DNA of 64,000 bases from Paeniglutamicibacter sp. Y32M11 (lineage in GTDB: Bacteria > Actinomycetota > Actinomycetes > Actinomycetales > Micrococcaceae). The notes under the pieces are model-generated. The model had not been told where the DNA came from. It searched no databases and was given only the letters and a program-made list of their open reading frames with translations. The stretch covers positions 1,674,001 through 1,738,000 of the forward strand of contig NZ_CP079107.1 in NCBI RefSeq assembly GCF_019285735.1. Direction: 5' to 3'. Shown piece after piece: positions 1-64,000 of the stretch; position 1 is the first letter of the stretch, and every line of letters begins with the position of its first letter. Both the position numbers and the translations under genes were made by a program.

Positions 1-2
1 CG

Positions 3-788
3 AAGCTCGCGTACTCGGTGACCAAGCGCCAAGCTGGGCTTTCCTCGCCGAAGCGCGGTGGTTTCCGCTACGGCCAGATCTTCTCTTCTTCGCTGGTGGC
101 GCTGGCTCACGGCACCAATGACGCGCAGAAGACCATGGGTGTCATCACCCTGACCCTCGTGGCTTCGGGACTGCAGGACGCCGGTACCGGACCGCACTTC
201 TGGGTCATCGCAGCCTGTGCCCTGGCCATTGCCCTGGGTACCTACACCGGTGGCTGGCGCATCATCCGCACGATGGGATCGGGCCTGACCGACGTGAAAC
301 CCGCTCAGGGCTTCGCGGCGGAGACGTCCACGGCTGCCGCCATTCTTGCCTCTTCGCACCTTGGCTTCGCCCTGTCGACCACCCAGGTGGCATCGGGTTC
401 AGTCATTGGTTCGGGACTCGGTCGCAAGGGTGCGGAAGTTCGCTGGGGAACCGCCGGTCGGATCGCGCTCGGCTGGCTCTTCACTCTCCCCGCTGCGGGA
501 CTGATCGGAGCCGCAGCCGCGGCGCTGGCTCACTTCGGCAATATTGGGCTGGGCATCGTCGCCGTTCTGGGCATCGGATCCTTGCTGGTCATCTGGGTGC
601 TCTCCCGCCGAGAACTGGTGGGTCATGCCAACGCCATTAGTGACGTCGATGTTTCCGGCGCAGCAGTAAACATCCCCACCAAGAAGCAACGTCGCAAGGC
701 GGCACGAGCCAAGGCCAACGAGGCCGCCAAGGCCAACGAGGTCAGCCAGGCCGCCCCCGTCCACGAGGCCAACGAGGAGGTCAAATAA
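3..788 (+). CDS. pit: PiT-family inorganic phosphate transporter, C-terminal part (5' end outside window)
   Basis: The reading frame is open from the left window edge, so this is a 3' partial gene; the GTG at position 18 is an internal valine, not a start. The visible 261 residues hold the second PiT signature (AHGTNDAQKTMG), several hydrophobic membrane segments, and a Lys/Ala/Glu-rich cytoplasmic tail starting near KKQRRKAARAK. Family knowledge: PiT proteins import metal-phosphate complexes or phosphate with H+ or Na+ across the cytoplasmic membrane. The stop overlaps the start of the next small membrane gene by one base (TAATG), so the two are probably co-translated. Confidence 0.9.
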   Translation, partial: KLAYSVTKRQAGLSSPKRGGFRYGQIFSSSLVALAHGTNDAQKTMGVITLTLVASGLQDAGTGPHFWVIAACALAIALGTYTGGWRIIRTMGSGLTDVKPAQGFAAETSTAAAILASSHLGFALSTTQVASGSVIGSGLGRKGAEVRWGTAGRIALGWLFTLPAAGLIGAAAAALAHFGNIGLGIVAVLGIGSLLVIWVLSRRELVGHANAISDVDVSGAAVNIPTKKQRRKAARAKANEAAKANEVSQAAPVHEANEEVK

Positions 789-1042
789 TGACTATTCACT
801 GGGATTCATTCCTGATTGTGGCCGTCGTGACCTGGGCCGCCTCATTGTTCATCGTTGGCGCCTATTCCTTGGGCGTTCGCCTCCTGGCCGTCGGCGAGGA
901 CTCACGGCGCGCAGAAGCCAAGGGATCGCCGCTTCCGGCGCGAGCAGCAGCGTACGGTTGCTTCGCCATGTGCGGCATCGTGGTGCTTTTTGGCATCATC
1001 CTCATCGTTCCGGCCCTGAGCGAAAGAATTCTCGGAGCCTAA
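788..1042 (+). CDS. Small two-helix membrane protein coupled to PiT transporter
   Basis: An 84-residue protein whose ATG shares a base with the stop of the upstream phosphate transporter. Two hydrophobic segments are visible, roughly residues 8-30 (FLIVAVVTWAASLFIVGAYS) and 56-80 (CFAMCGIVVLFGIILIVPAL), joined by a charged loop. No catalytic motif is seen. The translational coupling suggests an accessory subunit or stabiliser of the transporter; that role is inference. A strong hairpin follows 21 bases after the stop. Confidence 0.75.
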   Translation: MTIHWDSFLIVAVVTWAASLFIVGAYSLGVRLLAVGEDSRRAEAKGSPLPARAAAYGCFAMCGIVVLFGIILIVPALSERILGA

Positions 1043-1062
1043 CAACAGCTTGAGTAGTAATC

Positions 1063-1098
1063 TTCGCCCGCCCGGATCGGCGCATCCGGGCGGGCGAA
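1063..1098 (+). terminator. Strong hairpin after pit operon
   Basis: A perfect 15-bp inverted repeat (TTCGCCCGCCCGGAT and its complement) with a 6-base loop lies 21 bases after the small membrane gene. There is no T-run, which is common for actinobacterial terminators. Confidence 0.75.
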
Positions 1099-1152
1099 CG
1101 ACGTTAACGCCAAAGAGAGAGATTCAGCGTCCCGCGGTGTTGATTCCATGGA

Positions 1153-1158
1153 TAGGAT
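1153..1158 (+). promoter_or_regulatory. -10 element TAGGAT, leaderless start of DHFR-like gene
   Basis: TAGGAT ends 7 nt before the ATG at 1166, the spacing expected when transcription starts at the start codon itself. This supports 1166 over the in-frame ATGs at 1148 and 1157, which lie upstream of or inside the -10. Confidence 0.5.
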
Positions 1159-1165
1159 GGGCAGC

Positions 1166-1729
1166 ATGACGCGATTCAGGTATTTTGTGGCGGCCTCCAC
1201 CGACGGCTACATTGCAGACGAAAACGAACGACTCGACTGGCTGATGGAGTTCGACGGTTTTGAGGGTCAAGCCGAAAGCTATGACGAATTCATGAACGAC
1301 ATCGGTGCCATCGCCATGGGTGCCGACACCTACTCGTGGATGCGCACCGAGATGGGCGACAAATGGCCCTATCCGGGACTCCCAACGTGGGTCTACACCC
1401 ATCGGGAACTCGCCCCCATTCCCGGCGCAGACCTGACTTTCGTCCGCGGCGACGTGACCGAATGGGCGCAGGACATCGCACGCAGTGCCAAGGGCAAGGA
1501 TGTCTGGGTCGTGGGCGGCGGATCGCTGGCCGGACAATTTGTTGACGAGGGACTGCTCGACGAGGTGCTGCTCTATTCCATTCCGGTCCTGCTCGGTGGC
1601 GGCCGGCCCCTTGTTGCGATGCGCGGGCAAGCGAAACTTACCCCGACGTACACCCGCGAATACGCAGGAGGAATCCGCGAAACCCGCTACACCGTGAACA
1701 AATCACCGGGTCAAACTCGCGAATACTAA
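1166..1729 (+). CDS. Dihydrofolate reductase family protein (RibD C-terminal-like)
   Basis: A 187-residue protein starting MTRFRYFVAASTDGYIAD, the typical opening of the RibD-C/YwjB-type reductase fold. Later it has a glycine-rich WVVGGGSLAGQF segment (nucleotide binding) and the IPVLLGGGRPL motif near the C-terminus. Family knowledge: members are NAD(P)H-dependent reductases related to DHFR and to riboflavin-pathway RibD; the substrate of stand-alone members is usually unknown. The start at 1166 is chosen because of the family N-terminus and a -10 element just upstream. Its stop overlaps that of the convergent kinase-like gene (ctaa at 1726-1729). Confidence 0.85.
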   Translation: MTRFRYFVAASTDGYIADENERLDWLMEFDGFEGQAESYDEFMNDIGAIAMGADTYSWMRTEMGDKWPYPGLPTWVYTHRELAPIPGADLTFVRGDVTEWAQDIARSAKGKDVWVVGGGSLAGQFVDEGLLDEVLLYSIPVLLGGGRPLVAMRGQAKLTPTYTREYAGGIRETRYTVNKSPGQTREY

Positions 1730-2280
1730 GAGCCGAAGCCCGGTTGGCTTGCCGCTAATTCGGCGAGCCAACGTTTGGTGTCTCGTGGTCGGACAAATCG
1801 TTTCACCCGATCGGTACCCAACCGATTTTCAAGCTCCACCATGCTCCGGCGCTTGGCAGCAAAGCTCTTGAAATGCCAGAGCAGAATGGACTTTTTGCCA
1901 ACGGTTCGTTTCCACGTTTCAATGTTTCCGTTGCACACCAATTCGCGTCGCATGATCCGTTTGACGGTGCGCAATAAAAGTCGAAACAGCGAGATCGCGC
2001 GAGGGTAGTCAAGGCAGATCACCAGATCGCTCCGCTCAACGATGTCTTGCCGATAGGGTCCGTAGGCCGAATCAAAAACCCACACCGGCGCCGCTGCCGC
2101 CGCCACGGCTAGGGCCTTCTGCTCGGTGACATCACGTTGCGCCCAGCCCGGTAACCAGCCAAACTCGTCATCCACCAAGTGCACCGGGTAGTGCAGAATG
2201 CTTCCCAGCTCGCGCGCGAGAGTCGATTTTCCGCTGCCCGTGACGCCATGGCAGAGAATGCGTTGTGCGGGCTCAGCCAT
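1726..2280 (-). CDS. P-loop kinase, adenylate kinase/FlaR 'topology modulation' type
   Basis: A 184-residue protein with a Walker A motif GVTGSGKST at residues 12-20, followed by HLVDDEFGW, the acidic segment seen in small adenylate-kinase-like proteins annotated as topology modulation proteins. The C-terminal half is rich in Arg/Lys (LLLRTVKRIMRREL) and may form the lid. The natural substrate is not known for this group. The start codon overlaps the end of the upstream thioesterase gene by 8 bases, so the two form a minus-strand pair. Confidence 0.75.
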   Translation of the reverse strand: MAEPAQRILCHGVTGSGKSTLARELGSILHYPVHLVDDEFGWLPGWAQRDVTEQKALAVAAAAAPVWVFDSAYGPYRQDIVERSDLVICLDYPRAISLFRLLLRTVKRIMRRELVCNGNIETWKRTVGKKSILLWHFKSFAAKRRSMVELENRLGTDRVKRFVRPRDTKRWLAELAASQPGFGS

Positions 2281-2791
2281 CGAGCAGCATGTTGGTGATC
2301 CGTGAGGTGCACAGACGACGGCCGGCTTCGTCGCTGATCACGATCTCGTGTGTGGTGAGGGTGCGTCCCAAATGAATCGGCGTGCATACCCCTGTCACTA
2401 ATCCGGTAACTCCTGCACGATGATGGGTGGCCGAGATGTCAACGCCCACCGGCTTTCTGGCGCCCTGGCCATGCACCGCCGCAGCAAATGATCCCAGCGT
2501 TTCTGCCAGCGCCACGGAGGCGCCACCATGCAGGATGCCGGCGACCTGTTGATTGCCTTCCACCGGCATGGTGGCCACCACCCGGTCCACGGAAATTTCC
2601 GAGAAAATGATGCCCAACTTCTCGACCAGTGTGCCTACCCCGTGGCTGGCCAACATCGGCCACATGGTCGTGGGAACACCGTGCGCAGCCAGCTGCTGGG
2701 CAAATGGATTGCCCTCGGCCGCCTGCTCGGAGGCAAAGGTGCCTGATATCTCGATGCTCGATGCGTTGTCTTCAATGAAATTATTGCTCAT
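2273..2791 (-). CDS. PaaI-type hotdog-fold thioesterase
   Basis: A 172-residue protein starting at the ATG at 2791 (MSNNFIEDN). The hotdog core is recognisable: a substrate loop GGASVALAETLGSFAA, preceded by VDRVVATMPVEGNQQVAGILH, and later DISATHHRAGVTGLVTGVC. Family knowledge: PaaI/YdiI-like enzymes hydrolyse acyl- or aryl-CoA thioesters. Longer in-frame extensions upstream would run into polA and its promoter, so they were not used. The gene is divergent from polA, with only 19 bases between the starts, and overlaps the downstream kinase-like gene. Confidence 0.85.
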   Translation of the reverse strand: MSNNFIEDNASSIEISGTFASEQAAEGNPFAQQLAAHGVPTTMWPMLASHGVGTLVEKLGIIFSEISVDRVVATMPVEGNQQVAGILHGGASVALAETLGSFAAAVHGQGARKPVGVDISATHHRAGVTGLVTGVCTPIHLGRTLTTHEIVISDEAGRRLCTSRITNMLLDG

Positions 2792-2797
2792 GCCAAC

Positions 2798-2803
2798 TAG
2801 GCT
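2798..2803 (+). promoter_or_regulatory. -10 element TAGGCT, leaderless start of polA
   Basis: TAGGCT ends 7 nt before the GTG at 2811. It lies in the 19-bp gap between the divergent thioesterase and polA starts. Confidence 0.5.
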
Positions 2804-2810
2804 GGCATCT

Positions 2811-5507
2811 GTGAGCGAATCAACCAAACTTGTGGCAACCGATCCCCAGCGTTTACTCGTCATTGACGGGCACTCCATGGCCTTCCGGGCCTTCTATGCA
2901 CTACCGGCAGAAAACTTTGCCACCGACACCGGGCAGTACACCAATGCCGTGCACGGATTCGTGTCGATGTTACTAACCATGATCCGGCAGCAGAAGCCTA
3001 CCCACGTGGCCGTGGCCTTCGACCTGGATACCCCCACGTTCCGCTCACTGGAATACACCGAGTACAAGGGCGGCCGTAATAAGACCCCCGAGGAATTCCA
3101 CGGCCAGATCGATTTAATCCGCAAGGTCATGGAAGCGATGAATATCCCCTCCATCTCCATGGAAGGCTACGAGGCCGACGATATCTTGGCCACCCTGGCG
3201 GCCAAGGGCGAAGCTGCTGGATTCAACGTGCTGGTGGTTTCGGGCGACCGAGATGCCTTCCAAATGATCACGGAAAAGACCCTGGTGCTGTACCCCAAGA
3301 AGGGTATCTCGGACATTCCGCCGATGGACGGGGATGCCGTCGAGGCCAAGTACTTCGTGCGTCCGGAACAGTACTCGGACCTTGCAGCGCTCGTGGGTGA
3401 GACCGCCGATAACCTTCCCGGCGTCCCGGGCGTCGGCCCGAAGACCGCTGCCAAGTGGATCAACCTTTATGGAGGCCTTCCCGGCATCTTGGAGAACATT
3501 GATGCCATCAAGGGCAAGGTCGGAGATTCGCTGCGCGAACACGTGGACAACGTGACCCGTAACCGCCGCCTGAACCACCTGCTGCGCGATTTGGACTTGC
3601 CGGTCGAATTCGAGGCAATGACCCTAGAGCGCCCAAACCGCGAGGCCATCGAGGAACTCTTTGACGCATTGCAGTTCAATACGCTGCGCAAGCGCCTCTT
3701 TGACCTCTTCGGAGATGAGCCACAGGACGCCGCCGAGGAAGTCGAAATCCCCGCGGCGGAAACACTCGGTGACGCGGCGAGCCTGGACACTTGGTTCGCT
3801 GCCCACGGCGCACAACTGCTGGGCATGCACCCCGCCACGGTTCCCGTCACGGGCGGCACCGACGTTGTCGGCTTGGCCTTCGCCTCGGCAGATGCCACCG
3901 CCTTCATTTCCCTCGAGGAAATTGACGCGGAGACCGAAAAGTCCTTAGCGACGATTCTGGTCTCGGTGAGCTACACGAAGGCCGTGCACGACTTCAAGGA
4001 CACCTACAAGCTGTTGAAAAACCGTGGGCTTGAGCTCGCTGGGGTGGTTGATGACACCATGATCACCGCCTACCTGATTCAGCCCGATCGCCGCAGCCAC
4101 GAACTGCACGATATTGCCCAGCAGCACCTGCGCTTCGCGCTTGATAGCACCGAGGCTCCCGCCAACGGTCAGCTCGCCCTGGATCTTGAGGGCCCGGATG
4201 TGGCAACCCCCGCGGTTCGCGGTGCCTATGCCGTACGTGAACTGAGCCTGTACCTGGCCGGCATGTTGGTGGAGCGTGGGGGAGCGCAACTGCTCACCGA
4301 GCTGGAAATGCCGCTTTCGCTGATTCTGGCCCGGATGGAAATGGCGGGCATCGCCGTGGATACGGCCAAGCTTGACGGACTCTACGAGGATTTCACCACC
4401 ACGATCAACCGAGCTACCGAAGAAGCATTTGCTGCCATTGGCCACGAGGTTAATCTCTCCAGCCCCAAGCAGCTGCAGGTGGTGCTCTTTGAAGAACTGG
4501 ATTTGCCCAAGACCAAGAAAATCAAGACCGGGTTCACCACCGATGCCGAGTCACTGGCCGATCTTCTGGTCAAGACCGGACACCCGTTCCTCGTTGCCTT
4601 GATGGCTTACCGCGACGCAACCAAGCTGCGCCAGACCGTCGAAGGCCTGCGCAAGGCTACGGCCTCCGATTCACGCATTCACACCACCTACGCGCAGACC
4701 GTCGCAGCTACCGGGCGTCTGTCCTCGCTGAACCCCAACCTGCAGAACATCCCCGTTCGTTCGGAAGAGGGCCGGCGCATCCGCGAGGTCTTCGTGGTGG
4801 GCGAGGGCTATGAAACGCTGCTCACCGCCGACTACTCGCAGATCGAAATGCGTATCATGGCGCACCTATCCGGTGACGAGGGCCTGATACAGGCCTACAA
4901 GGACGGCGAGGACCTGCACCGTTTTGTCGGTTCACACGTCTTCGGCGTTGAACCCGCGGAGGTCACCTCCGAGATGCGATCCAAGGTCAAGGCCATGAGT
5001 TACGGTCTGGCCTATGGACTGAGTTCCTTCGGGCTTTCCAAGCAGCTGAAGATCTCCGTCGACGAGGCCAGGACCTTGATGAAGGACTACTTCTCGCGGT
5101 TTGGCGCGGTGCGTGATTACCTGCGCGCGGTAGTCGATCAGGCTCGCAAGGACGGTTACACCGAGACGATCTTTGGCCGCCGACGCTACCTGCCGGAACT
5201 CGCCAGCGACAACCGCCAGCTGCGTGACATCGCCGAACGTGCTGCGCTCAACGCCCCCATCCAGGGGTCGGCGGCCGACATCATCAAACGCGCCATGCTT
5301 GGCGTTGAAGAAGGACTGGCTTCGGCCGGTCTGAAATCTCGCATGCTTTTGCAGGTCCATGACGAACTCGTCCTCGAAGTGGCGCCGGGTGAACTGGAAA
5401 CCGTGGAAAAGATTGTGCGTGACAAGATGGGTGCGGCCGCAGACCTGGCCGTTCCGCTGGATGTCCACGTGGGTATCGGAATGTCCTGGCAGGACGCTGG
5501 GCACTAA
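2811..5507 (+). CDS. polA: DNA polymerase I
   Basis: 898 residues from the GTG at 2811 (SESTKLVATDPQRLL). An N-terminal 5'-3' exonuclease/flap domain (LLVIDGHSMAFRAFYA, then GYEADDILATLA and GDRDAFQM) covers roughly residues 1-300. A middle 3'-5' exonuclease-like region follows; I do not see the first DxE metal motif (it reads DVVGLAFAS), so proofreading is probably absent, as in other actinobacteria. The polymerase domain carries motif A (TADYSQIEMRI, about residue 672), motif B (KVKAMSYGLAYGLSSFG, about 725) and motif C (LQVHDELVLEV, about 846). It acts in Okazaki-fragment processing and excision-repair gap filling. An in-frame extension upstream reads antisense through the thioesterase gene and was rejected. 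Confidence 0.97.
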   Translation: MSESTKLVATDPQRLLVIDGHSMAFRAFYALPAENFATDTGQYTNAVHGFVSMLLTMIRQQKPTHVAVAFDLDTPTFRSLEYTEYKGGRNKTPEEFHGQIDLIRKVMEAMNIPSISMEGYEADDILATLAAKGEAAGFNVLVVSGDRDAFQMITEKTLVLYPKKGISDIPPMDGDAVEAKYFVRPEQYSDLAALVGETADNLPGVPGVGPKTAAKWINLYGGLPGILENIDAIKGKVGDSLREHVDNVTRNRRLNHLLRDLDLPVEFEAMTLERPNREAIEELFDALQFNTLRKRLFDLFGDEPQDAAEEVEIPAAETLGDAASLDTWFAAHGAQLLGMHPATVPVTGGTDVVGLAFASADATAFISLEEIDAETEKSLATILVSVSYTKAVHDFKDTYKLLKNRGLELAGVVDDTMITAYLIQPDRRSHELHDIAQQHLRFALDSTEAPANGQLALDLEGPDVATPAVRGAYAVRELSLYLAGMLVERGGAQLLTELEMPLSLILARMEMAGIAVDTAKLDGLYEDFTTTINRATEEAFAAIGHEVNLSSPKQLQVVLFEELDLPKTKKIKTGFTTDAESLADLLVKTGHPFLVALMAYRDATKLRQTVEGLRKATASDSRIHTTYAQTVAATGRLSSLNPNLQNIPVRSEEGRRIREVFVVGEGYETLLTADYSQIEMRIMAHLSGDEGLIQAYKDGEDLHRFVGSHVFGVEPAEVTSEMRSKVKAMSYGLAYGLSSFGLSKQLKISVDEARTLMKDYFSRFGAVRDYLRAVVDQARKDGYTETIFGRRRYLPELASDNRQLRDIAERAALNAPIQGSAADIIKRAMLGVEEGLASAGLKSRMLLQVHDELVLEVAPGELETVEKIVRDKMGAAADLAVPLDVHVGIGMSWQDAGH

Positions 5508-5612
5508 TGCCACGGCAGCTGCGCGGCTATACGATCTTCCGTTGCCTTCCGGGGCAAGGTCGGTAGCCCCACGCCGCGATCGCTGCCGAGGTTTAACCAG
5601 TCGTAGTATCTG

Positions 5613-5699
5613 ACCGATGCTGAGCGGAAGACACCTCAGCATCGGTAAAGCCGTGGGGTCATGTGCGGTGCCCACAACGAGCATCGAGGGCACCGCACA
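5613..5699 (+). terminator. Two tandem hairpins after polA
   Basis: Two perfect 12-bp inverted repeats follow one another: ACCGATGCTGAG (5613-5624) with 5635-5646, and TGTGCGGTGCCC (5662-5673) with 5688-5699. The second is followed by the T-rich TTGTTAAAT. They probably terminate polA transcription ahead of the acetyltransferase gene. Confidence 0.6.
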
Positions 5700-5744
5700 C
5701 CATTGTTAAATCCCACCCGTATCGATCGGAAAGCGTCAACAACT

Positions 5745-7040
5745 ATGAGTGAAGAGAACACGATCCGCATTAATCGATTCGAACCCACACTTATCGACGG
5801 TGCCCCGGACGCACGAACGTCCTTGATGCTCTCGTCCATCAGTCGTGGATTCCACGAACTCGAGCTTGACGCCGATGACCTGAAGACGCTGGCTCAGATC
5901 AATGCGGACGAGAACACCACCTTCACGGCGGCCTACGATGAGGCGGCGGTTCAACCGTCACTGCATGCAGATGCCCCCGTCGCCACCTACGCCTCATTCC
6001 CCGGGACACTGAATATTGGCGGCGGAAATCTCATGCCGGTCCACCAGATCACCGCGGTGACCGTCAGCCCCACCCACCGCCGCCGCGGCCTGCTGCGGCA
6101 AATCATCACCGAGGACCTGCGCTTGGCGCGTGATGCCGGGGTGGCGTTCGCCGCGCTAACCGCATCGGAAGCCACCATTTATGGACGCTTTGGCTTCGGG
6201 CGGGTCACCCAGCGCGCCAGGTTCACGCTTAAGGTGTCCGGCGGGCTGCCCCTGCGCGGCACCAGCGAGGGCACCGTGGTGGCCATCAAACCCCAGGAGC
6301 TGAGCAAGTACGCCCCGGCCATCTTCGCCGCCGCACACGCACGGAAACTTGGCTCGGTCAGTGCCACACAATTCGACGTGGGTCAGGCCGCGGGTCTTTG
6401 GGAAGACCACGATTCGCCCAAGCCGGCAAAAAACCTCCGAGCGGCGCTGCACCTGGATGCCCAGGGGCGCCCCGACGGCTTCATGAGTTATAAGTTCTCC
6501 GGCTGGCAGGTTGTCCCTCCCACCATGGAAATTGGCCAGATGTGTGCCGTGACGGGTGCCGGACGCCGAGATCTGGTGGCTTACCTCGCATCTCACGACC
6601 TGGTGGAAAAGATCACCGGCCGCGGGCCCATCGACGACATTCTGCCTTCCGCGCTGCACAATCCACGGGACTACAAGGTCACCGCACAGGGGGACCACCT
6701 GTGGTTGCGCATTCTGGATATCAAAACCGCGCTCACGGCACGGACGTACAACGGCGACGGAAGCATCCGCCTGCGCGTCATCGACGATCTGGGATTGACC
6801 TCCGGCGATTGGGAATTGAGTGTGGAAGATTCCGTCGCCCGAGTGGACCCCGCCGCGGCCGGTAGTGAGCCGGATGTCACCGTGGATATCCGTGATTTGG
6901 CTTCGCTCTACCTCGGCGGTTTCCGGGCCACCCATCTGGCTCAGGCCGGAGTGCTGATCGTTCACCAGGCCTCGGCATTGGCCACCCTCGATGCGCTCTT
7001 TGCCACCAATACCGTTCCCTACTGCCAGGCGGACTTCTAG
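5745..7040 (+). CDS. Eis-family GNAT N-acetyltransferase with SCP2-like C-terminal domain
   Basis: 431 residues from the ATG at 5745 (MSEENTIRINRFEP). The N-terminal GNAT domain carries VTVSPTHRRRGLLRQI, the acetyl-CoA loop (RRRGL), and AALTASEATIYGRFGFG, typical of Eis. A second GNAT-like half follows. The last ~100 residues (SIRLRVIDDLGL ... VTVDIRDLASLYLGGFR) match the sterol-carrier-like domain of this family. Family knowledge: Eis proteins acetylate amines, including aminoglycosides in mycobacteria, as hexamers; the native substrate here is unknown. The next gene begins four bases after the stop, so the two probably form one transcript. Confidence 0.88.
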   Translation: MSEENTIRINRFEPTLIDGAPDARTSLMLSSISRGFHELELDADDLKTLAQINADENTTFTAAYDEAAVQPSLHADAPVATYASFPGTLNIGGGNLMPVHQITAVTVSPTHRRRGLLRQIITEDLRLARDAGVAFAALTASEATIYGRFGFGRVTQRARFTLKVSGGLPLRGTSEGTVVAIKPQELSKYAPAIFAAAHARKLGSVSATQFDVGQAAGLWEDHDSPKPAKNLRAALHLDAQGRPDGFMSYKFSGWQVVPPTMEIGQMCAVTGAGRRDLVAYLASHDLVEKITGRGPIDDILPSALHNPRDYKVTAQGDHLWLRILDIKTALTARTYNGDGSIRLRVIDDLGLTSGDWELSVEDSVARVDPAAAGSEPDVTVDIRDLASLYLGGFRATHLAQAGVLIVHQASALATLDALFATNTVPYCQADF

Positions 7041-7044
7041 GATC

Positions 7045-7968
7045 ATGACCAGTACCGCACCACGATCCACCCTCACCGGACGCCGCTCCGTGCTCGCTGC
7101 CCTGCTGGGAGCCAGCGTCACCCTTCTTGGCGCCTGCGCCGCTGACCCGGCATCACCCTCGACCCCGGCGCCCACCCCGACACCAACCCCGACGGCGGTC
7201 AGTTCGGCGCCACCGTCGGCCACGGCACCGGCGGCTGCTACAAAAGCCCTTCCCAGCCGCCAGGCCGTGGTGACCGCTTATGCCGGGAAACCCGCCGGTG
7301 ACTTTGGTCTGGAAGTTCCTGGCATCAAACTGGGACTACCGCCCGGTGCGCGCGGTGCAGCCCTGACCTTTGATGCCTGTGGGGGAAAACACGGTGCGGG
7401 TTATGACGCGAAATTGATTGCCGCGCTGCGCAAGCACCAGGCTCCAGCCACCTTGTTCATCAATAGTCGCTGGGCACAAACCAATGCCTCGGTGCTACGC
7501 GAATTGATTGCCGACCCGCTTTTTGAGATCGCCAATCACGGCACCTCGCACGCACCGCTCACCAGCCGGGGGCAAGCAGCCTATGGCATCCCGGGCACCA
7601 AGACGGTGGGGGATGCCTACGATGAGGTCATGGGAAACCAACACTATTTGGCCGACGAATTTGGTGTTGAGGCGAAGTTCTTCCGTTCCGGCACCGCACA
7701 CATGGATGAACTTGGTGCCGCGATATGCCGCGACGCGGGGCTTGTTCCGATGAACTTCACCATCAATCTGGACGCCGGAGCGACGTTCCCGCTCGCTACC
7801 GTGGCGGCCCAAACCATGGAGCTGGGCGCCGGCGACGTGGGAATTGCGCACTTTAATCAACCGTCCTCGGCTACCTCGGCCGGGGTCGCCCGGGCACTTC
7901 CGGGCCTGATCGAAAAGCTTGAGTCCAAAAATCTACGCCTGCTGACACTTTCGGCGGCCTTCGCCTGA
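7045..7968 (+). CDS. Lipoprotein polysaccharide deacetylase (NodB-like)
   Basis: 307 residues. The N-terminus has a twin-arginine-like stretch (TGRRSVLAALLG) and a lipobox LLGAC with Cys31, followed by a Pro/Thr/Ala-rich linker, so the enzyme is predicted to be membrane-anchored outside the cell. The catalytic domain has ALTFDACGG, a variant of the NodB TFDDG metal/base motif, and NHGTSHAPL supplying the H-x3-H metal ligands. Family knowledge: such enzymes remove N- or O-acetyl groups from peptidoglycan or other glycans. It starts just after the acetyltransferase stop, although the two proteins act in different compartments. Confidence 0.85.
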   Translation: MTSTAPRSTLTGRRSVLAALLGASVTLLGACAADPASPSTPAPTPTPTPTAVSSAPPSATAPAAATKALPSRQAVVTAYAGKPAGDFGLEVPGIKLGLPPGARGAALTFDACGGKHGAGYDAKLIAALRKHQAPATLFINSRWAQTNASVLRELIADPLFEIANHGTSHAPLTSRGQAAYGIPGTKTVGDAYDEVMGNQHYLADEFGVEAKFFRSGTAHMDELGAAICRDAGLVPMNFTINLDAGATFPLATVAAQTMELGAGDVGIAHFNQPSSATSAGVARALPGLIEKLESKNLRLLTLSAAFA

Positions 7969-8010
7969 GTTATCGTCCTTTTTGGGTTGACAAGATTCGG
8001 ATTTGACGTT

Positions 8011-8040
8011 TTGACCCGGCAGGGTGTGGGGGAATAGACT
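8011..8040 (+). promoter_or_regulatory. Promoter of rpsA
   Basis: -35 TTGACC (8011-8016) and -10 TAGACT (8035-8040) with an 18-bp spacer. This leaves a 5' untranslated leader of about 105 nt before the rpsA ATG. A second TTGACA (7987-7992) has no matching -10 at standard distance. Confidence 0.6.
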
Positions 8041-8152
8041 AGGTGAGCGTGTTCCGGCTACTGCCGTGCCCGCACTCAAGCTAAATTCGGAACATGCCGG
8101 GGCTTCCGGCTGACCGACTCATACAGACTATCCACATCGGAGTCCCTACTAC

Positions 8153-9619
8153 ATGACCATCACCTCCAACGAGAAGACCAGCGCACCGGTCGTTGCAATC
8201 AACGACATCGGATCTGCTGAAGACTTCCTCGCTGCCGTCGACGCCACCATCAAGTACTTCAACGATGGCGACCTCGTCGAAGGCACCGTCGTCAAGGTTG
8301 ACCGCGACGAAGTCCTGCTCGACATCGGTTACAAGACCGAAGGTGTCATTCCTTCCCGCGAACTTTCGATCAAGCACGACGTAGATCCGGGCGACGTTGT
8401 CGCCGTCGGTGACCTCGTCGAGGCCCTCGTCCTCACCAAAGAGGACAAGGAAGGTCGTTTGATCCTGTCCAAGAAGCGTGCTCAGTACGAGCGTGCTTGG
8501 GGCGACATCGAAAAGATCAAGGAAGAAGACGGAGTCGTTACCGGCACCGTCATCGAGGTGGTCAAGGGCGGCCTTATCCTCGACATCGGCCTGCGCGGCT
8601 TCTTGCCGGCATCGCTCGTCGAAATGCGCCGTGTGCGCGATCTGGCTCCGTACATCGGCCAGGAAATCGAAGCCAAGATCATCGAGCTGGACAAGAACCG
8701 CAACAACGTTGTTCTTTCCCGCCGTGCATGGCTCGAGCAGACTCAGTCCGAGGTTCGTTCCACGTTCCTCAACAAGCTGGAAAAGGGCCAGGTTCGTCCC
8801 GGCGTTGTTTCCTCCATCGTCAACTTCGGTGCATTCGTGGACCTTGGCGGCGTAGACGGTCTCGTCCACGTTTCCGAGCTGTCCTGGAAGCACATCGACC
8901 ACCCGTCCGAGGTTGTCGAAGTTGGCCAGGAAGTCACCGTCGAGGTTCTCGAGGTCGACCTGGACCGCGAGCGTGTTTCGCTCTCGCTCAAGGCCACCCA
9001 GGAAGATCCTTGGCAGACCTTCGCCCGCACCCACGCCCTCGGGCAGGTTGTTCCGGGTAAGGTCACCAAGCTGGTTCCGTTCGGTGCATTCGTTCGCGTC
9101 GAAGACGGAATCGAAGGCCTCGTACACATCTCCGAGCTGGCCGTGCGCCACGTGGAGCTGGCCGAGCAGGTTGTCTCCGTTGGCGACGAACTGTTTGTCA
9201 AGGTCATCGACATCGACCTCGAGCGTCGTCGTATCTCGCTGTCCCTCAAGCAGGCTAACGAGGGCGTAGATCCCGAAGGCACCGAATTCGATCCGGCACT
9301 CTACGGCATGGCCGCAGAGTACGACGAAGAGGGCAACTACAAGTACCCGGAGGGCTTCGATCCGGAGTCCAACGAGTGGCTTGAAGGCTTCGAGACCCAG
9401 CGCGCAGCTTGGGAGCAGCAGTACGCTGACGCCCAGACTCGCTGGGAAGCTCACAAGAAGCAGGTTGCTCAGCACGTTGCTGACGACGCAGCAGCAGATT
9501 CGGCTCCGGCCGAGTCCGCTACCTCGTCCTACTCCTCGGATGCTCCGGCAACCGAGGCCGGCACCCTGGCATCCGACGAAGCACTCGCAGCACTGCGCGA
9601 GAAGCTTGCCGGCGCCTAA
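8153..9619 (+). CDS. rpsA: 30S ribosomal protein S1
   Basis: 488 residues with four S1 RNA-binding domains: roughly residues 38-105 (GDLVEGTVVKVDRDEVLLDI), 125-190 (GVVTGTVIEVVKGGLILDI), 210-285 (GQVRPGVVSSIVNFGAFVDL) and 297-370 (GQVVPGKVTKLVPFGAFVRV). An acidic and Ala/Ser-rich tail follows. Four domains instead of six is the normal actinobacterial form. S1 brings mRNA to the 30S subunit. Codon use is strongly biased to C/G third positions, as expected for high expression. The gene stands alone, with its own promoter, a long leader and a strong terminator. Confidence 0.97.
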   Translation: MTITSNEKTSAPVVAINDIGSAEDFLAAVDATIKYFNDGDLVEGTVVKVDRDEVLLDIGYKTEGVIPSRELSIKHDVDPGDVVAVGDLVEALVLTKEDKEGRLILSKKRAQYERAWGDIEKIKEEDGVVTGTVIEVVKGGLILDIGLRGFLPASLVEMRRVRDLAPYIGQEIEAKIIELDKNRNNVVLSRRAWLEQTQSEVRSTFLNKLEKGQVRPGVVSSIVNFGAFVDLGGVDGLVHVSELSWKHIDHPSEVVEVGQEVTVEVLEVDLDRERVSLSLKATQEDPWQTFARTHALGQVVPGKVTKLVPFGAFVRVEDGIEGLVHISELAVRHVELAEQVVSVGDELFVKVIDIDLERRRISLSLKQANEGVDPEGTEFDPALYGMAAEYDEEGNYKYPEGFDPESNEWLEGFETQRAAWEQQYADAQTRWEAHKKQVAQHVADDAAADSAPAESATSSYSSDAPATEAGTLASDEALAALREKLAGA

Positions 9620-9664
9620 GCCACACACTTTTGATGAATCACTGATTCACCCGAAGTAACCTAG

Positions 9665-9703
9665 CGAAGGGCCCCTTCCGCCACTGGCGGAAGGGGCCCT
9701 TCG
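9665..9703 (+). terminator. rpsA terminator
   Basis: A perfect 19-bp inverted repeat (CGAAGGGCCCCTTCCGCCA and its complement) around a single central base, 45 bases after the rpsA stop. It can act in both directions between rpsA and the convergent hydrolase gene. Confidence 0.85.
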
Positions 9704-9823
9704 TCGTACCCGGGACGTTTCGGCGGCAGCGCTACCGCGACAAAACAACCATGGCGGCCCCGAGCCGAGAAGCTGCGAAACCGCCGTGGATGTTCTGCCG
9801 TGGTGACAGAAGGTAGGAGTCGA

Positions 9824-10393
9824 TCAGTCGATGACTGCCACGGCGCGGAAGATGACCTCATCGGCGCGCCGCAGCGAGAAGTCCTGATTGGGATAGTCGA
9901 GCGTGGCAAAGTACGCGTTGGTATGAGCGATGATCTGATCCCCGGTTAACGACTGCCCCTCGAAGGTGGCGGCACCGGTGGTGTGGGCATCGCGGACCAC
10001 CGTGACGTCGTAGCCCATCGAAGCGGCTCGGCCGGCGGCGGTACGCACACAATAATCCGACTGGGCACCGCAGATCACTAGGCTCCCGATGTCCTCGGCG
10101 ATCAACGAGGCGTGTAGTCCCGTGCCGGTGAAGGCATCGCGGTAGGACTTGTGGATTCGGTGTTCGGAATCTCGTGGCTGAAGTGGGGATACCAATCGCC
10201 ACGCGGTGGAGTGGCGTTCGAATTCGCGTTCGTCCTGCACCCAGTAGATGGGTGTTCCGGTGTCGCGAGCGCGGGACACAAGGTCCTGTACGCGGGCGAT
10301 GACCTTCTTGGGATGTACACAGTATTCCAATACGCCGTTCTGCATGTCGATGATGACTAGTGCCGTTTTTGTGCCTGCGAGTTGCTCGTCCAT
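9824..10393 (-). CDS. Isochorismatase-family cysteine hydrolase
   Basis: 189 residues. The fold is shown by TALVIIDMQNGVLEYC (catalytic Asp), a central Lys near HRIHKSYRDAF, and the SLVICGAQSDYCVRTAA segment containing the nucleophilic cysteine, followed by GYDVTVVRDAHTTG. Family knowledge: these enzymes act as isochorismatases, nicotinamidases or amidohydrolases; the substrate cannot be told from sequence. Its start lies about 60 bp from the proposed right end of the IS110 element, so its upstream region may have been altered by that insertion. Confidence 0.85.
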   Translation of the reverse strand: MDEQLAGTKTALVIIDMQNGVLEYCVHPKKVIARVQDLVSRARDTGTPIYWVQDEREFERHSTAWRLVSPLQPRDSEHRIHKSYRDAFTGTGLHASLIAEDIGSLVICGAQSDYCVRTAAGRAASMGYDVTVVRDAHTTGAATFEGQSLTGDQIIAHTNAYFATLDYPNQDFSLRRADEVIFRAVAVID

Positions 10394-10472
10394 GCAAGCA
10401 GTATGGCATTACTTGGACTCCGGCGGTACGAACCTCGCCCGTGGCGTCACAGGAGACTGATATGTAAGAAGG

Positions 10473-10750
10473 TTTGTCAAGAGTCATAGATGAGCGGCTT
10501 CCGGAAAACAGACTTCCGGGAGCCGCTCTCCTCATGCCCCGGCGGTGGCGTCGAGTCTGGTTTGGCAGGTCATGGTCGACGACATGGTCAGACTGATAAA
10601 CGCGGGTTGGGTACCGCATGACAAGGAATTCGAGTGGAGCGTAACGTGGTCTAAATTCGGGCGTCGGCTTTGGGCCTACCCATAGTCTGTCCTCGTGTTG
10701 GCTCCGCATGTTGCCTCGTCCAGGTGCGCCCGTCGGGGCACGTCTTAGGG
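10473..10750 (-). ncRNA. Candidate bridge-RNA region in the 3' non-coding end of the IS110 element
   Basis: The 357-bp gap 10394-10750 holds no gene. Established knowledge: IS110 recombinases use a structured bridge RNA encoded in a non-coding end (upstream in the IS110 group, downstream in the IS1111 group). This stretch, downstream of the transposase on the minus strand, has a 14-bp hairpin (10493-10506 with 10514-10527, one G-T pair) near its far end. The assignment is by position only; boundaries and guide loops were not resolved. Confidence 0.3.
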
Positions 10751-11860
10751 TCACCGTCCTATCATGGGACGGCCTTCCTGCAGCGGCGCGGCCAAGGACC
10801 AGCACCAACCTGCAAGTTCGCGGGCAACGGCGGTCCGCGCCTTCACGGGCATCTTGTGCCGGTCATCGAAGGCCACGGCACGGGCGTGGAGGCGTTGGTT
10901 GCCCTGCCGAGCGCGGGCTGCGGTGGCCGGGGACACCAGCTCGAGCTGGCGTAGCTCCTGGACCCCGGGCCTGCGGTACGGGCGTTTGTGCACTGTGGCT
11001 GCCTCAACCAGCAGGTGGCGGGCGTAGGTGTTTCCGGCCTTGGTGATCGAACCTTGGGTTCGAGTCTCGCCCGAGGAATGCTCCGAGGGGACCAGCCCCA
11101 GATAGGAACCGATAGTGGCGCCAGTGAAGCGGGTCCAGTCCCCGATCTCGGTGGCCAGCCCGAAGGCACCGACGATACTGAATCCCCGTAGGCAGGCCAA
11201 GGCATTGATGACCTCGGTATACCGGCAGTTAGCCGCCACCCGGGCGACTTCCTTATCAATGCGCTTCAGCCGCACGGACATGGATTCCTCTTGCGCCAAG
11301 GATTCCTGGAAAGCGAACTCCAGTGCCGGGTCATCGAAGTGCTGCTGATGCAGCCATTTCAGGTGTTCGCGGGTCCATCGGGACTTGCCGCCGTGGAAGA
11401 GGACGCCGTGTCGCAGCAGGATCGCGTTGACCCGCTGCTTGGCATGAGAGAGATCGATCGAGGCGACGTGTCGTGTCCGCGAAAGGTCCCGCAGTGCTTC
11501 CTGTTCAGTGTCTGGGATGGTGACCTTGGTGACTTCACCCAGGGCGAGCATACTTGCTAGGATTTTGGCATCTCGGCGATCCGTCTTAACGCGGTCGCCA
11601 GGAGCTCGCAACAGTTTCGAAGGGGCGGCGATCACGCAGTCGATGCCGGCGGCCTGGAAGTGTCGGGCCAATCCGAAGCCTGTGGGCCCGGCCTCGTAGA
11701 CGACCCGGACCTCGGGGCCGAAGCCCTGTACCCACTCCGAGACGGCCAGAAGGTCGTCCTCGAAACATGAACGGGTCAATTCGCCGGTGTCGATATTCAG
11801 TGCGCATCCTACGATGCTGCGGGCATGGACATCGAGCCCGATATAGGTACGCTCGAACAT
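10751..11860 (-). CDS. IS110-family transposase (DEDD recombinase)
   Basis: 369 residues from the ATG at 11860 (MFERTYIGLDVH), chosen because GGAGG lies 8 bases upstream. The N-terminal RuvC-like domain has the acidic tetrad Asp10 (GLDVH), Glu56 (VVYEAGPTG), Asp94 and Asp97 (KTDRRDAK). The C-terminal Transposase_20 domain includes LRGFSIVGAFGLATEIGDWTRF, a GLVPSEHSSGETR segment and QGSITKAGN, which contains the expected catalytic serine. The gene is full length with no frameshift, so the element may be active. Family knowledge: cut-and-paste via circular intermediates guided by bridge RNA. Confidence 0.93.
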   Translation of the reverse strand: MFERTYIGLDVHARSIVGCALNIDTGELTRSCFEDDLLAVSEWVQGFGPEVRVVYEAGPTGFGLARHFQAAGIDCVIAAPSKLLRAPGDRVKTDRRDAKILASMLALGEVTKVTIPDTEQEALRDLSRTRHVASIDLSHAKQRVNAILLRHGVLFHGGKSRWTREHLKWLHQQHFDDPALEFAFQESLAQEESMSVRLKRIDKEVARVAANCRYTEVINALACLRGFSIVGAFGLATEIGDWTRFTGATIGSYLGLVPSEHSSGETRTQGSITKAGNTYARHLLVEAATVHKRPYRRPGVQELRQLELVSPATAARARQGNQRLHARAVAFDDRHKMPVKARTAVARELAGWCWSLAAPLQEGRPMIGR

Positions 11861-11981
11861 AGCCGGGACCTCCAACCTTCAATGTGGCTCTACCATTCCA
11901 CCGCGGTTTGGCTGCAAGGCCAAGACCCGAACGCATGGCAAACCACGAAACTTTGAAGCGGAGGTCTCGGCCCCTCTTATA

Positions 11982-11994
11982 TATTGTCTAAAAT
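11982..11994 (+). promoter_or_regulatory. AT-rich -10 region of PIG-L gene, at the edge of the IS element
   Basis: TATTGT (11982-11987) lies 7 nt before the GTG at 11995, and TAAAAT (11989-11994) lies 6 nt before the ATG at 12001; either would give a leaderless transcript. The element coincides with the proposed left end of the IS110 element. Confidence 0.35.
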
Positions 11995-12792
11995 GTGCGC
12001 ATGAATGAGCCGCATTCCATCGCGGTCATTGTCGCGCATCCCGACGATGATGCCTACGGTTGCGCCGGATCCATTGCCCTGCACGAGGATGATCCCGGGT
12101 TCCGCTTTATCCTGGTGCTGGCCACCGATGGGGCAGCGGGTCAAATTTCCGCCGGTGTCCCGGCCACCGCCGACACTCTCGGAGCCGTCCGCCGGGTGGA
12201 AAGTGCCAACGCGTGGCGTGCCCACGGCACCATCCCGGCGCGCCACGAATGGCTCGGTTACGACGACGGAGAGCTCGTTCGGGCGGACTTCGAGGAATTG
12301 GTGCAGCGCGTGATGGACATCCTGCTGGCGGAGCGGCCGCAAGTGGTCGCGACGTTCGGACCGGACGGAATCACCGGCCACCGTGACCACATCATGATCG
12401 GGCGTGCCACCGATGAGGCCTTTGATCGGGCCCGCCGGATCCCCGGACCGGGGCTGCGGCGCCTGGTCCACGGGGCGATCCGGGCCTCCACCCTGGAACG
12501 CTGGAACGTGGTGCGCCGGCGGTCGGGACTTCCCAGTTGGGACCCGGCGATCGAATACCAGCTGCGCCCGGTTCCCGATGAGCTCATCGACATTGAGGTC
12601 GACACTTCAGCGGTGTGTTCACGCATCGTGGCCGGATTGCTGGAGCATCGTAGCCAGCGCGATGTGCTCATGGAGATCATCAACACGGTGTCTCGCTGGG
12701 AACGGGTGGTCTCACGTGAACCGGCGGTGCTCAGCTGGCCGCCGCGCGCTTCCGGGCAGCCACTGCTGCGAGATCTCTTCGAGGGACTCTGA
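11995..12792 (+). CDS. PIG-L (LmbE) family zinc deacetylase
   Basis: 265 residues from the GTG at 11995, or 263 from the ATG at 12001; the choice is open. The family zinc motif AHPDDDAYGCAGS is at the N-terminus and the second ligand site GHRDHIMIGRA is near residue 128. Family knowledge: relatives such as MshB and Mca deacetylate N-acetylglucosaminyl substrates in mycothiol metabolism. The surroundings give no pathway clue and this copy is not clearly MshB. Its 5' edge abuts the IS110 element, so it may now be transcribed from a promoter supplied by that element. Confidence 0.85.
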   Translation: MRMNEPHSIAVIVAHPDDDAYGCAGSIALHEDDPGFRFILVLATDGAAGQISAGVPATADTLGAVRRVESANAWRAHGTIPARHEWLGYDDGELVRADFEELVQRVMDILLAERPQVVATFGPDGITGHRDHIMIGRATDEAFDRARRIPGPGLRRLVHGAIRASTLERWNVVRRRSGLPSWDPAIEYQLRPVPDELIDIEVDTSAVCSRIVAGLLEHRSQRDVLMEIINTVSRWERVVSREPAVLSWPPRASGQPLLRDLFEGL

Positions 12793-12869
12793 AACACCAG
12801 CAATCTCCTCCCATCGAGCACGCGGAATCACCCCCATTGATGATGCCTGCGCGCGATGCACCGACATAT

Positions 12870-12890
12870 CCTTGAAAAAACTTTTCAAGG
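12870..12890 (+). promoter_or_regulatory. Palindrome overlapping the ribosome-binding site
   Basis: CCTTGAAAA and TTTTCAAGG form a perfect 9-bp inverted repeat with a 3-base loop. Its 3' arm contains the first bases of the AAGGGGA ribosome-binding site of the gene starting at 12900. It could be an operator, an RNA hairpin hiding the binding site, or a weak terminator of the PIG-L gene. Confidence 0.4.
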
Positions 12891-12899
12891 GGACATGAC

Positions 12900-14228
12900 A
12901 TGGGCAGCAAGATCCGGGACGACGCGATGGTGTTGCTGCCGCGGCACGTGGTGTCGGATGAGCAGTGGGCCGCGGTGCCGCGCACCGTGCCAAACCGCCT
13001 GTTGCGTTGGGGATCCATCCTTCCCTATTACGCGCTCATCGCCTGGTGGATCATCGCGGACGAGCCGACCGAATTTGTTGTTGCCCTCATCTTTTGGGGA
13101 TTCTTCACCGTCTTCTCGGCACGGATGACACCGTGGCTGGCCCTGAGTGGGGTCTGTGGGCTGTATCTGAGTGCGGATCTGGACCCGCTGACCACCGGTT
13201 TGCTGGTGGCCGTCGCCGCGTGGTTCCTCGGGCTGGGCCTCGGCGCGACGCTGAGCGGGCTACGCCTGTCACTGTCGATCCGACGCTGGCGGTTACTAGC
13301 GGCCGGGAGCGTCACGGTGTCTCGTTCCCTGCTCGCTGGCCCGGGTACTCTCATCACGTCTCGTGGCCGGGTGGGGTATTTCTTCGTCATGATTATTGCC
13401 CTGATCCTGTTCAGGTTCGGCGCGATGCTCGTGCGCGATCGGGAAAGCACCTTCCGCTCGCTGGCCGAGACCTTCACCTTGGCCGACGGTGGTTTGGTCA
13501 TCCCGCTGCTGGCGATACTGTTTTGGCTCGGTGTTTCGCTGGTGGCGTGGATCGTTGAACGCATAGCCGGCGATGTGGTGCTCCAGGTTCCGGTGGATCC
13601 GAGGCACGGGCCGCTGAGGCTGGGCCGGGTGCTCAAGGCCGTGCCGCGCACCGAAGCCCTTCGCCCCGGATGTACCTGTGGGGCGAAGGAGTCCGACACC
13701 GGCGGCGATATGCCGCAGGTCCTGGTGTTGGACGATGTCTGCCCGATCCATGGCATCGATGCGGTTAATGCGCTGGAACCCCAGGAGTTTTTGCGCGTGG
13801 CCCACGAGCCCTGGGTATGGGGAGAAAACGCCGCGGCACTGCCCGTACGTGCCAACGAACGCCTGGAGATCGTGGGACTTTACGGCTGGGGGAGTCGTCC
13901 TGCGGTGGTGGCAACCCCCGCTCCGGGGAAAAACGCCGAGGCCCCCACGCACACCGGTTACCGGCCATGGCGCACCGCCGAGGTCTTCCACCGCGCCAAC
14001 CGCAAGATCCGCTGGCGCGACTTAGCTGACTCGGATCCGAACTTCCTCGCCGAGAAAAGGGCCGATGCGCCGATCGCCGACCACATTCGTCTGCACGGCG
14101 TCGGTCTTCCGGGCTACGCGGTGCGCAGCACCGGACAGCGGCCACGCTTTGAAACCAACCCGGCACCACTGGTCCGAACCGGCGTCCTGGCGCACGGGCC
14201 TAGCGGCGCGTCGACACCGTCACGGTGA
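12900..14228 (+). CDS. Multi-spanning membrane protein with cysteine motif, unknown function
   Basis: 442 residues, not recognised. The N-terminal half has about six hydrophobic segments (for example ILPYYALIAWWIIA, GLLVAVAAWFLGLGLGATL, YFFVMIIALILFRFGAMLV and LVIPLLAILFWLGVSLVAWI). The C-terminal ~200 residues are soluble and start with a possible metal site, PGCTCGAKE followed ~25 residues later by VCPIHG. The start has a good AAGGGGA ribosome-binding site. The 3' end overlaps the convergent methyltransferase gene by 29 bases. A membrane-anchored protein with a cytoplasmic Cys/His-binding domain is all that can be inferred. Confidence 0.8.
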   Translation: MGSKIRDDAMVLLPRHVVSDEQWAAVPRTVPNRLLRWGSILPYYALIAWWIIADEPTEFVVALIFWGFFTVFSARMTPWLALSGVCGLYLSADLDPLTTGLLVAVAAWFLGLGLGATLSGLRLSLSIRRWRLLAAGSVTVSRSLLAGPGTLITSRGRVGYFFVMIIALILFRFGAMLVRDRESTFRSLAETFTLADGGLVIPLLAILFWLGVSLVAWIVERIAGDVVLQVPVDPRHGPLRLGRVLKAVPRTEALRPGCTCGAKESDTGGDMPQVLVLDDVCPIHGIDAVNALEPQEFLRVAHEPWVWGENAAALPVRANERLEIVGLYGWGSRPAVVATPAPGKNAEAPTHTGYRPWRTAEVFHRANRKIRWRDLADSDPNFLAEKRADAPIADHIRLHGVGLPGYAVRSTGQRPRFETNPAPLVRTGVLAHGPSGASTPSR

Positions 14229-15339
14229 ACTTCGGATTTTTGGCCACCTGACGCGTGGGACCCACCAGCTTTTCTAGCTGCCCGCGGTAACCCAGATGCG
14301 AATTCCACACGCACCACAGCTCCCCGCCCGGGGCCAGCACGCGGGCGACATCGGTGAACAACTTCAACGCGATCCCGGCATGGACGGTATTGCCCATGTG
14401 GAAGGGCGGATTGAGGAGCACCACCGACTCCGAGCCGTCACCGCGCGCGGCCAGCGCATCGTCTTGTACGGCGGTGATGCGCTCACCCACACCGTTGGCC
14501 GCGGCCGTGGCGGCGGTGGAAGCCACGGCGGAGGCCGACTGGTCGCTGGCCAGCACCCGAACGTCGGGGTATTTCAGCGCGACGAAGGTAGCAATTGACC
14601 CGTTGCCGCAACCCAAATCCACCACATGCTGTGCATCGCCGGGTAGCTCAAGGTGTTCGAGCAGGAAGCGGGTCCCCGGATCCAATTTGGCCCCGCCAAA
14701 GGTCTGCGCGAAGGCGCGCAGGGCCAATGGTTCGGCCAGGGCGAGGTCGTGGGAGGAGTGCAAGGGGAAACGCGGAGCGGGCCGCGCGGTTTTCTCGCGC
14801 AGTCCCACGGCGGTGAGCACCCGGGACTTCTGGCGTCCCAGCGAGGCCGTCACGGATTCAAAGTAGCTGCCGAGCACCTCATTCATGCCGTGATTCATGT
14901 GTTTGATACGCCCGGTGGCCATGACCCTGACCCCGGGATCGGCATGTTCGGCGATGAAGTCGAGCATTTCTTCCAGGGCGTCCAGCGAACGCGGCAATAC
15001 CAGCAGCACCAGCGTCGCTCCGTGCAACAGCTCGTCGCCCAGGGGCAGTAAGCGGAATTCATCACCGAGTTCCGGAAGTAGTCTCCGCGCATTGGCGGTG
15101 ATGGCGCGGGATCCGGAGAGCGCGTCTTGGTGCACCCGCACACCGCGCACCCCGGCAGCAAGGACCCCGAGCGTGAGCGCGCCATAGTGATCACCCAGAA
15201 TGACGAGCTGGCCCGGTGCGCTCGGCCAACCCGTCGCCGCGCCAAGATCCAGCAGCAGACGATCCGCCGCATCAACGGCGGCAAGGTTCTGTGCCTCAAC
15301 ATCTGGCCACCGGCGCAATAATTCAAAATTCAGACTCAT
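14200..15339 (-). CDS. Class I SAM methyltransferase, RsmC/RlmG type
   Basis: 379 residues from the ATG at 15339 (MSLNFELLRRW). Two tandem Rossmann-like halves are visible. The N-terminal one is degenerate (LVILGDHYGALTLGVL). The C-terminal one is catalytic, with the SAM motif HVVDLGCGNGSIATFVA and the NPPFHMG motif typical of N2-guanine or N6-adenine methyltransferases. This layout matches RsmC and RlmG, which methylate G1207 of 16S or G1835 of 23S rRNA; which of these is modified here is not decided. The start overlaps the stop of yigZ by four bases (ATGA), giving a two-gene operon. Confidence 0.88.
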   Translation of the reverse strand: MSLNFELLRRWPDVEAQNLAAVDAADRLLLDLGAATGWPSAPGQLVILGDHYGALTLGVLAAGVRGVRVHQDALSGSRAITANARRLLPELGDEFRLLPLGDELLHGATLVLLVLPRSLDALEEMLDFIAEHADPGVRVMATGRIKHMNHGMNEVLGSYFESVTASLGRQKSRVLTAVGLREKTARPAPRFPLHSSHDLALAEPLALRAFAQTFGGAKLDPGTRFLLEHLELPGDAQHVVDLGCGNGSIATFVALKYPDVRVLASDQSASAVASTAATAAANGVGERITAVQDDALAARGDGSESVVLLNPPFHMGNTVHAGIALKLFTDVARVLAPGGELWCVWNSHLGYRGQLEKLVGPTRQVAKNPKFTVTVSTRR

Positions 15340-16010
15340 CGTGCATCCACCCATTCGGTTCCCAAATCTTCTGCGTTGCTGGCGCCGGCGCTGAGTGTTG
15401 CCAGCCGATCGTAAAACATCGCCAAAATATTGCCTTCATCGTTCAGCCCCACCCGCAGGGTGGCCAGCGCCGGCCCATAATCGGTGCCCAGTACCGGCAC
15501 CCCGGCGGCGCGCAGGTCATTTTCCAGCCGTCCAACCGCCGCATAATCGGAGTTGATCCCCAGGATGCGCAGGCGCTGGCGGCGCACTAGTGGTGCGGTA
15601 TCCAGCGCGCTGGACACCGATTCGGAGTAGGCGCGCACCAGACCCCCGGCGCCCAGCAGGATACCGCCGAAGTAGCGCACCACCACCGCCACCACATCGG
15701 AGAGGTCGGTTCTTCCCTCACTCGTCTCGCGTTTGGCCAGTGCGTCGAGCATCGGGATGCCGGCGGTGCCCGACGGTTCACCGTCGTCGTTGCTGCGCAT
15801 CGCCGTGCGGTCCGGTCCCAGCAGGAAGGCACTGCAATGGTGCCGTGCGTCAAAGTGCTTTTTGCGTAATTCGCTAATCAGTGCGCGAGCCTCGGGCTCG
15901 GATTCAACCCGGCGCAGGTAGGTGATGAAGCGCGAGCGCTTGATCTCCAGCTCAGCCACATGCTCGCCGTCCAGCGTTGTATAGGCCGTCGCCACAGAAT
16001 CGTTGTCCAT
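15336..16010 (-). CDS. yigZ: IMPACT/YigZ family protein
   Basis: 224 residues. The family core is clear: KRSRFITYLRRVESEPEARA at the start, then ARHHCSAFLLG, NDDGEPSGTAGIPML and VVVRYFGGILLGAGGLVRAY. A second ferredoxin-like domain follows (AVGRLENDLRAAG). Family knowledge: the eukaryotic homologue IMPACT regulates Gcn2; the bacterial role is unclear, with nucleic-acid or ribosome association proposed. It sits upstream of, and is translationally coupled to, a probable rRNA methyltransferase, which fits a ribosome-linked role. A TAGAAT -10-like element lies 9 nt before the start. Confidence 0.9.
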   Translation of the reverse strand: MDNDSVATAYTTLDGEHVAELEIKRSRFITYLRRVESEPEARALISELRKKHFDARHHCSAFLLGPDRTAMRSNDDGEPSGTAGIPMLDALAKRETSEGRTDLSDVVAVVVRYFGGILLGAGGLVRAYSESVSSALDTAPLVRRQRLRILGINSDYAAVGRLENDLRAAGVPVLGTDYGPALATLRVGLNDEGNILAMFYDRLATLSAGASNAEDLGTEWVDAR

Positions 16011-16155
16011 TACCGATCCATTCTAGTCAATCGGCGCGTGGCCTTCGCTGCATCGGTGCGCGGTGGGCGAATCGCTCAGCACCATGCCGGAGAAGGGAAA
16101 CGATCCGAGCCGCGCCCGGCGCATGGTCCACCGGCTGAAGGTGTTGCGGCGACGG

Positions 16156-16161
16156 TAGGCT
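16156..16161 (+). promoter_or_regulatory. -10 element TAGGCT, leaderless start of coaE
   Basis: TAGGCT ends 6 nt before the coaE ATG at 16168. The 157-bp gap from the divergent yigZ start (16011-16167) shows nothing else recognisable. Confidence 0.5.
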
Positions 16162-16167
16162 AGTTGC

Positions 16168-16776
16168 ATGCTTAACGTTGGTCTGACAGGCGGAATCGCC
16201 GCCGGAAAATCCGCTGTGGCGGCCCTGCTGGTGGAACACGGCGCGGTGCTCATCGACGCCGATGCCATCGCTCGGGCCGTGGTGGAGCCAGGGACCCCCG
16301 GGCTCGCCGCGGTGGTTGCCGCCTTTGGCCAGGACATCCTCACCCCCGCCGGTGCACTCGATCGACCGGCGCTGGGCACGCTGATTTTTGCCGACACCGC
16401 CGCGCGACTGAAACTCAACTCCATCGTGCACCCACTGGTGCGCGCACAGGCCGAAAAACTGCGCGCCGACGCTGTGCCGCAGGCGGTCATCGTTCAAGAC
16501 ATCCCGTTACTGGTGGAGAGCGGGCAGGCCGGGAACTTTGACCTGGTGATTGTGGTCGCGGCCCCGCTGGAACAACGCCTGCAGCGGATGGTGCACGATC
16601 GCGGCATGAGCCTGGACGATGCCAAGGCGCGAATCGCCGCTCAGGCAACCGATGAAGAGCGTGCGGCCGTCGCCGACATCGTCATCACCAACTCCGGCAC
16701 GCTCGAAGAATTACGAAACCTCGTTGACTCAATCTGGGAGACCCACATTGTCCCGAATAACACCCATGCCCGCTGA
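16168..16776 (+). CDS. coaE: Dephospho-CoA kinase
   Basis: 202 residues. The P-loop GLTGGIAAGKS spans residues 5-15, followed by IDADAIARAVVEPG, the conserved Asp-Ala-Asp segment for CoA binding, and the lid/CoA region VVVAAPLEQRLQRMVHDRG. The enzyme phosphorylates the ribose 3'-OH of dephospho-CoA, the last step of CoA synthesis. Length is at the usual ~200 residues, without the C-terminal UPF0157 extension found in mycobacteria. It overlaps the next small membrane gene, so the following two genes are likely in the same operon. Confidence 0.96.
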   Translation: MLNVGLTGGIAAGKSAVAALLVEHGAVLIDADAIARAVVEPGTPGLAAVVAAFGQDILTPAGALDRPALGTLIFADTAARLKLNSIVHPLVRAQAEKLRADAVPQAVIVQDIPLLVESGQAGNFDLVIVVAAPLEQRLQRMVHDRGMSLDDAKARIAAQATDEERAAVADIVITNSGTLEELRNLVDSIWETHIVPNNTHAR

Positions 16777-17107
16777 CGCCGACTCGGCCCCGACCTCCGC
16801 GGCCAGGGAGCGCCTCGAGACGCTCCTGGCCGCGGAAATGCTCAAGGCCCGCAACGAGATGCGGGTCATTCGCGCCATCTGGCTATTCTCCGGTCTGGCC
16901 CTCGTGATCGCCATTCTGCTCTGGACACTGGCGGGCGGTCGTGAACAATTCACCACGCGCGACTCGGGCTACGACGCCACGGTATTGCTGCCGGGGTGGC
17001 TGGCACTGGCCGGGCTGCTGGCCGCGGGGACCGCCACGGTGCTGTTCATGATCAGGCTGATGCGCGCAACGCTCGGTAACATCGAGCAGCGCCAGGCCCG
17101 CAAGTGA
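16748..17107 (+). CDS. Small membrane protein, unknown
   Basis: 119 residues if started at the TTG at 16748, which has GGGAG 8 bases upstream; the ATG at 16766 (113 residues) lacks a ribosome-binding site. Two hydrophobic segments are visible (IWLFSGLALVIAILLWTLAG and LLPGWLALAGLLAAGTATVL), flanked by charged termini. The N-terminal 25-30 residues form a basic/acidic helix (RERLETLLAAEMLKARNEMR). No family was recognised. It overlaps coaE upstream and shares four bases with the next gene (GTGA). Confidence 0.7.
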   Translation: MSRITPMPADADSAPTSAARERLETLLAAEMLKARNEMRVIRAIWLFSGLALVIAILLWTLAGGREQFTTRDSGYDATVLLPGWLALAGLLAAGTATVLFMIRLMRATLGNIEQRQARK

Positions 17108-17577
17108 AAACCTCCATGATCGCCGAATCCTTCCTCCGGCACGAACCCGCGGACGGGTCACCACCCCACCTGGTGAGCATCCAGCGTGACCCCGGACGCG
17201 CGGCGGGTGTGGAGGGCACCCTGGGATCCGTCCAGCTGCGCTATCACTCGCTGCAACTGATCCCCGTGGATCTCATCGACGAGCTGCCGGGGATCTGGCA
17301 CGCGCTGCTGGCCACCGTCGAGGGCTTCCTGACCGATGGGCGCGCGACGGTGCCCTACCCGTGTCTCGAGGCTGAATTCGCGCTGGAGTCCAGCGGGAGC
17401 ATGACCAAGTTCACCGCCGGAAAGGTGCGTCACATCGTGGATGCGGGCGAGCTGGTTGACGGCATCCTGGGCGGGGCGATGGAGTACTTCAACTTCGTCT
17501 CCGGCACGCAGGACGCGGCGATGACACGCATCGGCCGACTGCGTGAGCGGGCCGCCGCGGCGGGTCTTTTCGCCTAA
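17104..17577 (+). CDS. Conserved-looking hypothetical protein
   Basis: 157 residues from the GTG at 17104, overlapping the previous stop by four bases. The sequence is soluble, with a mixed alpha/beta pattern and no membrane segment (for example VQLRYHSLQLIPVDLIDELP and FTAGKVRHIVDAGELVDGIL). No catalytic motif was recognised. Position at the end of the coaE transcript and just before uvrB is the only functional hint. Coding is supported by GC-rich third positions matching the neighbours. Confidence 0.7.
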   Translation: MKTSMIAESFLRHEPADGSPPHLVSIQRDPGRAAGVEGTLGSVQLRYHSLQLIPVDLIDELPGIWHALLATVEGFLTDGRATVPYPCLEAEFALESSGSMTKFTAGKVRHIVDAGELVDGILGGAMEYFNFVSGTQDAAMTRIGRLRERAAAAGLFA

Positions 17578-17612
17578 GGCGAGCATGCCCCCAAACCGTC
17601 GGTGTCAGGGCG

Positions 17613-17618
17613 TAGCCT
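17613..17618 (+). promoter_or_regulatory. -10 element TAGCCT, leaderless start of uvrB
   Basis: TAGCCT ends 6 nt before the uvrB ATG at 17625. No LexA-type palindrome is visible in the 47-bp gap, in contrast to uvrA. Confidence 0.45.
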
Positions 17619-17624
17619 AGAGAC

Positions 17625-19727
17625 ATGTCTCTTGCGCAGCAGATCAATCGCGTCGTCGCCCCCTTCGAAGTCATCAGCGAGTTCTCACCCGCCGGTGACC
17701 AGCCGGCGGCCATCAAGGAACTGACCAGTCGCATTAACGCGGGGGAGAAGGACGTGGTGTTGCTCGGTGCCACGGGTACCGGCAAATCGGCCACCACCGC
17801 CTGGCTCATCGAACAGGTGCAGCGCCCCACCCTGGTGCTGGTGCAGAACAAGACGCTTGCCGCCCAGCTGGCCAACGAGTTCCGTGAGCTGTTGCCCAAT
17901 AACGCGGTGGAGTATTTCGTCTCCTACTACGACTACTACCAGCCCGAGGCCTACGTACCGCAGACCGATACCTTCATCGAGAAGGACTCATCGGTGAACG
18001 AGGAGGTCGAGCGGCTGCGCCACTCGGCCACCAACGCGCTGCTGACCCGCCGCGACGTCATCGTGGTCGCCACCGTCTCCTGCATCTACGGTCTGGGTAC
18101 CCCCGAGGAATACGTTGCCGGCATGGTCACCCTCAAAAAGGGCATGGAACTGAACCGCGACGATTTGTTACGCAAATTTGTGTCCATGCAATATGCCCGC
18201 AACGACATGGACTTCCACCGCGGCACCTTCCGCGTGCGCGGTGACACCGTGGAGATCATTCCGATGTATGAGGAGCAGGCGCTGAGGATCGAATTCTTCG
18301 GCGACGAGATCGAATCCATCCACACCCTGCATCCGGTCACCAGCGAGGTGATTCGTGAGGAAAACGAGATGTATGTCTTCCCCGCCAGTCACTACGTGGC
18401 CGGGGCCGATCGGATGAATCGTGCCATCGGGGACATCGAGGACGAGTTGCGTATTCGCCTCGACACCTTGGAATCGCAGAACAAGCTGGTGGAGGCTCAG
18501 CGGCTGCGCATGCGCACCACCTATGATCTGGAAATGATGGAGCAGATGGGGTTCTGCAACGGCATCGAGAACTACTCGCGGCACATTGATGACCGCGCGC
18601 CCGGCACAGCCCCACATTGCCTGATCGATTACTTCCCCGATGACTTCCTGCTGGTCATCGACGAATCCCACGTCACCGTCCCGCAGATTGGTGCGATGTA
18701 CGAGGGAGATATGTCGCGTAAGCGCACGCTGGTGGAGCACGGTTTCCGGCTTCCCTCCGCGATGGATAACCGGCCGCTGAAGTGGGATGAATTCCTCGAG
18801 CGCATCGGACAAACCGTGTACCTTTCGGCGACGCCGGGCAAATACGAGTTGGGCAAGGCCGACGGCGTGGTTCAGCAGATCATCCGCCCCACCGGTCTGA
18901 TTGACCCGGAAATCATCCTCAAGCCCACCAAGGGGCAGATTGATGACCTTCGTGATGAGATCCGCGTCCGAGTTGAACGCAACGAACGCATCCTGGTCAC
19001 CACGCTGACCAAACGGATGGCCGAGGACCTCACCGACTACTTCACCGAACACGGGGTCAAAGTCCAATACCTGCACTCGGATGTGGACACGTTGCGCCGC
19101 GTCGAGCTATTGCGCGAGCTGCGGATGGGCCTGTTCGACGTTTTGGTTGGCATTAACCTTTTGCGTGAGGGACTCGACCTGCCCGAGGTCTCCCTCGTGG
19201 CGATCCTGGATGCCGACAAACAGGGCTTCCTGCGCTCGGCAACCTCGCTGATCCAAACCATCGGCCGTGCCGCCCGCAACGTGGACGGTCAGGTGCACAT
19301 GTACGGGGATAAGATCACCGCGGCCATGGCGCAAGCGATTGATGAGACCAATCGCCGCCGCGAGGTCCAGCAAAAGTACAACAAGGATCATGGTGTTGAC
19401 CCGCAGCCGCTGCGCAAGAAAATTGCCGACATCACCGATTCGCTGGCACGCGAGGATGCGGATACGCAGGAGCTGCTGAACAACCAGCGCCTGACCAAGG
19501 ACGCCAAGCGTTCAAGTTCCGGCACCAAAAAGGCGCATGAGACGGTGCGTGCCGACGGTCTGGCCGCCGCCCCGGCGGAGAACCTGGTGGACATGATCAG
19601 CCAGATGACCGAGCAAATGCATGCGGCAGCCGCCGAGTTGCACTTTGAGGTTGCCGCCCGGCTGCGGGATGAAGTTTCGGAACTGAAGAAGGAACTTCGA
19701 CAGATGAAGAACGCGGGTCACGCGTAA
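17625..19727 (+). CDS. uvrB: Excinuclease ABC subunit B
   Basis: 700 residues. The Walker A motif [15 protein letters not shown] is near residue 48, and the beta-hairpin region [17 protein letters not shown] near residue 102 is the damage-probing loop. Helicase motifs include [18 protein letters not shown] and [15 protein letters not shown]. The C-terminal UVR motif ([20 protein letters not shown]) binds UvrC and UvrA. UvrB verifies lesions in nucleotide excision repair. The genes uvrA and uvrC lie 14-18 kb downstream in this window, so the three are not in one operon. Confidence 0.98.
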
Positions 19728-19738
19728 GCGGTCTTGGC

Positions 19739-19785
19739 GGTCCGGATCCGCGTGCAACTGCGCGCGCTGCAGGCGGATCCGGACC
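19739..19785 (+). terminator. uvrB terminator
   Basis: A perfect 13-bp inverted repeat GGTCCGGATCCGC (19739-19751) with 19773-19785; the 21-base loop can itself pair. It lies 11 bases after the uvrB stop. Confidence 0.7.
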
Positions 19786-19866
19786 GGGTCATTAAAGCTT
19801 GGACGAGACCGTGCACCGTGTTTCAGCACATCCCAGCCAATTCACAAGTTCGAAACATGGATGCGT

Positions 19867-19872
19867 TAGACT
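19867..19872 (+). promoter_or_regulatory. -10 element TAGACT ahead of the manganese riboswitch
   Basis: TAGACT ends 8 bases before the first conserved bases of the riboswitch, placing the transcript start at about 19879. No convincing -35 is seen at 17-18 bp. Confidence 0.5.
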
Positions 19873-19880
19873 AGTCGGAG

Positions 19881-20010
19881 CGTAGGGGAGTATCCCAAAG
19901 TGCTGTGATCGTCAACACGCGAGGCATCGATGCCTCGCCGGGCGCAGCGGCCGATCCAATCTGAATGGGCGGCGGAGAGACTTGCGGTAAAAAACGTACC
20001 TCCCGTTCGA
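19881..20010 (+). ncRNA. yybP-ykoY (Mn2+) riboswitch upstream of terC
   Basis: The leader contains the conserved GGGGAGTA block (19885-19892), then GATCGTCAACACGC (19907-19920), a GC-rich hairpin (GCGAGGCATC/GATGCCTCGC, 19919-19938), the GGGCGCAGCGGCCGATC stretch and finally GGCGGCGGAGAGACTTGCG. These blocks in this order match the yybP-ykoY family (Rfam RF00080), a manganese sensor known to precede TerC/Alx-type genes. The gene downstream is indeed terC. The 3' boundary and the expression platform (terminator or binding-site masking) were not resolved by eye. Confidence 0.85.
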
Positions 20011-20021
20011 AAGGCCCCACA

Positions 20022-21059
20022 TTGGGAAACCACGGTTTAACACTGCAGTTTGAGATTATTGCTCTCGCTGCTTTGTGTATCATTCTTCTTCTTGATTTGC
20101 TGTACGTCGTCAAGAAGCCGCACGAACCCTCGATGAAGGAATCTGGCCTTTGGGTCGCGTTCTACGTAGGACTCGCAGTCATCTTCGGCGTCGTTGTCTG
20201 GTTCCAGGCGGGCCCGGATCTCGGTCAGCAATTCTATGCCGGTTGGGTGACCGAGTACTCGCTGAGTATCGATAACCTCTTTGTCTTCATCATCATCATG
20301 GCCCGCTTCTCGGTGCCGCGAAAGTACCAGCAGGAAGTGTTGATGTTCGGCATCATCATTGCCCTGATTCTGCGCGCGATCTTCATCGTCGCCGGTGCGG
20401 CAGTCATCGAGCACTACTCGTGGGTCTTCTACATCTTCGGTGCCTTCCTGCTCTTCACCGCCTGGAAGCAGGCCACCGACAACGGTGAGGACGAATCCGA
20501 GGGTGCCAACAACGGCATCGTTTACAAGCTGACCAAGAACCTGCCGATCTCCAAGGAATACGACGGTAACAAGCTGCGCACCGTCATCGACGGCAAGAAG
20601 ATGTTCACTCCCATGGTGATGGTCTTCGTGACCATCGGCATGACCGACCTGCTCTTCGCCGTTGACTCGATCCCCGCGATCTTCGGATTGACTCAGTCCC
20701 CATTCATCGTCTTCACCGCGAACCTGTTCGCGTTGATGGGCCTGCGTCAGCTCTACTTCCTGCTCGGTGGGCTGATGGACCGCTTGATCTTCCTCAAGCA
20801 CGCACTGTCGATCATTCTGGCCTTCATCGGTGTCAAGCTGGTCTTCCACGCCATGCACGTGAACGAACTGCCGTTCATCAACGGTGGACAGCACATCGAA
20901 TGGGTGCCGGATATCTCCATCACCGTTTCGCTCACGGTCATCCTCGGTACCATCGTCATCGCGACGGTAGCCTCGCTGCTCTCCCCGGCCGGCCGCCGCG
21001 CCGCCGCCGAGCAAAAGGCTGCCAAGGCGGCAGAAGCCGCGGAGATCGACGGCAAGTAA
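20022..21059 (+). CDS. TerC-family membrane protein (Alx-like metal exporter)
   Basis: 345 residues from the TTG at 20022 (GNHGLTLQFEIIALAALC), with AAAGG seven bases upstream. An in-frame ATG at 19965 lies inside the riboswitch and was rejected. About nine membrane helices are seen. The paired TerC signatures are present: WVTEYSLSIDNLFVFIIIMA and GMTDLLFAVDSIPAIFGLTQ, each with intramembrane acidic residues. Family knowledge: riboswitch-linked TerC proteins export Mn2+, in some bacteria loading secreted metalloenzymes. The Mn2+-sensing leader directly supports a manganese role. The C-terminal tail is Ala/Lys/Glu-rich. Confidence 0.9.
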   Translation: MGNHGLTLQFEIIALAALCIILLLDLLYVVKKPHEPSMKESGLWVAFYVGLAVIFGVVVWFQAGPDLGQQFYAGWVTEYSLSIDNLFVFIIIMARFSVPRKYQQEVLMFGIIIALILRAIFIVAGAAVIEHYSWVFYIFGAFLLFTAWKQATDNGEDESEGANNGIVYKLTKNLPISKEYDGNKLRTVIDGKKMFTPMVMVFVTIGMTDLLFAVDSIPAIFGLTQSPFIVFTANLFALMGLRQLYFLLGGLMDRLIFLKHALSIILAFIGVKLVFHAMHVNELPFINGGQHIEWVPDISITVSLTVILGTIVIATVASLLSPAGRRAAAEQKAAKAAEAAEIDGK

Positions 21060-21086
21060 GCACCTGCAGTTCTAGAATCACCCTTC

Positions 21087-21122
21087 TCGGGGCCCGTCTT
21101 CCTTGTGGAAGACGGGCCCCGA
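21087..21122 (+). terminator. terC terminator
   Basis: A perfect 16-bp stem TCGGGGCCCGTCTTCC (21087-21102) with a TTGT loop, 27 bases after the terC stop. Confidence 0.85.
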
Positions 21123-21146
21123 CGGTCTTAACCCGCAGCCCGTTGC

Positions 21147-21152
21147 TAGGCT
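21147..21152 (+). promoter_or_regulatory. -10 element TAGGCT, leaderless start of MFS gene
   Basis: TAGGCT ends 7 nt before the GTG at 21160. It fixes the start, since the in-frame ATG at 21103 falls in the loop of the terC terminator. Confidence 0.5.
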
Positions 21153-21159
21153 GGGGCAG

Positions 21160-22485
21160 GTGAACAACTCCCCGATCCTGCCAGCCGCCCTCCAGCTGCG
21201 AGACCGTGTCCGTGCCCAACGCCGCACCGTGGCCACGCTCTCCGCCTCGCAGCTGCTTTCCGGTGTGGGCAACGGCGCGGGGCTGGCCATTGGTTCGCTC
21301 ATGGCCGTGGAACTGACCGGGTCCAACGCCTTTGCCGGGGCGGCCACCACGGCGATCTCCGTCGCTGGCGCACTCAGTGCGCTGCCGCTGGCGGCCCTGG
21401 CGGTGAAACGCGGACGCCGCGTGGCCCTGTCCTTTGGCTACTTCCTGGCCGCGTTGGGCGCCATCGGCATGATGCTGGCGCCGGTGGTGCAGAGCTTCGC
21501 CATGCTGCTGCTGGGGGCGGCGCTGCTGGGGGTGGGCACCGCGGCGAATCTGCAGGCCCGCTTCGCCGCCACCGACCTGGCCGCCGACGCCACCCGCGGG
21601 CGCGATCTGGGGCTGGTGGTCTGGGCCATCACCATCGGTGCCGTGGCGGGCCCGAACCTCATCGGACCCGGAGCGGTGCTGGGTCAGGGACTGGGGCTGC
21701 CGCCGATGAGCGGGCCGTTCCTCTTTTCCCTCACCGGCATGGTGCTGGCCATCGTGATACTGAACATCGGGCTGCGCCCGGACCCCATCGACGTGGCCCG
21801 TGCCTGGGAGGCAGCCGATGGTACGGCCCCGGCCCCGGCCGCGCCCCAGATGGGCCGCCGGCGTGGCTCACTGGCCAAGGGACTGGCGGCGGTGCGGGCC
21901 ACGCCCGGTGCCACCCTGGGCATCGCCAGCATCGTGGTGGCCCACCTGGTGATGGTCGGGGTGATGTCGATGACCCCGGTGCACCTCAAGGATCTAGCCA
22001 GCATCCCCGGACACGAAATGCACGGCGGCAGCACCGACATTCTGATCGTGGTGGGTTTCGTCATCTCGCTGCATATCGCCGGGATGTACGCCCTCTCTCC
22101 GTTCATCGGCGCGCTGGCCGACCGGATCTCCCATCCACGGATGATGCTCATCGGGCAGGGCACCCTGGTGGCGGCGGTGCTGGTCTGCGGGCTGGGCGCC
22201 AGCTCCCGGGCCGCCATCACGGTGGGACTGGTGCTGCTGGGAGTGGGCTGGTCCATGTGTACGGTATCCGGCTCGGCCTTTTTAGCGCAGCGGGTACACC
22301 GTGAACGTCGCGTCCTGGTCCAGGGTGTGGCGGATACCCTGATGAGTTCCGCCGGAGCACTGGGGGCCGCCGGCTCCGGAGTGTTGCTGGCGACCCTGGG
22401 CTACGCCGGGCTGGGCTACCTCTGCCTGGTCTTTATCCTGACCGTGGCAGTTTTCACGCAGCGCGAGGTAGCGCGCTTGTCCTAG
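21160..22485 (+). CDS. MFS transporter
   Basis: 441 residues from the GTG at 21160 (NNSPILPAALQLRD). Twelve hydrophobic segments are apparent, with a cytoplasmic loop after the sixth (DVARAWEAADGTAPAPAAPQ). The motif-A-like loop AVKRGRRVALSFGYFLAALG lies between helices 2 and 3, and a related loop ALADRISHPRMMLIG in the second half, both typical of drug/proton antiporters of the major facilitator superfamily. The substrate is unknown. Its stop shares the palindrome CTAG with the stop of the convergent peptidase gene, so the two genes overlap by four bases. Confidence 0.9.
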   Translation: MNNSPILPAALQLRDRVRAQRRTVATLSASQLLSGVGNGAGLAIGSLMAVELTGSNAFAGAATTAISVAGALSALPLAALAVKRGRRVALSFGYFLAALGAIGMMLAPVVQSFAMLLLGAALLGVGTAANLQARFAATDLAADATRGRDLGLVVWAITIGAVAGPNLIGPGAVLGQGLGLPPMSGPFLFSLTGMVLAIVILNIGLRPDPIDVARAWEAADGTAPAPAAPQMGRRRGSLAKGLAAVRATPGATLGIASIVVAHLVMVGVMSMTPVHLKDLASIPGHEMHGGSTDILIVVGFVISLHIAGMYALSPFIGALADRISHPRMMLIGQGTLVAAVLVCGLGASSRAAITVGLVLLGVGWSMCTVSGSAFLAQRVHRERRVLVQGVADTLMSSAGALGAAGSGVLLATLGYAGLGYLCLVFILTVAVFTQREVARLS

Positions 22486-23765
22486 TCTTCGGACTTGCTC
22501 AGCTCCAGCAGCTTCGCGAAGATCATTGGCCCATCATCACCAATGCCGTCGTGGTGGTACTCATCGGTCTCCCACACCCGGATATTGCCCACCGCTGCGG
22601 CCGTTTGGAGCGACAGCTCCTGATCCACATAAACATCGTGCGTGTACACGGCGGCCGCCACCGGTACGGTATTGGCCGCCAATACCGCGGCGTCATAGAG
22701 CGGTTCCCAGTGTTCGTGCTCGGCCAGGATGCGCGCGGTTTCCTCTAGCGGGCGTAAGACCGGATCATCCTGGAAGTACCAGCGGTACACCATCTCGCCG
22801 GTCAGCAGCGGGGCATCCGCGGTGGGGGAGAAGGCGTCGAATTCCTCCAGCACCCGTTCGGCCGACCAATTCGTGGCGGCGCCCTGGGCGTAGATCGATT
22901 CGTGTAGCAGCGCGTAGAGCGGGTTGGTGGTGCGTTCGGCCTGCTCGGCGATCACGGCCAGGAAGGTATCGGAGAGCCGTTTGCCACCCGGGGTGTTGAT
23001 GAAGGCACCCTCGAAGACATGGTGCAGCGCGTGCACCCGGGTATTGCCGCCCAAGAACTGACCCAGCAGTTGCACCAGCGGCACGGTCAGCGCACGGCCA
23101 CCGGGCAGGTGTTCCTCGGTGTGGGCCAAATGAGCCACGATCTGCGTGAGGACCTCCCGGTCGCGCGGGTACCAGGCGAAGTATTCCGCGTTGCGTTCGG
23201 CCATCCGAGCGTAGGTCGCGCGGTATACGGTGTCCGCATCGGCGGTGAGTGAGGCCAACCCGCCGGTGACGATGCAGCGCTCCAGGGATCCCGGGGCGAT
23301 CGAGAGGTAGGTCAGCGTGCAGAAGCCGCCGTAACTTTGCCCGAAGGTGCTCCACGTATTGATGCCCAGGGCCTCGCGGATGGCCTCGGCGTCGCGCACG
23401 ATTGAATCCGCACGGAAGTGCGTGAGGTAGGCGGCCTGCGCCGCGCCGTCCCCGCGCAGCGGCAGTGACTGCCGGTTCGCCGGGGTGCTCAGCCCCGTTC
23501 CGCGCTGATCAAGCAGCAGGATTCTAAAGGTCTTGGCGGCCTCGGCCAGCCAGCCGCTCAGCGATGCCGGGCGCGGGGACTTACCGCCCGGACCACCCTG
23601 CAGGAAGAGCAGCCACGGCAACGCCGTGGGGTCGCCATGTTCGGTGGAGGAAATCTCCCGGGCGAAAACCGTGATCTTTTCGCCCTGCGGTGTGGCGTGA
23701 TCCAGCGGAACCTGGAAGTAATGTTCGGTGGTATTCATCCCACGGAAGCTGTAGCTCTGGCTCAT
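22482..23765 (-). CDS. pip: Alpha/beta hydrolase, proline iminopeptidase type
   Basis: 427 residues from the ATG at 23765 (MSQSYSFRGMNTT). The oxyanion region LLFLQGGPGGKSPRP corresponds to the HGGPG motif of the S33 family, ILLLDQRGTGLS follows, and the nucleophile elbow is TFGQSYGGFCTL. The C-terminal part contains DQELSLQ and VWETDEYHHDGI with a candidate catalytic His. Family knowledge: prolyl aminopeptidases cleave N-terminal proline from peptides. Its start overlaps the stop of the upstream acetyltransferase by four bases (ATGA), so these two genes are an operon. Confidence 0.87.
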   Translation of the reverse strand: MSQSYSFRGMNTTEHYFQVPLDHATPQGEKITVFAREISSTEHGDPTALPWLLFLQGGPGGKSPRPASLSGWLAEAAKTFRILLLDQRGTGLSTPANRQSLPLRGDGAAQAAYLTHFRADSIVRDAEAIREALGINTWSTFGQSYGGFCTLTYLSIAPGSLERCIVTGGLASLTADADTVYRATYARMAERNAEYFAWYPRDREVLTQIVAHLAHTEEHLPGGRALTVPLVQLLGQFLGGNTRVHALHHVFEGAFINTPGGKRLSDTFLAVIAEQAERTTNPLYALLHESIYAQGAATNWSAERVLEEFDAFSPTADAPLLTGEMVYRWYFQDDPVLRPLEETARILAEHEHWEPLYDAAVLAANTVPVAAAVYTHDVYVDQELSLQTAAAVGNIRVWETDEYHHDGIGDDGPMIFAKLLELSKSED

Positions 23766-24241
23766 GCGCCGGCCCCCAGTTCCGCCAGCGCGGCACCCTC
23801 GAGACGGCGGACACTCCAGCCGTTCATGGTGCCGGCGCCCAGGGAGTCGTAGAAGCCGATGGCCGGGGCATTCCAGTCCAGCACGCTCCACTCCACGCGT
23901 TTGTAGCCGCGTTGTACCGCCAGCCGCGCCAGCGTGCTCAGCAGTGCCTTGCCGTGCCCGGCCCCGCGCCGGGTTTCGGACACATAGAGATCCTCGAGAT
24001 GGATTCCGTGCGTGCCCTCCCACGTCGAATAGGTCAGGAACCACAGGGCGAAGCCGAGCACCGTGCCATCCTCCTCCACCACGTGGGCGTAGACCTGCGG
24101 ATCCGGCCCGAAGAGGTGAGCCGTCAGCTGCTCCTGCGTGTTTTTGACGGCGTCGGGCTCGCGCTCAAAGACCGCCAGTTCATGGATGAGGGAAAGGATC
24201 GCTGCGGCATCGTCGGGCCGCGCGGGGCGAATCTGTGACAT
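23762..24241 (-). CDS. GNAT N-acetyltransferase (SSAT/diamine type)
   Basis: 159 residues. The fold is recognisable from IRPARPDDAAAILSLIHELA, FEREPDAVKNT, the LEDLYVSETRRGAGHGKALL acetyl-CoA loop and VEWSVLDWNAPAIGFYDSLG. The N-terminal ELAVFEREPD and TWEGTHGIHLEDLYV segments match spermidine/spermine or thialysine acetyltransferases; the substrate is inferred from these only. It is the first gene of a two-gene operon with the peptidase and has its own leaderless promoter. Confidence 0.87.
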   Translation of the reverse strand: MSQIRPARPDDAAAILSLIHELAVFEREPDAVKNTQEQLTAHLFGPDPQVYAHVVEEDGTVLGFALWFLTYSTWEGTHGIHLEDLYVSETRRGAGHGKALLSTLARLAVQRGYKRVEWSVLDWNAPAIGFYDSLGAGTMNGWSVRRLEGAALAELGAGA

Positions 24242-24248
24242 GTGACCA

Positions 24249-24254
24249 AGCCTA
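24249..24254 (-). promoter_or_regulatory. -10 element TAGGCT, leaderless start of GNAT gene
   Basis: On the minus strand TAGGCT ends 7 nt before the ATG at 24241. Confidence 0.5.
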
Positions 24255-24355
24255 CCGGCGTGCCGCCGTGCCGTGAATCCAACGCGTGGGTGCCGCGGCC
24301 TAATGTTGGGGACGTTTCACCCGCTAGAAAAATCGTTAGGACGGCACCAACTACC

Positions 24356-25210
24356 ATGATGGGCGGCCACCACGCGGCCACAGGCGCAGCAGCCTGGATC
24401 GCGATCACCACCAACTTCCAGCTTCCCACCGGGAGGCTCGCCGAGCAGTTTATCTGGCTGCCCGACACCATCCCGCTGGGGTTTGGACTGCTGCAACAAA
24501 GCCCGATTGCGGGGGTGGCCGGGGCCATGGTGTGTGCCGGTGCGGCATTGCTGCCCGACGCCGATCACCGCCGGGCCACCATCGCGCACTCATTGCCACC
24601 GGTATCCAACGCGATCTGCGCCGGCATCGGAGAGGTCTCCGGCGGACACCGTAACGGCACCCACTCGTTGCTGGGCATCGCAGCCTTCACCTTCATGGCC
24701 TGGATTCTGGGGCTGTGGACCATGCAGAACTCGCACTTTGGGCTGATCTACCCCGGCGCCGGGCTGCTCGCGGTGCTGCTGGTGTCCTTCGCGCTGAAGG
24801 CGTTAAAGTTCATCCCCGACACCATGGCCAGATTGCCGTGGATCATCGCGGTGCCGGCCGGCATTTTTGTTGCGGTCTTCTCGCCCGATGAACAGCACTG
24901 GCTGGTGCTGGCCGTCGCCGTGGGCTGTGCCGTGCACATCGCCGGGGACATGCTCACCGTGGGTGGCTGCAACCTGATTTGGCCCATTCGGATTCGCTCG
25001 CCGAGGCTGCTGCGGCGCGTGCCGTTGCTCAAGGACGTCTGGAAGCCCGGAGGCCGGGTGGCCTTTCCGATCCTGGGTAGGGCCGGCTCGTGGCGCGAAT
25101 GGCTACTCTGTGTCCCGGTGTCCATCTACGCCCTTGCCGGGTTGGTGGTGCCGATGGTGCTCGTGGCCCACAACCAGGTGCAGCCGCTGACCAAACTTTT
25201 GGGTTTCTGA
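24356..25210 (+). CDS. Inner-membrane metal-dependent hydrolase, YdjM/DUF457 type
   Basis: 284 residues from the ATG at 24356 (a second ATG follows at once at 24359). Family features: MMGGHHAATGAAAW at the N-terminus, LLPDADHRRATIAH, and SGGHRNGTHSLLG, which supply the His/Asp ligand pattern of this membrane hydrolase group. Several hydrophobic helices follow. The last third (GDMLTVGGCNLIWPIRIRS) is also conserved in the family. Family knowledge: E. coli YdjM is SOS-regulated; no LexA-like box is visible here. The cellular substrate is unknown. Confidence 0.82.
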   Translation: MMGGHHAATGAAAWIAITTNFQLPTGRLAEQFIWLPDTIPLGFGLLQQSPIAGVAGAMVCAGAALLPDADHRRATIAHSLPPVSNAICAGIGEVSGGHRNGTHSLLGIAAFTFMAWILGLWTMQNSHFGLIYPGAGLLAVLLVSFALKALKFIPDTMARLPWIIAVPAGIFVAVFSPDEQHWLVLAVAVGCAVHIAGDMLTVGGCNLIWPIRIRSPRLLRRVPLLKDVWKPGGRVAFPILGRAGSWREWLLCVPVSIYALAGLVVPMVLVAHNQVQPLTKLLGF

Positions 25211-25216
25211 TCCAGT

Positions 25217-25259
25217 AACAGCGGTGCCCGCCGGAATCAATCCGGCGGGCACCGCTGTT
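25217..25259. terminator. Bidirectional terminator between convergent genes
   Basis: A perfect 19-bp inverted repeat AACAGCGGTGCCCGCCGGA with a 5-base loop, flanked by A-rich and T-rich ends, sits between the ends of the DUF457-type gene and the helicase gene. Confidence 0.9.
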
Positions 25260-25279
25260 TAAGTTCGGTGGCGACCTAG

Positions 25280-27814
25280 CTACGAGTCCTGGCGTCCCAC
25301 ATTTGTCACGGTGATCACCGGGTAACCGGCCTCATCGGAGTCGGCCAGATTCACCGTGGCGTCGATGCCCCAGTCGTGGTTGTTTGCCGGGTCGGCGAAG
25401 ACCTGACGCACCTTCCAGGAGTCCTTGGTGGGGGTGATCATCAACAGGTTCGGTCCGCGGCCGCCGGGGCCATCATCGATGTCCTCATGTTCCTCGAAGT
25501 AGGCGTCCATGGCGTCGGCCCAGGCATCGGCGCCAAAGCCGCTGTGCCCATCCAGCTCGCCCAGCGCACCATCCTGTTCGTCGGCAAAGAGCTTCACGCG
25601 GCGGAACATTTCGTTGCGGACCATCACGCGGAAGGCCCGCTCGTTACTGGTGAGGCGTTCGGGGGCCGGCGGGATGATCTCGGCGTCGGGTTCGTGCAGC
25701 ACCCCGTTGGCCAGTTCCTCCCATTCGTCCAGCAGCGAGGAATCGACCTGACGGATCAGTTCCCCGAGCCATTCGATCAGGTCCTCGAGGTCCTCACGCA
25801 GCGCGTCCTGCGGGACGGTCTGGCGCAGCGCTTTAAACGCGTCGGTGAGATAGCGCAGCAGCACGCCCTCCGAGCGGGTCAGCGAGTAGAATGCCACGTA
25901 TTCACTGAAGCTCATGGCGCGTTCGTACATGTCGCGGACCACCGATTTGGGGGCCAGCTCAAAGTCGCCAAGCCACGGCGCACCGGCACGGTACTGCTCA
26001 AATGCGCTACCCAGTACCTCGGCCAGCGGCTGCGGGTAGCTGACCTCTTCGAGGGCCGCCATCCGGTCGTTGTACTCCATGCCCTCGGCCTTCATCGCGG
26101 CAATCGCCTCACCGCGGGCCTTCTTCTGCTGGGCGGCGAGCACCTGGCGTGGCTTTTCCAGTGTGGCTTCGATGACCGAGACGACGTCCAGCGCGTAGCT
26201 GGGGGACTCGTTGTCAAAGAGCTCCAGGGCCGCCAGCGCAAAGGGAGAAAGTGGCTGGTTCAGCGCGAAGTTCTCCTGCAGGTGCACCGTGAGGGCCAGC
26301 ATGTTGCCGTGCTTGTCAGGGTGTTCCAGACGTTCCACGACGCCGGTGGCCAGCAGCTCGCGCAGGATGCCCAGCGCCTTGCGCTGCAGGATTCGCTGAC
26401 GGACCGGGGGCTCGTGGTTCTCGGTGAGCAGCCGGCGGGCGGCGGCAAAGGAGTCGCCCTCGCGCGCCAACAGGTTCAACAGAATGGAGTGGGTGACGGT
26501 GAAGGAGGAGCTCAGCGTTTCGGGGGTGGAGGCGATGATGCGGTCGAAGGTCTTTTCGCCCCAGCTCACAAAGCCCTGCGGCGGCTTCTTCTTGGTCACC
26601 TGACGCAGCTTCTTGGAGTCATCACCGAACTTGGCCAGTGCCTTCTCCATGGATTTCTTATTCTCGATGGAGTGCTCGGGTGCCTGAACCACCACGGTAC
26701 CGGCGGTGTCGAACCCGGCTCGTCCGGCTCGTCCGGCGATCTGGTGGAACTCGCGGGCATTAAGAATGCGGGTGCGTACCCCGTCGTACTTGGACAGGGC
26801 GGTGATCAACACGGTACGAATGGGCACGTTGATGCCCACGCCCAGGGTGTCGGTTCCGCAGATGACCTTCAGCAGGCCCGCCTGGGCCAGCTGTTCAACA
26901 AGGCGGCGATATTTCGGCAGCATGCCCGCGTGGTGGACACCGATGCCGTGACGCACCAGACGGTTCAACGTCTTGCCAAAGCCCGCGGAGAACCTGAATC
27001 CGGCGATGAGCTCGGAGATCCGGTCTTTTTCTTCACGCGTGCACACATTGATGCTCATCAGGCCGCTGGCTCGATCGATGGCCTCGAGTTGGCTGAAGTG
27101 CACCACATAGATCGGTACCTGCTTGGTGGAAAGCAGCTCTTCGATGGCTTCCTGCACCGCATCCTGCGAGTAGTAGTAGTGCAGTGGGATGGGGCGTTCG
27201 GCGTGTGCCACGGTGGTGGTGTCACGACCGGTGCGCAGCGTGAGCTCATCCTCGAAGCGTCCGACGTCACCGAGGGTGGCGGACATCAGCAGGAACTGTG
27301 CCTGGGGGAGTTCCAGCAGCGGAACCTGCCAGGCCCAACCACGTTGCGGGTCGGCGTAGAAGTGGAATTCGTCCATCACGACGGTGCCCAGATCGGCGGT
27401 TTTGCCTTCACGCAGGGCGACGTTGGCTAGGATCTCCGCGGTGCAGCAGATGATCGGAGCATCCTGATTCACCGAGGAGTCGCCGGTGACCATGCCGACG
27501 TTCTCTGCACCAAAGATTTTGCACAGGTCAAAGAACTTTTCCGAGACCAGCGCCTTGATGGGAGCGGTGTAGTAACTGCGCTCGCCACGGGCCAGGGCGT
27601 AGAAGTGCGCGGCGACTGCCACCAGGGACTTTCCCGAGCCGGTGGGCGTGGCGAGGATGACGTTGTTGCCGGCAACGTATTCCATGACGGCTTCGTCCTG
27701 TGCCGGGTATAGCCCGATGCCGCGGTCCTCCACCCACTTGATGAAGGCTTCATAGACAGATTCGGCGGTGGCGCCGCGTGGGGGAGTATTGGGCAGCAAC
27801 TCGGTAAGTTTCAT
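25280..27814 (-). CDS. DEAD/DEAH-box helicase with DUF3516 C-terminus
   Basis: 844 residues. Superfamily 2 motifs: ATPTGSGKS (55-63), TAPIKALVSEKF, the DEFH box at 148-151, LMSATLGDV, then GTDTLGVGINVPIRTVL and HQIAGRAGRAGFD in the second RecA domain. This pattern is Ski2/Mtr4-like. The long C-terminal half, with WGEKTFDRIIASTPETLSSS and a helical region, matches the actinobacterial DUF3516 family. Family knowledge: RNA helicase activity is assumed for this group but its cellular role is not settled. A -10-like TAAGCT lies 10 nt before the ATG. Confidence 0.92.
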   Translation of the reverse strand: MKLTELLPNTPPRGATAESVYEAFIKWVEDRGIGLYPAQDEAVMEYVAGNNVILATPTGSGKSLVAVAAHFYALARGERSYYTAPIKALVSEKFFDLCKIFGAENVGMVTGDSSVNQDAPIICCTAEILANVALREGKTADLGTVVMDEFHFYADPQRGWAWQVPLLELPQAQFLLMSATLGDVGRFEDELTLRTGRDTTTVAHAERPIPLHYYYSQDAVQEAIEELLSTKQVPIYVVHFSQLEAIDRASGLMSINVCTREEKDRISELIAGFRFSAGFGKTLNRLVRHGIGVHHAGMLPKYRRLVEQLAQAGLLKVICGTDTLGVGINVPIRTVLITALSKYDGVRTRILNAREFHQIAGRAGRAGFDTAGTVVVQAPEHSIENKKSMEKALAKFGDDSKKLRQVTKKKPPQGFVSWGEKTFDRIIASTPETLSSSFTVTHSILLNLLAREGDSFAAARRLLTENHEPPVRQRILQRKALGILRELLATGVVERLEHPDKHGNMLALTVHLQENFALNQPLSPFALAALELFDNESPSYALDVVSVIEATLEKPRQVLAAQQKKARGEAIAAMKAEGMEYNDRMAALEEVSYPQPLAEVLGSAFEQYRAGAPWLGDFELAPKSVVRDMYERAMSFSEYVAFYSLTRSEGVLLRYLTDAFKALRQTVPQDALREDLEDLIEWLGELIRQVDSSLLDEWEELANGVLHEPDAEIIPPAPERLTSNERAFRVMVRNEMFRRVKLFADEQDGALGELDGHSGFGADAWADAMDAYFEEHEDIDDGPGGRGPNLLMITPTKDSWKVRQVFADPANNHDWGIDATVNLADSDEAGYPVITVTNVGRQDS

Positions 27815-27854
27815 GATGTGTCCAAGCTTATCGTTTTACGCGGGGCATCCGGCT

Positions 27855-27860
27855 TACGCT
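27855..27860 (+). promoter_or_regulatory. -10 element TACGCT, leaderless start of tam-like gene
   Basis: TACGCT ends 6 nt before the ATG at 27867, within the 52-bp gap to the divergent helicase start. Confidence 0.4.
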
Positions 27861-27866
27861 GTGGTT

Positions 27867-28655
27867 ATGAAATGGGATCCAAAAAAGTATGTGCAATTTG
27901 CTGACCACCGAGATCGACCGTTTTTTGATCTGACGACCCGTATTACCGCTGCGACTCCGAGAGCTGTGGTCGATTTGGGCTGCGGCCCGGGCCCGTTGAC
28001 TCACTCCTTAGCCGAACGCTGGCCGGACGCCCATGTGTCGGGCCTCGACTTGTCTTCGGACATGATCGAAAAAGCACGCAAGGAGCAACAAGCGCCAAAC
28101 CTCAACTTCGAGATCATTGACGCCACCACGTGGATGCCCGAACCCGAAACCGATGTTTTGGTATCCAACGCGATGCTTCAGTGGATTCCTGAGCATCGAG
28201 AGCTCATAGCCAAGTGGCTGGAAGCGTTGGCTTCGGGAGCGTGGTTTGCCGCGCAAGTTCCGGGGAACTTTGGTTCGCCATCGCATGCGTTGATGCGCCA
28301 GCTCGCGGAATCCGCACGTTGGGCACCACAGCTGACCGGAGTTCTTCGCCACGACGACGCGGTGTGGGAGCCTGCAGACTATCTACGGATCATGCTGGAT
28401 GCGGGATTTGAAGCCGATGTGTGGGAAACCACCTATGGTCAGATCCTTTCCGGGGTCGATCCGGTGCTCGAATGGGTGCGCGGTACGGCCTTGCGCCCGA
28501 TCCTAGCCAAGCTCGATCAGGCCGATGCTGCGGAGTTTGAGCGTGAATATGCAGAGCTGGTTGCCCAAGCTTATCCATCGTTCCCGGACAAACAAGGCGG
28601 AGAGCTGACGTTGTTTCCCTTCCGCAGAATCTTTATGGTCGGTCGAAAGCGATGA
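27867..28655 (+). CDS. tam: Trans-aconitate 2-methyltransferase
   Basis: 262 residues starting MKWDPKKYVQFADHRDRPFFDL, the characteristic opening of Tam. The SAM motif VVDLGCGPGPLTHSLAERWP is followed by SGLDLSSDMIEKARK, and a motif IV region VSNAMLQWIPEH is present. Tam methylates trans-aconitate that forms spontaneously from the citric-acid-cycle intermediate cis-aconitate, relieving aconitase inhibition. An in-frame ATG further upstream would read back into the helicase gene and was rejected. The stop overlaps the start of a small lipoprotein gene. Confidence 0.92.
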   Translation: MKWDPKKYVQFADHRDRPFFDLTTRITAATPRAVVDLGCGPGPLTHSLAERWPDAHVSGLDLSSDMIEKARKEQQAPNLNFEIIDATTWMPEPETDVLVSNAMLQWIPEHRELIAKWLEALASGAWFAAQVPGNFGSPSHALMRQLAESARWAPQLTGVLRHDDAVWEPADYLRIMLDAGFEADVWETTYGQILSGVDPVLEWVRGTALRPILAKLDQADAAEFEREYAELVAQAYPSFPDKQGGELTLFPFRRIFMVGRKR

Positions 28656-28987
28656 TGGACTCTCGCGGGCCCGGCGTCCGGAAAAGAGTCATGCCTGTGC
28701 TCGCCGTTCTGGCCTTGGGGCTTAGCGCCTGTGGTGGACCCTCTATCGAGGACTTCCGTCAGGACGATCCCGATGGAAACACAGCTTGTATTCACTTTGT
28801 CAGCGGATATACGGACGATGGTGCTGCAGGTAGAACCAACCTCGTGAAAGCGGCAGTTCACGGCTCAAGGTCAACTACCGACGCCATCAGGAATGCTGTC
28901 TCGACCGACGAAGCGGGTACTCACAACATCATCGACAAGGAAGCCTTCAAGAAGGCCTGCAACGCGCAGGGGATGACTATCAAATAG
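28652..28987 (+). CDS. Small lipoprotein, unknown function
   Basis: 111 residues, starting inside the stop of tam (ATGATG). A signal peptide with basic residues (VRKR) and hydrophobic core ends in a lipobox LSAC with Cys27, so it should be lipid-anchored on the outer face of the membrane. The mature part is small and polar, with two cysteines (NTACIHFVSGY and FKKACNAQG) that could form a disulphide. No family was recognised. GC content is a little lower than in the genes before tam. Confidence 0.75.
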   Translation: MMDSRGPGVRKRVMPVLAVLALGLSACGGPSIEDFRQDDPDGNTACIHFVSGYTDDGAAGRTNLVKAAVHGSRSTTDAIRNAVSTDEAGTHNIIDKEAFKKACNAQGMTIK

Positions 28988-29105
28988 TTCAGTTTTGCGG
29001 TGTCAAGCGCCAACACTAAATTTCCGGTCGTGGATTCGTACTAGAGCTGCCTTTTTGGCTCCCAACAATGGTCTTCTAGGGCTTCCTTACGTCACCCGAC
29101 CGGCG

Positions 29106-29111
29106 TATAGT
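29106..29111 (+). promoter_or_regulatory. -10 element TATAGT, leaderless start of DUF222/HNH gene
   Basis: TATAGT ends 7 nt before the ATG at 29119. It is the closest match to the TATAAT consensus among the leaderless promoters in the window. Confidence 0.5.
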
Positions 29112-29118
29112 AGTAAAT

Positions 29119-30570
29119 ATGTTCGAAGAGTACGAAAAATACTTATCGAACCCGACGCCCCTTTCAGTTGAAGCCGCCGGGGAACTCATCCTTGGCCATA
29201 GGCACATTCCAGCTGACATGACGAGGCCACCCAGAGTGCGTGCCGAGGCCGAACTGCCTGACGATAGCTGCGTAGATTTCATCAACGATATGACGAGGGC
29301 AATGGCTTGCCTGCCGCAAACTGTTGGTGAGGCTTCAAGAGCTGCCCGCATTGCTGCGTTGGAACGCGCCAAGGCCTCGATCTGCGCCGCACAAGCCAAA
29401 GAAGCTTATGGACTAGAGCAAGACGTAGTTGCTCGCCACGACGACGAGGGAGTTTATAAGGACTTCCCAGCGCGCGGCGTCGGTGCCGAGGTGGCTCTGG
29501 CGCGTATGGATGCTCAATATCTGGGGCCTCGGTTTAGTTCGTACGCCAAGTCAATGATTGAGCATATGCCCTATACCTTTGATGCACTGCAGCGAGGCGA
29601 ACTCAAGGAAAGTCGCTCGATGCTCATCGTTCGAGAGACCAACAATCTTGATCCAGGAGTTCGCGAATTAATTGACCGGGAGATTGCCGGCGAACAGGGT
29701 TCCCTGGACGGTGTGGGAGATGATGAATTGCGGTCTCGCATCCGGAAAATTGTCCTTGCCTTCGACAATACCGAAGACATGATCAAGCACGGTGATGCGG
29801 AGAATCGGCGTCGTATTTCGCTAACGCCGACGCCCGACGGGATGATGCGAATTAGCGGTGTGCTCCCCATTATTCAAGGTGTAGCCATGAAGCAAGCCTT
29901 GTTAGCCAAGGTCGCTAAACGTCGGGCCAAGGGGGACACCCGAACCGATCAACAGATCATGGCGGATACCACCGTTGAACGAATCACCGGGCAAGAAGTG
30001 GCCTCCCGTCCAGCACTCTCGTTGTGTGTTTCGATGACTGATCGATCCTTGCTCGAGGGGGACAGTGAACCGGCATTTCTTCAGGGATATGGAACGATCT
30101 CGGCCGAATATGTCAGGCGAATGATCGCCAGGGATCCCAAGCTTTCGAAGCGTAAGCAAAAGGCCAGAGTGTGGATGCGGCGCCTGTACACATCTCCCAC
30201 CACCGGACAGTTAGTTGCGATGGATTCGAAGGCACGCATCGTGCCGCAGAAACTCAAGGATTTGATCAATATTCGAGATCAACGTTGTCGGACTCCATAT
30301 TGTGGCGCGCCAATTCGGCATATTGACCACATATTCCAATTCGCCAAGGGCGGGCGGACCACAGAATCAAATACCGATGGACGATGTGCTCGTTGCAACC
30401 AAACGAAGGAAACTTCGGGTTGGGAAGAGTTTGTCGTGATTGGACCTCGGCACACCATTCTGATCAACACGCCAAGCGGCCAGACTTACCGCTCTATCGC
30501 CCCACCACCGCCGGGCACTCCGGCATATCCGCCGGAACCCGATATGTTCTTTAGGCTTACCAGCCCCTGA
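29119..30570 (+). CDS. DUF222 domain protein with C-terminal HNH endonuclease
   Basis: 483 residues. The long helical N-terminal part, with repeated Arg/Glu-rich segments, fits the DUF222 (13E12 repeat) family. The C-terminal HNH motif is RDQRCRTPYCGAP, then RHIDHIFQFAKGGRT and NTDGRCARCNQTKE, with the His-Asp-His core and paired cysteines. Family knowledge: these proteins occur in many copies in actinobacterial genomes and may be mobile or phage-related; the function is unproven. The gene is full length, less GC-rich than its neighbours, and its 3' end overlaps the convergent MBL gene by 14 bases. Confidence 0.9.
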   Translation: MFEEYEKYLSNPTPLSVEAAGELILGHRHIPADMTRPPRVRAEAELPDDSCVDFINDMTRAMACLPQTVGEASRAARIAALERAKASICAAQAKEAYGLEQDVVARHDDEGVYKDFPARGVGAEVALARMDAQYLGPRFSSYAKSMIEHMPYTFDALQRGELKESRSMLIVRETNNLDPGVRELIDREIAGEQGSLDGVGDDELRSRIRKIVLAFDNTEDMIKHGDAENRRRISLTPTPDGMMRISGVLPIIQGVAMKQALLAKVAKRRAKGDTRTDQQIMADTTVERITGQEVASRPALSLCVSMTDRSLLEGDSEPAFLQGYGTISAEYVRRMIARDPKLSKRKQKARVWMRRLYTSPTTGQLVAMDSKARIVPQKLKDLINIRDQRCRTPYCGAPIRHIDHIFQFAKGGRTTESNTDGRCARCNQTKETSGWEEFVVIGPRHTILINTPSGQTYRSIAPPPPGTPAYPPEPDMFFRLTSP

Positions 30571-31219
30571 TTCGCCAGTCGTTCAGGCTTGGACGCTCCG
30601 CGCCCAATGTTGTCGTGACGCCGTGGCCGGGGAGAACTAAAGCATCATCTGGATATTGTTCGAAGATTCTTTGCGTAACGTCATCGAGCAACGTCGTAAA
30701 TCGCTGAGCATCCTGTTGCGTATTGCCCACGCCGCCCGGGAATAGCGAATCACCACTGAGGATGACGGTAGTTCCATCCTCGTCTCGAAGGACATAGGCG
30801 ATGGAACCAGGAGTGTGACCGCGTAGGTGAACACATTCAAGAACTGTGGTCCCAACGGAAACGGTATCGCCATGCTTCAGCGGTACATCTATATGTACGT
30901 TCGCCCCAGAAGCGATTCCCTCAACGTCATCCGCGCCGGCATACGTCGTTACTCCGGTGCGGTCGACGTATTCCTTCAGAGCCCTGATGTGGTCCCAATG
31001 CTGGTGAGTGGTGGCGATGCCTACCAACTTCGTCGGAACCGAGGCGTCGGTCGCCGCAGAGTCGACCAACCGATCAATGGACGCCGGATCGTCCGCTGCG
31101 TCGATCAGTAGTTGCGAACCGTCGCTCTTCGATGTCACGAGATAAATATTGTTGGCCATTTCGGAAACGCTGATGGAGCGGACAGTTGCGTTCGATAGGT
31201 CCAAGAAGAGTTCAGTCAT
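30557..31219 (-). CDS. Metallo-beta-lactamase fold hydrolase (glyoxalase II-like)
   Basis: 220 residues. The metal motif is THQHWDHI, a variant of HxHxDH; further ligands are in LRGHTPGSIAYVL and LSGDSLFPGG, and the last in LVLPGHGVTTT. Family knowledge: such stand-alone MBL proteins hydrolyse thioesters (glyoxalase II), lactones or similar; the substrate cannot be fixed. Tryptophan at HWDH is common in one actinobacterial branch. It is divergent from the GntR regulator by 84 bases and carries a leaderless promoter (TAAGGT). Confidence 0.88.
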   Translation of the reverse strand: MTELFLDLSNATVRSISVSEMANNIYLVTSKSDGSQLLIDAADDPASIDRLVDSAATDASVPTKLVGIATTHQHWDHIRALKEYVDRTGVTTYAGADDVEGIASGANVHIDVPLKHGDTVSVGTTVLECVHLRGHTPGSIAYVLRDEDGTTVILSGDSLFPGGVGNTQQDAQRFTTLLDDVTQRIFEQYPDDALVLPGHGVTTTLGAERPSLNDWRIRGW

Positions 31220-31225
31220 GGCAAT

Positions 31226-31231
31226 ACCTTA
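31226..31231 (-). promoter_or_regulatory. -10 element TAAGGT, leaderless start of MBL gene
   Basis: On the minus strand TAAGGT ends 6 nt before the ATG at 31219. Confidence 0.45.
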
Positions 31232-31303
31232 CGTCGTACCAAATGGGGGCACGATAGTCTGTTGCGCAGGCCTTGCCCACGATCTACCTGAAGGACGTTT
31301 CTC

Positions 31304-31687
31304 ATGGACGGAAATCCCTTGGCATTCATTGCCCTCGATCCCACCGACAAAACCGCGCCGTACCAACAAGTCCGCCAACAGATCCTTGCTGCCATCTCCA
31401 AGGGCAAACTTAAAGCTGGCACCAAGTTGCCTTCAGTGCGGGCGCTCGCCGAACAACTGGGCCTCGCCGTCAACACCGCGGCCAAGGTTTATAAGGAATT
31501 GGAAGGCTCCGGCGCGGTGGTGACCCGTGGGCGGCACGGCACCATCGTTCAGGCAACTGAGGACGAGGGTTCCATCGCCGTGGCCGACGCGGCGTCGGAA
31601 CTGGCAGCCATTGCGACACGCTGGGGAATTTCCGAAAAGGCAGCGGTTGCATACGTCCGAGCGGCCTTCACTTCGCAGCTCGGATAG
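31304..31687 (+). CDS. GntR-family regulator, short YtrA-like type
   Basis: 127 residues. A winged helix-turn-helix covers most of the protein: PYQQVRQQILAAISKGKLKA, GTKLPSVRALAEQLGLAVNT and AAKVYKELEGSGAVVTRGRH. The short C-terminal part (about 50 residues) lacks a FadR or UTRA ligand domain, as in the YtrA subfamily, which usually controls adjacent ABC transporters. No ABC gene is adjacent here, so the target is unknown; the divergent MBL gene is one candidate. GAAGGA lies upstream of the ATG. Confidence 0.9.
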   Translation: MDGNPLAFIALDPTDKTAPYQQVRQQILAAISKGKLKAGTKLPSVRALAEQLGLAVNTAAKVYKELEGSGAVVTRGRHGTIVQATEDEGSIAVADAASELAAIATRWGISEKAAVAYVRAAFTSQLG

Positions 31688-31720
31688 TCCTAGGTCGCAT
31701 TGCTCACAAGTGCTCCCCAT

Positions 31721-31743
31721 TCGAAGTAGTTTTCGATTAGCAT
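31721..31743 (+). promoter_or_regulatory. LexA-like SOS box and -10 of uvrA
   Basis: TCGAAGTAGTTTTCGA (31721-31736) has the paired TCGAA/TTCGA half sites of the actinobacterial SOS box (consensus TCGAAC-N4-GTTCGA; 10 of 12 fixed positions match). It is directly followed by a -10 TAGCAT (31738-31743), 6 nt before the GTG at 31750. A bound repressor would block the promoter. Confidence 0.6.
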
Positions 31744-31749
31744 GATCTG

Positions 31750-34632
31750 GTGCCTACTTCCCGCTCCCTCGAGACCCAGCGCCCGCACGACCTGACCCGC
31801 CTTGTGGTCAAGGGTGCGCGCGAACATAACCTACGCAATGTCGACCTCGATTTGCCGCGTGACGCGATGATTGTCTTTACCGGGCTCTCGGGCTCCGGCA
31901 AGTCCTCGCTGGCATTCGACACCATCTTTGCCGAGGGACAACGACGCTACGTCGAATCTCTCTCCGCCTACGCGCGCCAGTTCCTGGGTCAGGTCGATAA
32001 GCCCGACGTTGATTTCATCGAGGGGCTTTCCCCTGCGGTCTCCATCGACCAGAAGTCAACGTCGAAGAACCCGCGCTCCACGGTGGGAACCATCACCGAG
32101 ATTTATGATTACATGCGTCTGCTCTGGGCTCGTGTGGGCAGGCCATATTGCCCGGTTTGTGGGGAGGCTGTCACCAAGCAGACTCCGCAGCAGATCGTTG
32201 ACCAACTACTTGAACTTGCGCCGAAGACCCGATTCCAGGTCCTTGCACCGGTGGTCCGTGGTCGCAAGGGTGAGTTTGTTGACCTCTTCAAGGAACTGGG
32301 GGCCAAGGGTTACTCCCGAGCACGTGTGGATGGGGAGACCATTCAGATCAGTGACCCGCCAAAGCTGGGTAAGCAGTACAAACACACCATCGAGGTGGTT
32401 GTTGACCGCCTAGCGATTAATGACAAGGTGCGCCAGCGCCTGACAGATTCGATCGAAACCGCGCTCAACCTGGCCGAGGGCAGAGTCCTCATCGACTTTG
32501 TTGACCTTGATGCAGATGATGCCGGTCGGATCCGCACCTTCTCCGAAAACCTCGCCTGCCCCAACGAACACCCGTTGGCCATCGATGAGATCGAACCGCG
32601 GTCTTTCTCCTTTAACAACCCCTTTGGGGCCTGCCCCGCCTGCAGTGGCATCGGTACACGCCTCGAGGTCGACGAGGACCTGATCATTCCGGACGTTGAC
32701 ATGCCCTTGGGACACGGCGCCATTGCGCCATGGTCATTGGGCACGGCAACCAGCGAATATTGGAATCGATTGCTCGAAGGACTGGGCGTCGAAATGGATT
32801 TCACGCTCGAAACTCCGTGGAACAAGCTGCCGGCCATCGCTCGGCAAGCCATTCTTCACGGCAAGGACCACAAGGTGGTGGTGCAGTACAAGAACCGCTT
32901 CGGGCGCGAGCGCAAGTACTCCACCGGGTTTGAAGGTGTGGTGCAGTACATTCACCGTAAGCACCTCGAAACCGAGTCCGAGAATGCCCGGGATAAATAC
33001 GAAGAGTACATGCGCCAGATCCCGTGCCCGGAATGCAATGGCGCCCGGTTGAACCCTGCCTCGCTGTCGGTGTTGATCAATGAGAAGTCCATTGCCGCGG
33101 TCTCGGCAATGCCGATGCGCGAGTGCTCGGATTTCCTCGAAAACTTGGTGCTCACCGGCCGCGAGGCACAGATCGCTAATCAGGTACTCAAAGAGATTCA
33201 GGCCCGTCTGCGCTTCCTGCTGGATGTGGGGCTCGAATACTTGAATCTGGAGCGCCCGGCAGGAACGCTCTCGGGCGGCGAAGCCCAGCGTATCCGCTTG
33301 GCAACACAGATTGGTTCGGGTCTGGTGGGGGTGCTTTACGTCCTTGACGAGCCCTCCATCGGTCTGCACCAGCGTGATAACCGTCGACTCATCGAAACCC
33401 TGACGCGCCTGCGTTCGCTGGGCAACACGCTGATCGTTGTCGAACACGATGAAGACACCATCGCCGAGGCCGACTGGATTGTTGACATCGGCCCGGGCGC
33501 CGGAGAACACGGAGGCGAAGTCGTGCACTCCGGGTCGTTGGAAGGTTTGAAGGCGAACACCCGCTCCATCACCGGCGACTACCTCTCCGGGCGCAAAAAG
33601 ATCGAGATTCCGGCCAAGCGCCGCAAGATCGACAAAAAGCGACAGGTCACCGTCATCGGTGCCCGCGAAAATAACCTTGAGGACCTCACAGCTCACTTCC
33701 CGCTCGGGGTCCTGACGGCCGTCACGGGTGTCTCGGGTTCGGGCAAGTCCACGCTGGTGAACGACGTGCTCTACAAGGTGCTGGCCAATAAGCTCAACGG
33801 TGCCAAGCAGGTTCCGGGGCGGCACACTCGCGTTGAGGGCCTGGAGCACCTGGACAAGGTCATCCATGTCGATCAGTCGCCCATTGGCCGCACCCCACGC
33901 TCCAACCCGGCTACCTACACCGGCGTTTTTGACCATGTTCGTAAGCTCTTCGCGGAGACCAACGAGGCCAAAGTGCGCGGTTACCTGCCGGGCCGCTTCT
34001 CCTTCAACGTGAAGGGCGGGCGCTGCGAATCGTGTTCGGGTGACGGCACACTGAAAATTGAGATGAACTTCCTTCCGGACGTTTATGTCCCGTGTGAGGT
34101 TTGCCATGGAGCGCGCTACAACCGCGAGACCCTGGAAGTCCAGTACAAGGGCAAATCCATTGCCGACGTGCTGAACATGCCGATCGAGGAGGGTGCGGAG
34201 TTCTTTGCCGCCTTCACCCCGATCGCTCGCCACCTGCGCACCCTGGTGGATGTGGGGCTGGGCTACGTCCGTCTGGGACAGGCCTCCACCACCCTTTCCG
34301 GTGGCGAAGCGCAGCGCGTAAAATTGGCTGCCGAACTGCAGAAACGCTCCAATGGCCGCTCTATCTACGTGCTTGACGAGCCCACCACCGGCCTGCATTT
34401 CGAAGATATCCGCAAGCTCCTGCTGGTCCTTCAGGGGCTGGTCGACAAGGGCAATACGGTGATCACCATCGAGCACAACCTCGACGTGATCAAGTCCGCC
34501 GACTGGGTCATCGATATGGGTCCGGAAGGTGGCAGCGGTGGCGGAGAAATCATCGCCCTTGGCACACCGGAACAGGTCGCCAAGACGGACGGAAGCTACA
34601 CCGGAAAGTTCCTCGCACCACTGCTTGGCTAG
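31750..34632 (+). CDS. uvrA: Excinuclease ABC subunit A
   Basis: 960 residues from the GTG at 31750. Two ABC ATPase modules are visible: Walker [10 protein letters not shown] near residue 44 and GVSGSGKST near residue 660, with signatures [12 protein letters not shown] and [12 protein letters not shown] and Walker B segments [11 protein letters not shown] and [11 protein letters not shown]. Three zinc-binding CxxC pairs are seen, including CPVCGEA and CESCSGDG with CEVCHGA. UvrA recognises DNA lesions and loads UvrB. The start sits 6 nt after a -10 overlapping a LexA-like site, so damage induction is likely. Confidence 0.98.
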
Positions 34633-34639
34633 GCACCAA

Positions 34640-34679
34640 CGTCGTGCGTGTATGCCGATTCGGGCATGCACGTACGACG
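34640..34679 (+). terminator. uvrA terminator
   Basis: A 17-bp stem with two G-T pairs (CGTCGTGCGTGTATGCC, 34640-34656, with 34663-34679) begins 8 bases after the uvrA stop. Confidence 0.65.
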
Positions 34680-34712
34680 AAGCCGCCAGGTTCATGCGAG
34701 AATACCAAGGTG

Positions 34713-35432
34713 ATGATTGCTCCCTCAGCCGTGCTACTTGACCTCGACGGAACCCTTGTGGACCCCGCCGGGGCGATCACCTCGGGCATCCGCCATGCGT
34801 TGACGCAGGCGCAGATTCCCGACCCGGGTGAAGAAAAACTCCTGTCCCTCATCGGACCGCCACTAACCATCGGGTTGGCCAGCATCCAGGGCGTCACGCC
34901 GACGAATATCGGATCACTGATCTCCACCTACCGCGCGCAATATGCCAGCCATGGCATGGCGTCTTCGCGGCCCTACCCGGGCGTGTTGGAATTACTTGGC
35001 TCATTACGTGAAGCCGGAATCACGGTGTTGGTCGCCACGGCCAAGCCCACGCACATCGCCGCAGAATTGTTGCAGATCCAGGGGATTACCCCATTGCTTG
35101 ACGGGATTTTTGGCAACGACGACGAGGGAGATGGGCATTCCTCCTCCAAGACTCACATTGTGGCCGCAGCCCTGAGCGCGCACGACCTAGACCCCGCGCA
35201 CTGCGTGATGGTCGGGGATCGGCGCTATGACATCGAGGCGGCCAACGAAAATTCCATGTCCTCCATCGGTGCCGGGTGGGGCTTCGCCGAAGCCGGAGAA
35301 CTAGCGGCCGCCGGAGCCGGGGCCCATGCGGTGGATGTACCGGCGCTGGCCGGGCTGCTGCTGGGTTCACCCGCCGAAGAATCGCTGCGCGCCGCGTTGG
35401 CGTCCGTCTCCAGCTCGGGAGCTAACGCTTAG
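34713..35432 (+). CDS. HAD-family phosphatase, phosphoglycolate phosphatase-like
   Basis: 239 residues from the ATG at 34713; the preceding GTG at 34710 is an equally possible start. HAD motif I is LLDLDGTLVDP, motif II lies in VLVATAKPTH, the conserved Lys in SSSKTHIVAAAL, and motif IV is VMVGDRRYDIEAANEN. The cap region fits the Gph/PGP group. Substrate is inferred only from family. The next gene starts on the base after the stop, so this heads an operon running HAD, plsC, uvrC. Confidence 0.87.
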   Translation: MIAPSAVLLDLDGTLVDPAGAITSGIRHALTQAQIPDPGEEKLLSLIGPPLTIGLASIQGVTPTNIGSLISTYRAQYASHGMASSRPYPGVLELLGSLREAGITVLVATAKPTHIAAELLQIQGITPLLDGIFGNDDEGDGHSSSKTHIVAAALSAHDLDPAHCVMVGDRRYDIEAANENSMSSIGAGWGFAEAGELAAAGAGAHAVDVPALAGLLLGSPAEESLRAALASVSSSGANA

Positions 35433-36101
35433 ATGAGTTTGTACACCATGACCCGCTCATCGATTCGCGGGCTGCTGACGGGGCTGTGCCGCCCCACCGT
35501 CACCGGGCTGGAGAACGTTCCGCGCACCGGACCGATCATCGTCGCCTCCAACCACCTGTCCTTCCTGGACTCCATCATCATCCAGGCGCTGACCCCCCGT
35601 GATGTCGCGTTCTTCGCCAAGGCCGAATACTTCACGACCCCCGGGCTTAAGGGCAAGGCCATGAAGACCTTCTTCGAATCCGTGGGCTCCATCCCGGTCC
35701 AGCGCGGGGAACAGGCGGCGTCCGTTGCGGCCCTTGAATCCCTGGTGGACATCTTGGAATCCGGCAGTGGCATCGGCATCTACCCGGAGGGAACCCGCTC
35801 GCGCGACGGGCAACTTTACCGCGGCCGCACCGGCGTGGGCTGGCTGGCGCTGACCACCGGTGCCCCGGTGATTCCGGTGGGACTGATCGGTACCGAGAAG
35901 CTGCAGCCCGCGGGCAAAAACACCATCAAGCCGCACCACTTCACCATCGCCTTCGGCAAACCGCTGCAATTTGAGCATCTGGGACGCAAGCACCCGCTGC
36001 CGCAGCGGCGTGCCGCCACCGACCAGATCGTTGACGCCATCGCCGAACTCACCGGCCAGGAGCGGGTGGACGCGTACAACCAGTCACCCATCGCCGAGTA
36101 G
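35433..36101 (+). CDS. plsC: 1-acyl-sn-glycerol-3-phosphate acyltransferase
   Basis: 222 residues. The NHx4D acyltransferase motif is VASNHLSFLDSIIIQ, the second motif region is FFESVGSIPVQRG, motif III is GIYPEGTRSRDG, and motif IV is GAPVIPVGLIGTEKL. The enzyme adds the second acyl chain in phosphatidic acid synthesis at the membrane. It starts directly after the upstream stop (TAG-ATG), indicating translational coupling with the HAD gene, and is followed 15 bases later by uvrC. Confidence 0.92.
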   Translation: MSLYTMTRSSIRGLLTGLCRPTVTGLENVPRTGPIIVASNHLSFLDSIIIQALTPRDVAFFAKAEYFTTPGLKGKAMKTFFESVGSIPVQRGEQAASVAALESLVDILESGSGIGIYPEGTRSRDGQLYRGRTGVGWLALTTGAPVIPVGLIGTEKLQPAGKNTIKPHHFTIAFGKPLQFEHLGRKHPLPQRRAATDQIVDAIAELTGQERVDAYNQSPIAE

Positions 36102-36116
36102 AAGCGAAAAAACACC

Positions 36117-38078
36117 GTGGCAGATCCCAAGAGTTACCGCCCCGCGACGGGAGATATCCCCATCAACCCGGGGGTCTACCGCTTTCGTGACGAGGTGGGC
36201 CGCGTCATCTACGTCGGCAAGGCCAAGGTGCTGCGCTCACGATTGAATTCGTACTTCGCCAATCCCGCCACGCTGACCGCCAAGACCCACACCATGGTGC
36301 ATACCGCGGTATCGGTCGAATGGACGGTGGTCGGTTCGGAACTCGAGGCGTTGCAGCTCGAATACACCTGGATCAAGGAATTTAACCCGCGCTTTAACAT
36401 CGTCTTCCGCGACGACAAGTCCTACCCGTACCTCGCGGTGACCATGGGGGATAAGTACCCGCGCGCGCAGGTCATGCGTGGGGACAAGCGCAAGGACACC
36501 AAGTACTTTGGCCCGTTTTATCCGGCCAAGGCCATCCGCGAAACCCTAGATACGCTCCTGCGCGTCTTCCCGGTACGCAGCTGCTCCACCGGGGTCTTCA
36601 ACCGAGCCCAATCCTCCGGACGGCCCTGCCTGCTGGGCTACATCGACAAATGCGCCGCCCCCTGTGTGGGCCGCGTCAGCCCCGAGGAGCACCGACAGCT
36701 CGCCGCGGATCTCTGCCAGTTCATGGGTGGCGAGGGCACTCGCTTCATCAAGGAACTCGAAACCAAGATGGGCGATGCCGTCTCGCGGCTCGAATATGAG
36801 CAGGCAGCTCGTTATCGGGACGACATTGCAGCGCTACGCCGAGTATTCGAGCGTAATGCCGTGGTGCTGAGCGAAAATACCGAGGCCGACATCTTCGCCG
36901 TGCACGAGGACGAGCTCGAGGCCGCGGTGCAGGTATTCCACGTGCGTAACGGTCGCATCCGCGGTCAGCGCGGCTGGGTCGTGGAAAAGGTCGAGGACTC
37001 GACCCCGGAGCAATTCATCGAGCACCTGCTCACCCAGGTCTACGGTGAGGCGGCGGGCGATGACCGGATCCCGCGCGAGGTACTGGTCCCGGTGCTACCG
37101 GAAAACGCGGACGACGTCGCCGCCTGGCTGCACGAACGCCGCGGCTCGGCCGTCTCGCTGCGCGTGGCACAGCGTGGGGACAAGGCAACACTTGCCGAAA
37201 CGGTGCGCGAAAACGCCGAGCAGTCCCTGCGCCTGCACAAATCCCGCCGCGCCGGGGACCTGACCACGCGCTCCGCCTCACTCCAGGAGCTGCAGGAATC
37301 CCTCGGGTTGCCGATCCCGCTACTGCGCATCGAATGTTACGACGCCTCACACACCCAGGGCACCAACGTGGTGGCCTCCATGGTGGTGTTCGAAGACGGG
37401 CTGCCGAAAAAGAGCGATTACCGCAAATTTGCCATCACCGGTGAGGCGGCCCGTGATGACACCGCCTCCATGTATGACGTGATATCTCGCCGTTTCAAGA
37501 ACTACTTGGAGGAATCGGCCAATATGGTGCCGATGGTCTCCGGCGAGGTGGATATCTCCGATGCCGCGGCCAAGGCCCCGGCACGACGATTCGCCTACCC
37601 GCCCTCGCTGGTCATCGTTGATGGTGGACCGCCCCAGGTTGCCGCGGCCTCTCGTGCCCTGGCCGATCTGGGCATCGACGACATCTACGTGGTGGGCCTG
37701 GCCAAGCGTCTAGAGGAGCTGTGGCTACCGGAGGATGAGTTCCCGGTGATCCTGCCGCGTGCCTCCAACGCCCTGTACCTGGTCCAGCGAGTGCGTGATG
37801 AGGCGCACCGCTTTGCCATCACCTTCCACCGCAAAAAGCGTTCGGCCTCGATGACCACCTCGCTGCTTGATTCCATTTCCGGTCTGGGCCCGGCCAAACG
37901 CGAGGCACTGCGTAAGCACTTTGGGACGATGAAAAAGATGCGTGCGGCCTCCGTTGAAGAACTTGGGCAGGTGCCGGGCATCGGTCCGGTGCTGGCCGCC
38001 ACGGTCTTTGCGGAACTGGCCAAGGCCGATACGGGTGCGCCGGCAGTGAACATGACTACCGGTGAGGTACTTTCCTAA
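36117..38078 (+). CDS. uvrC: Excinuclease ABC subunit C
   Basis: 653 residues from the GTG at 36117. The N-terminal GIY-YIG nuclease reads NPGVYRFRDEVGRVIYVGKA and cuts 3' of the lesion. A cysteine cluster (RPCLLGYIDKCAAPCVG) and a UVR domain (AVSRLEYEQAARYRDDIAAL) follow. The RNase H-like 5' nuclease starts at IECYDASHTQGTNVVASMVV, and two helix-hairpin-helix motifs end the protein (ISGLGPAKREALRKHFG and VPGIGPVLAATVF). It incises on both sides of damage after UvrB loading. It shares a transcript with plsC. Confidence 0.98.
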   Translation: MADPKSYRPATGDIPINPGVYRFRDEVGRVIYVGKAKVLRSRLNSYFANPATLTAKTHTMVHTAVSVEWTVVGSELEALQLEYTWIKEFNPRFNIVFRDDKSYPYLAVTMGDKYPRAQVMRGDKRKDTKYFGPFYPAKAIRETLDTLLRVFPVRSCSTGVFNRAQSSGRPCLLGYIDKCAAPCVGRVSPEEHRQLAADLCQFMGGEGTRFIKELETKMGDAVSRLEYEQAARYRDDIAALRRVFERNAVVLSENTEADIFAVHEDELEAAVQVFHVRNGRIRGQRGWVVEKVEDSTPEQFIEHLLTQVYGEAAGDDRIPREVLVPVLPENADDVAAWLHERRGSAVSLRVAQRGDKATLAETVRENAEQSLRLHKSRRAGDLTTRSASLQELQESLGLPIPLLRIECYDASHTQGTNVVASMVVFEDGLPKKSDYRKFAITGEAARDDTASMYDVISRRFKNYLEESANMVPMVSGEVDISDAAAKAPARRFAYPPSLVIVDGGPPQVAAASRALADLGIDDIYVVGLAKRLEELWLPEDEFPVILPRASNALYLVQRVRDEAHRFAITFHRKKRSASMTTSLLDSISGLGPAKREALRKHFGTMKKMRAASVEELGQVPGIGPVLAATVFAELAKADTGAPAVNMTTGEVLS

Positions 38079-38101
38079 CGCCTCGCGCCGTCCGAGACGA
38101 C

Positions 38102-38107
38102 TAGGCT
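38102..38107 (+). promoter_or_regulatory. -10 element TAGGCT, leaderless start of rapZ
   Basis: TAGGCT ends 7 nt before the ATG at 38115. Confidence 0.5.
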
Positions 38108-38114
38108 AGGGGGT

Positions 38115-39008
38115 ATGACCACCGAGCTTGCCCCAGTGAAACCTCCCGAGTCCGAGATCTTAGTTATTACCGGCATGTCGGGTGCCGGGCGCACCACCGC
38201 CGCCCATGCCTTGGAAGACCATGGCTGGTACGTGGTGGAGAACCTTCCCCCGACGCTGCTGGGGATGCTCACCGAAATTGTTGCTCATTCCGGGGGATCC
38301 CTCCCGAAGCTGGCCGTGGTCATGGATGTGCGCTCCAAATCACTCTTCCCGCAGCTGCGGGAGGCCTTGGCGTCACTGACCAGCGCCGGGATCAAGTACC
38401 GCGTGCTCTTCTTGGATGCGGCAGATGATCTGCTGGTGCGACGCTTTGAACAGGGCCGGCGCCCGCACCCGCTGCAAGCCGATGACCGGATCAGCGATGG
38501 CATCGCCAGGGAACGCGATGTATTGCGTGAGATGAAGGAGGCGGCAGAAATTGTCGTCGACACCACCGAAATGTCGGTGCATGATCTAGCGCGCACCATT
38601 ACCGAACTCTTCTCGGAGTCCGGCCCCATCGTGCTGCGCCTGAACGTGATGAGCTTCGGCTTTAAGTATGGTCTTCCCACCGACGCCAACTTCGTGGCAG
38701 ATGTTCGCTTTATCCCCAACCCGCACTGGGTGCCGGAACTTCGTCCGTTTACCGGCAAGGAGAAAAAAGTCTCCGACTACGTGCTCACCGCCAAGGGTGC
38801 CGGCGAATTCATCGAGCGCTTCATCTCCAGTCTTGAACCAGTTTTTGAGGGCTACCGCCGCGAAAACAAGCACTACGCCACCATCGCCGTAGGCTGCACC
38901 GGAGGCAAGCACCGCTCGGTGGCCACCGCCGAGGAGATTGGCCGCCGCCTGTCTCAGCTGCCCAGCGTGCGGGTGAACGTCACGCACCGGGACCTGGGCC
39001 GGGAGTAG
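38115..39008 (+). CDS. rapZ: RNase adapter RapZ
   Basis: 297 residues. The P-loop reads [18 protein letters not shown], with Arg in place of the usual Lys before Thr, as is common in actinobacterial homologues. The second nucleotide motif region is [21 protein letters not shown], and the C-terminal domain has [20 protein letters not shown] and [17 protein letters not shown]. In E. coli RapZ directs RNase E to a small RNA controlling GlmS; the actinobacterial role is less clear. It heads the conserved rapZ-yvcK-whiA cluster. Confidence 0.95.
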
Positions 39009-39014
39009 GCAGCC

Positions 39015-40053
39015 ATGGCGTTTTTTACCGGGCCCATCCCCATCCAGCCCCCTCGCGTTCCCCGGGTGAAAACAAGGTGGTGCGCGTGGTTGCCCTGGGC
39101 GGCGGCCACGGTCTCTCGGCATCACTGTCGGCCTTGCGCCGACTCACCACCGATCTGACGGCCATCGTGACGGTGGCCGACGACGGTGGCTCCTCCGGGC
39201 GACTGCGCGAAGAACTCGACGTGCTTCCCCCGGTGACCTGCGAATGGCCCTGGCAGCCCTGTGTGATGACACCGACTGGGGGAGGACCTGGCGCGATGTC
39301 ATGCAACATCGTTTTGTCTCCAAACCCGGTTCCAGCGCCTCCTTGGACCAGCACGCGGTGGGCAACCTGCTCATCGTGGCCCTCTGGGAGTTGCTGAAGG
39401 ATCCCGTGGCCGGGCTGCGCTGGGCCGGAGCACTGCTCGGTGCGCGCGGTCAGGTCCTGCCCATGAGCATCACCCCGCTGACCATCACCGGGGACGTGCT
39501 GGAAGAGGCCGAGGATGCAAAACTGGTCAGCCGCCGCATCTCCGGTCAGGCGAAGCTTGCCATGGTCGGTGAAAGCATGCGGGTCACCAACGTGCGCCTG
39601 GAACCTGCCGATGCCGCCGCCTGCACCGAGGCACTCGACGCCATCGAGCTGGCGGACTGGGTCATCCTGGGACCGGGGTCCTGGTACACCTCGGTCATCC
39701 CGCACCTCTTGCTACCCGAAATGCGCGAGGCGCTGGCCCGGACGCCAGCCCGCCGACTGCTGACCATGAACCTGTCCACAGATACCGCCGAGACCGCCGG
39801 AATGGATGCCGCGGCGCATCTTGAGGTCATCTCGCGTTATGCTCCCGAGTTGCGCTTGGACGCCGTATTGGCCGATCCGACAACGATTTCTGACCACGAA
39901 GCATTCACTCAGGCGGCGGCCCGGCTAGGTGCCCGAACCTTTTTCGGTAAAGTAGGGGTTGGTGCCGGACGCGCAGTCCACGACCCCTTGAGACTTGCCG
40001 CCGCCTACCACGACGTGTTTACCACGTTTAGCACAGACGAGCCCAGCAGTTAG
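39015..40053 (+). pseudogene. yvcK: YvcK/CofD-type gluconeogenesis factor, interrupted by two frameshifts
   Basis: Three reading frames must be joined. Frame 1 starts at the ATG at 39015 with GGGAG upstream and reads [14 protein letters not shown]. Frame 2 is needed from about 39062 ([20 protein letters not shown] ... [12 protein letters not shown]). Frame 3 is needed from about 39233 ([16 protein letters not shown] to the stop). Each switch looks like the loss of one base in a C/G run: CCCCGGG at 39060-39066 and CCCCCGG at 39227-39233. YvcK orthologues have ELD-xPPPGDxR at the second site, so the frame intended there is clear. The family binds UDP-N-acetylglucosamine and supports cell-wall synthesis. 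The rest of the protein (to residue about 345) looks intact. Sequencing error is a real alternative to true inactivation. Confidence 0.85.
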
Positions 40054-40063
40054 GAAACAATCC

Positions 40064-41044
40064 ATGGCACTGACGGCTTCCGTCAAGGACGAACTGTCCC
40101 GGCTTGAAATCCGGCGGTCATCCGAGCGCAAGGCAGAGGTATCCACCATGCTGCGTTTTTGCGGTGGACTGCACATCATTTCCGGTCGCATCGTGATTGA
40201 GGCGGAGGTTGATCTGGCCTCCACCGCGAGACGCCTGCGTGCCGCCATCGCAGAAGTGTATGGCCACACCTCCGAGATCATTGTGGTTTCCGGCGGCGGT
40301 TTACGCCGCGGCAACCGCTATGTGGTCCGGGTGGTACGTGATGGTGAGGCACTGGCCCGCCAGACCGGTCTGCTTGATGGCCGCGGCCGGCCCGTCCGCG
40401 GCCTGCCCTCGGTCATCGTTAATGGTTCGGCAGCGGATGCCGAGGCCGTATGGCGTGGCGCCTTCCTTTCCCACGGATCACTGACCGAACCGGGGCGCTC
40501 TTCGGCCCTGGAAATCACCTGCCCCGGCCCCGAGTCTGCGCTGGCATTGGTCGGCGCGGCGCGGCGACTGGGTCTGGTGGCCAAGGCACGCGAGGTCCGC
40601 GGTGTTGACCGCGTGGTCATCCGCGACGGGGAAGCCATCGCTCAGCTCCTGACGCGCATGGGCGCCCACGACGCATTGATGGTCTGGGAAGAACGCCGGA
40701 TGCGTAAGGAAGTGCGCGCGACCGCTAACCGTCTGGCTAACTTTGACGATGCGAACCTGCGCCGTTCGGCTCAGGCTGCCGTTGCCGCCGGAGCTCGGGT
40801 GGACCGCGCCCTAGAGATCCTTGGCGACGAGGTTCCCGAACACCTCAAGTACGCAGGTGCCCTGCGCGTGGCGCACAAACAGGCGTCACTGGATGAGCTC
40901 GGTCGTATGGCAGAACCGCCCATGACCAAGGACGCCATCGCCGGACGGATCCGAAGACTTCTTGCCATGGCCGACAAAAGGGCCATTGAAATGGGAATAC
41001 CTGGCACCGAGGCGAGCGTTCCCTTGGATGTGTTGGAACACTAA
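40064..41044 (+). CDS. whiA: DNA-binding sporulation/cell-division regulator WhiA
   Basis: 326 residues from the ATG at 40064 ([20 protein letters not shown]), with AGGAAA upstream. The N-terminal LAGLIDADG-like domain includes [19 protein letters not shown] and [19 protein letters not shown], without catalytic nuclease residues being expected. The C-terminal helix-turn-helix includes [20 protein letters not shown] and SVPLD at the end. Family knowledge: WhiA controls division genes in Streptomyces with WhiB, and cell division in Bacillus. It completes the rapZ-yvcK-whiA cluster. Confidence 0.96.
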
Positions 41045-41136
41045 CCACGATTTTTCCGCGTCAGCGGAGATGCAGTAATGAAGATGAGTGCATCCACATC
41101 ACGCTGGGTGTACGAAACACGATTTGAGGAGTCATT

Positions 41137-41766
41137 TTGGCTATTTATACCTTGCCTGAGCTGCAGTACGATTACGCCGCTTTGGAGCCGAATATTTCGG
41201 CGCGGATCATGGAGCTGCACCACTCCAAGCACCACGCTACGTATGTTGCTGGGGCGAATACTGCGTTGGAGCAGTTGGCTGAGGCTCGCGAGAAGGGTGA
41301 GTTCGGGGCGATTCCGAAGTTGTCCAAGGATTTGGCGTTCCACTTGGGTGGTCACACCAACCACTCGATTTTCTGGAACAACTTGTCTCCGGAGGGTGGC
41401 GATAAGCCCGAGGGTGAGTTGGCTGCTGCGATTGATGATGCTTTTGGTTCTTTTGATGCTTTCCGTGCGCACTTCACTGCTGCTGCGATGAGCTTGCAGG
41501 GTTCGGGTTGGGCGTTGTTGGGCTTTGAGGGCTTGGGTGGCCAGTTGGTCATTGAGCAGCTTTATGATCAGCAGGGCAATGTTCCGGTGGCGACGACTCC
41601 GTTGTTGATGTTGGACATGTGGGAGCACGCTTTCTACCTGGATTACGTGAATGTTAAGGCCGACTATGTGAAGGCTTTCTGGAACATTGTGAATTGGGCG
41701 GATGTGTCGGCTCGTTTTGATGCTGCGCGGGCTGGTGCGGCGAAGCTGATCGTCCCCGGCAAGTAA
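41137..41766 (+). CDS. sodA: Superoxide dismutase [Mn/Fe]
   Basis: 209 residues from the TTG at 41137, with GAGGAG five bases upstream (41126-41131). The fold is clear: [29 protein letters not shown] (metal His), [12 protein letters not shown] (metal His), and [19 protein letters not shown] (metal Asp and His). It removes superoxide in the cytoplasm. Codon choice is unlike its neighbours: nearly all Leu codons are TTG rather than CTG, and Asp is mostly GAT, while gap and pgk beside it use CTG/CTC and GAC. This suggests separate acquisition or different selection. Confidence 0.96.
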
Positions 41767-41837
41767 AACGCAACACCCCGAGGAGTAACCCGCCTCACAT
41801 CGAACGCCAAAATGGCGTAAGATAAAAACATCGTGTT

Positions 41838-41873
41838 TTGCGCATCTTGCGGCTAACCCCGCAAGATGCGCAA
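41838..41873 (+). terminator. sodA terminator
   Basis: A perfect 15-bp stem TTGCGCATCTTGCGG (41838-41852) with 41859-41873 and a 6-base loop, 71 bases after the sodA stop. Confidence 0.8.
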
Positions 41874-41902
41874 TAACCGGTCGGTATCTACGCCGATGAC
41901 AC

Positions 41903-41936
41903 AACGGAGTGTCCAATCTTTCCAAGTCACTCCGTT
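41903..41936 (+). promoter_or_regulatory. Hairpin in the gap leader region
   Basis: AACGGAGTG (41903-41911) pairs perfectly with CACTCCGTT (41928-41936), about 70 bases before the gap start codon. It may be a leader structure, an operator or a second terminator. The promoter of gap was not identified with confidence. Confidence 0.35.
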
Positions 41937-41952
41937 TCCTGTGCTCCCTTAA

Positions 41953-43023
<1,071 letters not shown>

Positions 43024-43039
43024 TCTCGTCGAGTTCAGA

Positions 43040-43045
43040 TAACCT
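43040..43045 (+). promoter_or_regulatory. -10 element TAACCT, possible leaderless pgk promoter
   Basis: TAACCT ends 6 nt before the pgk ATG at 43052, in the 28-bp gap after gap. It would allow pgk-tpiA-secG to be transcribed without gap. Confidence 0.4.
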
Positions 43046-43051
43046 AGTCAC

Positions 43052-44284
43052 ATGACTTCCCACACTCTCGACGAATTGATCGCCGATGGTGTCCAGGGGC
43101 GGCACGTTCTGGTCCGTAGCGACCTGAACGTGCCGCTTGATGGGCTCACCGTCACCGACGACGGGCGCGTACGCGCCTCCATTCCGGTGGTGCAGAAGCT
43201 GGCCGAGGCCGGCGCTCGCGTCATCGTGATGGCCCACTTGGGTCGCCCCAAGGGCGAACCCGACCCCCAGTACTCTATTTCTCCCGCAGCCACCAAGCTG
43301 GCCGAGCTCTCCGGGCTCAACGTGGTTGTTGCCACCGACGTGGTGGGTGCCTCGGCCCAGGAACTGGCAGCCAAGCTCGCCGACGGTTCGGTCCTCGTCT
43401 TGGAAAACGTGCGTTTTGATGCGCGCGAAACCTCCAAGGTCGAATCCGAGCGTGCCGCGCTGGCCGCCGAACTGGCCGCATTAACCGGGGAAAACGGTGC
43501 CTACGTGAACGATGCCTTCGGCGCCGTACACCGCAAGCACGCCTCCGTTTATGACATCGCTGCCTTGCTGCCCGCCTACCAGGGCGACCTGGTGGCCACC
43601 GAGGTGCGGGTGCTCAAGACCCTCACCGAGGCTCCCAAGCGCCCCTACGTGGTGGTTCTTGGCGGTTCAAAGGTCTCGGACAAGCTGGCTGTCATTGACA
43701 ACCTGCTCGGACGCGCCGACCACCTGTTGATCGGTGGCGGCATGGCCTTCACCTTCCTCAAGGCCCTGGGCCACGAGGTGGGCGGCTCGCTGCTGGAAGT
43801 TGATCAGCTCGAGACCTGCCGCGGTTACCTCTCACGAGCCAAGGAACTCGGCTGTGAGATCGTGCTGCCCACCGATGTGGTGGTGGCATCGAAGTTTGGT
43901 GCCGATGCGCTCTCCGAGGTGCGGGCGGCCGACGACATCACCGGTGGTACCTTCGGGGACACCGGCCTGGGCTTGGACATTGGTCCGGATTCCGGGGAGA
44001 AGTTCGCCAGCTACATCCGCAGCGCCAACACGGTGTTCTGGAATGGCCCGATGGGCGTCTTCGAGATCCCGGCGTTTGCCAACGGGACACGTGCCGTGGC
44101 GGGTGCACTGGCCGAATCCGAGGCCTTCAGTGTGGTCGGTGGTGGCGATTCGGCCGCCGCCGTACGCACCCTGGGCTTCAACGATGACGAATTTGGACAC
44201 ATCTCAACCGGCGGCGGTGCCTCCCTCGAATACCTTGAGGGCAAGGAACTGCCGGGTTTGATCGCCCTGGAGGCACGTAAGTGA
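43052..44284 (+). CDS. pgk: Phosphoglycerate kinase
   Basis: 410 residues. The family signature near the N-terminus is [14 protein letters not shown], substrate-binding segments are [13 protein letters not shown] and [16 protein letters not shown], and the nucleotide-binding C-terminal domain has [22 protein letters not shown] and [10 protein letters not shown]. It makes ATP from 1,3-bisphosphoglycerate. The stop shares four bases with the tpiA start (GTGA), so the two are translationally coupled. Confidence 0.98.
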
Positions 44285-45096
44285 CAACATCGACAAACGG
44301 CACCTTCGACCGGAAGCCGCTGATTGCCGGCAACTGGAAGATGAACATGGACCACGTCCAGGGCATCACGCTGCTGCAGAAGTTGGCCTGGACCTTGGCC
44401 GACGCCGAGCATGACTTCGCCCGGGTTGAGGTGGCGGTCTTCCCGCCCTTCACCGACCTGCGCGGGGTACAGACGCTGACCATGGGCGATGATCTCCCGG
44501 TGCGCTACGGCGCCCAGGATCTCTCCGCCCAGGATTCGGGAGCGTACACCGGGGAAATCTCCGGCCAGTTCCTCTCCCGTCTGGGCTGCAGCTACGTCTT
44601 GGTGGGGCACAGTGAACGTCGTGCCCTCCACGGTGAGTCGGACGCGTTGCTGGCCACCAAGGTTGCCGCCGCCTACCGACACGAGCTGACACCGGTGTTG
44701 TGTGTGGGGGAGGGCCTGGAGATTCGTCAGGCCGGAACCCACGTTGAGTACACGCTGGAGCAGCTGCGCGGTTCGCTGGCGGGAATCACCGCCGAGCAGG
44801 CAGCCACACTGGTCATCGCCTACGAGCCGGTCTGGGCCATCGGTACCGGAGAAGTCGCCGGTCCCGAGGACGCACAGGAACTCTGTGCAGCCATCCGCAC
44901 CGAACTCGGGCTGCTCTACGATGCCGACATCGCCTCGAAGGTCCGCGTGCTCTACGGCGGTTCGGTCAAGGCCTCAAACGTTGCCCAGATCCTGGCGCAG
45001 CGCGATGTTGATGGCGTGTTGGTCGGTGGCGCATCACTTGATGCCGCCGAGTTTGCTAATATTGTTAGGTTCGAGCACCACCTGGTGACCGACTAA
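44281..45096 (+). CDS. tpiA: Triosephosphate isomerase
   Basis: 271 residues from the GTG at 44281. The TIM-barrel motifs are all present: [14 protein letters not shown] (substrate Lys), [14 protein letters not shown] (catalytic His), the [20 protein letters not shown] loop (catalytic Glu and flexible loop 6) and [13 protein letters not shown] (phosphate binding). It interconverts dihydroxyacetone phosphate and glyceraldehyde 3-phosphate. It overlaps pgk by four bases. Confidence 0.98.
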
Positions 45097-45124
45097 TCGC
45101 CACCGAGCTGATTGAAGGGCAATT

Positions 45125-45376
45125 ATGGACGTCATCAAGTTGATATTGCAGATCTTGTTGGGCATCACCAGCCTGTTGTTAACACTGCTGATCCTGCTGC
45201 ACAAGGGCCGCGGAGGCGGCATGTCTGACATGTTCGGCGGTGGCATGACCTCATCACTGGGGTCCTCCGGCGTTGCCGAGCGTAACCTCAACCGGGTCAC
45301 GGTCGTCCTGGGTCTGATCTGGGTCGCCGTCATCATCGGCCTGGGACTGCTCATGCGCTTCAGCGTCGAATCCTAA
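45125..45376 (+). CDS. secG: Preprotein translocase subunit SecG
   Basis: 83 residues with two membrane helices (LILQILLGITSLLLTLLILL and VVLGLIWVAVIIGLGLLMRF) joined by the conserved cytoplasmic loop HKGRGGGMSDMFGGGM. SecG is the small accessory subunit of the SecYEG channel. Its location just after tpiA is the usual actinobacterial arrangement. In relatives secG and pgl are next-door convergent genes; here an island separates them. Confidence 0.96.
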   Translation: MDVIKLILQILLGITSLLLTLLILLHKGRGGGMSDMFGGGMTSSLGSSGVAERNLNRVTVVLGLIWVAVIIGLGLLMRFSVES

Positions 45377-45406
45377 TCTTTAGCACCACGCTCTTCTGAG
45401 CACAGC

Positions 45407-45469
45407 AAAAAGCGCGGTCCGCTGAGCTTCCCCTTCAACGGGAACTCAGCGGACCGCGCTTTTGTTTGT
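45407..45469. terminator. Strong terminator after secG (ancestrally shared with pgl)
   Basis: A 19-bp perfect stem AAAAGCGCGGTCCGCTGAG (45408-45426) with 45445-45463, plus an inner TTCCC/GGGAA pairing, flanked by an A-run and by TTTTGTTTGTT. It should work in both directions. The first copy of the 52-bp repeat starts right after it. Confidence 0.9.
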
Positions 45470-45521
45470 TACGCCTAGATCAGGGCGGCCGCTGCCGCAT
45501 CCAGCAGCCACCAGGTACCGG
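45470..45521. repeat. 52-bp direct repeat, left copy (partial pgl 3' end)
   Basis: These 52 bases are identical to 48874-48925. They correspond to the last ~15 codons of pgl, its stop and a few following bases, but the match to pgl stops abruptly at 45522. This is therefore a displaced copy of the pgl 3' end marking the left edge of an insertion. Confidence 0.95.
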
Positions 45522-46602
45522 GGCCTCGAGCGCCAAGCGCAACGGCAGCTAGCGAGAACATGCGCATATCACCAATCACCGCACCACCTAGCCACTGTTT
45601 GAATTGAACAGATTAGAACAGTTAACCAGTACGGAATGGTGTCCTCGGCTAACGTCCGCGCCACGAACCACTTCCAGACCTTCAGCCCAGCAGCCACAGA
45701 GTCGAACACGACCACTCTGGTCAATCACTTGGACAGCACAGAATTTCGTGCAGAGAGGAATCTGTAGTTGTGGCTACGGTCTCGCTGTGAATGTTGACTA
45801 CTTGCATCCAAAGTAGCGAAGTTGAAGACATCATCGAGTCCGAGGTACCGTCCCACTTCATCGGACTTTCCATGCGAAACGCGTTGACGTACTGCGATGC
45901 GGACTCGCAGACCATACAGCCTTTCGCAGCACCCAAGTGTTATACGACCACACCTCCAACACTGCCTACCATCCAGGCACAACTAACCACCGACACAGAG
46001 CCCTAGTTCGTGGCCTGACAGGTGCTCGACGACCTTCTCGCAGTCACCCGTCCCACTATCAACATGAGTCCGTTTCCGAAGGCATACCCGGGCAGTTAGT
46101 GTGCTGCCAGTCCTTGAAGCTGCACGCGCCTCGGATTGGCACCATCTTTTCCATGAGTAGCGAAATGGGCATCGAACAGGGGGCATTGGTTCGATGGATC
46201 GACACCAGCGTTGTGTGTGGACCTGCTTGCAGTCTGCGTCTAGGCTTTGTGCACCGCTTGACAGTAATCTTGCCGTGCTGGAAATTCGAATAGCCAAGCT
46301 ACGCGGAAAATTGTCCAAAGTCTTTGTGCCGCCGACCCCGAGCATTTTCCTGTTCCATGCAACTATTTTTCTAGGACTGTGAATACACGTTTGGCTGAAT
46401 CGACGGTCTGATCCAACTCTTCAGCGGAAAGCTTTGACCCACGACTACCACCTGTATCGTTGCAGCCAAATCGTAAATTCGAGAAAGTGAAAACATCGTC
46501 CTGCTAGATACAAAAGGCTACACTTAGAATAATTTTAATCTTCGTTGGACTCTGACGAGGAAGAGTTTATTGGCATCTGTTGAAAAATAGTTAGGGGTAA
46601 TC
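45522..46602. other. Left part of island, no convincing gene
   Basis: About 1.1 kb between the left repeat and the hydrolase gene. All open frames are short (under 125 codons), lack ribosome-binding sites, and have odd compositions rich in Cys, His, Arg and Thr without any recognised motif. It may hold decayed genes or non-coding RNA. The last ~220 bases are AT-rich and should contain the promoter of the hydrolase operon; AGGGG at 46593-46597 is its ribosome-binding site. Confidence 0.5.
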
Positions 46603-47424
46603 GTGCGACTTAGTCACGAGGAAATTCGTTTAGATGGTGATCACGCAAAAGTAGCTTACGCTGCATCTATTCCACCAAAGCGACTTATTGTATTTATCCA
46701 TGGTTTTCTTGGAAGGGATAAATCATCATGGGGGAATATGGTGGATTTTCCCGAAGGCGAACAGTTTTGGTTAGAGTCAGATCTTTTGTTTGTAGGCTAT
46801 AAAACAATTCAATCCAACCAGTCAATTCAAGGGCTTTCAGGAAACATTCATGAAGAACTGAAGTGTTATTATCCAGCACAGAATAGTAGCATGTACATGT
46901 CTGGTGACTATAAACTTCGTGAGTACAATAATGAAGAATATGAAGAACTATACCTCGTCGGTCACTCGATGGGTGGAGTAATTGTTAAGCAGATTGTTTC
47001 CAACGACGCTGCTAATGTTATAAATAATTTGCAGGAAGAAGTAATATATTCGAATTCTAACGTTCGGTTATTTAGCCCGGCGCATGGGGGGTTTCGGCCA
47101 ATGGGGACATTGTGGCTACTGTGCATGGGGGAGATATTATCTCCCTTCATTTCCTACCTTGCTGATCTTAAGGTTAACTCGCCATATTTAACCGATCTGA
47201 AGGGGCGATGCGATATTTTGGCAAGTCGATTCAGTGTCACCCCGCTGGGCTTGACAAACTTAATTCTATGGGCACGTCCAGAGCATGTCGTTGCCGTAAC
47301 TTCGACAAGTGTTGACGTCGTAATAGGTGAAGTTCGTGGAAAAACTCACACGACCATTTGTAAGCCGTCAAGTTCTTATGTAACCCCTTGGACCTTTATT
47401 CAAAGTGATGGTGTGAAGAAATGA
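46603..47424 (+). CDS. Serine alpha/beta hydrolase (lipase/esterase-like), island gene A
   Basis: 273 residues from the GTG at 46603. The oxyanion segment LIVFIHGFLGRDKSSWG has His33-Gly34-Phe35, and the nucleophile elbow is LVGHSMGGVIVKQ with Ser122. A candidate acid is Asp238 and the catalytic His is His249 in GKTHTTICKPSS; the H-x-x-I-x-K-P form is common in SERAC1/DUF676-like hydrolases. No signal peptide is present, so it is predicted to be cytoplasmic. It overlaps gene B by four bases (ATGA), implying joint function. Codons are A/T-rich, unlike the flanks. A lipase-like effector acting on membrane lipids is one possibility but is not shown by the sequence. Confidence 0.85.
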   Translation: MRLSHEEIRLDGDHAKVAYAASIPPKRLIVFIHGFLGRDKSSWGNMVDFPEGEQFWLESDLLFVGYKTIQSNQSIQGLSGNIHEELKCYYPAQNSSMYMSGDYKLREYNNEEYEELYLVGHSMGGVIVKQIVSNDAANVINNLQEEVIYSNSNVRLFSPAHGGFRPMGTLWLLCMGEILSPFISYLADLKVNSPYLTDLKGRCDILASRFSVTPLGLTNLILWARPEHVVAVTSTSVDVVIGEVRGKTHTTICKPSSSYVTPWTFIQSDGVKK

Positions 47425-48701
47425 CTATAGAAGGATTTCGTCTCAACAACTTTGATCAATTTGTACTTAAGGTCAGAGGGAGTCTCGCATTAAACCCCTT
47501 GAAATATATTGAGGCTGTTCAAGTTAGAATCTTGGAAGAGCTGGGCGAATGGCGCCGCCTTGGAAGTGAAATTGGATATTTCCCTCTAGATTCCATCGCC
47601 ACTAGCAAGCCGGTGGAGGATCGGGCGATACTGGAAATTTTCCGCAGACAGCTATCCTATTCGATGGACTTGTTGGAACCGGATGACATTAAAGCGATTG
47701 GATTAATTTTCTACGCGGATGATTCTGAATGGAAAAAGCAGATTATGATACTTCGAAGGTGCTTAAGTCTTCGTTCTAAGTTTGCTGGCGTCAAGGACGG
47801 TGATCGCCCGGAGTATGGTAGTAGCTTGGGGCAATTAGATGAACTACTTGATCAAATTTCATGGATAAGCTCGTACTATATAAGCGATATTATTGATGGT
47901 CGAGAGTTCACTTCCGGATACCCTTCTGACTGGCGGTTTGCAACGAATGAACTAATAGATACTCGCATTGATCAACTGCAGAAGTTCGTTCAAGCTCTTG
48001 CAAAACGGGCAAGGAAGTCTCGAGAAAGTAATGCAGCCGAAAGTTTCGTTGAGGGAAAGCTAGGCAGTGCATCTGTCCGTGTTCATGAGAATCTGATTTC
48101 GAAGTCACATCAAAAAAGTTCGCTGTTGATTCCCGCGCGCAGGCGCAACCTCGGGCGATGGTCGCCCAAGGTGACGGAACGTTCGTTCAGAATGCGAGCG
48201 TTTGATAGCTTTCCAAAGCGAACAGGGCGGAAATTGATTGATCATTTGAACTCGTTACCTGGTTCGACTTTAAAGTCTGTAGTTCGTGAAAACAATATAT
48301 TTGTCGCGAGTATGAAGTCAGAATCACCCGAGAGCCTTGTTTTTCGTGAGAACATTCTAAAAGATCTGGCGGTCGACCCAAAGCAAGTAAAATTCCTGAA
48401 TGTGAGCGTTGAGGCGAAATCTTCGGGCAAGAAAGTGATTGGACCGTTGGGTGAGGAGATCGTACATATTTCGTCAGCAACTGTTGCAGGGCTGTGGGAA
48501 AAAGTGTCATCTGAGGTCAGGAAATCTGGCTCGAAGGTTGTCGTTGTCGGCGGAGATAGAGTGTCCGTTGAAGTTACCAAATCTGCAGTGCGACTCGTTG
48601 ATTCTAAGAACGGCGCCGAAATCCGAGTTATAGGAAAGGGGCGAGGAAGCGATGGCCTTCGTGCTCCGCTGGTGTTTGTCAATTCGACTCAAGTGAATTG
48701 A
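47421..48701 (+). CDS. Unknown protein, island gene B (partner of hydrolase)
   Basis: 426 residues, no family recognised. Residues ~1-210 look mostly helical and charged (for example KYIEAVQVRILEELGEWRRL and IDTRIDQLQKFVQALAKRAR). A basic linker follows (LLIPARRRNLGRWSPKVTER), then a likely mixed alpha/beta C-terminal part with a strand-rich end (SKVVVVGGDRVSVEVTKSAV and RLVDSKNGAEIRVIGKGRG). No membrane segment, signal peptide, P-loop or nuclease motif was seen. The ATG lies in the stop of gene A. The strict coupling suggests that B regulates, recruits or neutralises the hydrolase; that is inference. Confidence 0.8.
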   Translation: MTIEGFRLNNFDQFVLKVRGSLALNPLKYIEAVQVRILEELGEWRRLGSEIGYFPLDSIATSKPVEDRAILEIFRRQLSYSMDLLEPDDIKAIGLIFYADDSEWKKQIMILRRCLSLRSKFAGVKDGDRPEYGSSLGQLDELLDQISWISSYYISDIIDGREFTSGYPSDWRFATNELIDTRIDQLQKFVQALAKRARKSRESNAAESFVEGKLGSASVRVHENLISKSHQKSSLLIPARRRNLGRWSPKVTERSFRMRAFDSFPKRTGRKLIDHLNSLPGSTLKSVVRENNIFVASMKSESPESLVFRENILKDLAVDPKQVKFLNVSVEAKSSGKKVIGPLGEEIVHISSATVAGLWEKVSSEVRKSGSKVVVVGGDRVSVEVTKSAVRLVDSKNGAEIRVIGKGRGSDGLRAPLVFVNSTQVN

Positions 48702-48873
48702 TCGCCGCGAAGCGCTTGACTGTGCTCTTTAGCACTGTTCCATAATTCAACAAAGCTCGCTAGGTCAGGCGGTATTTGTTCCGTCAATTGTGCCGTGGCT
48801 AGGCCGACTTGGTCCTTGAAGCAGCAGGAATTTTTTGCGGCATCGCAAGGACGCCAAGTTGAACAGGCAACCC
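48702..48873. other. Right end of island, non-coding
   Basis: 172 bases between gene B and the right repeat. It contains a weak hairpin (GTGCT-CTTT-AGCAC, 48722-48735) that might end gene B transcription. No strong terminator facing pgl is visible. Confidence 0.4.
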
Positions 48874-48925
48874 TACGCCTAGATCAGGGCGGCCGCTGCC
48901 GCATCCAGCAGCCACCAGGTACCGG
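48874..48925. repeat. 52-bp direct repeat, right copy (native pgl 3' end)
   Basis: Identical to 45470-45521. This copy is continuous with the intact pgl gene and supplies its last codons and stop (48879-48881). Confidence 0.95.
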
Positions 48926-49649
48926 TTCTGCCCGACACGCCCGAAGCCGGAACTCGTTCGCGGGTCACCGGCGTCTGGCCCAGGGCCACACCGGCGGCCG
49001 GCGCCTTGTCCGCCCCGGCCACCACCAGCCACACGGCGCGGGCGGAATTGATGGCCTCAAAACTCAAGGACACGCGCAACGGTGGCGGCTTGGGTGAAGC
49101 GTGCACCCCGATGACATGGGCGCCGGTGGTTGCCGCTCCCACATGATCGGGGAAGAGCGAGGCCACGTGGGAATCCGGGCCCATGCCCAGCATCAACACA
49201 TCGAAGATCGGCAGTTCTCCGGGTGTGCCCTCGTTCGACGCCTCTTCGGCCAAGACGTTCGCGTAGGCCACGGCAGCCTCCTCGGGAGTGCCGAAGTCAT
49301 CGGTTGAACCCATGACGTGCACCCGGCCGCGATCGAGGCCGTGGCCATCAAGCACCGAGAGCAAGACCTCCGCCTGGACCGCGTTGCGATCAGCGGAGTT
49401 GGATTCGACAAAGCGTTCATCTCCCCAATAGATGTTCACTCGCGACCAATCGACCGCACTCAGCGCGGGGGAGGCGGCCACCTGAGCCAGCGAGGCGATG
49501 CCCAGCGTGCCGCCGGTGAGTACCACGCTGGCCTCACCGCGGGCTGCCTGAGCGTCGATGATGGCGGTGATGAGCCGGGCGGCGATGGCCGCGGCGGTGC
49601 TGGGGAGATCCGGGTGGATCACCACGTGGCGTTTAGCGTTCACTGGCAC
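48879..49649 (-). CDS. pgl: 6-phosphogluconolactonase
   Basis: 256 residues from the GTG at 49649 (a second in-frame GTG follows at 49643). Family segments include RHVVIHPDLPSTAAAIAARL, VVLTGGTLGIASLAQVAAS, WSRVNIYWGDERFVESNSAD and DVLMLGMGPDSHVASLFPDH. The enzyme opens 6-phosphogluconolactone in the oxidative pentose-phosphate pathway. It overlaps opcA by 17 bases and ends the tkt-tal-pgi-zwf-opcA-pgl series. Its last codons form the repeat used by the island, and the protein is unchanged by the insertion. Confidence 0.96.
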   Translation of the reverse strand: MPVNAKRHVVIHPDLPSTAAAIAARLITAIIDAQAARGEASVVLTGGTLGIASLAQVAASPALSAVDWSRVNIYWGDERFVESNSADRNAVQAEVLLSVLDGHGLDRGRVHVMGSTDDFGTPEEAAVAYANVLAEEASNEGTPGELPIFDVLMLGMGPDSHVASLFPDHVGAATTGAHVIGVHASPKPPPLRVSLSFEAINSARAVWLVVAGADKAPAAGVALGQTPVTRERVPASGVSGRTGTWWLLDAAAAALI

Positions 49650-50574
49650 GGATGCTCCTCAGGTTGGTGAGTTTCAGTCCCTCACGCACCACCTCGCCAA
49701 AGAGCTCGTCCGGGTCTAGTCGGCGCATCTCCTCGGAGAGGCAGTCGGAGACCGAACGTTGTGGCAGGGAAATGAGTTGAGCCTTTTGCCCCGGCTGGTA
49801 CAGCTCGGCCACATCCCCCGGTGGGCGGCTGAGTTCCACGTCCCCGGCCGTGCGGCAGAAGCGCACCGAACGAACGCCGGTGCCCTCGGGTGTCGAGGCC
49901 AGGGTGACGGGGATGCGCAGGCGCAGCCGCAGCCAGGCGGCCAGCAGCACCGTTGAGGGTGAATCCACCGCTCCGGTGACGGTGGCCGAGGTGACTAGGG
50001 CCGGGTCCAACTGGTCAAAGACCGAAGCCAGCTGGGCACGCCAGAGGGTCAGTCGGGTCCATGCCAGATCGGTGTCTCCGGCACGGTAGGTCTCGGCCAG
50101 CGAGAAGAGCGCGGCGCGCGGGTCCTCCTCGGCACCGGAATCGGTGATGCGGCGGTGCGCGATACGGCCCAGCGGGGTATTGGCCGCATCGGCCGGCACC
50201 CCATGCGGCCACCAGGCCACGATCGGGGCGTCGGGCAACAGCAAACCGGAGACCAGGGATTCATCCACCTTGGCGTCGGGGCCAAAGGTGTGCAGCACGA
50301 TGACTTCGGCGGCACCTGCCTCGCCACCGAGACGAATCTGCGCGTCGAGTCGAGTCTCCTCGGTGGGATCGCCCTGAACGATCACCACAATGCGGCAAGG
50401 GTGTTCGCGGCTGGCCAACGCGGCGGCCGAGATGGCGGCTTCCTCGAAGCCGGCACGGGTGATCACCAGCAGGGTCAGTACGCGCGAGAGCGCGGAGGAA
50501 CCACCGGCGCTGCGCATCGTGACCAATTTCTTGGAGATCTTCGAGGTGGTGGTGTCCTGCATCTGCACAATCAT
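49633..50574 (-). CDS. opcA: Glucose-6-phosphate dehydrogenase assembly protein OpcA
   Basis: 313 residues from the ATG at 50574 (MIVQMQDTTTSKISKKLVTM), chosen because it overlaps the zwf stop as ATGA; an ATG four codons upstream is possible. Characteristic segments are ASREHPCRIVVIVQGDP, LLLPDAPIVAWWPHGVP and DTDLAWTRLTLWRAQLASVF. In cyanobacteria and actinobacteria OpcA activates or assembles the glucose-6-phosphate dehydrogenase encoded next to it. Its fixed place between zwf and pgl is typical. Confidence 0.95.
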   Translation of the reverse strand: MIVQMQDTTTSKISKKLVTMRSAGGSSALSRVLTLLVITRAGFEEAAISAAALASREHPCRIVVIVQGDPTEETRLDAQIRLGGEAGAAEVIVLHTFGPDAKVDESLVSGLLLPDAPIVAWWPHGVPADAANTPLGRIAHRRITDSGAEEDPRAALFSLAETYRAGDTDLAWTRLTLWRAQLASVFDQLDPALVTSATVTGAVDSPSTVLLAAWLRLRLRIPVTLASTPEGTGVRSVRFCRTAGDVELSRPPGDVAELYQPGQKAQLISLPQRSVSDCLSEEMRRLDPDELFGEVVREGLKLTNLRSIRASER

Positions 50575-52130
50575 GGGCGGCGCCATGTCCTTCCGTCGCG
50601 AGCCATCAATTCGTCGGCCGAGGCCGGTCCCCAGGAGCCCGGGGCGTAGGGTTCGGGCTGTTCGGTGGCAGCCGCCCAGTACTCCTCAAACGGGTCAAGG
50701 ATGCGCCAGGACTGTTCAACTTCTTCGTGCCTCGGGAACAGCGGTGGTTCGCCGAGCAAGACGTCCAAGATCAGTCGTTCGTAGGCCTCGGGGGAGGACT
50801 CGGTGAAGGCGTGCCCGTAACCGAAGTCCATGGTCACATCGCGCACCTCCATCTGGGTGCCGGGAACCTTGGAGCCGAAACGCAGCGTCACGCCCTCATC
50901 GGGCTGCACCCGGATGACGATGGCGTTCTGCCCAAACTCGTCATCCTGGTGATCACGGAAGAGCAGGTTGGGAGCGCGCTTGAAGACCACCGCGATCTCG
51001 GTGACGCGACGGCCCAGGCGTTTGCCGGCGCGCAGGTAGAACGGTGCACCGGCCCAGCGGCGGGTGTTGATATCCACCTTGATCGCCGCGTAGGTTTCGG
51101 TCTTCGACGCAGGATTAAAGCCCTCCTCGTCCAGGAAGCCGGTGACCTTTTCCCCACCCTGCCAGCCGGAGGTGTATTGCCCGCGGGCGCTTGCCTGCCC
51201 CAGGTCCTCGGGTAGACGCACGGCGGCGAGAATCTTTTCCTTCTCGCTGCGCAGGTGATCGGCGTCGAAGCTGATGGGCTCCTCCATGGCGGTGAGGGCC
51301 AAAAGCTGCAGCAGGTGGTTCTGAATGACGTCGCGGGCGGCGCCGACCCCGTCGTAGTACCCGGCGCGGCCGCCAATGCCGATGTCCTCGGCCATGGTGA
51401 TCTGCACATGGTCAACGTACTTGGAGTTCCATAGCGGTTCAAAAAGCTGGTTGGCGAAGCGCAGTGCCAGCAGGTTCTGCACCGTTTCCTTGCCCAGATA
51501 GTGGTCGATGCGGAAGACGGCATCGGGCGGGAACACCGATTCAACGATCTCGTTCAGCTCACGGGCCGACTTCAGGTTGTGCCCAAACGGCTTTTCGATG
51601 ACCACGCGTGACCAGCCGGCATCCGGGGAAGCATCGTTGGCCAGCCCGTGCTTGGAAAGCTGCTCGCAGACCTGCTCAAAGGAGTTCGGGGGGATGGAGA
51701 GATAAAAAGCGTGGTTTTTGCCGGTGCCGCGGGTGGTGTTCAGTTCCGCAAGGGTCGCGCGAAGCCGGATGAAGGCATCGTCATCGTCAAAACCACCGGA
51801 AATGAAACGCAGGCCGCTGGAGAGCTGCTCCCAGACCGTCTCGTTAAAGGCGGTGCGCGCGTGGGCCTGAACCCAGGCCTTGGCCTCGGCGGCAAATTGC
51901 TGCGCGTCCCAGTCGCGGCGGCCGAAGCCAACAATCGCGAAGTTGGGCGGCAGCAGGCCGCGGTTGGCCAGGTCGTACACGGCGGGCATGAGTTTTTTGC
52001 GGGCCAGATCCCCGGTGATGCCGAAGAACACCAGGGCCGAGGGACCGGCAATGCGGTCCAGGCGTCGGTCCCGACGATCGCGCAGGGGATTGGGGGTGGT
52101 TGACGCGGTGCGCCGAGAGGAATCAAGCAT
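50571..52130 (-). CDS. zwf: Glucose-6-phosphate 1-dehydrogenase
   Basis: 519 residues from the ATG at 52130 (MLDSSRRTASTTPNPL); an ATG 21 codons upstream would read through the leader and is less likely. The NADP-binding motif is LVFFGITGDLARKKLMPAVY, the active site is FRIDHYLGKETVQNLLALRF near residue 205 (general-base His and substrate Lys), and VIEKPFGHNLKSA precedes it. It catalyses the first step of the oxidative pentose-phosphate pathway and is translationally coupled to opcA. Confidence 0.97.
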   Translation of the reverse strand: MLDSSRRTASTTPNPLRDRRDRRLDRIAGPSALVFFGITGDLARKKLMPAVYDLANRGLLPPNFAIVGFGRRDWDAQQFAAEAKAWVQAHARTAFNETVWEQLSSGLRFISGGFDDDDAFIRLRATLAELNTTRGTGKNHAFYLSIPPNSFEQVCEQLSKHGLANDASPDAGWSRVVIEKPFGHNLKSARELNEIVESVFPPDAVFRIDHYLGKETVQNLLALRFANQLFEPLWNSKYVDHVQITMAEDIGIGGRAGYYDGVGAARDVIQNHLLQLLALTAMEEPISFDADHLRSEKEKILAAVRLPEDLGQASARGQYTSGWQGGEKVTGFLDEEGFNPASKTETYAAIKVDINTRRWAGAPFYLRAGKRLGRRVTEIAVVFKRAPNLLFRDHQDDEFGQNAIVIRVQPDEGVTLRFGSKVPGTQMEVRDVTMDFGYGHAFTESSPEAYERLILDVLLGEPPLFPRHEEVEQSWRILDPFEEYWAAATEQPEPYAPGSWGPASADELMARDGRTWRRP

Positions 52131-52195
52131 CAGCGGGGCAGAATCCTTCGCAGGAGGGAGGGGGGAAAAGCAAAAGGGTGGTACTGCGGTCAACA

Positions 52196-52230
52196 GCGCG
52201 CACCGGGTAGCAAATGTACCCGATACGCGC
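52196..52230 (-). promoter_or_regulatory. Hairpin between pgi and zwf
   Basis: GCGCGCACCGGGTA (52196-52209) pairs with 52217-52230 over 14 bp, allowing two G-U pairs in the minus-strand transcript, with a 7-base loop. It lies between the pgi stop and the zwf start and could be an attenuator, a processing site or a partial terminator. Confidence 0.4.
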
Positions 52231-52261
52231 TGAAGCGATGAAGCAGACGTACCGGTGTGTT

Positions 52262-53893
52262 TTAGGCCGTGGCCAGGTTCCGCACCAATTCTTCGAGCTG
52301 GCGGATTCCCGCGTCCTTGTCACGTAGGTGCAGACGCAAGACCGGGCGACCCAGATCGGTGAGCACGTGGGCATCTCCGCTGGACTGCGCGGCGAGCAAC
52401 TCACCGAAGGTGAAGTCTCGTCCGGGGATGGACAGATCCATGGTGGACTCGGCGCTCAGCTGCAGGTAGGCGCCCACGCGTGGGCCACCCTTGTGGAACT
52501 GTCCGGTGGAGTGCAAGAAGCGCGGACCCCAGCCGAAGGTTACCGGGCGATCAGTCGCGGCCGCCAACAGCGGACGCAACTCCTCCAGTTGCCCATCGGC
52601 GTGACGGTTCAGGTAGGTCTGCACCGCGAGGTAACCGTTGGACGGCATGGCCGCCAACAGGGCATTAAGCGCCTCGGTCAGCGTGTTCACTCCGGCCAAC
52701 AAATCGGCCGATCCGCTCACCTCGATGGCGCCCTCAACCAGCAGCGGCGATTCATCCTCCGGGGTAGCATCCAGGAACGAACGGGCCGCAACCTTGGCCG
52801 CCTCCACGTCGGGCTGGTTAAACGGATCGATCTCCAACAGGTGCCCGGCGATCACCGTGGCGTACTCCCAGAGCAGCATCTGCGCACCGAGGGCGCCGGA
52901 GAGGGCCACGGCGGAGCTGGACGCATCCAGCTCATCATCGGTGAGCAGGCCGGTGTCGGCCACCAGACGAATCTGCAGGAAATCCGCCGCGGCGCTGGTG
53001 GTTTCCGGGGATCCGGCCTCCACCACAACGGGTAGTACCCCGCGCTGAGACTTGCCGGTGGATTCGGCGATGAGCTGTTCGGCCCAGTCGGCAAAGCCCA
53101 CCAGTCCCGATCCCTCATCGCTGAAGATCAGCTTGTCACGCAGCGGCACGGTGCCGGCCATCGCGGCGCCCAGGGCGAGGGCGATGTTATCTTCATCGTC
53201 CTCGGCGAGGAACTCCGCTGCGTCGGCGGCCTCATCGAGGAAGGCGGCGATGTCCACGCCGGCCAGGCCCGCGGGCACCAGACCGAAGGCGGTGAGCGCC
53301 GAGTAGCGCCCGCCAACGTTCGGATCGGCATTAAAGACCGCGCGGTATCCGGCGGCACGGCTGGCCTCATCCATCGGCGAGCCGGGATCGGTGACCACGA
53401 TGATGCGGCGTGCGGCGTTGATGCCGGCGTCATTAAACGCCTGCTCAAAGACGCGACGCTGCGAGTCGGTCTCCACGGTGGAGCCAGACTTTGAGGAAAC
53501 CACCAGCGCGGTGGTCGCCAAGCGATCGGTCAGGATGCCGGCGAGCATCTCCGGGTCGGTGGAATCGGCGACCACCAGCTCCACATTATTGGTGGCGCAG
53601 ATGACCTCCGGGGCCAGTGAGGAGCCGCCCATGCCGGCGAGCACAATGCGGTTGACCCCCTCGGCGCGCAACTCATCACGCAGCGCCAGGATCGCTGGCA
53701 CCAGGGCCCGCGAGGTGCTCGGGGCATCGATCCAGCCCAGACGCGTGGCCGCCTCCTCGCGTGCCGAGGGGACCCAGATGCTGGTGTCCTTGTTGCTGAT
53801 GCGGCTGGCTACCTGCGTGGTGACCAAGGTGGGTACATGCGCCTCGATGGCCGCCTGCGCGGCCCCCATGGCGATGAACCCGAGGGAACTCAT
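52262..53893 (-). CDS. pgi: Glucose-6-phosphate isomerase
   Basis: 543 residues. Sugar-isomerase segments are present: [20 protein letters not shown], the [20 protein letters not shown] phosphate-binding stretch, [20 protein letters not shown] and, near the C-terminus, [19 protein letters not shown]. This is the actinobacterial type that is sometimes annotated as a bifunctional transaldolase/isomerase partner. It links glycolysis to the pentose-phosphate genes around it. The start overlaps the tal stop by four bases (ATGA). Confidence 0.95.
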
Positions 53894-55005
53894 TTCCCGC
53901 CAGCGTTCTTCAGCGAGGCTGCGAGGTCGGTGAGTAGTTCGTTCCAGGCGCTCTCGAACTTCTCCAGACCCTCAACCTCGAGCTTGGCCACAACATCGTT
54001 GTAGTCAACACCCAGGGCAGCGAGGGAGTCGAGCACGGCGTTGGCCTCGGCGTAGCCGCCGGTGACGGTATCTCCGGTGATCACCGCGTGATCGGCGGTG
54101 GCTTCCAGGGTCTTCTCCGGCATGGTGTTCACGGTGTTCGGTGCGCACAGTCCGGTGACGTAGAGGGTGTCCGGCAGGGCCGGATCCTTCACGCCGGTGG
54201 AGGCCCACAGCGGGCGCTGTGCGTTGGCGCCGGCGGCGGCCAACAGGTTCCAGCGCTCGGAGGTGAAGGACTCCTCGTAGACCTGGTAGGCCAAAATGGC
54301 GTTGGCCAGTCCGGCCTTGCCACGCATCGACTCGGCCTCGGGGGTGTTGATGACGTTCAGGCGGGCGTCAATTTCCGAATCCACGCGGGAAACGAAGAAG
54401 GAAGCGACCGAGTGGATCTTTGACACATCGTGGCCATTGGCCTTCGCTGCCTCCAGACCGGTGAGGAAGGCGTTGATGACCGCGCGGTAGCGTTCCAGGG
54501 AGAAGATCAGGGTGACGTTCACCGAGATGCCGGCGGCCAAGGTTTCGGCGATGGCTTCCAGGCCCTCGACGGTCGCCGGGATCTTGATGAGCACGTTTTC
54601 GCGGTTGACCAGGTCGTAGAGCACCTTGGCTTCGGCGATGGTCTCCGCGGTCTTGCGGGCAAGACGCGGGTCAACCTCGATGGAGACGCGGCCATCGGCA
54701 CCGTTGGTGGCCGCGGCGATGGGTGCGAACAGGTCGCAGGCGGCCGCGACGTCATCGCTGGTGATCTTGAAGACTGCTTCCTCGGCGTCCATGCCGGCGG
54801 CTGCCAGCTGGGCAACCTGCTGCGCGTAGGACTCGCCGTTGGACAGTGCGGCGTGGAAGATCGAGGGGTTGGTGGTCACACCAACAACGTTCTTCTCCTT
54901 GATCAGTGCTTCCAGCGAACCGGAGGACAAGCGCTCGCGTGAAAGGTCATCCAACCAGATGGATACGCCGGCGTCGGAAAGTGCCTGGGTGTTTGTGTTA
55001 CTCAC
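53890..55005 (-). CDS. tal: Transaldolase
   Basis: 371 residues from the GTG at 55005, with AAAGGA upstream. Features: [20 protein letters not shown] at the N-terminus, [13 protein letters not shown] (conserved Asn/Pro loop), [13 protein letters not shown], the Schiff-base Lys in [32 protein letters not shown] and [19 protein letters not shown]. It transfers dihydroxyacetone units in the non-oxidative pentose-phosphate pathway. It lies 39 bases after tkt and overlaps pgi. Confidence 0.97.
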
Positions 55006-55044
55006 GATGAAAAATCCTTTGGGAAGTGGTGAAAGTCGGGGGGA

Positions 55045-57156
55045 TTACTTGGCGGCCGAGATGGAATCAAGAGCCGCGGCGGTGATGGCCTCGGTGGTGA
55101 TTCCAAATTCGGAGTACAGGCGCTTGTAGTCGGCCGATGCCCCGTAGTGATCCAACGAGATGATGCGTCCGGCATCCCCAACGAGTTCGCGCCAGCCCTG
55201 GGCCACGCCGGCCTCGACGGAAACGCGGGCCTTGATCGCTGCCGGGAGCACCGATTCGCGGTAGGCGGCATCCTGCTTGTTAAACCATTCCAGGCAGGGG
55301 ATGGACACGACACGCGCGCCCACGCCCTGAGCCTGAAGTGCTTCACGGGCCTCGATGGCCAGGGAAACCTCGGAGCCGGTGGCCAGCAGCAGCACCGCCG
55401 GTGCGACGACCTCGCCGTTGGCGGTGGCGTCGGCCAGCACGTAGGCACCCTTTTCGGTTCCCGATGCCGCGCCGAAGCCCAGCTCGCTGCGGTCGTAGAC
55501 CGGCAGGTTCTGCCTCGAGAGGATGATGCCCGCCGGGTTGGAGGTGGTTTCCAGGATCTTCTTCCAGGCGAAGGAGACCTCGTTGGCGTCGGCCGGGCGA
55601 ACCACATCGAGGTTCGGGATGGCACGCAGCGAAGCGAGCTGCTCAACCGGCTGGTGCGTCGGTCCGTCTTCGCCCAGGCCGATGGAGTCGTGGGTCCAGA
55701 CGTAGATCGACGGAACGCCCATCAGTGCCGAGAGGCGGATGGCCGGGCGCTGGTAGTCGGAGAAGATCAGGAAGGTACCCGAGTAGGCGCGGGTCGGGGA
55801 GGCCAGGGTGATGCCGTTAACGATGGCTGCCGCGGCGTGCTCGCGGATGCCGAAGTGCAGCACCCGTCCGTAGGGGTTGCCCTTCCAAGAATCGGTGGAG
55901 CGTGATTCCGGGATAAAGGAGGAGGCACCCTCGATGGTGGTGTTGTTCGAGCCGGCGAGGTCGGCCGAGCCGCCCCAGAGCTCGGGTAGCACCGAAGCGA
56001 CGGAATTGATGACCTTACCGGAGGCCGAGCGGGTGGCGACGTCCTTGCCGGCTTCGAATTCCGGCAGGTTTTCGTCCCAGCCGGCCGGCAATTCGCCGGA
56101 TTCCAGGCGCGTCAGCAAGGCCGCATTCTCCGGGTTGGCTGCGCTCCAGGCTTCGAAGCCCTGCTGCCAGCTGGCGCGGGCAGCGGTGCCGCGCTCCTGT
56201 ACGGAGCGGGCGTGGGCCAAGACCTCATCGGCGATCACGAAGGATTCTTCCGGGTTGAAGCCCAGGACGGTCTTCAGGCCGGCAACCTCGGAGCCGCCGA
56301 GCTTGGAGCCGTGGATGCCGCCGGTGTCTTTTTTGGTCGGCGACGGGAAGCCGATGATGGTGCGCAAGCTAATGATCGAGGGACGGTTAGTCTCGGCCTT
56401 GGCGGCGCGCAATGCTGCGTCGAGCTCGGCCAGGTCCTCAACGTAGTCACCGGTCTTGGTCCAGTCAACACGCTGGGTGTGCCAGCCGTAGGCCTCGTAG
56501 CGGCCCAGGACGTTTTCGGTGAACGCGACGTCGGTGTCGTCCTCGATGGAGATGTGGTTCTCATCGTAAATGACAACGAGGTTGCCCAGTTCCTGGTGTC
56601 CGGCCAGCGAGGAAGCCTCGGAGGTGACACCCTCCTGGAGGTCTCCATCGGAGGCGATGACCCAGATGGTGTGGTCAAACGGGGAGGTGCCGGCGGGTGC
56701 CGCCGCGTCCATCATGCCGCGCATGCGGCGCTGGCCGTAGGCGAAGCCAACGGCGGAGGCCAGACCCTGGCCCAGTGGGCCGGTGGTGATTTCCACGCCC
56801 GCGGTGTGACCGTATTCCGGGTGACCGGGGGTCTTAGCGCCCCAGGTGCGCAGGGCCGCGAGGTCGTCCATTTCCAGGCCGTAGCCGGAGAGGAAGAGCT
56901 GCAGGTAAAGGGTCAGCGAGGTGTGACCGGGGGAGAGCACAAAGCGGTCGCGGCCGAGCCACGCGGGATCGCTGGGGTCGTGGCGCAGGTGCTGCTGGAA
57001 GATCAGGTAGGCGGCGGGGGCCAGCGAGATCGCCGTTCCGGGGTGTCCGTTCCCGACCTTTTCGACCGCGTCGGCGGCAAGTACGCGAGCGGTGTCTACT
57101 GCTCGCTGGTCAAGATCGCTCCATGCGAATTCACTGTTGTCTGCTAGTGGCGCCAC
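55045..57156 (-). CDS. tkt: Transketolase
   Basis: 703 residues from the GTG at 57156 (APLADNSEFAWSDLDQRAV), chosen because GGGAGGA lies just upstream; an ATG ten codons earlier has no such site. Thiamine diphosphate motifs include VGNGHPGTAISLAPAAYLIF and WVIASDGDLQEGVTSEASSL, then THDSIGLGEDGPTHQPVEQL in the pyrimidine domain. It moves two-carbon ketol units in the pentose-phosphate pathway. It is the first gene of the minus-strand series and is divergent from ctaB. Confidence 0.96.
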   Translation of the reverse strand: MAPLADNSEFAWSDLDQRAVDTARVLAADAVEKVGNGHPGTAISLAPAAYLIFQQHLRHDPSDPAWLGRDRFVLSPGHTSLTLYLQLFLSGYGLEMDDLAALRTWGAKTPGHPEYGHTAGVEITTGPLGQGLASAVGFAYGQRRMRGMMDAAAPAGTSPFDHTIWVIASDGDLQEGVTSEASSLAGHQELGNLVVIYDENHISIEDDTDVAFTENVLGRYEAYGWHTQRVDWTKTGDYVEDLAELDAALRAAKAETNRPSIISLRTIIGFPSPTKKDTGGIHGSKLGGSEVAGLKTVLGFNPEESFVIADEVLAHARSVQERGTAARASWQQGFEAWSAANPENAALLTRLESGELPAGWDENLPEFEAGKDVATRSASGKVINSVASVLPELWGGSADLAGSNNTTIEGASSFIPESRSTDSWKGNPYGRVLHFGIREHAAAAIVNGITLASPTRAYSGTFLIFSDYQRPAIRLSALMGVPSIYVWTHDSIGLGEDGPTHQPVEQLASLRAIPNLDVVRPADANEVSFAWKKILETTSNPAGIILSRQNLPVYDRSELGFGAASGTEKGAYVLADATANGEVVAPAVLLLATGSEVSLAIEAREALQAQGVGARVVSIPCLEWFNKQDAAYRESVLPAAIKARVSVEAGVAQGWRELVGDAGRIISLDHYGASADYKRLYSEFGITTEAITAAALDSISAAK

Positions 57157-57470
57157 GATGTGGGGTCCTCCCTGTACGGTGTGCATTTCAAAGTCTGCTG
57201 GTTGCGCCGGTGCCGGGCCTGCTAAGCACAACGCCGCCGTCCGTCCGGTAAAGACAGGACAGTTTCGGCGGCGGCGCAACGCTCCCAGCTTAGCCGCTTT
57301 GAGCACGAAAGTGCCCCTTTGTGGCCTGTTATTGAGGCATGGCGAAAACTCCGTGAGCACCGCGTTGGCTTGGGCGTCGAGAGAGCACCGCTCAACCGGC
57401 CGATTTCTACGGGACGTAAAAGGGTATGATGGGGGGTGTCTGTCCTTATTACCCCCGTAGAACTGAGTAG
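57157..57470. promoter_or_regulatory. Divergent tkt/ctaB control region
   Basis: A 314-bp gap without genes. TATGAT at 57425-57430 is a good -10 for ctaB, about 40 bases before its ATG; the -35 is weak. The GGGAGGA ribosome-binding site of tkt is at its left edge. No promoter for tkt could be fixed and no repeats stand out. Confidence 0.45.
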
Positions 57471-58454
57471 ATGTCTGTGAAGACCGTGTCCGTTGACTCC
57501 GCCACGAGGGCCCGCGCAGCTCGTCAGCATGACGAAGGTCTTGGTGACTTCGTTTCGCGTAAAGCGAAGGCCTACCTGGCGCTGACCAAACCCCGGGTCA
57601 TCGAGCTATTGCTCGTAACCACGCTGCCGACCATGATGTTTGCCGAACGAGGGTTCCCCTCGATTTCCCTGGTGCTTGCCACCTTGCTCGGTGGCGGTAT
57701 GGCGGCCGGAGCCTCGGGTTCCTTCAACTGCTATATCGATCGCGATATGGACAAGATCATGAAGCGCACCAAGGGGCGCCCGCTGGTGACCGGCGAGGTC
57801 ACTCCGCGTGAAGCGCTGATCTTCTCCTACCTGCTGGGCATTGCCTCGCTGGTAGTGCTGTGGTTTGGGACCAACCCGCTGACCACCGCCCTGGGCCTGG
57901 CCGCGATTCTTTTCTACGTGGTGCTCTACACCCTGATCCTCAAGCGCCGCACCTCCCAGAACATCGTCTGGGGCGGCATTGCCGGCTGCATGCCGGTGCT
58001 CATCGGTTGGGCGGCCGTGACCAACAAGGTGGAGTGGCCAGCGATCATCCTGTTCCTCATCATCTTCTTGTGGACGCCGCCGCATTACTGGCCGCTGTCC
58101 ATGAAGTATGCCGATGACTACAACGCGGCTCACGTGCCGATGCTCGGCGCTATTTCCAGCGCTCGACGCGTCTCGGTACAGGTCGTTCTGTACGCCTGGG
58201 CCACCGTGGTCTGCTCGCTGCTGCTGGCTCCGATGGGTTACGCGGGCATCGTTTACACGGTGCTGGCCGGCGTCTCGGGCCTCTGGTTCGTCTACGAATG
58301 CCACGTGCTCTACCGTGAGGCGCAGCGCGACCACGACCCGGCCGAGATGAACAAGAAGGCCATGAAGGTCTTCCACATTTCCATCACCTACCTGACGCTG
58401 GTCTTCGTGGCCCTGGCCATCGATCCGTTTGTTGGCGGTCCGCTCTTCGGCTAG
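57471..58454 (+). CDS. ctaB: Protohaem IX farnesyltransferase (haem O synthase)
   Basis: 327 residues with about eight or nine membrane helices. The two Asp-rich prenyl motifs are visible: [20 protein letters not shown] near residue 90 and [14 protein letters not shown] near residue 210, along with [17 protein letters not shown] at the first helix and [10 protein letters not shown]. It adds a farnesyl chain to haem B to give haem O for cytochrome oxidase. The haem A synthase gene ctaA follows downstream on the other strand. Confidence 0.96.
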
Positions 58455-58492
58455 TAGCAAGTAGCCAGAACGTAGCGTTCACGGTTCTATCG

Positions 58493-58539
58493 GCGGCCGG
58501 TACCGCGGGGATATTCACCCCGCCGTGCCGGCCGCTTTT
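58493..58539 (+). terminator. ctaB terminator
   Basis: GCGGCCGG (58493-58500) pairs with 58528-58535, with further imperfect pairing inside (GCGGGG/CCCCGC), and is followed by TTTTG. Confidence 0.65.
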
Positions 58540-58582
58540 GCATGCCCCCGGCTTGATGACGAGGCGGATGGGTCAGGGGAGG

Positions 58583-58613
58583 GCTGCTAAGCCGCTGTCG
58601 CTGGCTTAGCAGC
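58583..58613. repeat. Additional inverted repeat between ctaB and ctaA
   Basis: GCTGCTAAGCC (58583-58593) and its complement (58603-58613) form an 11-bp stem with a 9-base loop. It is the middle of three hairpins in this 273-bp convergent gap. Confidence 0.5.
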
Positions 58614-58660
58614 ACCGCGAAGCGAGCACGATACCCACGCGCGTGACCCGCCTTCCATGC

Positions 58661-58701
58661 AAAACGCCCTCCGACTGAAGGACAGTCGGAGGGCGTTTTT
58701 T
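58661..58701. terminator. Terminator serving ctaA (bidirectional)
   Basis: A perfect 17-bp stem AAAACGCCCTCCGACTG (58661-58677) with 58683-58699 and a 5-base loop, with A-run and T-run flanks, 27 bases past the ctaA stop. Confidence 0.9.
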
Positions 58702-58727
58702 GCTCCGTATGAGGAGCGGCAGGCGTC

Positions 58728-59690
58728 TTAGAAGGGGAACTTCGTGGTGCTGCGGTCCCAGAGGTGCACCGCGGCCGAGGCCAAGAGCGAGGCGCCGAGC
58801 ATGTGAGCCAGCACCAAGAGGACCGGCAGGCCGGTGAAGTGCTGCACATAACCGATGATGCCCTGCAGGACCACGACGGCTGCCAGCAGGAGCAACGGGG
58901 TGCGCAGCTTCTTGTCGCTGGCGTTGCGGTACGCCAGCACGAGCGCGGCGATGATCGCCAGCACCAGGAGGTACACCGGAACCACATGGATACGGGTGAC
59001 GATGTATGGGTCAAACATGTGGCGCGGAGCGTCAGCATCACCGGCGTGCGGGCCGGTGCCCGTGACGATGGTGCCCAGCACCAATGCCACGGCGGCGGAA
59101 GCAAAAATGACCCAGGCCAGGAAGCGTTGTGTGGTTCCGGCCGGTGCGCCCAGTGAGGTTTCGCCGCGGCGTAGTGCTCCGGTGCGGGTGACCAGCAAGG
59201 TGGCCGCCATGACCAGGGCTGCGGAGACCAAGAAATGCAGCGAGACGACCCACGGGTTCAGGCGAGTCCAGACTGTGATGCCGCCGATGAGCGCCTGCGC
59301 CGGGATGACGGCCAGCAGTGCGATGGCGAGCCGGAACACCGTCTTGTGGGTGGCGCGCATGCGCCAGAGGGAAACGATCATCGCCACCGCCACGGCGGTC
59401 AGGACGAAGGTCAGCAAACGGTTGCCGAACTCGATGAGTCCGTGGATGCCCATTTCGGCGACCGGAGTCATCGAGCCCGGGACACAGTTGGGCCACTGCG
59501 AACAGCCCAGACCGGATTTAGTCAGGCGTACTGCGCCACCGGTAATAATGATGCCAATCTGCGAGGCCAGCGAGGCGATGGCCAGCCGATGCACCGTATT
59601 GTTCACGGTGGTTGGCAACTTGTCCGCCAACCGGGCAATGAGGGCGGCAAATAGGGCGTACCAGCGAGTGCCGGAAGCGTTGGTGCTCAT
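58728..59690 (-). CDS. ctaA: Haem A synthase (COX15/CtaA)
   Basis: 320 residues from the ATG at 59690 (MSTNASGTRWYALF). Eight membrane helices are apparent in two four-helix halves. Conserved residues include GGAVRLTKSGLGCSQWPNC, with a cysteine pair in the first external loop, EMGIHGLIEFGNRLL (haem-ligand His) and RIHVVPVYLLVLA and LAHMLGASLLASAAV in the second half. It oxidises the methyl group of haem O to make haem A. The ABC permease gene ends 20 bases upstream. Confidence 0.95.
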   Translation of the reverse strand: MSTNASGTRWYALFAALIARLADKLPTTVNNTVHRLAIASLASQIGIIITGGAVRLTKSGLGCSQWPNCVPGSMTPVAEMGIHGLIEFGNRLLTFVLTAVAVAMIVSLWRMRATHKTVFRLAIALLAVIPAQALIGGITVWTRLNPWVVSLHFLVSAALVMAATLLVTRTGALRRGETSLGAPAGTTQRFLAWVIFASAAVALVLGTIVTGTGPHAGDADAPRHMFDPYIVTRIHVVPVYLLVLAIIAALVLAYRNASDKKLRTPLLLLAAVVVLQGIIGYVQHFTGLPVLLVLAHMLGASLLASAAVHLWDRSTTKFPF

Positions 59691-59709
59691 GGTGTAGTGC
59701 TCCAGGATG

Positions 59710-60483
59710 CTAGTTCCACTTGAACCAGCGGGTTGCGGCGAAACCGGCAATGATTGTCCATGCCAGCAGGATGAGGATGCCGGAAACCGAGGTGGTTCCG
59801 GAGATCAGTGCCGCGCGCAGGGAATCACCCAGGGCGGCGGAGGGCAAGAGGTCAACAAACGGCTGCAGGTAATCGGGGGCTCGAGTGCTCGGGAACAGGA
59901 TGCCGCCGGCTGCAGCGAGTAGTACCCACGCCAGATTGGTGATGGCCAGGGTGGCTTCGGGCCGGACGGTGCCGGCCACCAATAATCCCAGCGCGGTGAA
60001 TGCCGTCGCACCCAGGATGAGTAAAACGATGGCCGCGGGGATGCCCGCCGGTGCCGGTCGCCAGCCCATGAATGCAGCGAGTCCGCCGATGACCACCACC
60101 TGTAGAAACAGCACGGTCAGCACGGCGATGACCTTTCCGTAGATCAGGCCGGTGCGGCCCAACGGTGTGGTGGAAAGGAAACGCAGTACCCCATAACGAC
60201 GGTCAAAGCCGGTGGCGATGCCCTGCCCGGTGAAGGCGGTGGACACCACGCAGAGCGCCAAGACGCCGGGGGTGGCGGCATTCACGGCACTGTCGGCAAC
60301 ATCGCTCAGCAGATCCGTGAGGACCAAGCCGATCAGCGCCAGCATGGGCAGTACCGCCGCAACAATGAGTTGTTCGCCGTTGCTGAGCATGCCCAGGGTT
60401 TCATAACGTCCCTGCAGCATGATGCGTTTGATGGTGCCCTGAGCATTGCTGGGGGCAGGCGGACGCTGCGTGCTAGTTCGCAT
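59710..60483 (-). CDS. ABC-2 type transporter permease
   Basis: 257 residues from the ATG at 60483, overlapping the end of the ATPase gene by 11 bases. Six hydrophobic segments are visible (for example LIVAAVLPMLALIGLVLTDL and GILILLAWTIIAGFAATRWF). This is an export permease partnered with the adjacent ATPase. In mycobacteria an ABC exporter of this kind sits between ctaA and the suf operon as well, which suggests a conserved but undefined link to haem or iron-sulphur handling. Confidence 0.9.
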   Translation of the reverse strand: MRTSTQRPPAPSNAQGTIKRIMLQGRYETLGMLSNGEQLIVAAVLPMLALIGLVLTDLLSDVADSAVNAATPGVLALCVVSTAFTGQGIATGFDRRYGVLRFLSTTPLGRTGLIYGKVIAVLTVLFLQVVVIGGLAAFMGWRPAPAGIPAAIVLLILGATAFTALGLLVAGTVRPEATLAITNLAWVLLAAAGGILFPSTRAPDYLQPFVDLLPSAALGDSLRAALISGTTSVSGILILLAWTIIAGFAATRWFKWN

Positions 60484-61429
60484 GGTTTCCCTTGTCGGCA
60501 ATTTCCAGGAACACGTCTTCAAGTGTTCTCGGCTGCATGGTCAGTGAGTTCGGCAAGATGCCTTCGCTGCTCCACCACCCGGTCAGCGCCGCGAGGTCAG
60601 CCGCACTGCGCACCCCATCAAAGCGGTAGTGCCCGGGCTTGGATTCGATCAGCTGCAGATGTTCGGGGAACGCTGGCAGCACCATGGCCGCGGTAGCGCT
60701 GAAGGTCACTGCCTGCGCGGGAGACTCGTTGGCCGCGTGCGCGGTGAGCTCGGCAACGGTGCCTTGAGCCACGTTGCGGCCATCATCAATGATGTAGACG
60801 TAGTCCGAGAGACGCTGAGCATCCTCCATCAAATGCGTGGTGAGCACGATGCACAGTCCGGCTTCGCGCAGTTCACCAATCAGGTCAAAAACAACTTGGC
60901 GTGACTGCGGATCGAGGCCGGCGCTCGGCTCGTCAAGGAAGATGACTTCGGGATTTCCGGCCAACGCGGCCGCCAGGGCAACACGCTGCTTCTGACCACC
61001 GGAGAGGCGCCGGATCGAGGTGGTGGAAAATTCGTTGATGCCCAGACGCTCAATGAGTGAATTGATGTCGGCCGGGCGCTCGTACATCGAAGCGACGTGT
61101 TCCAGTAAGGGAATCGGGCGCAGCGAGGGAGGCAAGCCGCCGTCCTGCAACATGACTCCCACACGTGAACGCAGGGCCGGGCTGGCTCCGAAGGGATCCT
61201 CGCCCAGCAGCCGGACGCTGCCGCCGTTGGTTTTGAGTAGGCCCTGCGCGCAGCCCAGTGTGGTGGACTTACCCGCACCGTTGGACCCCAGTAGGGTGGT
61301 GACGGTACCGGCGTGTGCTGTCAGGCTGATGCCATGCAAAACACGCACCATACGACCATCAAGGGCGGGTACGGGGCCGAAATCTTTGAGCAAGTCCTCG
61401 ATAACGAGGCTTGGAGACACATTGGACAC
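60473..61429 (-). CDS. ABC transporter ATP-binding protein
   Basis: 318 residues from the GTG at 61429. Walker A is LLGSNGAGKSTTLG, the signature is RRLSGGQKQRVALAAALAG, Walker B is EVIFLDEPSAGLDPQ and the switch His is in VLTTHLMEDAQRLSD. The C-terminal ~100 residues are an extension typical of drug-exporter ATPases. It energises the adjacent ABC-2 permease. It is divergent from sufR and has a leaderless -10 element. Confidence 0.95.
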   Translation of the reverse strand: MSNVSPSLVIEDLLKDFGPVPALDGRMVRVLHGISLTAHAGTVTTLLGSNGAGKSTTLGCAQGLLKTNGGSVRLLGEDPFGASPALRSRVGVMLQDGGLPPSLRPIPLLEHVASMYERPADINSLIERLGINEFSTTSIRRLSGGQKQRVALAAALAGNPEVIFLDEPSAGLDPQSRQVVFDLIGELREAGLCIVLTTHLMEDAQRLSDYVYIIDDGRNVAQGTVAELTAHAANESPAQAVTFSATAAMVLPAFPEHLQLIESKPGHYRFDGVRSAADLAALTGWWSSEGILPNSLTMQPRTLEDVFLEIADKGNHAN

Positions 61430-61435
61430 TCCGAT

Positions 61436-61441
61436 ATTCTA
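61436..61441 (-). promoter_or_regulatory. -10 element TAGAAT, leaderless start of ABC ATPase gene
   Basis: On the minus strand TAGAAT ends 6 nt before the GTG at 61429. Confidence 0.5.
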
Positions 61442-61505
61442 TGTCACGTAGTAGAAGTCCTCGGCGGGCGTGAAGCCGTTCTGATTGCCCTCCGCTCGCG
61501 CGTGT

Positions 61506-61551
61506 GATGAACATCATCGGGGGGCGACTGGGAAGTAAGCGGTGCCTTACT
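61506..61551. promoter_or_regulatory. Candidate SufR operator palindromes in the ABC/sufR divergent region
   Basis: Two inverted repeats lie between the divergent genes: TGATG-AA-CATCA (61506-61517) and AGTAAG-N6-CTTACT (61534-61551). Either could bind the dimeric regulator encoded just downstream. This is position-based inference. Confidence 0.4.
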
Positions 61552-61585
61552 AGACGGGGCCACTGTATTAGCGCATGCTTGTGTT

Positions 61586-62374
61586 GTGTATTCATCGAAT
61601 AAGTCCGTGGCTGTCTCCGATGCCCCGGCGCCCCACGTTCCCGTAACGGGTGATGCCGAAGAACGCACCCGCGACCGCGTCCTGTATTCCGTCCTTGAAG
61701 ACGGACCTATCAGTGCCGCCGAACTGGGCGAGCGCCTGGGCTTTACTCCAGCTGCCGTCCGTCGCCACCTTGATGCCCTCTCCAAGCAGGGGCTCGTTGA
61801 GGTCAAGCTTGTCGCCAACCAGCGCTCCGGCGCCGGGCGGCCGTCCCGCCGCTACGTGCTTTCGCACCGCGGCCAAACAAAAATGGGCAACGATTACCTC
61901 GACATCGCAACCGATGCGCTGACCGAACTTGGCCGTGCCGCCGGACCTGCCGCCGTTGAGGCGTTCGCCGCCCGCCGTTTTGCCGCCATGGAGCAGCGAT
62001 ATCGCCCGGCGGTTGAGGGAATCGAGGCACTGGAGGACCGTGCCGAGGCTCTGAGTGAAGTACTCAGTGCCGATGGTTTTGTTGCCTCCACTCGAAAGGT
62101 CGGGGCAGGTTCGCCCACGGCCACCATGCTCAGCGTTCAGCTGTGCCAGGGGCACTGCCCCATTCAAGATTTGGCCAGGGAATTCCCCGTCTTTTGCGAG
62201 ATGGAAACCCAAGCCTTTTCCCGTCTGCTGGGTGTCGATGTGCGAAGGCTCTCGACACTAGCCAGCGGCGGGCATGTGTGTACGACCCACGTCCCCGTGG
62301 GCCGGAACCAAACTCCTCAGCCAGCTGAGAAGAGAACTCGAATCAAGATCACGAAGCAGGAGAGGCCGCGATGA
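61586..62374 (+). CDS. sufR: Iron-sulphur-sensing transcriptional repressor SufR
   Basis: 262 residues from the GTG at 61586. A winged helix-turn-helix covers roughly residues 30-105 ([38 protein letters not shown]). The C-terminal part has four cysteines, Cys187, Cys191, Cys204 and Cys232 ([26 protein letters not shown]), suited to bind an Fe-S cluster. Family knowledge: cluster-loaded SufR represses the suf operon and releases it under iron or oxidative stress. The sufB start lies inside its stop, so it is the first gene of the suf operon. Confidence 0.93.
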
Positions 62375-63831
62375 CGGATCAGATTGCCCCCGAGTCCACT
62401 GACGCCGGCGTGATTACCGAGATCTTGGAGAAGAACCCAGAACTCCAGGGAATCGGTAGTTACGAATACGGGTGGAGCGACAAGAATGACGCAGGTGCCA
62501 ATGCGCGCCGCGGCATCAACGAAGACGTTGTCCGCAACATCTCGGAGCTCAAGAGTGAGCCCCAGTGGATGCTGGACATGCGCCTGAAGGGCCTGAAGTA
62601 CTTCGACCGCAAGCCCATGCCTACCTGGGGTGCAGACCTCTCGGGCATTGACTTCGATAACATCAAGTACTTTGTGCGCTCCACCGAGAAGCAGGCAACC
62701 AGTTGGGATGACCTGCCCGACGACATCAAGAACACCTACGACAAGCTCGGCATCCCCGAGGCAGAAAAGCAGCGCCTGGTTTCCGGTGTCGCCGCCCAGT
62801 ACGAGTCCGAGGTTGTTTACCACCAGCTCCGCGAGGATCTGGAAAAGCAGGGTGTCATCTTCCTAGATACCGACACCGCGCTGCGCGAGCACGAAGACAT
62901 CTTCAAGGAGTACTTCGGCACGATCATCCCGGTGGGCGACAACAAGTTTGCGTCGCTGAACACCTCGGTGTGGTCCGGTGGATCCTTCGTCTACGTCCCC
63001 AAGGGCGTCCACGTGGACATCCCGCTGCAGGCCTACTTCCGTATTAATACGGAAAACATGGGTCAGTTCGAGCGCACCCTGATCATTGCCGATGAGGACT
63101 CCTACGTTCACTACATCGAGGGCTGCACCGCCCCGATTTACACCTCGGATTCGCTGCACTCGGCAGTTGTGGAAATCATCGTGAAGAAGGGCGCTCGCGT
63201 CCGTTACACCACGATCCAGAACTGGTCGAACAACGTGTACAACCTGGTGACCAAGCGCGCCGTCTGTGAAGAGGGCGCCACCATGGAGTGGGTCGATGGC
63301 AACATCGGTTCCAAGGTCACCATGAAGTACCCGGCCGTTTACCTCGTGGGTGAAGGCGCTCGTGGAGAGACGCTCTCGCTCGCATTCGCCGGCGAAGGCC
63401 AGCACCAGGACACCGGATCGAAGATGGTGCACATCGCACCGAATACCTCCTCGAAGATCGTCTCGAAGTCGGTCGCCCGCAACGGTGGTCGCTCAGCCTA
63501 CCGCGGCCTGGTCCAGGTTCGCGAAGGCGCCAAGGGTGCACGCAACTCGGTCGAGTGTGACGCGCTGCTGGTTGACCAGATCTCGCGTTCGGATACCTAC
63601 CCGTACATCGACGTCCGCGAGGACGACGTGACCATGGGCCACGAGGCAACCGTTTCGCGCGTCTCCGAAGAGCAGCTGTTCTACCTGATGAGCCGCGGCA
63701 TGACCGAAGAAGACGCCATGGGCATGATCGTGCGTGGCTTCGTCGAACCGATCGCCCGCGAGCTCCCGATGGAGTACGCCATGGAACTGAACCGCCTCAT
63801 TGAACTGCAGATGGAAGGATCCGTCGGTTAA
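62371..63831 (+). CDS. sufB: Fe-S cluster assembly scaffold SufB
   Basis: 486 residues. Typical segments include [80 protein letters not shown] and the C-terminal [20 protein letters not shown]. SufB is the core of the SufBCD scaffold on which clusters are built with sulphur from SufS/SufU. The start overlaps the sufR stop (ATGA) and the sufD start follows after two bases. Confidence 0.98.
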
Positions 63832-63833
63832 TC

Positions 63834-64000
63834 ATGACTGATACCGCAACTCACTTATCGGGCGAAAAGGCCCGTCTCGGTGCACCCAGCATTTCCGGAT
63901 TCACCGAAGAGGGCGAAAACCTTTCGCCCTTGAACGCAGCAGAAGTTTCCTCCCCGCTGGGCGGCGACGCCTCCAAGGCGCACAGCCACGGTGCCGGTGC
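63834..64000 (+). CDS. sufD: Fe-S cluster assembly protein SufD, N-terminal fragment (cut by window end)
   Basis: The ATG at 63834 lies two bases after the sufB stop and the frame stays open to the window edge (MTDTATHLSGEKARLGAPSI, then a His/Ala-rich KAHSHGAG stretch). Position directly after sufB and the N-terminal style fit SufD, the partner subunit of SufB; with only 55 residues visible the call rests mainly on gene order. Confidence 0.75.
   Translation, partial: MTDTATHLSGEKARLGAPSISGFTEEGENLSPLNAAEVSSPLGGDASKAHSHGAG

Follow-up and report, generated by a model that had tools for sequence, protein, structure and literature searches.

A two-gene island of 3.4 kb between direct repeats of the pgl 3' end in Paeniglutamicibacter sp. 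Y32M11, most likely the relic of a mobile element

The pgl locus and its repeats

We analyzed a window of 64,000 nt corresponding to positions 1,674,001-1,738,000 of the 4.17-Mb single-contig genome of Paeniglutamicibacter sp. Y32M11 (coordinates below are those of the window). The gene pgl, which encodes a 6-phosphogluconolactonase of 256 aa (48879..49649, minus strand; TIGR01198, E = 4.8e-56), is intact at this locus, and its 3' end is found twice. The segments 45470-45521 and 48874-48925 agree at 52/52 nt in direct orientation, and no other exact direct repeat of at least 24 nt occurs in the 64-kb window. The right copy (48874..48925; attR-like) is the working end of pgl and consists of the final 47 bases of the gene, stop codon included, followed by 5 bases past the gene. 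The left copy (45470..45521; attL-like) is a displaced pgl 3' end whose flank runs to the secG side: it lies next to a hairpin downstream of secG, and the sequence is unrelated to pgl from 45522 onward. These observations confirm a sequence-only reading of this DNA, which had described a perfect 52-bp direct repeat whose right copy is the true pgl end and whose left copy departs from pgl at 45522. The hairpin (45408..45463; 24-nt arms, 92% complementary) stands between secG and pgl, probably as a two-way terminator shared by both genes; it is also found in the closest relative (G014) and delimits the left junction on its chromosomal side.

The DNA enclosed by the repeats contains only two clear ORFs, as the same reading had stated. 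Both are on the plus strand and overlap by 4 bases: a probable alpha/beta (serine) hydrolase of 273 aa, phospholipase-like (46603..47424), and a partner protein of 426 aa (47421..48701). The left part of the island (45522..46602) presented no recognisable gene in a six-frame family scan and in DNA searches, and the right non-coding end (48702..48873) is overlapped by two ORFs (48795-49097, plus strand; 48799-49032, minus strand) that matched no family. The two genes have a GC-content of 42% and 46%, respectively, relative to 61% for the window, and the gene-poor left 0.8 kb reaches 54%. The lower GC-content that had been attributed to the island is therefore clear for its two genes and holds mainly for its right two thirds.

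The insertion site and traces of integration

We joined the two flanks of the island over one repeat copy and aligned them to the corresponding locus of G014 (L003), which yielded 2,697 columns with 96.4% identity and a single gap. The joined flanks thus match an empty site: the insert measures 3,404 bp and was placed precisely at the 3' end of pgl, sparing the gene. Across the genus, pgl is present in 15/15 genomes (the genome of the window included), and tpi, secG and pgl were all found at the locus in each of the 14 relatives. The distance from secG to the end of pgl is 71-100 bp in 11 of these; in the remaining three it is 247, 599 and 614 bp. When we scanned the interval between the two genes for the final 30 bp of pgl, a second copy was detected in 0/14 relatives (threshold of 20/30 matches; the left copy of the window, used as a control, scores 30/30). 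The comparison of secG-pgl junctions proposed in the sequence-only reading therefore returned an empty site in G014 and a single pgl end in all 14 same-genus relatives. That reading had also considered a tandem duplication of pgl with a decayed copy in 45522-46602. We rejected this candidate: a tblastn search with pgl gave a single match at the island locus (L001), and no further pgl repeat was listed in the left part. At the core positions where G014 differs, both repeat copies of the window agree with each other, which is weak dating evidence for a repeat that is either young or homogenised.

The island occurs once in its own genome and appears to be rare elsewhere. Scoring only the top candidates of a loose initial pass, we recovered the island DNA in 1/395 genomes of the family, the partner protein in 1/198 relatives and the hydrolase in 1/296 genomes of the phylum, in each case from the window's own genome. 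A 10-row profile of the hydrolase matched 2/394 genomes of the class at E <= 1e-8, one of which is again the window's own.

We further searched for other elements at the same site. A pgl match was obtained in 350/390 genomes of the family, with about 150 places among the matches listed, and tpi was searched in 135 family genomes, the 15 same-genus genomes being excluded. The gap between tpi and pgl is at most 1,100 bp in 115/135 of them and spans 1.4-14.8 kb in the other 20. None of these 20 wide-gap loci, the ones fetched for the scan, presents a second pgl end (at least 22/30 matches) or another repeat-bounded island at pgl. Eighteen of the 20 represent all sampled members of one genus (g23), and the extra genes therefore look like ordinary gene content there. 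In 2/9 sampled genomes of another genus (g8), about 11 kb of DNA that resembles siderophore synthesis genes by eye lies between tpi and pgl. A literature search returned no use of pgl as an integration site, which is not proof of its absence from print, and no parent ICE or IME using this site was found among the family genomes, phages, plasmids and viral contigs. Since no second element was found at pgl, the argument for site specificity is drawn from one case.

The claim that the island has no visible integrase stood: no integrase, excisionase, relaxase or transfer family was recognised in the island ORFs or in the six frames of the left 1.1 kb, and no replication gene was recognised in the same sequences. 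Against Pfam, the six frames of the left part yielded no family except one match at E = 0.13, and its DNA had no match in phages or plasmids. This gene-less 1.1 kb is possibly the place of a decayed recombinase gene, and it may also be ordinary non-coding DNA. A relation to the genes upstream of the plasmid-borne relatives of the island genes (see below) was rejected; the upstream plasmid genes that we compared are unrelated to each other and to the left part.

Several other candidate origins were rejected as well. No tRNA gene lies in 44000-50000, and the sole Rfam match is sub-threshold (E = 0.82) and falls inside secG, outside the island. A transposon was dismissed because no inverted repeat of at least 14 nt joins the ends and a 52-bp duplication is too long. 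A phage satellite of the PICI type, which would combine an integrase with genes of phage origin, is likewise not indicated by the PHROGs matches, which reached only E = 0.23 and 0.32, both to families of unknown function, with none in nine small ORFs.

We then examined possible partner sites and sources of recombinase. In viral contigs, we found neither pgl itself nor an exact match to 18 bases of the repeat. Among the matches listed, the pgl end reached E = 5e-3 at best in phages, at a position in pgl that is not part of the repeat, a further phage match (E = 3) overlaps the repeat, and every match to plasmids has E of at least 0.8; these lists contain no convincing attP from phages, plasmids or viral contigs. 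The host genome encodes two PF00589 proteins that are Xer-like by sequence and by neighbours, which we take to be XerD and XerC. The repeat core does not appear dif-like to us, and the insertion lies at pgl, whereas Xer-exploiting elements (IMEX) insert at dif with a dif-like core. Two PF00239 proteins are also encoded: a resolvase of 195 aa and a large serine recombinase of 554 aa located about 275 kb away. In the 20 kb around the latter nothing resembles the repeat (28/52 at best). Direct repeats between the island ends occur at the level of shuffled sequences, and inverted repeats are marginal over six tests (2/30 shuffles reach the observed level at 17 nt and 1/30 at 21 nt), so we do not claim arm-type sites.

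These results bear on the suggestion that the island is either a cargo mobilised in trans or a remnant. A minimal cassette that never had a recombinase, moved by a helper acting at pgl (a phage, a plasmid or an integrative element), would agree with the compact organization, the two intact genes and the exact repeats. Because the PF00589 proteins of the host look Xer-like, an external source of the helper would be required, and neither a helper nor a convincing attP was found in phages, plasmids or viral contigs; all 20 wide-gap loci lack a second pgl end and the island DNA is private to one genome in 395. We therefore consider trans-mobilisation unlikely and favour the remnant.

The missing recombinase is also what one expects of a repair accident, in which the strands of a staggered break at the pgl terminus were filled in, with capture of foreign DNA between the resulting copies. 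Indeed, end-joining can give a duplication of any length without a recombinase. Against this, a filled overhang of 52 bp would be long, the duplication spans the end of a gene in the manner of integrases, and the captured cargo consists of an operon of two genes that is carried by plasmids as well. Such an accident seems very unlikely to us.

The two island genes and their relatives

The first island gene presented only weak alpha/beta hydrolase matches in Pfam, all of them under the curated cut-offs (best match: PGAP1, E = 8e-4). An H-S-x-G motif containing Ser122, together with His249, is invariant in 10/10 aligned relatives, and the profile built from the 10 hydrolases matched one protein of solved structure, the phospholipase PlaB (6zth; E = 4e-4). 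These features make an alpha/beta (serine) hydrolase probable, and the resemblance to PlaB only weakly suggests that it may cut lipids. No relative of the hydrolase was confirmed in viral contigs with the profile.

The second gene begins within the stop of the first (ATGA), so the two are probably translated together. The 426-aa partner protein had no significant family match, and as a single query it had no match in plasmids, phages or the genome_contigs set. Neither island protein was assigned to any PADLOC family at E up to 1; a known anti-phage system, as represented by these curated defence models, was thus rejected.

Relatives of the hydrolase were found on three plasmids (30-32% identity), of which one is typed as conjugative, one as mobilizable and one as non-mobilizable, which indicates that such cargo travels. 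We examined two plasmids, from Pseudarthrobacter sp. Fe7 (CP099978.1) and Rhodococcus sp. YL-1 (NZ_CP017300.1), whose hydrolases are, respectively, 33% and 32% identical to that of the window. In both, a gene for a protein of 306 aa directly follows the hydrolase gene. Residues 37-199 of the window's partner are related to the Pseudarthrobacter protein (E = 4e-5 in a single comparison; 0/1000 shuffles reach the score), and the Pseudarthrobacter and Rhodococcus partners are related to each other (0/1000 shuffles). The similarity between the window's partner and the Rhodococcus protein is not significant, with 39/1000 shuffles reaching the score. The C-terminal part of the window's partner has no known relative.

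The plasmid location of these relatives is compatible with another route of entry, in which circular DNA that had captured the end of pgl was inserted by a single homologous crossover, leaving direct repeats. A perfect identity of 52 bp is within reach of rare homologous recombination. This route would require the chance capture of the end of the gene alone, whereas integrases carry such a gene-end segment as a rule, and the island lacks any recognised replication or transfer gene. Homologous recombination is, in our view, quite an unlikely origin.

The hydrolase profile identified 17 loci in genome_contigs. At the eight best-placed loci by our own reading (L021-L028, E <= 1e-13; the Pseudarthrobacter plasmid recurs as L021), a gene on the same strand follows the hydrolase within 12 bp or overlaps it in 8/8 cases. 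The other nine loci gave mixed results for the following gene, the hydrolase itself being returned twice. In Mucilaginibacter (L022), the following protein contains a C-terminal TIR domain (E = 7.9e-21), and in Pedobacter (L023) it ends in EF-G domains III, IV and V, with no match to the EF-G GTPase domain. Six Bacteroidota partners that we compared by profile present no detectable relation to the actinobacterial ones (at best, an hhalign probability of 0.2% and an hmmsearch E of 0.11). What is conserved is therefore the hydrolase and the gene layout. An initial joint alignment had suggested one adaptor family across phyla, but this was overturned by the comparison of profiles. A defence neighbourhood in Bacteroidota was rejected too: Pfam matches of ten neighbour proteins were mixed and mostly ordinary. 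When PADLOC was run on five Bacteroidota neighbours together with partners and a hydrolase, one large helicase matched many models. The excerpts of the literature on hydrolases with TIR and EF-G domains and on effector-associated hydrolases name no such gene pair.

Origin of the island and comparison with known systems

Taken together, a mobile element of a generally known kind has most likely left the 3.4-kb foreign piece behind as a stranded relic, with a cargo that has been little studied. We consider it likely, with some room for doubt, that a small foreign element entered by recombining with the pgl 3' end, most likely through a tyrosine integrase, and that a CIME-like relic with two intact genes remains. 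The element would have carried a segment identical to the pgl 3' end as its attachment segment, and crossover there would have left one 52-bp copy at each end with pgl whole. The integrase would then have been lost, or would never have been carried by the element and would have been supplied from elsewhere. The remnant would have kept the phospholipase-like serine hydrolase and its co-translated partner, possibly as a conflict module that attacks membranes, with the hydrolase under the control of the partner.

Site-specific integration sparing pgl had been proposed from the letters of the DNA. Its insertion point and empty site were recovered, and its site-specific nature is suggested by the anatomy of the junctions. 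The recombinase was presumably of the tyrosine type, and the element is presumably immobile today. Serine-integrase sites usually share far shorter cores. We favour a tyrosine-type integrase because att identity segments of such length at gene ends have been reported for these enzymes, including segments of 43 nt at the tRNA-gene site of the actinomycete element pACPL (PMC3364876, in excerpt).

The role of the cargo is a guess by analogy. According to excerpts of PMC7159879 and PMC8195603, conflict systems use TIR domains and alpha/beta hydrolases as effectors, the hydrolases being interpreted there as enzymes that target membrane lipids, which is why an immune-type function comes to mind; the island differs from these systems by the lack of a recognisable NTPase, caspase or known adaptor domain. 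An extended version of this idea, in which a minimal cassette, still mobile but without its own recombinase, docks at the pgl end via a helper integrase and disseminates a previously undescribed immune module of two genes with interchangeable partners of the hydrolase (TIR-tailed, EF-G-tailed and others), appears highly improbable. The cargo is the more useful outcome of this analysis, as a testable candidate conflict module that is rare in the class and found on plasmids. The plasmid pairs (CP099978.1 and NZ_CP017300.1) share with the island the order of hydrolase and partner, and in Pseudarthrobacter a related partner; they differ by the length of the partner (306 aa instead of 426 aa) and, in Rhodococcus, by the lack of significant similarity.

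According to the sequence-only reading, integrations of this type mostly involve tRNA genes. Islands of the SGI1 type have their own integrase. In excerpts of PMC8409611, such an island lies at the 3' end of trmE, a protein gene, as the island studied here lies at that of pgl; the difference is that no integrase is recognisable in the latter. Further islands are described for rpmG, rpsI, fda and rplL, again at the 3' end of the gene (PMC7563491, in excerpt), and the target is therefore less exceptional than that reading implied. With pgl, a further gene, here of an actinobacterium, joins the protein-gene 3' ends able to accept foreign DNA undamaged. Actinomycete integrative and conjugative elements (AICEs; excerpts of PMC3218068 and PMC3364876) resemble the island in that a gene 3' end carries a direct repeat of similar length (43 nt in pACPL), but we rejected this class: int, rep and tra genes are absent from the island, and the target is a protein gene instead of a tRNA gene.

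The closest likeness that we can draw is with CIMEs (cis-mobilizable elements), as portrayed in excerpts of PMC5704250 and PMC7563491, which retain attL- and attR-like repeats and cargo without genes for integration or transfer. Elements of this class descend from an ICE or IME and are mobilised in cis by an incoming element. The pgl island has kept exact 52-bp repeats, read as att sites with the support of the empty site, and no integration or transfer gene was recognised in its ORFs or in the six frames of its left part. Its 3.4 kb falls within the 1.2-13 kb of classical CIMEs, which are frequent in streptococci, and composite islands are described at protein-gene 3' ends (PMC7563491, in excerpt). 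It differs from them by its pgl target in an actinobacterium and by its solitary position, as no ICE or IME lies in tandem with it. The island thus fits as a further case of a known integration anatomy, with a putative ancestry in an ICE or IME of the kind that a CIME-like organization would suggest.

Hairpin and sequence differences at the insertion site

Between the convergent genes secG and pgl lies a hairpin (window 45408-45463) flanked on both sides by runs of A and T, and our alignment of the window flanks with G014, the closest relative, which carries an empty site, revealed the same hairpin in that genome. This structure looks like a common terminator of secG and pgl. The island now parts pgl from the hairpin, and transcription of pgl may therefore read through into the island genes in antisense orientation.

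Judged by eye, the window departs from G014 more often at 45463-45521 and 48926-48930, within the 52-bp repeat and directly beside it, than across the 2.7 kb aligned. These dense differences could mark att sequence derived from the element.

Gene content between secG or tpi and pgl in other Micrococcaceae

About 11 kb of genes separates secG from pgl in two genomes of one genus (L056 in G096 and L057 in G510), and by eye these genes look like a siderophore synthesis set. The remaining seven genomes sampled from this genus have a tpi-pgl gap of at most 1,100 bp. Across all 18 sampled species of genus g23 (L058-L075), the tpi-pgl interval ranges from 1.4 to 14.8 kb, and pgl repeats were found in none of these 18 intervals.

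Recombinase genes elsewhere in the genome

A region ~275 kb from the island (L080:1634-14560) encodes a resolvase of 195 aa and, ~10.7 kb apart from it, a large serine recombinase of 554 aa. Unassigned ORFs lie between the two, and this segment is possibly another integrated element.

Partners of hydrolase relatives in Bacteroidota

In Pedobacter chitinilyticus, a relative of the island hydrolase adjoins a protein (L023:10723-12645) that joins ~335 aa of unknown sequence to domains III, IV and V of EF-G; this protein presented no match to the EF-G GTPase domain. In a Mucilaginibacter MAG, a hydrolase relative is directly followed by a protein with a C-terminal TIR domain (L022:7415-8833).
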